64,000 bases of DNA from Blastocystis sp. Blastoise (lineage: Eukaryota; Sar; Bigyra; Opalinata; Blastocystidae): NCBI GenBank assembly GCA_039096225.1, contig JBBPEB010000014.1, positions 372,001-436,000 of the forward strand. The letters are read 5' to 3'. Each line of letters opens with the position of its first letter. The first letter of the stretch is position 1. Positions 1-64,000 of the stretch are shown in pieces. The position numbers and the translations under genes are program-made. The notes beneath the pieces were generated by a model that was not told the DNA's origin, searched no databases, and was given only the letters and a program-made list of their open reading frames with translations.

Positions 1-468
1 GATGGTAATCCAGTGAAGATATCCAGTCAAACTGTTTTTGGAGCTTATTATGCACTTAATACACTTTCACAATTAATTGAATTTGATACTTCATCAGAGA
101 CTTATAAGATTATGAATGTCCCTATAGTTATCTATGATTCTCCACTCTATAAAGTATACATTTAGTACATAAATTCTTATTATTTGAAAGAATAATATTA
201 ATAATAATAAAGAAAATAATAATTAATAATAAAAATAATCTTAATATATATATATATAGCACAGAGGTATTTTATTAGATACAGGTAGTCATTATTTCCC
301 TATAAAATCTCTATATAAATTTATTGATTCACTTGCTTATAATAAGATTAATACATTTCATTGGGTTATTTCTAATAAAGAATCTCAACCCCTCCAATCC
401 TATGATTTCCCAGATGCTTGGAATGGAGCTTTTAGTGATTATGAAAAATATACACTGGTATATAGATG

Positions 469-499
<31 letters not shown>

Positions 500-1469
500 T
501 TTTTTTTTTTTTTTTTTTTATTTTTATTTTTATTTTTATTTTTTTTTTATTTTTATTATATAGATGGATGTTAGTTCCCTCGTTCAATATGGCGCCAAAA
601 GAGGTGTTCGTCTTGTTCCAGAGTTTGGATTACTTAACAATGCACAACCTTTCTGTCAACTCCGTATATACTTATTATCTCTTCTAGAATTATATTATTA
701 TTATCATTATTATTATTATTATATACATTATTATATTTTCTAAAGTTAGAGTTATTTATTTTATTATTGCAAAATTTTTTTAGTTTTATTCATTTATTTT
801 ATTATTATTGGTTTCCATTTTATATATATCATATGTTTTATATATATGTATATATAGAAGATTCTTTATGTCCAAGTAGTAAATGTATGTCTCCTATTCA
901 TCCAGGTAGTAATATAACTACATTTCTTATTGAATCTATTCTCAATGAATGGACAGCTGTTGCTGCTTCTCCTACTCCTTCTCCTACTCCTTCTCCTACT
1001 ACTACTCCTAAACCTCATTCAAGTGTATTTCATTTCTCAAATGATGAGGAACGAAAACATTATTTTTATTATATAAATCGTGATTATTTCGAATTGTATT
1101 CGAAAAGAATAAAAACTCATAAAGGTGGATATTATGAGCATTTGTGGTTATATGCCTATATATTAGAGTCTCTTGATAATCCTATTTTACGTAGTCGTTT
1201 AGCAAAGGCAAATCAAAAAGAATGGACTCAATATTGTGATAGAGAACGGTATATACTTGAATTTATAGAAGAAGAAAAACGGGCTAGTCTTGATGTGGAA
1301 GAATATGATGATTCTGATGATCATAATAATAGAGATAATGAAGAATATAATGATAATAAGAATACATTAAGCTATGAATCATTAGAAACTGGATATAATG
1401 GAGTTTTCCAAGATAAATATATTCATATTGGAGGATCAAATGTATATAGAATATTCTATAATATCTATA

Positions 1470-1512
<43 letters not shown>

Positions 1513-1681
1513 TATATATAGGTCAATACAGAATGTTGGAGTGAAGCTTCCATTAAGAAATGGCTCTCAGATAAGCATTTCACAGAACAACAAGGGCTAT
1601 TTTATCTTTACAATTATACATATCAAGTATTTATTTTCATTATATACATTGTATACTAATATTATTCTAATTATATTTTTA

Positions 1682-1715
<34 letters not shown>

Positions 1716-2494
1716 TCTTCATTAACATTTGTATTTTTTTATCATTATATTTAAATAGATACTTAAATCCAATAAACGAAGTCCAATCATTTGGGATACG
1801 TTATATAACTATTTAGCAGCCAATCAAATATGGTCTGATGTCACTGTACAGACTTATGCAGATACTGACAAAGTTCAAGTATTTATTTTTATTATTATTA
1901 TCTATTATATATTATCTATAATATTTATCATTATCTTTATTTTTATTTTTAATTTAATTATTATTATTATTTACTAATTGGAATATTTATAGAATATTTT
2001 GAATGCTGGTCACAATGTTATTATAAGTAATTCAGAATTGTTTTCAATTGATATACTTCAGAATATATGGTCTACTATTTATAAACAAGATATGTATGTT
2101 CTTTTTATCATCTATATATATATTTATTTATTTTTTTTATTTATTTATTCATGACAATCTATACTTATTTCTATTCTTATCTATATATCTATCTATATAT
2201 AATATGTCTAGTATTCCTACTGGTTTAAAAGAATCAAAAGGTGCTATATTAGGCGCAGAAGCATTCTTATCAACAGATTTTATTGATAATTCAGACTTCT
2301 TTTCTACTTTATTTCCTTCTTTATCTGCATTTGCAGAGCGTTTATGGACAAAAACAAAAGCTACACAAGTTACAGAACTTCAATATCGATTAGCTTATTT
2401 CACTTATTATCTTCATCATAGAGGTATATATAGTGCTCCTATTACCAGTACTAATAACAGAGATGCTCCTTTTGGACCTAGTAGCTATTTCTAA
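1..2494 (+). CDS. GH20 beta-hexosaminidase-like protein, catalytic residues lost (5' partial)
   Basis: The upstream part of the gene lies outside the window. Exons: 1-153, 260-457, 564-663, 858-1441, 1522-1626, 1759-1878, 1993-2093 and 2212-2494, all with GT-AG introns and continuous frame (547 visible residues). The family is clear from HRGILLDT, YNKINTFHW, IHIGG followed by TECW, AFAERLW, and a final segment like the C-terminus of lysosomal hexosaminidases. However, the Asp-Glu pair of HLGGDEV, which carries the general acid, is Ser-Asn here (HIGGSN). The Asp pair after HW and the conserved DxxGH also read NK and GLLNN. An insertion of roughly 150 residues (Thr-Pro rich, later acidic) sits in exon 4 between the region preceding the active-site strand and IHIGG. 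The start is missing, so a signal peptide cannot be judged. The fold assignment is firm. Loss of hydrolase activity is inferred. Confidence 0.85.
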
Positions 2495-3700
2495 CTTATA
2501 TAGAATTATATCTCATGTATTCTTCCCATATTCAGCGCTATGTTTGTATTTTTTTATTTATTTATTTATAATAGTTATTCGTCTTTTTTTTTTGTTTTGT
2601 TATTACTTATTGTTCTTTCCTTTTCTATTTTTTCTGTATCTTATGTTTATTTGTTATTTATTTTAATTTGTTTTTGTTCAAACATAAAAAAATAAATATT
2701 TTTTAATGTTTCTCCTTATTCCTTTCGTTTTGTATTCTTTTTTGTTTATATTATTATTTCAATAACAATGTTTGTCTAGTCTTTTATATCTTTTATAAAG
2801 ACTAAAGGAATTAAATTTCTAGTTCTCCATATTTCTCATGTACATCCTCATATCTTGTTATGAATCCTTTTAATTATATAAATCCTTTTAATTATATAAA
2901 TCCTGAAGAAACAATAACTTAAATATATAGGAGTAATTCCCATATATAAAAGAAAATAAATGTAAAAATACTTATAAACAAAAGAAAAACGACCAGAAAA
3001 TATATGAATTATATAGATCTTATAGATAATTCTTATTTATGCTTATTTTCTTCTAATTTATACAAGAATATTACTTGGAACACAAAAACTTTTCGAATCC
3101 ATTACGTAATGGAATTTTTCTTATTTTGAAATTTATTGATTATATATAATACTATGTGTGTGGCTAAAGAAGAGCTATACTGAAAGCTAAATAGTATCAA
3201 CTTTCTATCAAATATACATGCTAAGAATAGAAAAGAACTTACTACTTGTCCTATTTCATTTCAAAGTTATTTATTTCTATAAATTCTTTGTATTTCTATT
3301 AATACTCTTGATATATTAATGTGTCACTCATTAAGCTTCTCTATGAGTGTTATAATGCATTTTCAATATAGAAAAAGCAAGTCAATATAATTTTTTTCTA
3401 AAAACAATTTTCATTTTTTAACAATCTAAGTTGATCATATGTATATAGGAATGAATAAATCATATTCATTATTTTATTTTATTTTGATATCTACAAAGAA
3501 ATGTTCTGAAAAAAAAAACTCGAATCTAATAAAAATGAAACGGTTTTTTAACAATAATGAAAATGAAATAAAATAATTGAAAAAACATGGGAATAGAACC
3601 GTGTTCTTCATAATGAAATCTTATTTGTTTCTTGGGAATTCGTCATTACCGTAATTTCAATAAAAAATTATTAATCAATTACTTCCATAGAGAGTGGATA
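2495..3700. other. Intergenic region, GH20-like to LicD-like gene
   Basis: About 1.2 kb of AT-rich DNA between two genes on the same strand. It should hold the GH20 terminator and the LicD-gene promoter. A short direct repeat (aatccttttaattatata) occurs twice near 2861-2905. I see no convincing ORF or RNA gene; the small frames reaching into the LicD gene use TTG starts. Confidence 0.5.
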
Positions 3701-7677
<3,977 letters not shown>

Positions 7678-8493
7678 TAATCGTTTTTTTTTTGTCTCCT
7701 TTTATATACTTTCTCAACAAATAAATACCACAATTTCATAGTTTGAGTTATTATTATTATATTTATTTTCATTCTTCTTTTCATATTATTTTGTTTTTTC
7801 TCTTCAGTCTTTTTATGTATATATATATATTTTTTTTTACCTAAATCTTCATAATTAGTATTAATATGTCTAATAATTATTGTTGTTTATATATATATAT
7901 ATAATATCAAACAGTAGGATATAAGAATTATTTATTGTATTAATACTAAACATATGTCAAGTAATATATATATTTTGTTTGTTTGTTTTACTTCGATTGT
8001 ATATGAAAACAATATATTTAAGTTGTGTATATATTATAACATGAATTTATATCAAACAAAAACTAATTTTTATGAATGAATACTATTCATTGTATAAAAA
8101 AGTCAGAGAAAAAAATAATATATAAAAATGGAAAGAATACATCATATTGATTATATAAATATATAATATAAAATAAGAAATAGAATAAGAGAGAATAACT
8201 AATTACAAATACTAACATATTCTCACTTTGTATAAAATATATTGATATAATTTACATACAAATTAAGATTATTATTAAGAAATTTTATATTTTAAACAAA
8301 TAACCGTAAGTAATAATATAAATAAAACTGTGCGTAGACTTAGAAAGTACATAATAATTTCTACAATATAGAAAGATATGTATATATATAGTTGAAATAA
8401 ATAAATGAGAAATGAGATATATTATAAGAATAAAATCTATATATATGACAAGAAAAAAGAAGAATATGAAAAAGAGAACTTTAAAATAAATTT

Positions 8494-8532
<39 letters not shown>

Positions 8533-10754
8533 CAAAGTTTAATAAAGTATAAAGTATAAGAAAATCGAATAGAGAATATTGAATAATATATATAAATAAA
8601 TAAAATGAAAATAAGATTAAGTAATAATGTTATCAATTTATTTTAAAAAGTCTGAAAGATTTATAGAGTAGAATAAGTAGAAAGAATGATGTGAAATCCT
8701 AATAAGCCTAAAAAAACACAATTATAAATACGATATATATATATATATATATATCAATAGAAATAATGAATATAAATAAATGAAAAGTAAAAGAAATAGA
8801 CAAAAAGAGTGAGTACAGAGAGTATGCTGAGTTAACAAGAATATCATCAAATAAATACATATATTAAATATATATATTAAATATATATATAGATAATTTA
8901 TAGTTAATTTATAGTTAATTTATGGATAATATATATTTAATATATATAGTGAATATATAGATAATATATATAGTTAATATATAGAGAATACTAGAATATA
9001 TATATTATATATAATAATAGGTAACATTAGAAAAGAAACCTAAATATATGTATTCACATATTTATTAATATCATAATAAGTATATATATATATATATCTG
9101 AATATATATTTAATGATATAAAATTAAAATATAAAGAGAATCATAAAAAACAATACTACAAAAATACAAAAAAAATAATATAGATAATATAAAAATTAAT
9201 ACCATAACTATATGCAATACAACTAGAAAGCAATAAGCAATATTATTCTATAATCATAAAAAAAAATAGACTGAACAAAAAAAATAAAAAAAGATATATA
9301 TACATATACAATTGTATATATATGTTAGAAAAGAAGAAAATAATTCAAAAAATTGATTAATAGAATATAAGTAATAAATACCTAAAAAAATAAAAATACA
9401 AAGACTATATATTTATTCACATTTAAGAAAAAACTAAAAATAGAATAGATATACTATATATATATATAAAGCGTATATTAATGTTTGTAAAGAAGCAAAC
9501 CAAAAAAATACAAATAATAAATGTATATATTATCAACACAAGAAGATATATATACAAAATAAAAATAAAAATAAAAATATAAGTAGGCAAGAATAATAGA
9601 AATGAAAACTGCAAAAAAAAAAGAATAAATAAGATTCTTTAAAAAATATATATATATAGAAAAAGGAGTGAATATATAGAAAAATATAGGGGAAAATGAA
9701 GCGAATGATTAGTATATAAAACTATGAAAATAGGAACATAGCCGATAGAAGACAAGAGTATTATAAAGAAATAGATGAATAGGAATGCAATTTAAATAAG
9801 TATATATAATTTGTATATAAAAAAAAGAAATTGTTATTTAAATATTCTAAAAACTAATGAATATAAAATATAAGTCAAATAATTAAAGAGAAAAAAGAAG
9901 AGAGTTCAAAAATATATATAAATTAAAAAAAGAATTAAAAAAAAAAGAAATAAGAATCAATATGGAATGAACAATTCAACATCTAATTTCATTAGAGAAA
10001 GATAGAATTGTTTATATATAATAAATGAACTATAATGTATATTACCATAAATGTATATGCATATATATAAAGTTCATATCCCAAGTAATGATTTAATATG
10101 TTATAAATTCATATAAAATAAAAGCACTTCAATAATAAAAAATAAAGGAGTGAATTAAAAAGAAAAATAAGAAATATTGAATAAAAAGGAAATATTGAAT
10201 AAAAAGGAAATATTGAATAAAAAAAAGTAAGTTTTAAAAAGGAAATAAAATAATAAAAAGATTTGTTATTGAGAATCAGAGGTGAATTAGATAAAAAGAA
10301 TGTAAATAAAAAAAATTAACGAATATAATATAAAAAGAAAGAATGTATAAATAATATATATATATATATATATATATTCAATAATATATATATATATAAA
10401 ATAGATAGAGAATAAAAAAATCAATATGAAAAATAAGAATATATATGAAAACTATTATGAAATGAAATATCTAGAAAGACATTCAAATATAATATAAATA
10501 TACATATATACAAATATATATATAAATAGAAATTCAATCATTATAATAAAAATAAAAATATAAACGTTCAAAAACGATGAATAATTTATTAATGTATAAA
10601 AATTATCTTATTTAATATTGATTTAGATGTTTATATAGAATAATAGTTAATATATGTAATATCAAAATACTCTAGAAATACATACAAATAGAATTATAAT
10701 AAAATGAACTCCATGTTATATATATATTTAGAGAGAGTTACATCATGTATTACT
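7678..10754. other. Gene-free, very AT-rich convergent intergenic region
   Basis: Three kilobases between the 3' ends of two convergent genes. It holds (TA)n stretches, short imperfect tandem repeats (for example near 8880-8990, and gaaatattgaataaaaag repeated near 10180-10220), and strand-asymmetric A-rich blocks. No frame shows family similarity or sensible splice structure. I see no tRNA or rRNA. Confidence 0.6.
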
Positions 10755-12422
10755 TTAATGGCACGTGACATGAGAAAATACAATTCCTTGTTGTTTACAT
10801 AAAGAAACAAGTCGATTGATTTCAACGATATTTTTGATATCTATATAAAACAAATAAATAGAATAGATTAATTAATATAGTTATATATATACATATATAC
10901 CTAATTTAGAAAGAAGTTTGTCTACACATTCTTGGCAAATATAGATATCGGAAGTGAAATGTTCTAATAATTGAGAATAATATTGGGTTAATATAGCAAG
11001 TGGATCATTTTGAGTATTATTTATATTAGTATTACTAGAGAGAGATAGAGGAGAAGAAGGAGAAAGGAAAGGGAAGGAAGGAAGATTAGAAGGGAAAGAA
11101 GACGAATTAGAAGGAATAGAGTTAAAAGGAGAAGATAATAATGGAGATACAGAAGAGAAAGAAGAAGAAGGAATTGAATTAGAACTCAATGAAGATGAGA
11201 CTGCTATATAAGAAAATATATTATAGTTTATTCATTTTTTAAAAATGAATTCATTAGAGTAATAGATAAAGATATTATAAATATATAAATATATATATAT
11301 ACATTGTGATTGATAGAGAATACAATTTGGTGATAAACATGATTCGGAAGAAGCGACAGAATTATCATCAATAGATGCTATATAAATAATATATATAATA
11401 AATATATTATTCAATATATATACAAGTAACTTTAGAAGAATGAATAACATAATTCTTAAGATTATTATAAAACTTAGGATCTCTAAATTTATCACAATAA
11501 GCACAAGATTCACAAGGACAACTTTCTGTAATTGCAAAATTTAATTGAGCCGATTTTCCATGAAGACGAAGTGCAGCAATATCATACTTCTTAGCAGCTT
11601 CAAGTTCAGTATCAAATGTTCCCAAATACTATAGAAGAAGAGAATAACTATGATTATATGAAAACATATATATATATATATTATGTAGAGTAGAAATACG
11701 TGTTTCTTTTTATTATATTGAATTTGAGCTTGAAATTTTGAGTTTTTTCTATATCTATAGAAAAAGGAATAATAAATAGATATTCAATATATATATTTAC
11801 TAAATATACATATTTAATAATACATATACATATATTTAAAAAATATAGTACAATATATACTATAATAATAGTAAAACTATATATATATAATACATACACT
11901 CCACGGAAATGAGAGGAGAACTGTTTGGAATTTTGTCTATAACTAAAACTACGAAACATAGGTTTTTTAGATGTTTTTCGCTTTTGAATTGTTACAGCTT
12001 TCGAGATGGTATTCTTTGCAACTAAAATATAAAAAAATAAATTATATATTTATATTGAGAGGCTTACCAAGATTTGCAGGTACTGGAATAGCATCAGAAG
12101 GAGGTAATAATTCAACCAGATCAGAAACAGGATCACAACTTCCAAGATCACTGTTTATATTAGAATTTGACATAGGAGTCATTGTTGGACTATCGGGGAA
12201 TGCCATTAAATGGAGTGAAGTCCATGGATTATAAAAGTCTCCATTCATAGTAAGAAACTCGGACTAAGAAAATTAATAAAAAAATAAGTTGATCATAATA
12301 TATACATCATTTAAATAGTTTGAAGAACTGTCTGGATAAGAGAGACAATCATTTAATGAAAAATCAAAAGAATAATTCGGCAAACTTTCAGATATCGTTG
12401 AGCAGTCGTTACAACCAAACAT
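10755..12422 (-). CDS. AP2-domain transcription factor
   Basis: Eight exons on the minus strand: 12422-12306, 12263-12068, 12021-11898, 11754-11700, 11628-11424, 11377-11303, 11203-10901 and 10840-10755 (386 aa, starting MFGCNDCSTISE). One complete AP2/ERF DNA-binding domain at about residues 142-193 is split over three exons: HFRGV, then YRKNSKFQAQIQYNKKKH, then YLGTFDTELEAAKKYDIAAL ending in LHGKSAQLNF. The 55-nt exon 11754-11700 carries the middle beta-strands. A basic stretch (QKRKTSKK) precedes the domain and may be a nuclear signal. After it come a Cys cluster (CPCESCAYC) and a Ser/Pro-rich tail. Such proteins bind DNA as regulators; the target is unknown. The domain call is firm. Confidence 0.85.
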
Positions 12423-13358
12423 TTATAGACAATACTTAAAGTAACGAAAATAATATATGGATGAAATCCACAAAAATAAAGAGTAAAGATAATTGGAGTG
12501 TATCAAAAATGCAAAGGAAAGGTTATCTTCAATTGCTTTTTCTTATAACCATTAATAGAACTCATTTGCTAATAGCCAATCAGAATCGACATAGTTAGCA
12601 GGCGAAGTCAAAGGAGATTTTTAGTAAAGTCGCGTCATTGTTCCCAATTTCTAAAATCCCACTTATTGTCCAACATTTCCACGGTTATTATGTTAGTATC
12701 ATAATACTGAATACATCAGCTGTTAAAATTATAAGGAAAAACACAATTAAAGGAGCCCATTGACGAACCTAAATGAGATTTTGGTTTTCAATAAATCATC
12801 TGAAAACACTAAAAATGTTTCATGGAAATTTCTTCAAGGATATATATAAATAAAAAAATATTTACGATTTATTCAATTGGGGTGATTACAAAAAGTCACC
12901 AACACCACCTATATACAATCATAACAAAATTAAATCATTGGCTATTAATAAGTAAAACAACCATAACCATTCAAAAGGGACAGATTGCACATTCTAATAT
13001 GATTTAATTTCTCTAAACTTATTAAAGAAGCATAATATATATTCATGTATTCTCCCATCTATTCACAAATGATATCCTTCTAGTCAAAAAATATAATATG
13101 TAGAATATATATATATATAACTTATTTGAATATGTTAGACTAAAGACGGGGAATTTAGTGCTAGCGATTAATACTAATGTATGTACTATGATTAAATAGC
13201 TAACATAATAAAATGACTTGTTTTTATTTTTATATATGGAGTTGTTGTTTTTCATAAATAAATTTCTTCTAGTTTAAAATGGTTAGAAAAAACAATAAGA
13301 AGGCTTTTCATATAGTACTTCTAAGCAAAACAAATAAGTGTCTTAAATGGAACAATAT
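12423..13358. other. Intergenic region upstream of the AP2 gene
   Basis: About 0.9 kb between the AP2 start and the 3' end of the Tan1-like gene. The half nearer AP2 is less AT-rich than other spacers and has a CCAAT-type box (agccaatcag near 12575), so it is the likely AP2 promoter. No coding sequence is supported. Confidence 0.5.
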
Positions 13359-14818
13359 TTAACCAAATAATTTGAAACCAATTTCATTGTCATTGTTATT
13401 ATCCTCTTCTGGTTCACAAGAAGTATTTTTTTCGTTAGTATCCTTTTCTTTGGTTTCTGATGCTGTTCTAGTTGTAAATTCCTTATTAGCATCAAATTGT
13501 GGACGTGGAGCTTGACATTTCCAACATGTATCAAGAGTTTTATAGTTAGGAGAGTCACACTAGAAATTTGGATAATGTATATTTGGTTGAAAACAGAATA
13601 GATTGTAAATAAATAGAAATAATAAAAATACTTGAGGACATCTCCAATCTTGATCTGGTTTATTAACAAATTGATTGTCTTCTTTTTCTGATTTAGATTT
13701 CTTTTCTTTCTTTGGAGCTAAAAGTGTTCTTAAGCTTAAACTATAAAAGAATAATATCAATCATATATATATATGTATATATAATAATAAATAATAAAAT
13801 ACTCATTCATAATTTCCCATTCAGGAATAATACATACAGAGCAAACAGCCTTAAATATATAATATATATATTCATTAGTTCAAGACTATTTTCAATAAGT
13901 GTTTAATATACCTTAAATACATCTACACAAATAGCTATTTGTGGATTTAAATAATCAGAAACATAATCGTTTTGTAGTAAGGCACATAATTCATTTCGAA
14001 GATCTTCTTTTACAAATTGATCATTATTTCTTACACTTATTCTGGCATACCACTGATATAAATTGTTTATAATATATTATATTATATATATTATATATAT
14101 ATAGTAACAGCTATTTTCTAAAAAAAGAATAGTAGATTAATCATAAATAGTATACACGAATTCCTTTATTTGATTCTGTAAAAACGTTCTTTATTAAAGG
14201 TTTTAATGTTTCTATAATCTTTTCATTTGAGGCATAGCAAGTATTCTGCGCTGGAATAATTCTTGCGCAATAACTATAAGAAAATAATCAAAATAAGAAG
14301 CAGAAGAATCAAAATAAGAACAATTCATAAAAGATGGAATAACAATATTGCTCATAAATAAACATATTGAATATACCGAACAAGAGATGTATTCTCAGCT
14401 TTAGATGTTTTTATTATTTCTGTAACAATTTTTACTGGATCAAACATAGGATTTCCTATTTTAATAAATGCCATAGCTTGCATTCCCAAATTCAAACGAG
14501 AATAGTGGTTTTCTCTTGATTTAGTACCTAATTCTTTTAATTCATCATCTAATTTAGAAGCCAAGTCTTTCTCATTATGTTCTTCCGATTTTTCATCCAC
14601 TTGTTTTGCTTTAGGATATAACTTTTCGATATACTCATCAAGTAATCTGTAGACTTCTTGGCATGCCATACTTTCTTTTCCTCGATCACATGTCACAAGA
14701 ACACCATTACATCCATTTTCCATCACGGCTTTTGGTGTTGATTTGTTCTTTATATAGAGATAATGAATATAAATGAGATATATACATCATATCGACGTCT
14801 TTTATTTCGATAATCCAT
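13359..14818 (-). CDS. Tan1/THUMPD1-like tRNA acetylation adaptor with C-terminal RanBP2-type zinc finger
   Basis: Seven exons on the minus strand: 14818-14786, 14747-14377, 14273-14156, 14052-13912, 13849-13803, 13740-13632 and 13559-13359 (339 aa). The protein starts MDYRNKRRRYD and continues GVLVTCDRGKE, as in THUMPD1, then SLVRYCARIIPAQNTCYAS and LNPQIAICVDVFKAVC (THU-like region and THUMP core). In yeast and human this protein brings the acetyltransferase Kre33/NAT10 to tRNA for N4-acetylcytidine at position 12. Here the C-terminus adds DWRCPQCDSP and TCWKCQAPRP, the W-x-C-x2-C...C-x2-C pattern of RanBP2-type zinc fingers, split by an intron. An acidic tail follows. Family confidence is high. 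The finger probably binds RNA or protein (inference). Confidence 0.82.
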
Positions 14819-15753
14819 AGTTGATAAAGAAAAAATTAATTTTTTTATAAATAGTCCATTTTCACAAGCGTTATGATAATTATAAAATAATAATATTTTT
14901 GGTTTTGGATTCATTGTTCACAGAACATTATGACTTCATATATATACATTTCTTTAGAAGTAACGATTGTTGTGATTCACTTGTTTTTCTTTTTATACAT
15001 TCAATACAAGTTTCATATCTTTACTATTTTCACGCATCGAACATATTTTTAAAGATTTATTGATTGATGATTCTTTTAATATGTAATTCATTTTTGAAAT
15101 TCGTAGCAGATTGAGTACATGGATTGTTTTGAGTATTTCAGAAATGTATACTGATATAACTTATAGTATAGAAGTTGTATTATTTAACGATAGACTATTT
15201 ATGTAATAATTAAGATTTCTAATATGAAACTAATTAAAGATCAAATACTATCCACAAGCACGTAATATAATAAACTAAAAAGTAATGGAATGTTAAGAAA
15301 TAAATAATAGAATTTCGTTCATAAATATAAAAATGAAATATCTATATATGTTATATATATAGTATTTCAAACCAAAAAGAAATGAGCAATACTTGTTACA
15401 CAAAGAAAAATATATAGGGAAAGGATTTTTTAAAAAGCAAAAGAATATTTAAAAAGAAAATAGAAAATCATATTCGAGTTGTTGAAGCGATTATATATAT
15501 ATATATATATATAATGATGGATAAATAGAAAAGAGATCTCTAATATATAAGTTTATTTAGAAGAATATAATAAATAGAAAAGAGATATAATATATAAGTT
15601 TATTTAAGAATATAATAAATAGAAAAGAGATCTCTAATATATAAGTTTATTTAGAAGAATATAATAAATAGAAAAGAGATCTCTAATATATAAGTTTATT
15701 TAGAAGAATATAATAAATAGAAAAGAGATATAAAATTATCGATATATATAAGT
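14819..15753. other. Intergenic region with a minisatellite
   Basis: About 0.9 kb between two minus-strand genes. Near 15520-15730 a 55-65 bp unit containing aatagaaaagagatctctaa and agtttatttagaagaatat is repeated about four times, just downstream of the acid phosphatase stop codon. No ORF is supported. Confidence 0.6.
15525..15735. repeat. Tandem minisatellite, about 4 copies
   Basis: The unit of roughly 55-65 bp contains GAGATCTCTAATATATAAG and a following TTTATTTAGAAGAATATAAT; one copy lacks the ATCTCT part. Near-identical copies suggest recent expansion. Confidence 0.75.
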
Positions 15754-16435
15754 TTAGGCAGAAGGCGGGATAATAGTAAGAAGATCTTGTAAGTAGTCTT
15801 CTCTCATAGTATTCAGAGCTTCCAGCATATGTGGCTTGAAGGATAATATGCGTCGGAATATTCGAAGAGGACAGAACTATAGAGAAGATAGATAGAAGAA
15901 GAGGAAGAAATAAATATATATATATATTTAATAATACTATTCGTAAATGAAATTCATATATATATATATATATATATTATAGAATATAACTATAAATAAT
16001 TGTAAAGTCGATATACTTGATATTTCTCTTCTCCATAAACATAGATAGGAACACGTTTATTATTATATACCATAGTAATGACAGGAGGAAGCGTACTATT
16101 CTTTTCTACAGGAACATAGTATTCAATAGCTATATAGAATAAGGAAATAAAACCAAGGAGTTATGGTAAGAATAATAATTATTATTATATATATATTATA
16201 ATGATAATATTGATTAATATTATATATATATTATGATGATAATATTGATTAATATTATATTTTTTTTTATAATGATAATATTGATTATATTATATATATT
16301 TTATAATGATAATATTGATTAATATTATATATATATTATAATTATAATATTAATTAATATTATATATATATACCTATATATGATCCATAGGGTGGCATTT
16401 CTAAAGCAGATTGAGGAGATAACATATAAAGTAAA

Positions 16436-16485
<50 letters not shown>

Positions 16486-17071
16486 TTTAAAGATGGTATA
16501 TAAATAGAAGAAATGTAAGAATATAACATAATAAATAAAATAATATATATATATATATATATACTTAAAAGTGTAGTATCATGAGCCGAGAATATTTGTA
16601 TATTCGACATATAATTCTTATTAATATTATTATACAGGAAAGTGGCTAGAGGTGAAGAAGTCTGAACAAATATATCAGGAGTAGTATGTAGGAACATATA
16701 TTTCTGCATCATAAAGAAATGACTATTCCCATAAAGACCCTCTAGAAGATAGAAATAGAGAGAATTAAATATATTATTATTAAGATTTATATATACAAAT
16801 TTATTATACATATATATCAATTTTGATATAAATATAGAATAGATTCATATAATGAAAGAATAAATGTATTATATGATGATCATAATAATAATAATAATAA
16901 TATATAAACGTTCGTTATAAAAAGATATATACTTATTTTTGGATCAATAGGCAAATTATGCTTCTGATGTGTATTAATATAATCATATAAACGAGCATAT
17001 TCAACAACATCTCGATAAATATATAAATAAATGAATGAATAAGCATTATATTTGGTATATAGCTGTTAAGA

Positions 17072-17169
<98 letters not shown>

Positions 17170-18700
17170 CGATAAATATAATTCGTATGTTTTTGAATAT
17201 ACGTTACAAGTTCAGGGGGGATCTTGTGACTTTCCTCCAATTGTTTGAAATCCGGCTGTTGAAGACGTTTTACAGTTAGTTTCTTTAAGGATGGATTATA
17301 TCCTATATATTATATATATATATTCATATATGTTATATATATTATGAAGTATTTGATAGAAATAGCAGAAAAAACATGATATATTGTGACTATCATAGAT
17401 AATATGAGAATATATATATATATATTAAATAACTTTATTATTTATATAATAAGTGATTAAAATAAGTGTATAAGTATATATTAATGAGAATATAATATGC
17501 ATATATACTATTCAGAATACAACATTCTTTATTTGAAATATAAACGGGAGGTATGTGAAGATTTTTTCTATATATAATAATATAAATAGATATATATAAT
17601 ATTTGTAAATAATAGTAAACATATATCATATATATATAATATATATAGTAAAGATATATAAACAATATATACCCTTTATAGAGTTCTTCTAGAACACAAA
17701 ATGCGGAGAGTTGGGTTCGACGAGCGACTGTACCTGTTACAGGAATCTATATATATATGATTATATAAGTAAATATCATTTCAATATAGTATATAGAAGA
17801 AAATAAATATATATACATCGATGTTTTTTGCTTGTAATTCTTCGATTTCATCTTTATAACGTGCTAACTATAGATTTATCAAGTAGTATTTCATATATAG
17901 AATAGGAATAGAAAATACTGAGTCATATATATGATAAAGAATACAAAAATATATAAAGTAATAATATATAATATAATAATAGTATATAATATAATAATAT
18001 ATAATATAATATATAATATAATAATATATAAAGTAATAATATATAATATAATAATATATAATAATATAATAATATAATAATATATATTATATTATATAAT
18101 ATAATATAATATAATATAATAATATACAATGACTTTTCCTACCCCTCTCATTTGGTCCATGCCTACATAGGAAAGTTGTCCATATATACCGTCTTCCATA
18201 CCTATAGATTCATCAGCTTCACTTGGCTGATATCTACCTACACAACGATTAATATCACGAAGTTCATTCAAATTAGCGATTACAGTGTTATGAGGAAACT
18301 CATTTATTAATTCTTGAGGACAAGGAACCTAGGGAGAAAACATATTGAAACAATAATAATTTATAAACATAAAATAACTTGCTAAACACTAGTTTTCTTG
18401 AAAGAACATTGAATAAAAAATACATACTAGATTCTTCCATGTCTCATCCTCCTCCTCTTTTTGTTTCGGATCGACATAATAATTATATAATGGAGAACGG
18501 TCTCCATGTCTGTGAAAAATCAAAATATTTCTATAAATGAATTAAATAAAATTAATACATAAAATCAGGAGATACCCAAGTTTGTAACCATCAGGAATAG
18601 TATCGTAAATGGATCTAGCAAACGGTTGTGTATCTAAGTGATATATAAAAATATAATAATAATTACTTCGTAGTACACGTCTTGTGAATGAAACTAGCAT
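15754..18700 (-). CDS. Histidine acid phosphatase (histidine phosphatase clade 2)
   Basis: Twelve exons on the minus strand: 18700-18576, 18530-18428, 18328-18143, 17867-17817, 17746-17673, 17567-17509, 17302-17168, 17010-16933, 16741-16565, 16436-16374, 16129-16017 and 15876-15754 (428 aa). The catalytic RHGDRSP is near residue 50 and the proton-donor SAHDTT near residue 322, with the usual order and spacing. The enzyme hydrolyses phosphomonoesters through a phospho-histidine; relatives include prostatic and lysosomal acid phosphatases and PXYLP1. The chosen start is the ATG of an open exon at 18700 ([12 protein letters not shown]). This gives no clear signal peptide, unlike secreted family members, so either the protein is intracellular or an upstream exon was missed. 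Introns are mostly TA-rich; one (17167-17011) contains about 50 TA units. Confidence 0.85.
16155..16365. repeat. Tandem repeat within an intron
   Basis: Four to five copies of a unit of about 50 bp containing ataatgataatattgattaa and tattatatatatattat, inside an intron of the acid phosphatase gene (16130-16373 region, intron 16373-16130). Confidence 0.7.
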
Positions 18701-19563
18701 TTATATCAATTATTAAGTGTGATTTCACCAAATTTTATTTTATCGAGATTCAAATACCAATAATATTTATATCTTATAAATTTTAGGTAATCTAGATTCT
18801 TATGAAATTTATTTAAACTCTCTTTTAATAAGAATAAAGTATCAGAAAGTAGTTCAAAAAGATAGAACCGAAAACAAAGAAAGAACATTATTCATGGTGT
18901 TTTTCTTGATTTATTTTCAGTTTCAGAGTCAATTTTCATTTTTTCCATTGGATACCAAAAAACAGAGGTTCTACTTTGAAATGTTGTTCTTTGTTATATC
19001 TTCCTTTTGCATCATCTGCAATGACTCATTATGCTTTTAATATAGTTTTGATCTATCCCATTTCCCTTTAATGTCATCTCTATTTTCATATATATATTCA
19101 AAAGAAAGACCTCTATTTTTGCAATTCTCTATTGAAGACAAACAATCAGAAAAGTAACTACATTCTAATTTTATAAACGTAACTTTATTTAAAAATTGAC
19201 TCAATCATAGAAAAGACAAGCAAATTGATCATGAATACTTCATAACTGTCAATTCCAATAATTACGATCCCCTCAGAGCTTTTTCATTTCTTTGAATAGC
19301 ATTGATTATGCTCGATTTTATTCAATCTTTACACTTGAATAACACTATTCTTTGTTTTCTATTTGAAACGTGGAAAACTGTAAGGAAAACCAGGAAAAAA
19401 AGGAAAATTCCGTGGAACTTTTTCGATACTCTTTTGAATACAAACTTTTTCAAGTTTATTTTATAGCTTATAAAATATATATTTTTATAATAGAATAAGC
19501 TGAATATACATATTGCGCATTAGATTTAGAATATACAATAAAAAAGGCTTTCTATTAAGAAAA
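18701..19563. other. Divergent intergenic region
   Basis: 860 bp between the acid phosphatase (-) and the methyltransferase (+), so it should hold both promoters. A minus-strand frame at 18706-18888 begins with a hydrophobic Met-Phe-Phe run but shows no join to the phosphatase; I did not annotate it. A TATA-like tataaaatatatatttttata lies about 90-100 bp before 19564. Confidence 0.5.
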
Positions 19564-21348
19564 ATGTCAACGTCTAATCAATTATATGAAGGATTTAACG
19601 AAAAAGAAGTCGAAACAGCAAAGAAACTATATTGGCAATCTTCCAATATGAGTGAAGTCTTCCTTCATTGGATGGAATCTCACTTTGATCGTTTCGTGTA
19701 CTTTATTTTTGTTCTATTAATTGATTTTCTTTTTTTTTTATAGTTGCTACAGAGAGCAGATTCGTGTTCTGAGTGTTTATTCAGGTGATCCAGATTTGGA
19801 TGTGAAACTTATTCAAAAATTCCAAGAAGTGTTTGTTCGTTTCAGGTATATTTATAGAATTGATAGATATATAATTGTTGCAATTACTTTATGATTTATA
19901 AATAGGTATGTTATTGTAGAACCAGTGTCCGATTGGAATCATCGAGTATTTTTATTTTTGTTTATCATATTGATTTCATATATTATTTCCTTTGATGAAT
20001 ACACTATTTATTTTGTGTATATAGGATGCGATTTCAAAGCTTTCAATCAGTAATTATCAAAGTGTAGAAGTATCTCCTTATCCTAGTTTTATTACTTTGG
20101 ATACACTTGAGACATTCGATCTTATTTTTCTCTTTGGTATTCCTACAAATATAGAACTATGTGAATACGTTATTAATAAAACACAACTATTATTAAGAGA
20201 AGGAGGAAGTGCTATTGCTCTATATCCAGTATAAATATAAATGTTATATAATATATATTCTTCTTCTCTTACAAATATGGTGTTATATTATTTGTGTTTT
20301 TATTATTTATAGAATGATTCTATTTTTACGAACTTTTGTCAAATATTACATTCAGAGATGGTTTCTCATGAAATGGAACCAAACTCCTTTATTCCCGTGA
20401 ATAATGATGATATTAAAAATTGTTTAAAAACTAATAATATATTATATAAATGCAATTCTGTGGATAGTCAACTAAATATAGAAAGTATAGTAAAACGTTC
20501 AAATGAAAGTGACTTATTATTATCTGTTCTTCTACATACTGATTTACGTGATATTACTAATGAATTATATACAACTGTATACTATATTATTATTTATTTT
20601 GTCCTCTTTTTTATTATTCTATTCAATTTCTATGAATAAATTTATGATTATTTAAGTTTTCTTTTATTATTCGATTTAAATTCTATGAATAAATTTATGA
20701 TTATAAGTTTTTATTTTTCTCTTCAATCTCTATGAATAGAATAAACTTGTGATTATTTTCAATTTTCATCTTCTTTTACGATTCTCTTCAATTTCTATGA
20801 ATAGAATAAATTTATAATTATTTTCAATTTCTTATTGAACATAAATATAACACTTTCTCTATAGATATTAAATAAAATGTTAAGTTTAAAAATAGATGCC
20901 ACAAGTTTCTGTATTGATTATTCTTTTGCTTTATATTATATTATAGGAAATGGAGTCACAGCTGATTGTATTCGTGCAGGTCCGAGAGATATAAAGACTG
21001 AATGGTATCCTGAGGGAGAAAAAGGTGAATTTGTGAATGTTGGAGAAGATCGATGGATGAAACAAATCAATAAATGGAGAGAAAAAGACTTGGCAACCAT
21101 GTATTTATTCATTTTTATTATCTATTTCTTTCTATGTATATGATATATATAATATATCAATTACTCATTTATTGCATTATCTTAGGCCTCCTCCGATGAA
21201 ACCCTTAGATGAAGAATATGAAGATGATATTCTCGACTTAATTTCCGAAATGGAAAATCCTATCTTCGAACTTCCTTGTATGGTCCCTTTAAATGATTTA
21301 CTAAGGCTATATCGTGAAGAATGGAATAGAAATTTCGGAACGCGATAG
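19564..21348 (+). CDS. Class I SAM-dependent methyltransferase, HNMT-like, with C-terminal extension
   Basis: Seven exons: 19564-19697, 19744-19845, 19906-19945, 20025-20228, 20313-20576, 20865-21100 and 21186-21348 (380 aa). The order of segments follows histamine N-methyltransferase: QIRVLSVYSGDPDLDVKLI (SAM-binding motif I), YVIVEPVSDW (acidic residue after strand 2), FDLIFLFG, an aromatic-rich closing region, and a last strand near SFCIDYSFALYYI. Motif I keeps SGDPDLD but has lost one Gly. About 100 residues follow the expected end, beginning DCIRAGPRDIKTEWYPEG and ending NFGTR. I do not recognise this extension. The substrate is unknown and SAM binding is inferred from the fold. The gene ends with TAG and is followed within 250 bp by a hAT element. 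Confidence 0.6.
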
Positions 21349-21786
21349 TATTCAAAAACTTTAGCTTTTTAAAAATTTTATTTTCCATATTTTCTCGCTT
21401 TTTCAGCATGTAAATATTATAAATTCAACTCTATAAATTTAGAAAATAATCCATTACTAGTTTTCTTTTTCTTTTTCTTTTTTATTATGGACTAACGATG
21501 TGTTCTTTTAATATAAAAAAAATTTATTCCACTTGAAAAAAAAAATTTGAACTACATATAAAAAATCTTGTTGGTGAAGTAGAGATGATAAATCCGTAAT
21601 CTTTGGTAATTACCGATGGAAATTTCGTCGTAATTTTATATTTTTTCATGTGGAAATTACCACACAAGAATGATAAACCCATGATTATTTCTTTTTTAAA
21701 GGGGAAAATTTATAAGTGAATATAGGTAAATATTCTTCTATTTGACCTTCATCATTTTAAACAGTTCAAACAAGTGGTTGATCAAT

Positions 21787-24351
<2,565 letters not shown>

Positions 24352-24833
24352 AATATTGATGATTATTACACATGATCATTCTTATTTTTCTTCTTATTAT
24401 AAAACTTTGTTAACTCTATACTGTAATACATATCTCTTAAACCATTATTAGCTTATCAATATTAATTTATTTCCTATTTAATATCTTTTTGAATATAATT
24501 AGTTTGTACTTTTGTTTATGCAATAATAATCACTATTCACTTTAACTCTAGATTAAAAACAACATTACTCTTGATGAAATTATTACTTTTTGTTTTAAAA
24601 AAAATATAAATATTTTTTCCTTGTAATACCAAGAAATTATTTTTTTTTACAGAAAAAATAGGAAATTACATCATCTCTATGGTGAAGACAGGAGAATCTG
24701 ATTACATTTTTAATTTATACCTTATGAAGTTTAATATATTCGCGGTTATCTGTTTTTTCTACTGAAAACCAAAAAGGACTTTTTTGAATTTGTGTACTCT
24801 TTATTCACTTATTTAGTAAAGACTATATTCTAA

Positions 24834-26136
24834 ATGAAAATGCTATTGTTATTCCTTTTGATATTGTTCAACCTAGCTGTCGTATGAAAATTCCTTTTTA
24901 TTTTTTTCATTTGTTCAAATAGTCAGAAATTCAGCTTGTGGTACATATCCAAAGTTCAGAAAAACAATCAATTCAATTTGCTGATAATGAATTAAATCTT
25001 CTTATGAACGATCCGTATGTCAACTGTTCTATTCTTTCTTCTTTTTGCTATTTTTTATTTGTATATAAATAGAATGTTTGACTCAATAAATGTGAGACTT
25101 ATTCCTTTTGGTAATACATATAAAGATCATAAGACTGATGTATATTTATGTAAAAATGGTGAAAAGGAGTGTAAATTAGAACTCTATGAGAGTTGTGCAA
25201 TAAAGGAGTATGGTCTCAAAGTATCTTTTCCCTTTATCAAGTGTATTCAACAGTATTTTTTTCGTTAAATATTCAATCTTATTTCTTTTTTAGTCATTTG
25301 AATGATTTAGATGATTATTTAGCTGTTTGCTCATATAGACATTTTCTAAATCCAAATGATATCATACTCTGTACAGGCAATCAAAAATTAGTATATATAG
25401 ATATTATTTTTATTATTGATTACTAGGATATATATATTTTTTATAATTCCTATTATTTCTATGTATATGCATTTATATATATATAGATTTTCAAAGAAAT
25501 GGAAGAAGCCTCAAAAGAAACATTCCCCTTTCAATTTGTTAATTTGCCACTTGTTTTCGTGAATAATAATATGATTGAAAATCCCTCCAAACAACTCTTT
25601 TTCTCCTTATGCAAAGAATTCGAAGAAGAAAAAAAGCCAAAAGTATGTATAGTATATGTATTTTAGTGTAATTTTTTTGATATCTACTAATGCTGGATCT
25701 ATATTATTATTGTGTTATTATATGTTTATAATTAATATTTATTATTATATTATTATATTTATTATTATGTTTATTATTATATTATTATATTTATTATTAT
25801 GTTTATTATGTTTATTATGTTTATTATTATAGTTCTGTCAATATTATCCTCATAAGAATCTAACTGAAGTTGCTGTATATATATATATAATATTATATTC
25901 ATATTTTATAAGTTGTTTTCTTTATTATAATTATATATATAGACCCCTCGTCAAATTGATTCATTAAATATTCAACGATCAACTGTTGAAAGAGAATCCG
26001 ATGGTCCAATATTCACGGGAATTGTCGAATCTCAATTTAAAGTATATATATATAAGATTATTATAAAAACTATTCTATATTCTTTTTATTAACGATATTA
26101 TAATCATTTTTTCGTATATATTCTTCCTCTATCAAT

Positions 26137-26174
<38 letters not shown>

Positions 26175-29100
26175 CCCTGTTCGTTTATATATATCTTCTC
26201 AATCTATCGAGGCCTCTATGCATATTGAAACGCTCCTTATGCGAGTAATGGCCTATCCTCAGTATATATATACATATATATATATACTATTGATTATAAT
26301 AAGAAGAACATTATGATTATAGTAGTGTTCATTATGTTATGTTATTATTACTATTATTATAATACTATATATCACGCTATTCTTATTGTTCTAAGTCTAT
26401 ATCCCTATTCATCTCCTTCATATATACATATATATACATATATATACAAATACATATATATTATATATATGTTGTCTGTAGAGTTATCTCTAACAAACCC
26501 CATCTCTGTAGTATTGCTCCTTGGTTCGATGTATCCGTTATTGTATGGGGAAGCACGCACGTGCAGGAGGATGCGTCATTGGCATGTGATGGGGGACAGA
26601 ATGAATGCTATGGGAATATTGTTCTCACGTGCGTCATCCATCATCTTAAGAATCCCATCGATTATCTCCCCGTTATCAACTGCCTTATGCAGTATATATA
26701 TTATTATTATTATTATTATATTATTATATTATTATATTATTATTATATTATTATATTATTATTATTCTATTATTATATTATTATATTATTATTATTCTAT
26801 TATTATATTATTATTCTATTATTCTATATATATATATTTCATTATTCTTGCATATTTATTATTTTTTCTCTACCTATTTTTTTATTCTCTTGACTTTATT
26901 ATTATATATATATATATATAGATATCACAATCAAATGTCTTCTCATATTATGCCTTGTGTCGGTACAACTATAAATAAATATCAACTCGCTAATTGTGTT
27001 AACACCGATAAAGGCAAAAATGTATATTTATATAAATAAATATATACCTTTTTCTTCTTTGTATTCATCTTCTCTCGAATCTCTTAAGATCTTGATTCTC
27101 TATACTATTCTGTATCTATAGTTACTAGTAAAGAATGGTGAGGTTTCTATGTCTGCATTTCCCTACGGTATCCCAGCCTCTCCTACTCTAACGATAGGGG
27201 ATTATACATGTACTGGTTTATGTCCTGAATTTTATGATACTATATATAGACAAGGTCTTCTTAAAGTAGAATTATGGAGAAAGAAAGAAATGGAAATACA
27301 TCATGATAAATTTAAAGGAAAACGTTTACGTCGAAGTGATGAATTCCCGCGAATATGCAAGGATATCGATCTTCTAGAAGAGAATCGTGAAGAGGAAGAA
27401 GAAGAGCATGCAAAGAATAATAGTGATCATCATAATACTGCTATTTCCGAAGAAGAAGCTAAATTAAAACAACATGAACTTGAAGAGCAACAAGAAATCT
27501 TAGCTATGCAAGAAGAAGAAGAGAAGAAATTACATTCAAATCCATTCTCTTTAACGTTTAATCCTTCTTTTGCTCAATATAAATCTCCGCTTTCTCTCTC
27601 TTCACCTCTGTTACCTCTTTCTTCTTCTATTCCAATCCCTTCTATTGATGAGAAAACTACCTATTCCTTCTCTAGTTCTATATCTATTTATATTCTCTTT
27701 GATATTACCGATCCTACTACATTGTCCTTTCTAACACCTATATATATATATTCTCTCTATGAACAACAATATCAATATACATTACATCCTCTCCCAATCC
27801 TCTCTCTGTCACTCTCTTCATCCAATCAAATCCAATGTGCTTATAATGACTTAGAACATTGTAATCAAGCTAAACTCTATATCTGCGGAGCATCTAAGAT
27901 TCATAACGCATATAATATATTACTTTATTATTCGTGTTTATCTAAAATAGAATCTAAAGATAATTATAGTAAAGTCATAGAATGCTTAACACAAATTATC
28001 AATATAGTCGTTACGAGAGATGAACTTAGCACATGTGCTTTGTCCAATCAAATGGTTTCATTTGTACAGAAAATGATTCAAGAAAAAAATCTCCATTTCT
28101 CTGATGGAACACAATCCCCTTCATTAGGTGTTCATCATCAAGAATTCCCTGCTGTTTTCTCTACTTTTATTTCTATTCTTCAAACGTATGCACATGCTTT
28201 ACTCCCCTATATTGCCGGGGGACCCCTTCGTATTCCCGGGAAATCCTCCAAATGTGTTTTTTGTGTCGATCCCGGCATGTTATCCTCTTTGGCGGCAGTT
28301 CAAGTACAAAATATCGATATATATATCGACTTTGAATGTCCTCAAACAATTCCCTTTATTACCAAAAAGATTAAATATATAATGGATAGAGAAAAGTATT
28401 ATTTTTATTTTTTTTAATGTTTATTATTATTTTTATTTTTTTTTATTTTATTTTATGTTTATTATTATCTTTATATTGATTTTTTTATCTTTATTATTAT
28501 CAATTTTATTATCTTTATTATTATCTTTATTATATATAGATCAGAAGCATATAATATTTTCCTGCATCCCACGGGTCACGTGTTTTTGGATAATCGTTTA
28601 CAGCCATTATGTACGGCGAAAGAAAAGCATGTGTGTGAGCGTAATAATATTCTTGTTTGTATTAACAATTTATTTGATGATAATATTGTTCGATGGACTC
28701 TGTATAATTGCTTTATAAAGTATATATATATATATATTATATATATATATATATAGAATAGAATGAGTTATTTCTTATATATTAATGATAGTACTATTTA
28801 TTTATTTAATAGATATGGTGAATATGGTCCTTCGTACGTTGAATTATGTAGTGACGCGGCACGTGTCAATTATTTTGATTTCCATGAGTGTATATCCAAA
28901 CAATCTTTTGCTTATTTACGTAATGATTTGTTCACGTTGAAGAACAAGAATTTGAGAGTGACTTCGTCTCCTTTCGTATTACTGAATAATAAGTATATCC
29001 CACAAACAAAATCATTCTTCTATACTCTATGCTATGATTTAACTAATCCACCCAAAGTATATACTTTATATACATTATTATATATATTATATTATTATAT

Positions 29101-29219
29101 ATATTATTATATATATTATATACCCTTACAAATTATATTCCTTCTATCTTTAGTGGTGTCATCACATTCATCCCATGTTACTCGAGCAAGATCAGTGCCC
29201 TCTTCCCGCCTTATCATAA
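24834..29219 (+). CDS. Secreted protein of four tandem GILT-like domains lacking CXXC
   Basis: Fourteen exons: 24834-24881, 24923-25014, 25073-25252, 25294-25390, 25487-25642, 25833-25874, 25943-26041, 26173-26261, 26482-26691, 26922-27021, 27122-28395, 28540-28719, 28813-29056 and 29154-29219 (958 aa). Exon 1 is a signal peptide (MKMLLLFLLILFNLAV). Four segments repeat the fold of gamma-interferon-inducible lysosomal thiol reductase, at about residues 17-205, 238-390, 555-770 and 768-958. Units 1 and 2 keep the spacing of the CQHGxxEC...C signature (CKNGEKEC, CDGGQNEC); units 3 and 4 have degenerate versions. The redox CXXC expected near each N-terminus reads QSSEKQS, SSQSIEA, DITDPTT and ECPQT. 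Reductase activity is therefore unlikely. An acidic, probably coiled-coil segment lies near residues 460-520. Architecture seen; role unknown. Confidence 0.75.
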
Positions 29220-30177
29220 CGCGGGAAATCATACTGCATCCTCGATGTTACAGCCGTCCATTTTTTCTTTTTTATCATTTTTTTTTCTTTTTGTTTGCAT
29301 TTCTTATCTATATATATATATCCATACATATTTATATATATTAATTCTTAATTCTAGATCATATTTTTTATTATACAAGAATCTGAATTAGATACACACA
29401 TATTTTTATATATATTATTTTATATAATCTTATTATTTTCTGCATATACTATTTTTAAAGTGATATTCATTTTTATTTATTTATATTATTACTTGTATGT
29501 TATATATATCTTCTAATCTCATAACAAAGATAATATTTTTAATTTTTTTTTAATTTTTTTTATTGTTTTATTTTACGTTGTTATTCTACTTTTTTTTTTA
29601 CTTATTATTATCACTGATGACATATTTTTTCTTTCCTTTTCTTTATATGTATATTTACCGTGAAAATTCCTTTTGTTTATTATATTTTAGCCTCGTCTTT
29701 CTTTTTATATCCTATAACAAATACCCATCAAAAATATTTACTTTTATTTCAAATAGTAAAGGTATTGACGTTCTATATATATTGTTCTCCTATTATATCT
29801 TTATTGTGCTATATTTTGTTTATTATGACCATTTATTTTTAAAATTTGACTTTCTATTTAGAATACAAATCAATAACTCTTAGAATTTATGAATATACAG
29901 AATTCTATATATTCCTCAACAGTAACTTGTTCTTTAAATAAAATAATAATTCAGATTCTAAAAGATATCTTTAAACATGAATATATAGATTTTTACATAT
30001 ATATCGATAATAGAACTATGCACGAAAAATGAAAAGCATATTATAATAAATATAATATATATCATATAAATAGGAAAAAAGGAAAAAAAGAAAAAAGAAA
30101 ATATATCATATATAGATTGAAAAAATGAAAAAAAAAGAAAAATAATATTGTGAATAGATAATATATATAAATAGTCA
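29220..30177. other. Convergent intergenic region
   Basis: About 1 kb between the 3' ends of the GILT-like gene (+) and the PWWP-like gene (-). The left half is T-rich and the right half A-rich on the + strand, as expected for 3' flanks on opposite strands. No coding sequence is supported. Confidence 0.5.
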
Positions 30178-32780
<2,603 letters not shown>

Positions 32781-32986
32781 CTCAGTTTATAAACAAATGA
32801 TAATTTGCATCAAAAGAAATAGTTTTCAATTAACAAAGAAAATTTTCAAAATAGCTCCCAGAAAAAAAGAATAATCTTGGTTTTGACAAGAACCAAACAG
32901 TTCAACAAAATAGAATACAAGTGAACAAAGAAAAGTTCTACTTATAAAAATATTTATGTTTCTTCGCTTTGAACTATTAATTAGTG
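32781..32986. promoter_or_regulatory. Short divergent promoter region
   Basis: Only 206 bp separate the start codons of the PWWP-like gene (-) and cytidine deaminase (+), so both must be driven from here. No specific box is obvious. Confidence 0.5.
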
Positions 32987-34049
32987 ATGTTAATTGAAGA
33001 ATTAAAATTTTATTATACTCCAAAGGAGGTCAATAGTCTTCTTGAACAGAATAAATGTTCTATTCATGATCTTCTCATTGATTTGGCTAGTCAAATTAAA
33101 CAATATGCAAATATCCCAATTTCTAATTTTTGTGTTGGAGCTGCTGCGTTAGGTAAAACTGGATCAATCTATTGTGGAGTAAATATCGAATTAAAATATA
33201 TTTCTATGGGTCAAGTAATTCATGCTGAACAATGTACAATTCTCAACGCTGCTATTCATTCTTTAGAAAACCATGAAACTGGAATAGAAATCCTAGCAGG
33301 TATATCTGTTTAAACATATATACAATGATTCTATTTTCATATAGTTACGGAAACACCATGTGGTCATTGTCGACAATTCTTACAAGAGTTACCTGATTGT
33401 GGTGAAATTGAAGTTTTTGTTCCATCCCATGGTATTCAATGTCCTCTGAAGAACCTTTTACCCCATAGTTTTGAGTTACCCATTGATGGCAGACTCTGGA
33501 AGATTTTTGAACAGCCCACTGAAGTTTTTGTTCCATCAAAAGAGAATCAGAGAATATGGGATACTTTTTGTGACGATCATCACCTTTCAAATGGCAAAAA
33601 CGTATATTTTATGTATCTATAATATGTAGAATTTACTATATGATTAATATTATTATAGATTATTAATTATGCATATCAATTGATGACACATTCATTTGCA
33701 CCATATTCTAAATCAAAAGCCTCAGTTGTCTTGATCAATAGCAAAAAAAAATTATTCTTCGGTGGAATGACTGTAGAGTCTGCAGCATATAATCCTACCA
33801 TGACAGCGTCTCAAGTATACTTTATTTTATATTATTTAATTACATTTTATAAAATCCGTATAGAGCTCTGTTGTTTCAATGATAACAAGATTTGAATCGA
33901 TGGATGATATTGATTACATGTTAATTTTAGAATGTAAAAATCCATTATGTGATATTAAATCAAGCTCTTTACACTTAAGTCAAGTATTACCCAAACAAAA
34001 TGACGATAAAAATGAAAATAAAATAAAAACATGCTATTTATGCCAATAA
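32987..34049 (+). CDS. Cytidine deaminase, two-domain (E. coli/plant type)
   Basis: Four exons: 32987-33299, 33345-33601, 33659-33814 and 33864-34049 (303 aa). The enzyme deaminates cytidine and deoxycytidine to uridine and deoxyuridine in pyrimidine salvage. The catalytic domain has FCVGAAALGKTGSIYCGVNI, then HAEQ (zinc ligand His and catalytic Glu) and PCGHC (two zinc-binding Cys). The second domain, from about residue 190, resembles the non-catalytic C-terminal domain of the dimeric form (HSFAPYSKSKA, ESAAYNPTMTASQ), where bacteria have SFAPYS and ESAAYNPS. Length fits the E. coli enzyme (294 aa). Start ATG 32987 is preceded in frame only by GTG. The neighbouring 5'-nucleotidase (46945-48122) acts in the same salvage area but is not linked in expression as far as the sequence shows. 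Confidence 0.92.
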
Positions 34050-35235
34050 TTCTAAAATCAGATTATTTTTTGTAACAAAATTGTTTTGTTAATTGGATAT
34101 TTGAATATTATTTTTCAAACTCTATTTTATATTCGTAAAATAATATGCTTTGCTTATTATGAGTTGTATATTTTTCAATAACTATATTATAAATTGTTCT
34201 TTCATCATCATTACTTTGTTTATCATATTGAATGTTCTTTGGTATGTCATATATACTCTGTATATGACAAGTAGTATCATGCTATGATATATTAAATATA
34301 ATAATAAGGAGAATATGTCAATATCAGTATTAGTATGTTGTTTTTTTAAAAATTAACCATTTTTTTTATATATAATAAATAATACAATAAACTCTTAAAC
34401 TCAATACAATTCTAGTTATGTGAATATGATTAGTAAATTTATAATTTAAATGATAATTAAAAATGAGAGCTGAATTCTTTTAATATATTAAAAATAAATA
34501 ATGGTTTGACATTTAAATGTTTTTTTAAGTGCTTATATATCTATAAAAAGAAAGATTGCATGTTTTTTTTTTACTACTCAATTCACATTTGTATTTTGTT
34601 TTGCATAAATTAATTCATGAATGACATAATCGATAGCAATCTAGAAAAATTAAATACTTATAAACTATATATTTGGAAAAAAGAAGACAATTGTGAATCA
34701 AACACTTTTGAATGCGTCTAGTTTCTCGATTATCAGTATTTGTTATCATTTTATAGATAATGAATCGAATATTTTAAGAAATAGAAATAGAAATAACAAA
34801 TAGAAAAAGAGTATAAAGAAAAACGGAAGAAAGAAACTGGAAGTAAATGAAAATGGAAAAATGAGAATAACGAGAAAATGTATTTTATACAGAAAATCTT
34901 TGGGATTTCTACGAATTTACTTTTTTGTTCATAAATTATGTCTTCGAGATGACTGTTCCATTTCTAGAAACAATTTTCGATGAACTATTGGTTGTTGATA
35001 AATAGGTACATATTGTTATATATATCTCATAAATGAATGTTGAATTTCTATGTATATCTCTTTATGGTACTTCTAGTTGGTTGAGACCTTTTTCAATATA
35101 TGACACTTAATTCAATTTTAGACTTCTAGGGAGTTTTAGACATTTTTTTATATTTATTAATTTGTATAATTAATTTTCTTTTACTGATTAATTAAATAAA
35201 GAAATACAAAGCGATTTAATTTATTACTAAAAGTG
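34050..35235. other. Intergenic region upstream of BiP
   Basis: 1.2 kb between two plus-strand genes. The 3' half is the BiP promoter region and contains a heat-shock-element-like ttctagaa at 34962-34969. No ORF is supported. Confidence 0.5.
34962..34969. promoter_or_regulatory. Candidate heat shock element upstream of BiP
   Basis: The sequence TTCTAGAA is two inverted nGAAn units, 266 bp before the BiP start codon. Hsp70 genes are commonly HSF-regulated, but a two-unit site is weak and can arise by chance. Confidence 0.3.
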
Positions 35236-37209
35236 ATGAAATCTTATATGATTATATTATTTGCAGCTTTAATATTTGCTGCTTATGCTGAAGAAGAGCA
35301 ATCTCTTGGTCATGTTATTGGTATCGATTTAGGTACTACTTATTCTTGTGTAGGTGTTTTCAAGGATGGTCAAGTAGAAATTATTCCTAACGAACAAGGT
35401 AATCGTATTACTCCTTCTTATGTAGCTTGGGATGATAATGAAAGAATGATAGGTGATGCTGCTAAGAATCAAGCTACTATTAATCCTGAACGTACTGTAT
35501 TTGATGTCAAGCGTCTTATTGGTCGTAATTTTAATGATGAAACTGTTCAAAAGGATAAGAAGATGTGGCCTTTCCATCTTGAAGATAAGAATGGAAAACC
35601 TTCTATTAAAGTTCAAACTAATCAAGGTGAACGTAACTTCTCTCCTGAAGAAATTTCTGCTATGGTTTTAAGTAAGATGAAGCAAATTGCTGAAGCTTAT
35701 TTAGGTACTGATATTAAGAATGCTGTTGTTACTGTTCCTGCTTATTTCAATGATGCTCAAAGACAAGCTACTAAGGATGCTGGTACTATTGCTGGTCTTA
35801 ATGTTTTACGTATTATTAATGAACCTACTGCTGCTGCTATTGCTTATGGTTTAGATAAGAAAGAAGGTGAAAAGAATATTCTTGTTTTTGATCTTGGTGG
35901 TGGTACCTTTGATGTTACTGTTTTAACTATTGATAATGGTGTTTTTGAAGTTTTAGCTACTAATGGTGATACTCATTTAGGTGGTGAAGATTTTGATCAA
36001 ATTGTTATGCATTATTTTATGAAGATTATTAAGAAGAAGTATGAAAAAGATATTTCTAATGATAAACGTGCTGTACAAAAACTTCGTAAAGAAGTTGAAC
36101 GTGTGAAGAGAGTTTTATCTACTCAACATCAAGCTCGTCTTGAAATTGAAGGTCTTGTTGATGGTATTGATTTCTCTGATACTTTAACTCGTGCTCGTTT
36201 TGAAAAACTTAATCTTGATTTATTTAAGAAGACTCTTAAGCCTGTAGAAAAAGTTTTAGCTGATGCTGATCTTAAGAAGAAGGATATTGATGAAATTGTC
36301 TTAGTTGGTGGTTCTACTCGTATTCCTAAAGTACAAGAACTTTTAAAGGATTATTTCAATGGTAAAGAACTTAATAGAGGTATTAATCCTGATGAAGCTG
36401 TTGCTTATGGTGCTGCTGTTCAAGGAGGTATTCTTTCTGGTTCTGCTGCTGAAGAAACTAAAGATTTATTACTTCTTGATGTTGCTCCTCTTTCTCTTGG
36501 TATTGAAACTGTTGGTGGAGTTATGACTGTTCTTATTAAGAGAAACAGTGTTATTCCTACTAAGAAGAGTCAAGTATTCTCTACTTATCAAGATAATCAA
36601 CCTGGTGTTTTAATTCAAGTTTATGAAGGTGAACGTTCTATGACTAAAGATAATCATAAATTAGGTCAATTTGAATTATCTGGTATTCCTCCTGCTCCTC
36701 GTGGTACTCCTCAAATTGAAGTTACTTTTGAAATTGATGCTAATGGTATTCTTCAAGTATCTGCTGAAGATAAGGGTACTGGTAAATCTGAAAAGATTAC
36801 TATTACTGCTGATAAGGGTAGATTATCTGATGATGAAATTGAAAGAATGGTTCAAGAAGCTGAACAATATGCTAATGAAGATAAAGAAGCTCGTGAAAAA
36901 GTCGAAAAACGTAATGCTCTTGAAGGATATGCTTATCAATTAAAGAATACTGTTTCTGATAAAGAAAAGGGTGTTGCTGATAAGATTAGTGCTGAAGATA
37001 AGAAGACTATTGAAGATGCTGTCAAGGAAACTTTAGATTGGTTAGAAGATAATGAATCTGCTACTGCTGAAGAATTAGAAGAAAAGAAGAAAGACTTAGA
37101 AGCTATTGCTAATCCTATTATGTCTAAATTCTATCAACAAGGACAACCTGGTGAACAAGCTGGATCTGAAAACGCTTCTGAAGGTAGCGATGATGATGAT
37201 GAACTTTAA
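35236..37209 (+). CDS. ER Hsp70 chaperone BiP/GRP78
   Basis: A single exon of 657 aa. A signal peptide ([18 protein letters not shown]) is followed by [17 protein letters not shown]. Hsp70 nucleotide-binding motifs are intact: [31 protein letters not shown] and [14 protein letters not shown]. The linker [15 protein letters not shown] leads into the substrate-binding domain, and the protein ends DDDDEL, an ER retrieval signal of the xDEL type. The chaperone folds and retains proteins in the ER lumen by ATP-driven cycles. The gene lacks introns and uses a narrow codon set (GGT, GCT, AAG, GAA), as do TPI-GAPDH and PGK here; that pattern marks highly expressed genes. ATG 35236 is chosen because it gives the signal peptide; the codon before it is GTG. 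Confidence 0.97.
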
Positions 37210-37496
37210 ATTGAATTATTCATTCTATAAAATGAATATATTTTTTTTAATTTTTAAATTTAATTTTTTCTCGTTTCTTCTAATGTAATTTGATCTTTGT
37301 TTATTTGGGGTATTATTATTTTTTTCTTGTCTTTGCATTTTTCTATATATATATATATATATTCTTATTTATATTTCTATTTTATGAAATGAATATTTGT
37401 TTTTTTTTTGAATATAATATTTATTTTTAATAAATTTGTTGGTATTCAATCATTAATTTTATACAAATTTGTTTAGTTTTAAAGGTTAAAAAGTTA

Positions 37497-37531
<35 letters not shown>

Positions 37532-38560
37532 CAGAACAAGACAGATAAATTTGAATACATTTTGAGTCTTTTTATCATGATAAAAAAATGAAAAAAACAA
37601 ATGAATATAAGAGTGAATAGAAAAAAGATTCAGAATTAGAAAGAAACAGATTATTCATATACTAAAAAAGAAAAGAAAAAGGAATCGAACAAAACTTTAT
37701 ATAATTATACATAAGGTGAGAAATGAAAGAAACATAGGTGTGTGTAAGGCATAGATAAATACTATATTAGATACAATATAATAGAGACATAAAGAAGAAA
37801 GAGGGTTTAGAATTTACAAGAAGGGTTACCAAGTTATATCAAAATACAAAATAAAGAAAATAATATAATATATAACATAATAAAGAGATATATATTAAAT
37901 TATAAACATAAATAGATTAATAAAAAAAAAAAATAAGAAGCGAATTATATAAATATTCTTTTTTAAAATAATGTAAATAGATATTTTAAATTATAAAATC
38001 ATAAACATAGTTTGAAACTATAGAAGAAAAAGTTAAATAGTTATATGTATATAAATTTTAAATAAAAAAATTGAATATATACCATATAGACTAGATAATT
38101 ATAATGATTATACGAAAAGAGAAAAGAAGATAGATAATTAGCAATATATAATATATATAAAATTATCGATATTAGCGTATATATTAATAGGTAACAATAA
38201 GTTTATATTCATGAGACCAATAGTATATAGAATACATAAAAAAGAGTATATGATATGTATATAGGAGAAGAGTATGAATATAATGAGAAGAAAAGGAAAG
38301 ATATAAAATGGAAATAGAAATAAAAAATAAATGGATATATAATATATAAAAATAATTATAAATATAATATATAAATATAATATATAAATATAATATAAAA
38401 GCCACACACAGATATCGACATAAATATAAGTATTAATTATTATCATTATCATTAAAAACAAAAGAAGAAAAATAAATATAAATAAAAATAAGAAAAAAAA
38501 ATTAAAAATAGAATAAAAATAATGATATGTGTCTATATAAAGTTCTCCAAGTGAATTTCG
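37210..38560. other. Convergent intergenic region
   Basis: 1.35 kb between BiP (+) and an unrecognised gene (-). It is T-rich at the left, A-rich at the right, with a (TA)n run near 37500-37530 and the short repeat aatataatatataaat near 38340-38400. No gene is seen. Confidence 0.5.
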
Positions 38561-39913
38561 TTAATTCGTAGTATTATTATTACTATTAGTATGAAGGTGT
38601 GTTAGATCGACGCTTCGAGTTGACGTAGGAGTACCTGAAATATGAGAGAGGGATTGGTACGAACTGTACGTGTCACGTGGTGTACCGTACGAAGTAGTAT
38701 GTTCCAGTGTTTTGGACATTTTGGCAATGTTTCGAACATTCGAAAGAAGTGAGGACCAAAGAGACGTTTCATCAATTGGATCTACCTGTATATATATATA
38801 TATATAGGAATGAGTATAAATATATGAAATATATGAGTAAAACTACAGGAAAACAAAAATAATAGAATAATATATATATATTATATACAGAAGTAATAGC
38901 AGGTTTATTTTGAGAATTGTAAGGTTCTCGTTGAAATGTAAGATCCATTTTCTGAGATATAGACTGACATCTATTTAATAATAATAAATAGAATAGAATA
39001 CATATAATAAGAACATATAATAAATAGAATAAAATAGAATACATATAATAAGAACATATAATAAATAGGATAAAATAGAATACATATAATAAATAGAATA
39101 AAATAAAATAGAATAAATATAATAAGAACATATAATAAATAGAATAAAATAGAATAAATATAATACGAACATATAATAAATAGAATAGAATTTAATAATA
39201 TAATAACAACATATAATAAAAAATAAAATTGAAAAAACAAATATATATATATACTCTTGAAGCCATAAATCAAAGGAAACGAAACCATCTGTGGTGACAT
39301 CAAAACTTTGAGGTGTAAGCATTGTTTCTTCTAAGTGATTTGTAATTAAAGCATTTTCTTCTTCAGGTGGATCGATAAATGAAGAATGATAATTTTTAGC
39401 TTCTTTGAAATCATTTTGTATAGATTTTATTAATATACTAGTAATAACGTTACTATCTATTGATGAAGTATCTTTACTAGCTATTTGTTTTTTCAAAGTA
39501 GAATAATTTTTAACACGCATTTCATAATCTTGCCTATTTGAATTACGTAAACCATCTATAGGGATGGCATGTGCATCATCTATATAAACATCTTCTCCAT
39601 TAAATAATACTACATGAGATTTCCCTTCTCCATCTTTACTACATACTGGACAATCAATATCCTCAGTATCTTCACTTTCAACAGGTTTTGATTCTGTAAC
39701 AACATTTGGTATCGTTGCATTATCTACTTCTGATACTTGAGCAGTATTTTCCGCATCAGACTCTTCATTGATTTCATCTATTTTTTCAGGAATATTTTCT
39801 AATTGATTATCCATCAAGCTAATATTTTCTTCTGATGAAGATTTAATATTCTCATCTTGAGTGACTTGATCCGACTGAAGTGAATCTTCTTGATTCATAT
39901 TGATATTCTCCAT
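38561..39913 (-). CDS. Unrecognised protein with CPVC motif
   Basis: Three exons on the minus strand: 39913-39255, 38970-38889 and 38785-38561 (321 aa). I do not recognise the family. The first 80 residues are acidic and Asn/Gln rich (MENINMNQEDSLQSDQ...). One CPVC motif is followed by GEGKSHVVLFNGEDVYIDD and a helical, charged middle part. The C-terminus is Ser/Thr rich and ends in NSNNNTTN. A single CPVC is not enough for a zinc finger by itself. The first intron (39254-38971) is a minisatellite. The gene lies convergent to BiP and, over 279 bp, upstream of the TPI-GAPDH 3' end on the same strand. Confidence 0.65.
38971..39230. repeat. Minisatellite in an intron
   Basis: Repeats of about 27-45 bp built from acatataataaatagaata and aaaatagaatacatataata. 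They fill the intron 39254-38971 of the unrecognised minus-strand gene and generate several overlapping Phe/Tyr/Ile-rich spurious frames. Confidence 0.8.
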
Positions 39914-40191
39914 AGATAGTTCAATTACTATGATATCTATTTAAAAAAATATTTTCTCTTTTTGATCAATTTAAATAGATTCACGATTTTTCAAAATAAA
40001 TCAGTTATTTAAAAAAAAATAACAATAAAACAATTTATTTCTTCACAAAAAAAAAAAAAATTATCTTTGTTTTTAAAATAAATGTAACATGTTGTTTAAT
40101 AAAAGTAAAATAAAAAAACAAAACACAATAATATAAATTTATAGTATAACATTTTAAATTAAAATAATCTACAAGAAAGATGTTCAATAAT

Positions 40192-42006
<1,815 letters not shown>

Positions 42007-42084
42007 CTAAATGAATAAAATCAATTATAACATTCACTCTCTAAACTCTTTTTAAGCATCTTTTTTTGATGGCTGTCATACCTA

Positions 42085-42097
42085 GAATATTCCAGAA
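42085..42097. promoter_or_regulatory. Three-unit heat shock element-like site
   Basis: GAATATTCCAGAA matches alternating nGAAn/nTTCn units with exact 5-bp spacing; a further TTC follows one base out of register. It is 95 bp from the TPI-GAPDH start codon. Confidence 0.4.
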
Positions 42098-42119
42098 ATA
42101 TTCTTTTCGGGTACTAGCC

Positions 42120-42161
42120 AACCAATGAAGAAATTCATTGTTTTAGGAGGATTCATTGGTT
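42120..42161. promoter_or_regulatory. Inverted repeat with two CCAAT boxes
   Basis: AACCAATGAA (42120-42129) and its exact inverse TTCATTGGTT (42152-42161) flank 22 bp. Each arm carries a CCAAT box, one in each orientation, in a region that must serve two divergent genes. Confidence 0.5.
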
Positions 42162-42441
42162 TTTATTGATGACACATGACTGGTCATAACGTATTATCCA
42201 ATATTTACAGTCTTTCATGTTATGCATGAGGTGTCAACACTAGCTAATCAATTCGAAGATCCATTACGAAGCGACGCATAGTATGACAGAGAAATTCTTG
42301 TTGATTCTTTCTATTTGGTCACTTCTTCAAATAGTAACCGTTGTTTTTATTAAAAATTTCTCTTTTTTTCAATTTAAATATCTTTAGTATATTGTATTTA
42401 TTATCCCATTTTACGTATTCATATAGTTATTATATCATATA

Positions 42442-44097
42442 ATGAGTGCTGCTCAATCACATAAAGTCAATAAAATTTGTATTGCTGATTATGTTAAGAA
42501 TCACGATATTAAGGGCAAGGTTGTTTTTGTAAGATGCGATTTCAATGTTCCTCTCTCCAAGGATGGAAAGAAAACTATTACTGATGACACCCGTATTGTT
42601 GCTGCTCTTCCCACTATTAAAATTTTAATTGAAGCTGGCGCTAAGACTGTCCTTTGTTCTCATTTAGGTAAACCTAAAGGACCTGATGCTGCTCTTACTC
42701 TTGATCCTGTATATTTTATTATTTGATTTTCATTTTTTTAGAATAATTTTTTTTTATAAAACTACAAATTTAATATTTTTTCTCGATATGAGTTTAAATA
42801 TATTTAATTTGTGATTAATTTTTTTTTGTTTTATTTAATGTATATATATATATATATTTTAGGTTGCTGCTCGTTTATCTGAATATCTTAAGCAAACTGT
42901 TATTAAAACTAACGAAGTTGTTGGTGAAGAAGTTGCTAAGACTGTTGGTAATATGAAGGATGGTGATGTAATTCTTCTTGAAAATGTCCGTTTTGAAGCT
43001 GGTGAAACTAAGAATACTCCTGAATTTATCGATAAACTTTATGAATCTATTAAACCAGATTTATATGTCAATGATGCTTTTGGTACTGCTCATAGAGCTC
43101 ATGCTTCTACTGTTGGTCTTACTACTAAAGTACCTGTAGCTATTTCTGGTATGTTAGTTCAAAAGGAATTAAAGTATTTATATGGTGCTATTGATGAACC
43201 TAAGAGACCTTTAACTGCTATTGTTGGTGGTGCTAAAGTCTCTTCTAAATTACCTGTTTTAGAATCTTTAATTGAAAAATGTCAAACTATTATTATTGGT
43301 GGAGGTATGATCTTCACTTTCTATAAAGCTCAAGGTATTGCTGTTGGCTCTTCTCTTGTTGAAGTATCTATTATTATATATATATATATTCAATTAATTT
43401 TATTTTATAATTATATATATATGTATAAAATTATTAGTCAATCAATATATTTATTTTAGCTAATTTTTTTTTAATATATTTCTTAAATTATTAGTCAATC
43501 AATATATTTATTTTAGTTAATTTTATTATATATTTTTATATATTTCTTAAATTATTAGTCAATCAATATATTTATATATTTATGATAATTGATTAATATA
43601 TATCACTATAATCTTTCTAGGATGACTTACTTGAAATGGCTAAAGCTGTTATGGCTAAGGCTGAATCTAAAGGAGTTAAATTCCTTCTTCCTGTTGATGT
43701 TGTTGTTGCTGATAAATTCTCTGCTGATGCTGAATCGAAAACTGTGGATATCCATGCTATTCCTGAAGGTTGGATGGGCTTAGATATTGGTCCTAAATCT
43801 ATTCAATTATTTGAAGAAGCTATTAATGAATCTAATACTATTGTTTGGAATGGTCCCATGGGTGTCTTCGAATTCCCTAAGTTTGCTGAAGGTACTTTTG
43901 CTATAGCTAAATGTCTTGCTGATCGTACTGAAAAAGCTGGAGCTATTACTGTTATTGGTGGAGGTGATTCCGTCTCTGCTATTCATCAAGCTGGTGTTGA
44001 AGAACATATTTCTCATATTTCTACTGGTGGTGGTGCTTCTCTTGAAGTCCTTGAAGGTAAATTACTTCCTGGTGTTGCTGCTCTTACTGACGCTTAA
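42442..44097 (+). CDS. Phosphoglycerate kinase
   Basis: Three exons: 42442-42708, 42863-43363 and 43621-44097 (414 aa, the normal family length). Motifs: [13 protein letters not shown] (substrate-binding Asp-Asn), [61 protein letters not shown] and [10 protein letters not shown] (nucleotide binding). The enzyme transfers phosphate from 1,3-bisphosphoglycerate to ADP. No convincing targeting sequence precedes [17 protein letters not shown], in contrast to the TPI-GAPDH fusion next door, so a cytosolic form is the simplest reading. Intron 2 holds an imperfect tandem repeat (aattattagtcaatcaatat, three copies near 43425-43590). Confidence 0.96.
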
Positions 44098-44554
44098 AAT
44101 GAATTTTTAAGCATTCTCTATGTATCATATATAGTTATCTCTTTTTAAAATTTTGTTTTGTTTTTATTATATCTCATAAGATTCATTTGTATTTTAAGGT
44201 TTATAATAAACAAAATTGATTACGAACAAATTTAATCATTATAATGATAGTTTTATAATCTATTTCATGAATATAAATGATATTGTGATTCATATTTTAT
44301 ATTCTTTTTAATATATCTAACAAAACAATAAATATAGAAAATGCTAAGATATATAAAAAGCAGATATGAAAAACAAGGAAAAAAAAATAGAGAATATATT
44401 CAAAATGAAATATATATAATTAAAAATAAGAAACAGCTACAAATAACAAACATGCAAACATCAAAAAAAATGATGGCAAACCAAAACGAAAAAAAAAACT
44501 CAACGATATATAAAAAAATAATAAAAAAGATGCTATCTATTCAATGATCAAAAT
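44098..44554. other. Convergent intergenic region
   Basis: 456 bp between PGK (+) and the SAM-domain gene (-). A Lys-rich plus-strand frame at 44341-44547 is just A-rich DNA and has no sign of being a gene. Confidence 0.5.
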
Positions 44555-46103
44555 TTAGAAAATAGTATGACGACTTTTCTTAACGTTAACTTGATCCTAT
44601 AAATATGGGGTGTAATTATGTATATATATTACAAATATATAAATGAATATATTAAAAAAAAAAACATACCATGAATTTTCCCACAGGTAATTCGCCTATA
44701 TCTTCAATATCTTCTTCTTCATCTTCATCAATCAAAGTTTTATTAAAATTCTCTGTCTTATTCTCCTCTATAGTATATAATGATAATAATTAACATAATA
44801 ATTAAGATAATAATTAACATAATAATAATAATTATTATTATTATAATAACTATAATAATATATTAACATACTATTAGTGCCAAGAACAATAGTAGCTCCA
44901 CATTCATATAAATCTTTTAATTTTAAGATTTCTTTATATAAAACTTTAGCTTGTACAGGAGTTAAATGAATTTCTTGTTCTAATAAGTCCTTATCTATAT
45001 AGTAATTATAATAATAAGAGTTATTCATAATGAAAACAATACACATAATAAAAGTAGAATATACCTAATTCTAATAAGAAAGCACCATGTACAGAGTTTT
45101 CTCTGAAACTCTTACATAAATGACCTAAATAATGGTCATTCACCCAAGTACATACTTCATCTAAACCCCATTCAGGGACTAAACTATATATATATATATA
45201 TTTTAATAATATTAATAATATTAATAAACAAAACAATAAACAGAATAAACAGAATAATAAATATAAACATAAATCAAATAATATACTTAGTACGATCGGT
45301 ATCACCAATGGGATCTGTTAATTCTGCAAGAGCTTCTTGACCTCCATCTTCTCCAAAAGTACCTTTATGAATAGTACTAGCAAAATGAATCTTAGGACCA
45401 TTTGTAATAGCCTTCTTCTTCTCATATTTAATAGCACTTAATAAACTAGCTAAATGCATCTTTGTACCATATTGACTACCAATCTTATACTATATATATA
45501 TAATATTAATTATAATAGAGTTGCCAATATATATTATATCTAGAATTCTCAATAATATAAATAACTTCTATATTTATTGTATTGTAATTAAAAAACAAAA
45601 TATACTTTTTGAGAAAAATCTTCTTCGGTTAAAGAGAATAATACAGCACCATGAACTGCACTTGTTTTAAACACAGGCTTTAATAGACTTAAACCTCTAT
45701 TATCAAGCCACTGTAATACACCATCTAAAGACCATCTCCAACTATGATAATCTATCTCAGGTTCTTCAGTCAAAAGAGTAATAGCCTTATTTAAAGATAA
45801 TTGATGAAGAGGATCTGAAATGGTAAGAGTAGATTCAATTTCACTTTCCTCAAGGTCAACTATAGTCTCACCATCAACACCATTTTCTTTAAAAGCAGAA
45901 GCATATTGTCCAAGACCAATTAATTGTAACCAATCGAGGACTTTAGGAACAGTCCATTTACGAGGATTCTTATCGCCATCAGTAGAAACAATCAAATCTC
46001 GGGTTACACCAGGAGGTACAGGAGGCAATCCAGTAGGGACAGCACATTCATCCTCAACCTTCTTATGAGGTTGTATCATCGTATTACTAAGACAATTACC
46101 CAT
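44555..46103 (-). CDS. Three-SAM-domain protein with N-terminal acylation signal
   Basis: Six exons on the minus strand: 46103-45606, 45489-45287, 45183-45065, 44994-44872, 44767-44670 and 44596-44555 (360 aa). The N-terminus MGNCLSNT is a myristoylation signal (Gly2, Ser6) with Cys4 available for palmitoylation, so membrane attachment is likely. Three SAM domains follow: about residues 48-113 (WTVPKVLDWLQLIGLGQYAS), 120-190 (SWRWSLDGVLQWLDNRG) and 235-300 (PEWGLDEVCTWVNDHYLGHL). Each has the pattern W-x3-V-x2-W-x6-L...F...G-x3-L-x-L. SAM domains commonly make homo- and hetero-oligomers. A short acidic, then basic tail ends KKSRHTIF. A membrane-tethered scaffold is inferred; the partners are unknown. 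Confidence 0.8.
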
Positions 46104-46944
46104 TGCTATTCAACTGTTCAAGAAAATGAATTTGAAATGAATTCACAACTTCTTTTTTTTTAAAGTCGTATAAACTCCATAATGACGATTATCATTACAA
46201 ATCTTCTAAAAATTCAAATTTCCCCAGTTTTTTTAATTGACTTTTAGATTCATTGTTTTGTTTGACAATAGTGCTATTTATGGCTTCTATTTCTATATAC
46301 AGAATATTAACATAACATGTATATTATAGATTCGTGAAATTAATTTATTATTACTAACTTTATAATATTTTTCTGATTATAATTGATTTGAATTTACATA
46401 CTTTTTCTGTTTGATAATTTGAGTCAAGGGGTAGCTCTTTATGTAACATATTATTATTATTATTATTATTTTATTTTTTATTTTTCCTGATTAAAATAGA
46501 ATAATGATCATTATTTTTTCTTAGTTCCTGAAGTAAGTCCCATAATATAATTGAACAAGTTTAAAGAAGAATAAAGTATGTGCAGGATAGCGTAATTATT
46601 ATATAAGGCATAAAATAGATGAACATTTATAAAGAAATTGTTCGGTGAATACTATTCTATTTTCGATACACTCATAGAAGACCTATATAAACACAGTACC
46701 AGTCTTTTCAAATTCATATTCATAACAATTAAATAAATAAAAAAGAATCAGATTCCATAGTCTTTCATATTATTTACGATTTAAAATGAAACGTTAAAAC
46801 AAAAAAATATATAGAATTAAGTATAATATCACGTTTATTATTTTATTATGCACATAGTATCCTACTAGATCCTTTTCTTATGTTTTCTTTCTTTTTTTTG
46901 GGATAACATTTTATTTTCTTCTTTAGAATTAACTATTCGTAAAG
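46104..46944. other. Divergent intergenic region
   Basis: 841 bp between the SAM-domain gene (-) and the 5'-nucleotidase (+). An (ATT)n run is near 46450. No coding sequence or clear promoter box was recognised. Confidence 0.45.
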
Positions 46945-48122
46945 ATGAAGTTTACTATATCGGACAATATAATTATATCAGACATTCATGGTTTCTTGAG
47001 AATTCTTACTCAATTTCGATTAGATGGAAAACAAAAATTACAAGTATGATAGTTTTAATATTATAATTAGAACATATAGATACTATCTGATTTTGACTAT
47101 ACATTAACTAAATACAAAACTGAGAATCAATCTCGAAATTTCACATCACACTCCATTATCGATAGTTCTCCATTTTTACCGATTCAAACAAGGAATAAAG
47201 CAAGAGAATATCGAGTAATAATTATATCATGAGCCAATTATATAGATATAGGATACTTATCATAAATATGAACTTAATTCAAGGTATTTTATTTTTATGT
47301 TTCTATATCAAAATTCAGTATTTCAGATGAATTGAGTGAGATTTATATGAATCAATGGTGGTCATCAACACATAAACTCCTGATAGAGAATAGAACATCA
47401 AAAGAACTCATTGAAACCATCGCTAAAACAACTAATATATCATTTCGTAACTATGTCACCGATTTCTTCGCGTTATGTGTTAAATACAACGTAAATATAT
47501 ATATAGTTATTGTAAAGCATTATATTTATTGTTAATTATATTTATTGTTAATTATATTTATAAGAATATATAGATAAACTTATGTATTTTCTCTGCTGGA
47601 ATCACTCAAGTTATTGATGTATAGTTTTTTATTTATTTATTATTATGTATTTTCAGGATTTATTACGCTTCCAATGTGATTTCAATATTAAGAATAACGA
47701 AAAGCATACTATTATTGCGAATAATATGATATTCGATGAACGAAACTTTTTAAAAGAATTCTCATCACCATTAATCACATCAGCAACAAAAAGTATCACT
47801 AAGATTTCTAGAGAAGTTGATTATACATTGCAACAAAATGTGATATTATTAGGAGATATTATAAGAGACTCAGAAATGTGTGATATTAATGGCTATTCGA
47901 TTCTTCGAGTTGGATTTCTCAATGATCAGTATAGATTCATATACTATTATTTTTATTGTATTTAGAATAGAAGAAAGACTCGATTCATTCTTGAATTCTT
48001 TTGATATAGTAATTCTTAATGATGGTGACTTTCAATTCATAAATCGACTTCTTGAAATTATTTGTAATAAAGAAACAATATATTCGTTTAGCGAGTTAAT
48101 CTATGCTCTAACAGTAGAATAA
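46945..48122 (+). CDS. Cytosolic 5'-nucleotidase III (pyrimidine 5'-nucleotidase)
   Basis: Seven exons: 46945-47043, 47080-47214, 47252-47283, 47319-47490, 47574-47618, 47657-47928 and 47966-48122 (303 aa, the family length). HAD-type motifs are intact: LSDFDYTLTKY (nucleophile and acid Asp), CIFSAGITQVID (motif II Ser), and LLGDIIRDSEM (motif IV Asp residues, GDSQGDLRM in animals). The middle (YHKYELNSSISDELSEIYMN, then QWWSSTHKLL) follows the cN-III cap. The enzyme dephosphorylates pyrimidine nucleoside monophosphates in the cytosol. Exons 3 (32 nt) and 5 (45 nt) are very short; both are needed to keep the frame and the conserved motif II. Confidence 0.9.
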
Positions 48123-48401
48123 AATAAAGCATGATTCACTTCTCTATAAAATAACTGTTGAATATTTAGTAATTGAATTCAGTTTTCTTTGTTGATTATT
48201 TATATTATAATGATACATTGATTTATTATAACGGTGCATTATGATAATATAATGATACAACTCTTTCATAAATATAAATGAACAAAAACGACAAAAAATA
48301 TGTATTAAAGAACAGCTGATTGCCGTGTTTTTTCGTGTTGTGATAAGATGAAAATGTAAATAAGATATTGTGATTAAATAATATTCTGTTAAGAGTCTTC
48401 T
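48123..48401. other. Short spacer between the nucleotidase and DENN genes
   Basis: 279 bp between two plus-strand genes. The minus-strand frame at 48144-48518 overlaps the next gene and shows no family features, so this is taken as promoter and 3' flank. Confidence 0.5.
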
Positions 48402-49292
48402 ATGAAACGAAAAGATAGATATACAGACTTTGATATTCATTTCAAAAAGGAACAAATTGGTTGTTTGATTACATACAACGAAAAACATGGATATTGCTCC
48501 ATCTGTGGGTTCTACCAAGAGTTTACGTCACTTCTAGAAGCAGAACTGAGTGATCAACTGATGCCTGGTGATGAAATTATTCGAATCAACAGAATGGATG
48601 TTTTTGGATTTTCGATGGAAGAAGTAACTAAATTAATTTCAACATCAACAAGACCGTTTTGTATAACATTCAGAAGATATACTGCTGATGATATTACTCC
48701 AATATCATTTGATTCAATTTTATTTAACGAAGAAAACAGAATGGTCCTCAGAAACTATTTACAGAAAATATCTTTTATTCTTCCATTAAATAATTTATGT
48801 TTTATTGAGTCAATCCATTCTTTTCGACATCTTTCAACTCCAATGTCTGATTATATTCAACTATTAGAATTTCAATTTATAAATCCTGATTCACCCAAAT
48901 ATATAGGAGTTCCATTATATGAAGGAATAGATTCTTTTAAAACTGAAAAAGAACAAATAGATTATTATCTTTCTTGGTCCTATAATTATTTATATACTAA
49001 ATGCTGGCCTTCTTTCATTCAATCTATAGAGTATATATTGATATATATATGATTATGTATGATACTATATAATTATATATTTATTATTATATAGTTATAA
49101 AGAATTATGTCTTCCTTTTTCCTCTATATTGAACTCTCAATTTAAATTAAATTATTTTCTTATGTATCTTGTATATATTGATGACTACAAACAATTATAT
49201 CTCTATATACAAATACAATATGAATTACTCACATTATATAAAATTATTGACAGTCAACAGAAAAGTAAACAAATATCATAATTCATATATCA

Positions 49293-49332
<40 letters not shown>

Positions 49333-52300
49333 GATATAATTATATATATATATAGAAGAATCAACACCTTCTTTGTCAATGAAGAATGCTTATTTCTCAT
49401 TTTCTTCAAAAACTAGTCATTCTTCTTCTAAATATAATCAGCGTATCTATATACCATATATATATATATTCTAATGAGTATTAATAAATACAGAACTATA
49501 CTATATTTATCTATTATACTTTTTTTGTTCTTAATAATCAATATACTTAACTATATAAAATCAAATATATTCTCTTATATTCGAATCTAAATTATTGCTT
49601 AATTCATATTTTTATAATATTATGGAATCTATGTGATATTCTTGAATATCTATATTTTTTCTATTTATATGTACATAATAGATCTGTCTTCTTCACAAGA
49701 TACAATCTCATTATTTTGGATACTATTCAATCGCTTATATGTCTCTACTTTCTATTCTACAGCAGAGAAAACACTTACGGTGAACAACGTGCATCTACTT
49801 CCTGACCTCCTTCTACATAATCTTACTGATTATTATCATACATATAAACAATAGTATACTTAGAATTCACTTTATATATTCGTCATTATTGTATTCATTT
49901 GATTGCTTTTATCTCTTTTTATTTATATACGAATCTATTGTTATGAATATATATATAATCATTTTCTATAATATATATATATATCTAGTGAGTATTCAGG
50001 AACATATCCTGGATTCTCTACAATTCGATCTCTTTCTTTTACATTACGTCAAATAATAGACACTTTATCGCAAGTATTATTTAAACAACATTATAATGAA
50101 TTTCTATTAAGTGACTTTTTCTCTTTATTAATGAAAGCTATATATTATCATTCACACTCTATAACTAATGAATTACAAGGTATATCAATTATTATTATTA
50201 TTAATCCTTCTACTACTCATAACAATATAGGAAAAGATGAACTGAAGACTATAGATAAAACTATTCTAGAGAAGGAGAAAAGAAGGGATATTGATATTGA
50301 TGATACTACTACTATTCTACATGATAAAAATAATAATCAAGAAAATAATCATGAAGAAAATGATAATACTATTAGTGATAAGAATAATACTATTAGTGAT
50401 AAGAATAATATGAAGAATACTAAAGATGATTTCAGAAATACATTTAAAATAACATCTTTAAATGACACGAATTCTTCATCTTCATTCTCCTCTTTATCTT
50501 CTTCTTATCCATCAATTCAAGATATCAATCTTACAGAGCTCGAGAACTCCATGAAAACTATAAAGAATTCAACAAAGAAGAATACAAATGATCTTTTCAA
50601 AAGGAAATCTTTAAACCAACTGCTATATAATTATGGAAAAGAAAAACTTGACAAACTAAAAACTTTTGTTATTTGTATTGTTATAGTTTCATTAAAAATA
50701 TATATTCAATTTATTATGTATATATATAGACTGGAGTGATAATAACACAAAAGATAAAAAACTTGTTGTATATTTTATTGAATAGTTCACACATTCTATA
50801 TTCTATTATTATAGGATACATTAGTGTCTACTTCTTCTTCTTCCTCTCTTCCTGATTATACTTATAGTTCTCCATCACTTATAGATATTCTAGAATGTAT
50901 TGCAGTCAAATATCAATATAGTGTATTTATATTTTTATATAAATATATATTTATTGGAAAATTCTCTGAGTTTTTATAATATAATCAGTTGTTTTTAGTT
51001 ATTATTTACATTTATTATAGTTATCATTTAATTATTCTTTATATTCTGTATTCTTTTTAGATTTATTATTTAATTATTCTTTATTTATTATATTCTTTTA
51101 GATTCATTATTCAATTGTTTTTATTTATTATATTCTTTTTAGATTCATTATCCAATTATTTTATTTATTATATTCTTTTTAGATTCATTATCCAATTATT
51201 TTATTTATTATTTTTTATAATCTTATTAGATTCACTATTCACCCTATATATGCAATACTATGACTTCTACTATTTCACCTTCTTCTTCTTCTTCTATTCC
51301 TTCTACTGTATTTGGATATATCTATTTTACAACTGTATTCAAAGACAATCGATGGATTATTCAGTCTGAAAATATGGCCATTGACAAAGAACAACAATCA
51401 ATAACCGGTATGCTTTGATACAATGAATTTATAACGATTTTCAATAATATTTATCTTTCATTTACTTTATTATTAATACATATTAATTCATATCTTCATT
51501 CTGTTAATGATATATATATATATAGATCATTTTCCTTCACATATATTAGATTTTGTTTATCCTGAAGGCATTTTTCCTCTTCATGAATATAAATCCCCAC
51601 GGGTATTTACATTCTTATTAGGAGGTGATACAGGACGTCGATGGACATGCTCATGTCTTAATGTATTTGAAAAGGTATATATATATATGCATATATATAT
51701 ATTTATATATATATATGGTTTTATGTTAACTATATGTTTAATCCAATTAAAATGTATAAACATTATTTATATTATATATATAGAAAGAGATTCAGGGTGG
51801 TTCTACTATTTATCTTCCTACAGGATTATGTTTATTATCTCTTTATCCACAACTTGAGAATCTACGTTATATTCTAAAAGAATTCTATAAGAAACAGTAT
51901 TCCATATTACCTTATGTAGAGAATGAGGAGAAGCGTCAGATCCTGTTAAATATGCTTTTTCAAACAAAACATTCAACAGGAGTATTTTATTATATTCTTA
52001 TATTATTATATTATTATATTATTATATTATTATATATTATTATATATTATATATTATATGTAATTTACAACATAATACGTATTATCATTATATTTTTTAT
52101 GAATGCTTCTATTATATTCTTTTCTATGTGTTGAATAAAGCTGTATATATATTTTTTCCTATTCTATAATCTCCTATTTCTCTATTCTATAGCGCCAACG
52201 ACGTTTTTCTATATCAACTCCACGATTAGTATCATTGAATACCTCTCGTCTCTCCTCTTTTTCTCTTCCTTCTATATATTCATTATATTTTCCTTCTTTT

Positions 52301-53637
52301 AATTATTCTTTCCTTCCTCCTCTTCATGTTTCTCTTTCCTATCTCTTCTCTACATTCTCTATTCGACATATAATCGTATTATATAAACTATTATTATTAG
52401 AAAGAAGAATTCTTTTTGTGTCTAAATCTATTACTACACTCACATATGTCATGGATGGACTAAAACAACTCATGTATATATCAATAATATTCTATTTATA
52501 TTATATACATATAACTTATATATATTAATAACAATTAAAAATATACAATTTTTATTCTTACTGTTATATCTATATGTTTATGTATATATACATATATAAC
52601 TAGTTATCCTTATAAGTGGTTTCATGTTTATTGCCCTCTTCTTCCAACATCACTTTCTGAGTATATTTACTGTCCTTCTCCTTATTGTATAGGACTTCTT
52701 GAATCTACATTGTATATATATATCATATTATTATTACATACTATACTGATATATATATTTATATATATCAGAAACATACAGATATATGTAAATAATAATA
52801 TATATAGAACATTATCAATGATGTCTCATATAGAAGGCGTGGATATTGTGTATATAGAGACAGACACTATACACATTGCTGATCCGGTACATGATCTATT
52901 ATTTCAGCAACATTCACCAAAATCAGTTACTGATACAGTGTATGTATATAGTCTCTTAGTTGATGAATCATTTATATATATAGAATTCCTATTCGAGAAG
53001 ATCGATATCTTGATAAAAATATAGATATACTTCCTCCTCTACCTTCAACAAATCAAATAAATATTTATATAGAAATAGGTATTATTCAATATTAAATTTA
53101 TTCTTCTATATATATGTATGTTTCAATTAATATTTGGATACTCTATAAAGAAACTACTATAGTGATAATTATATTTATATGAAGAAAATAACGTTATATT
53201 TCTATAGGTACTATTATTCATCCTTCTTATCTGACTTCAGATGACGCATCCATCGTCATGCCTTTCGTTGAACGACCTACTGTATGGGATGATTCAAAAC
53301 ATATCCTTAATTATCTCTATTTAAAATTATTCTAAAAAGTTTATTGTTTTTCTTTAATTATAAATATATATCTATATATTTATATATACACCATTTCCTT
53401 CATAATCTACTTCAAAACTTATTCTATCGATATACACTTTCATTACTACTTCCTTTTGAGTCATTTTGTATTTTTACACAGATAGATAATGATAAAGAAA
53501 GAAAACAAATATGTATTTTTAAAGAAAAACAATATATAGAACAATATCCAAAGGAAGAACAAGAATTCTTAAGTCTCTTTGTACGAACTCAATTATTTTC
53601 TGAATATTTATTTCGATTACATAATCAACAATGGTAA
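48402..53637 (+). CDS. PDZ-DENN domain protein (probable Rab GEF)
   Basis: Fifteen exons: 48402-49030, 49095-49264, 49356-49442, 49682-49853, 49989-50667, 50815-50922, 51230-51407, 51526-51674, 51784-51981, 52193-52473, 52604-52711, 52808-52939, 52984-53078, 53208-53300 and 53390-53637 (about 1108 aa). The N-terminus is a PDZ domain (IGCLITYNEKHGY...LMPGDEIIRINRMDV). uDENN is at HILDFVYPEGIF and RVFTFLLGGDTGRRWTCSCL. cDENN has YLPTGLCLLSLYPQLENLR, LLLLERRILFVSKS, LIYPYKWFHVYCPLLPTSL, PSPYCIGLLEST and VDIVYIETDT. dDENN is the last exon (NLLQNLFYRYTLSLL...FVRTQLFSEYLF). DENN proteins activate Rab GTPases at membranes. The last intron reads as U12-type AT-AC. The end of exon 5 (50667) is uncertain. 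Confidence 0.8.
53301..53389 (+). other. U12-type AT-AC intron of the DENN gene
   Basis: The intron starts ATATCCTTAA, the U12 5' splice-site consensus, and ends TATATAC. A branch-like TTCTTTAAT lies at 53350-53358. Removing it joins codon c|ac and fuses the cDENN-side exon to the dDENN exon in frame. Without it a TAA at 53333 ends the protein before dDENN, and no GT-AG pair restores the frame. Confidence 0.65.
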
Positions 53638-53849
53638 ATATATATTATTATTATTATTGTTTTTCTATGATCACTTAAAGATATATATGATAAAAAGAGT
53701 TGATTTTTAAACAAGAGTAATAATAATAACCAAAGGAAATAAGTTATAAATATTTAAAATAATAATAATAAAAGAGTATTTATTTTGACAAAGAAAATAT
53801 ACTATGTAGATAACAGGTAGTACAAAAAAATTGATAAAAAAGAAATTAT
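53638..53849. other. Short convergent spacer
   Basis: 212 bp between the DENN (+) and GEMIN6-like (-) stop codons. AT-rich, nothing recognised. Confidence 0.5.
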
Positions 53850-54399
53850 TTATTGAATACATTGCATTAATCGACTCATGACAGCTTCATTTTCTCCTCG
53901 AATAGTATTATGATTATAGGGATACTCAATATATACATCAGTATCTTGTATTTTTAACACACCTTCTGAATTTATTGAATATGATAAACGACACTATGAA
54001 TATATTAAATACAAATAAAAGCTATATTGATAATATACAGACTGTAGATAATTGATAATATTTGTTTTCCGTTGATTGATAACAGTAATGTCTTCATTCT
54101 CTTCTTTTTGATAGTTTTGTTGATTTATCACATTCTCATTGAGGACTTCATTCTTTGAATCAGGAGTTATATCGCTAATGGATTGATAGTTGACGATTTT
54201 GTTCTTTCCATTCTAAAATAAGGTTACTCAGATAATTTTAAATTCACGCACATACATAATTGAATAAGCACCAGCCAACATCAGGGTCAATTGCAATAAG
54301 TTGACCACAAAATGAGAAGTTAGTGCATTTACAAGAAACAAAACATCCATCAAAAGATGAAAATTTATTGTAAAAGTCTCGTAGCTGTTGTAAAGACAT
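53850..54399 (-). CDS. GEMIN6-like Sm-fold protein (SMN complex)
   Basis: Three exons on the minus strand: 54399-54256, 54212-54039 and 53993-53850 (153 aa; human GEMIN6 is 167). The first part (GCFVSCKCTNFSFCGQLIAI, then DPDVGWCLF and IVNYQSISDIT) follows the GEMIN6 Sm-like domain (GxxVxV...GxxxxxDPxxxxxxLxN). The C-terminus (VYIEYPYNHNTIRGENEAVM) resembles the AD domain end (PPYxxxNCxxxNExxLxRVxxLI). GEMIN6 with GEMIN7 helps load Sm proteins onto snRNA. Similarity is by pattern only, hence moderate confidence; another LSm/AD protein such as an LSM12 relative is possible. Its start codon lies 104 bp from that of GPN3. Confidence 0.5.
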
Positions 54400-54503
54400 T
54401 CATTTAATGGAGTCAATAATAATCGGTTCTTTTTCTTTTTTTTCCAGTCAACTTTCTCATTAAATCTAGAATTATTTTTATTTTTGGAAAAAGTATAAAA
54501 GAA
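54400..54503. promoter_or_regulatory. 104-bp divergent promoter between GEMIN6-like and GPN3
   Basis: The start codons of two divergent genes are separated by only 104 bp containing a long pyrimidine run (tctttttcttttttttcc) and tataaaag just before the GPN3 ATG. Both genes must use this stretch. Confidence 0.6.
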
Positions 54504-55833
<1,330 letters not shown>

Positions 55834-56400
55834 TGAGTGTCTTTTCTATTTTTCTAAATCTAATTCTTAGTGTTAATTTATATGTTTACAAAATAATAAG
55901 TGTGCTGAGTTCAATAATATAGGATTCTGTAAATATTATGTATTCTATGCATTGTTTTCAAATTATTATAAGTATAACATAACAAATATTGGATAAATAT
56001 ACCAATAAACATACAACGTATTATATTCATTATGTAAATCCATATAAAACTAAGAAAAAGAATAGAGTGTCAGGATTACGAATCACACATTCACATAACA
56101 ATGTTACAAAAATTATTTTATCTTGTCAACACAACATATATAAACTCATACATAGCCATATCTCTTTTATTAAAATGAAGTATTCTTATGAAATTTTTAT
56201 TTTTAAAAACACCTAGAAAAAATCATGATTTTTTTGTTTTGTTTTCATCGTTTTTTATCTACGGCTGAATATCGTAATTATGTACTGAAAACAAAAATTC
56301 AAATAATATGGCGTAGTTATCCATATATTGTTTTGTAAATTGTTTTTTATCGGTATCTATTCTTAAGCTTATTATTTGTTTTTGATATTTGTTGATATCA
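55834..56400. other. Intergenic region, GPN3 to CCCH gene
   Basis: 567 bp between two plus-strand genes. A frame at 55989-56216 starts without ATG and shows no family. The 3' half is the likely promoter of the CCCH gene. Confidence 0.5.
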
Positions 56401-59446
<3,046 letters not shown>

Positions 59447-60172
59447 TTTCTACTTCTTCTTCTCCTTCTCTTCCTATCATTATTATGAGTATTATAACCT
59501 TTTATTTTATATACCTATAAATATATATAAATATATATATGTGCTATTTCTATTCTATATATTATCCCTTTTGTTTACTAACACTTATATATATATATAT
59601 ATATATATATCATTTTTCAATTATTTATTTCGTTTTAACTATTTGAGTAGTTACTCACCTATATATATATATATATATATCTATATATATATATATATAT
59701 ATAATAAAATACTATTTTGTTTTCTGGTACTGTATTGTTATATTTCATTTGTTATATATTATTAAAAATCATGTTTATTTGCGCAGGGTTACTATTATAT
59801 ATTTCTTTTGACTATTCTACTTATCTACCTGCTATTTATTAATTATACACATCTATATCTATATCTATATATATTATATTATATTTTTTTATATGTTCCA
59901 TTTTGTTTTCAATTATGTGTATATATATATTTTCTTCTCTTTTCTTTGTATATAGATATATATGAAAATATTAAAACGCTTTTTTTTTCATTATATTTCT
60001 TTTGAAGTTATTATTCAATTTTTGCGTTATTCAAATATATATATAAATATATATATATATTTGTAATACTTTTTATGCTTCGATATTATTGCCAATACTA
60101 TTTTTGTTAATAGTAATATATCTATATATATTTTATGGCTTTAAATTTATTGCTGTTACTCTAATCACTTTT

Positions 60173-60215
<43 letters not shown>

Positions 60216-60605
60216 AATGAATATATATATATAATCTTTTGTGAGTTCGTTTTTAATATTCTTCATAAGTATATTCTCATTATTCACTTAATGAAACTTT
60301 TTCCTCTTTTATCTATATTTCTCTACAATAAAATAATTAATTTCTTTCGCATATTTTGTCTATTTCAATGTGCTTTTTAAAAATGAATTGTGTTTATTAA
60401 GAAATAAAGTTATGTTTTAATAGTCTTTTCATTTCAAATCCTCTTTGTTGTGTTTATTTAAATAATTTAATTGCTCATATTAGTATACTCAGAAAAAATA
60501 TAGTATTCATATATAGTTTTCAATAAAAAATATAAACAATTATTCTTTTATGACTTTTTTCATTCTTTACATTAATAGTATGATTATTAATTATATAAAT
60601 ATCAA
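59447..60605. other. Convergent intergenic region
   Basis: 1.16 kb between the CCCH gene (+) and ferredoxin (-), with many short (TA)n runs (59589-59610, 59661-59702, 60178-60211). The hydrophobic Tyr/Ile/Phe frames in it follow from base composition. Confidence 0.5.
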
Positions 60606-61156
60606 TTAATGCGGTTTAGGAACATGACCGTCAACGTAAAAGTTTCTTGTATGTTTTGGAAGTGTTATCTATATATATATGTAAAATTTCATTCTAAAAG
60701 AATACTAATAAAAGAATTTAAATTATTTTTTTATTAATAGAATATATATAAATATATATATATACTTCTAATTGATCACAATCGTCAGGAATAATAACTT
60801 GACAGGCTAAACGTGAACTATACATAAATATATTTATAAATATGAAAATTAATTTATATATACGTCTCACATTGATCTGGAACAGAATCTAATAAATCTT
60901 CTTCTAAATCATTTGCACATTCTACTTTATTATATGAAGATTCACCTAGAATCACATGACAGGTTGCACAAGCTAAAGAACCTTCACAGGCACCTTCTAA
61001 AGGTAAATTATTATTATGAGCAACAGTTAGAATTGACTTTCCTGATTCACTTTTTACAGTCTTACTTGATCCATCAGGTAGATGAAAAGTAACATTACAA
61101 ATAGAACGGAACGAATAGCTTAAGATTGGCTTATAAAGTTGTTTTAATGCAAGCAT
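60606..61156 (-). CDS. Mitochondrial [2Fe-2S] ferredoxin, adrenodoxin type
   Basis: Three exons on the minus strand: 61156-60864, 60817-60766 and 60668-60606 (135 aa). The N-terminus [18 protein letters not shown] is basic and amphipathic, like a mitochondrial presequence. Iron-sulfur ligands are in [10 protein letters not shown], with the fourth Cys in SRLACQVI at the family spacing. Further matches are [25 protein letters not shown] and the C-terminal [13 protein letters not shown]. This protein passes electrons from ferredoxin reductase to Fe-S cluster assembly. Its presence points to a mitochondrion or related organelle with cluster synthesis. Confidence 0.93.
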
Positions 61157-62129
61157 GTGTTTTAATTAATTTATTGAGAAAAGAAGATTTATTCTAAAAA
61201 TTTCTTTTTTTAATATACTTTTCGTCCTCTTAGGAATTGATTTGTCTTTTATAATTGTTCATTTATTTTATATATATGGAGTGACTTGTGAAATACATAA
61301 ATTCTTGAAATAAATTTCAATTTTGATACCAAATTCTTCTTTTCCTTTGATGACGTTCTTTATAATTCAAAGAATATTCTATGCAGAGTTCACCGAATCT
61401 CTTATACATTTTATATAAAGCATAATAATACAAAATATAAAGATTGTCTTGTGTTCAAATTATTCTTTTCTAATGAACTAAGAAAATACTGCTAAAAAGC
61501 TATATTCTTTGATATTCTAAATGACACAAAAAGTATTTGATTACTATTTTCAAAGTGAATTCATAAATATTGTTAGAATCAAATATTTTTTTAATTGAAG
61601 ATTGAGTTTAATTAAGAATTTAGAGATGTACTATGCAATGATAAAACTATAATAGATTATTTATGTAAAAAAATGTGTACATTACATAATATGATGATCT
61701 TTGTGATGATCAATTTAATACAGATCTTGATGATATCACTATATCTAATATATGATTTTACGTGTATTGAGACTATCAACAAGTTGCTATTTGCAGTAGA
61801 TAATGAAAGATTAGCAATCATTTGTTCAAATCGAATTCAATCTTATTGAGATTGTCTTAGTTGCTTTTTGATATGAGAGCATGCCCTAAAATAGATCTTT
61901 ATGCTCAAAACGAATAAGAAACAGAATACAAATTCGACAACAAAATATGAATTATGAAAACATTGTTTTATTCACTAAAGAAATATGAAAAAAACACGGG
62001 AATCTGGAAAACACCAAATTGAAGCCGTTCTCATCATTCTTTGGGGGAAAATCATGTCCATCGTTTTTCTTAAAAGCCTTCAATTTTCATTTATTATTTG
62101 ATTATCGTTTTCATTGAGTATTCAAGATA
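61157..62129. other. Divergent intergenic region
   Basis: About 1 kb between ferredoxin (-) and ABCF (+), less repetitive than most spacers here, holding both promoters. No further gene recognised. Confidence 0.5.
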
Positions 62130-63115
62130 ATGATAACAAAAATATCCGAGTTTTTGCGCAAAGAGTTTCCAGATCTTATTGAAGACTTCGTTCCTTTTCT
62201 TTCACAAGCTGTTGATGACATAACAACTCCTTCTGTTGATTCAATTTCTCAAGTTCTGACACCTTATCTCGAGAGTTATGGGATAGATATTATGTCAGAT
62301 GATTATAAGGCAAAACTTGAGGCTTTATCGGAATTATTGATCAGTTTGAAACCTCATCTAAAGATAAAAAAGTATGCATCAAAATTGATATTTTTGTAGG
62401 GAACATGATTTGTGTATTATATTTATTTTTGTGGTGTTTGTTATATAGAGTAGTAATTAATCTGTTTGTTTAGGGAGAAAAAACCAAAGAGAATAGATGG
62501 ATTCAGTGTATCTGATGCTGCCGTTGCTGTTGAGGAGAAGATTCGTTTACAAAAAGCTATTGAAAAAGATGTAGCTGTTAATATTAATTCTGAAATTAAT
62601 GATGAAGAAAATTTAAAGAAAGCCAAACTACGTGCAGATCGTACTCAACGACGATTAGAACGTAATAAAACAAAATTATATATATATATTATTATTATTA
62701 TTTATTTGCTTATTATTTATTATTTATTTGTTTATTATTATTATTTATTTGTTTATTATTATTATTTATTTATTATTATTCTACTTAATATTCTTTTTTA
62801 TTTCCCTCCAGTCCCCCTCCGTCAGTCCCTCCGAGGAGCCCGAGGCCGCTGCTCCCGTTTTATCAGTTGATCTCAATGCTGTAGGCAATGGAAAAAATAT
62901 TGATATTGAGCACGTGACTATTGGTGTTCCTAATAAATCCCTCCTTGAGGATGCCGCGTTACATCTGACGCATAATCATAAATATGGTTTAATTGGACGA
63001 AATGGTGTAGGTAAATCTACTCTTTTAAGACATATTGCTCGCCGTTTACTTCCTGGATTCCCTCAACACATATCTATTATGTTTGTAGAACAAGAAGTAT
63101 ATATAATATATAGTA

Positions 63116-63168
<53 letters not shown>

Positions 63169-64000
63169 GATTGAAGGTTGTGATAAGACATGTATTGATT
63201 TTGTATTAGGTAGTGATACTATATATGTTACTCTAAAGGAACGAAAGGAAGAACTCTCCAAGAAAGCAGAACATGGATCTGCGACTGTAGAGGAGTTACA
63301 GGAGTTACAAACCGTTACAAATGAGTACGCTTATCGTGAATATGATAAGGCTATGGATAAATGCTTATATATATTAAAGGGATTAGGTTTCACTGATGAT
63401 TATATACATAAACAAACACAAGAATTATCAGGAGGATGGAGAATGAGAGTTTCGTTAGCAGCTGCTTTATTTAGTCATCCTGATTTACTGTTACTGGATG
63501 AACCAACCAATCACTTGGATCTCCCCACTGTCACGTGGCTTCAAGATTTCTTAGTAGAATATGAGGGATCGTGCGTATTTGTGTCTCACGATCGTTACTT
63601 TTTGAATTATATCGTCACCGATATTGTCTTATTACGTAATAAACGTTTACTATATTATAAGGGTGATTATAATACGTATGAGAAGAGTGAGCACGAGTTA
63701 CTGTTGAATCGTCAGAGAGAGTTACAGAAGGTGCAGGACAGAGAAGACCATATGATGAAGTTCATTAATCGATTCCGATTCAATGCTAATAGAGCTGAGT
63801 ATATATATAATATAATATTATATATTATTATAATATAATATTATATACTATTATATACCATTATAATATCTATATAGTTTGGTTCAATCTCGTTTGAAGG
63901 AGATGAAGAGATTGGAGGAACAGAAGGAAGAGATCGTTAAGATGGGATACGGAGAAGAAGAAGAACAAAAACTATGTGTGTTCAAATTTAATGAATTATA
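62130..64000 (+). CDS. ABCF-type ATPase, GCN20/ABCF3-like (3' partial)
   Basis: Exons 62130-62371, 62474-62681, 62812-63096, 63170-63798 and 63878-64000; the gene runs off the window. The N-terminal 80 residues (MITKISEFLRKEFPDLIEDF) are helical, as in the GCN20/ABCF3 N-terminus. The first ATPase domain is complete: Walker A GLIGRNGVGKSTLL, signature LSGGWRMRVSLAAAL, Walker B DLLLLDEPTNHLD and VFVSHDRYFL. The inter-domain linker begins at YKGDYNTYEKSEHE. ABCF proteins have two ABC domains and no membrane part; GCN20 acts with GCN1 on ribosomes. The exon 62812-63096 begins with an unusually GC-rich Ser/Pro/Glu/Ala stretch. The intron before it has no GT donor; ATAT at 62682 fits the frame. Confidence 0.9.

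Follow-up and report, generated by a model that had tools for sequence, protein, structure and literature searches.

A chain of four GILT units with degenerate active sites and conserved single cysteines in Blastocystis

GILT/IFI30 (Pfam PF03227; mouse structure PDB 6NWX) is a lysosomal thiol reductase that works at low pH, a protein of one unit with a thioredoxin-like fold, a CXXC (or CXXS) active site and ten conserved Cys, of which eight are structural. The GILT signature is CQHG-x2-EC-x2-N-x4-C, as given in an excerpt of PMC7017176. Its single-unit relative in Anopheles, mosGILT, is secreted, has CxxS at its active site and ends in an extended hydrophobic C-terminus; according to the excerpted text of PMC6060088, its reductase activity is undetectable, yet it acts on sporozoites, a non-enzymatic effect that is unchanged when its single active-site Cys is mutated. 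In a different sequence family, ERp44, TMX5 and PDI chains combine several thioredoxin-like folds, most of them without redox Cys and one with a single Cys. Excerpts describe mixed disulfides with clients both for ERp44, which has CRFS (PMC12781119), and for TMX5, which acts through a single-Cys site (PMC11443168).

We analysed a gene within a stretch of 64,000 nucleotides of Blastocystis sp. Blastoise (the window). All units of its protein resemble GILT/IFI30 by profile and by the framework of eight structural Cys, but there are four units instead of one, none has CXXC, and the signature is present only as Cys spacing. The protein also belongs to a family in which CxxT/S, comparable to the CxxS of mosGILT, occurs in the fourth unit only. 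The likeness to ERp44 and PDI is one of analogy only; ERp44 has an ER retention signal, whereas the window family is without a KDEL-like tail. Among the matches listed (titles and abstract starts) in the literature on multi-GILT proteins and on Blastocystis GILT or thiol reductase, this family was not found.

Gene structure and homology of the four units

The gene (NCBI WA158_002068) occupies 24834..29219 on the forward strand of contig C8, in a genome of 33.3 Mb and 34 contigs, and its extent is supported by a manual model, a dynamic programme and the NCBI protein P0019. In the manual model, 14 exons encode 958 residues followed by TAA, and all 13 introns start with GTAT and end with AG. The dynamic programme, a gene finder written for this analysis and partly trained on this gene, returned identical exons at 24834-29219. 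The independent NCBI model (922 residues, 98% identical to the manual model over 95%) begins only with exon 3 and has a different junction between exons 12 and 13, which drops one Cys present in other unit 4s. Exons 1 and 2 are backed by the paralogues C25 and C8:1231k, in which a short signal-like exon is followed by exons of 92, 180, 97 and 156 bases. Exon 1 (24834..24881, +), which is not in the NCBI model, encodes a hydrophobic start, MKMLLLFLLILFNLAV, that by eye resembles a signal peptide, in keeping with the secreted chain described by an earlier note on this DNA.

That note had also proposed four tandem GILT-like units in one chain, a view that Pfam, HMM and PDB profile searches all support and that agrees with the joining of all four in the NCBI model. 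In the profile search against PF03227 that the note had suggested, P0019 matched in four stretches with E 5.7e-34 and 117.1 bits, above the curated cut-off of 22.4; GILT was the sole Pfam family at E 0.001 or better, and no thioredoxin or PDI family appeared up to E 10. Unit 1 (residues 18-197, exons 2-6, 24926..25850, +) was delimited by an HMM of canonical units (i-E 1.7e-17) and by the table of Cys positions, and unit 2 (residues 238-422, exons 7-11, 26039..27274, +) by the same HMM (i-E 8.3e-16) and by Pfam GILT (2.7e-14). An acidic linker of 132 residues (423-554; 27275..27670, +) separates unit 2 from unit 3 (residues 555-745, inside exon 11, 27671..28243, +). Unit 4 together with the tail Cys spans residues 765-952 (exons 11-14, 28301..29198, +; HMM i-E 1.3e-11, Pfam 7.4e-8). 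Units 2 and 4 each exceed the PF03227 cut-off when searched alone.

The case of unit 3 is different. Units 1-4 score 59.3, 53.7, 6.8 and 40.0 bits with the canonical-unit HMM, and the top score among 1400 shuffled proteins is 6.5 bits, so that window unit 3 is not significant alone (i-E 0.21); searched alone, it has no Pfam GILT match. Other individually weak units are unit 3 of C31 (i-E 0.022), unit 3 of C8:1064k (0.012) and unit 2 of C8:1231k (0.032). Across the paralogues, five of seven unit 3s match Pfam GILT (best 3.7e-5), and the unit 3 family profile aligns with canonical GILT over 170 columns (hhalign E 3.7e-11); the corresponding values for the family profiles of units 1, 2 and 4 are 1.3e-16, 6.9e-22 and 7.6e-20. 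Mouse GILT (6NWX) is the top match for the profile of every unit type in a PDB set of 177,635 sequences, with E-values of 9.3e-14 for unit 1 (within the full-length profile), 2e-14 for unit 2, 0.0021 for unit 3 and 5.9e-13 for unit 4, and the matches that follow it have E 0.53 to 0.76 for all unit profiles. AlphaFold models were of low confidence, both for P0019 alongside four canonical tandem proteins (pLDDT 32.8, pTM 0.22), where the MAFFT input had misplaced the canonical third unit onto the linker, and for unit 3 of the window protein alongside eight GILT proteins (pLDDT 46.1, pTM 0.39). The GILT fold in units 2-4, on which the earlier note had staked its interpretation, is supported by profile homology, for window unit 3 only through its family profile. 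At the level of sequence, the window gene is confirmed as one chain of four GILT units.

Related loci and the origin of the four-unit plan

Scanned with Pfam, the genome shows 19 matches to GILT, distributed over 13 loci, and three further protein searches of the genome found no additional GILT locus. One locus, C24 (WA158_006200, P0001), encodes a single protein with four CXXC GILT units. C22 has three single GILT units (CNAC, CPDT and CPDC), and the single GILTs of C19 and C16 have CPGC and CPGT. Seven loci are degenerate and multi-unit: the window gene, C8:1064k, C8:1231k, C25, C29, C31 and C34. The four-unit architecture, which the earlier note had regarded as without parallel, therefore does not stand alone. 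Six degenerate loci begin with units 1 and 2 and, after a linker, continue with units 3 and 4 (units 1 and 2 of C8:1064k were identified by eye in exon translations and stand outside the counts and the tree), while C34 (C34:436-438k, -) has three units, which we read as 1, 3 and 4, and is a homologue with the intermediate repeat number that the note had thought worth seeking. The linker between units 2 and 3 is rich in D, E, N, S and K throughout; its 132 residues in the window protein compare with 338, 356, 712, 746 and ~1582 in the others. The longest, in the paralogue at C8:1060001-1073000 (-), consists of N/S/D/E/K-rich repeats in a single exon.

The paralogue gene models are gene-finder predictions, with reading frames complete across 10 or more exons; compared along their length, they share 19-25% identity with the window protein. 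We considered that these might be decaying genes, with the losses reflecting relaxed selection on redundant GILT copies. The low identity and the long end branches of the unit tree (below) fit such decay, but the complete frames do not, nor does the retention of framework Cys at 179 of 200 sites and of the unit 4 Cys and tail Cys in all seven paralogues, and we regard decay as very improbable. That all seven paralogues have open frames despite their divergence speaks for a function.

A tree of 43 units (6 unit 1s, 5 unit 2s, 7 unit 3s, 7 unit 4s and 18 canonical units) groups them by position, with support of 97/88 for unit 1s, 91/86 for unit 2s, and 100/98 for both unit 3s and unit 4s. The 18 canonical units, including those of C24, form one group (97/93) apart from the degenerate units, and end branches are long. 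This clustering by position indicates that the four-unit plan was in place before the paralogues arose and that the C24 tandem is a separate case. Among the unit 3s, that of C34 is the first to branch (the other six group at 99/93), and so, weakly, is its unit 1 among the unit 1s (91/82); its unit 4 is not first-branching and falls with C25 at weak support (90/65).

Intron positions link the units within the gene. At columns 54-57 and 140-142 of the unit alignment, phase-2 introns are present in 5 of 6 unit 1s, in all 5 unit 2s and in 6 of 7 unit 4s. Units 1 and 4 also have recurrent phase-0 introns near column 222 and at 285, the first of which is found in 4 of 5 unit 2s as well. The exceptions are C34 in units 1 and 4, and unit 2 of C25, which has two extra introns and is without the intron at column 222. 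Unit 3 is intron-free at all seven loci and shares one exon with the start of unit 4. Units 1, 2 and 4 agree in where their introns lie and in phase, so that a module with introns inside it and phase-0 introns at its bounds was probably copied within a gene, which then multiplied. The same observations bear on whether adjacent single-unit genes have been wrongly joined in the gene model. The introns match in column and phase, a single exon spans unit 3 and the beginning of unit 4 in 7/7 loci, the other four-unit paralogues repeat the unit order, and the independent NCBI model also joins four units; such an artefact is, in our estimate, scarcely credible. Pseudogene and gene-fusion artefact were both judged unlikely on the open frames, the NCBI model and the shared introns.

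Beyond this genome, a search returned 18 proteins at E 0.001 or better, the query included. Four metagenomic proteins split into GILT units that are all CPxC; P0002 and P0003 have four units each, P0005 and P0007 three each. These proteins and C24 resemble the window protein in having three or four GILT units per chain, but their units are much alike and all CPxC, whereas the window family is degenerate; neither a tail Cys nor a junction CXXC nor an acidic linker was seen in them. C24-type units fall within the canonical GILT group (97/93) and not among the degenerate units, which points to a separate tandem amplification; descent of the degenerate family from the active C24 tandem is not supported by the tree. 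Searches for the degenerate family elsewhere, with the window protein and with a five-paralogue profile, each returned P0019 alone. Since these searches require shared five-residue words and a length of 0.55-1.75 of the query, missed even the six paralogues of this genome, and depend on metagenome prediction that is poor for intron-rich genes, this result does not show absence.

Two other kinds of protein came up among the metagenomic sequences. P0016, P0017 and P0018 carry the Pfam labels of a papain-type peptidase (PF00112) and GILT, a natural protease-reductase fusion. In P0012 a GILT domain without the active-site start comes after the ATPase of an ABC transporter, a join that may be an assembly or prediction error.

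This one genome contains GILTs that are active, both single and as a tandem of four units, together with an intermediate of three units and six derivatives of four, which have lost catalysis and kept the fold. The steps that lead from an enzyme to an array of pseudoenzyme units can therefore be traced residue by residue.

Cysteines of the active sites, framework and tail

The active-site CXXC is gone from all four units of the window protein, as first noted. The corresponding residues are QSSEKQS in unit 1, SSQSIEA in unit 2 and DITDPTT in unit 3, each with no Cys, and ECPQT in unit 4, where only the first Cys remains (Cys777; 28337..28339, +). The same pattern holds across the paralogues: in the table of Cys positions, none of the 18 units of types 1-3 has Cys at either active-site position, while unit 4 keeps the first active-site Cys in 7/7 paralogues and the second in one, C34, with CKWC. 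The other unit 4 active sites are CPQT, CTAS, CEIS, CIYN, CRNS and CESS.

The framework has fared differently. By hand count, the eight structural Cys are present at 179/200 sites in the L-INS-i alignment and at 175/200 with hmmalign, which indicates that the GILT fold is maintained while catalysis is not. Units 1-4 of the window protein have 8, 6, 6 and 8 of them (in unit 2 a new CTGLC replaces the last two), and the earlier claim that the framework persists in the first two units alone does not hold. The Cys spacing of the GILT signature survives, for example in CKNGEKECKLELYESC and CDGGQNECYGNIVLTC; no unit of the window protein has the exact signature. A new element is a C-x3-C located past the strand that comes next after the conserved Pro; it is present in 4 of 6 unit 1s, 4 of 5 unit 2s, 2 of 7 unit 3s and 0 of 7 unit 4s.

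Two further sets of Cys are new. The last exon (29154..29219, +) contains a WC-x12-C tail and ends in PALS, and its final Cys, Cys952 (29196-29198, +), is kept in 7/7 paralogues. In six loci the last exon opens with WC just past the intron, and C34 has FC and lacks that intron; the spacing is C-x12-C in six loci and C-x11-C in C8:1231k. Unit 4 and the tail together have exactly 10 Cys in six of seven paralogues and 11 in C34. With 10 Cys, and the eight framework Cys paired, Cys777 and the tail Cys remain. The tail Cys is not simply a replacement for the lost active-site Cys, since C34 has it along with an intact CKWC. The second set is a CXXC in the linker of 19-26 residues before unit 4: CVFC in the window protein (residues 749-752; 28253..28264, +) and CTNC, CSSC, CKAC and CKDC in other paralogues, five of seven in all; it is missing in C29 and C8:1231k. 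The earlier description of a unit that keeps one Cys in ECPQT was correct, but mere loss is too simple an account, given the new conserved Cys of the tail (7/7) and the junction (5/7).

The junction CXXC offers an alternative partner for Cys777 or for the tail Cys, which is a point against a Cys777-Cys952 pair. It might also serve as a new redox pair in a protein that is still a reductase or isomerase. Its register is conserved in five of seven paralogues, an outcome reached in 0/20000 shuffles of the junction residues, although this statistic ignores shared descent. Its absence from C29 and C8:1231k and its position in a short linker rather than at the start of a thioredoxin helix make this reading improbable.

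Among the single GILTs of the genome, that of C16:582-583k (-), with CPGT, has a Cys 13 residues past the last framework Cys. The other CxxT single GILT, C22b, has no Cys nearby after the framework.

Possible functions and neighbouring features

The absence of redox Cys from 18/18 units of types 1-3 makes a binding or structural role likelier than that of a reductase, as the earlier note had suspected. Our preferred reading, to which we assign a rough probability of 0.42, is that units 1-3 are pseudo-reductase binding modules and that a single-Cys unit 4 is paired with the tail Cys. The protein, built of four GILT (thioredoxin-like) folds, would be secreted or endolysosomal, a route suggested by the signal-like N-terminus together with C-termini that lack retention-like features: the seven paralogues end in PALS (the window protein), DVWI, NFVF, KQC, VCT, CSL and ESWN, and none of these tails resembles an ER-retention signal, a difference from ERp44 that counts against this reading. 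Units 1-3 would act as non-catalytic binding or spacing modules, kept rigid by the old GILT disulfides, and the flexible acidic linker would set the pair of units 1-2 apart from the pair of units 3-4. Cys777, a nucleophile without its resolving Cys, may pair reversibly with Cys952, leaving unit 4 capped at rest but able to engage a bound client in a mixed disulfide. This would follow the logic of ERp44 and of the a/b domains of PDI in a form rebuilt from GILT units. Precedents are TMX5 and ERp44, in which single-Cys sites can hold clients according to the excerpts of PMC11443168 and PMC12781119, and mosGILT, which in PMC6060088 acts without detectable reductase activity, although its independence of the Cys speaks the other way.

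We consider it nearly as likely as the Cys777-Cys952 redox reading that the protein is a purely structural or ligand-binding secreted protein, with all four units non-redox and with Cys777 in a permanent structural disulfide, either to Cys952 or to some other Cys, that closes the C-terminal tail onto unit 4. The loss of every redox Cys from units 1-3 and the even number of Cys in unit 4 and the tail of six of seven paralogues agree with this, and mosGILT, which in the excerpted text of PMC6060088 acts independently of its Cys, favours a purely non-redox role. It accounts less well for the nucleophile of unit 4, which stays in place in 7/7 paralogues when three sister units have lost it, and for the CKWC that C34 retains at this site.

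The preferred pairing of unit 4 with the tail Cys could be taken further, to an independent origin from GILT of thiol trapping like that of PDI and ERp44, with the site split between Cys777 and a resolving Cys on a flexible C-terminal tail and with three dead units selecting the client. We think this doubtful. If it were true, C34, with both CKWC and the tail Cys, would be a surviving intermediate, and the tail Cys would predate the loss of the second active-site Cys. The conserved tail Cys in any case provides a specific redox hypothesis that two point changes can test. GILT is among the gene groups that mark phagotrophic stramenopiles, according to an excerpt of PMC8163842, and a GILT-derived binding family may accordingly bear on how a gut stramenopile handles ingested or surrounding proteins.

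The window has other features besides the gene. Just upstream, at 22729-24351 (+), is an open frame with ~150 ATT/TAT units, whose flanks appear transposase-like by eye; a Pfam search of 23239-24348 gave no match. An array of ~300 bases at 30940-31230 is made of 7-base TATAATA-like repeats. Fusions of triosephosphate isomerase with GAPDH occur in stramenopiles, and one open frame at 40192-42006 (-) encodes such a fusion, with Pfam matches to TIM (1.9e-86), Gp_dh_N and Gp_dh_C.
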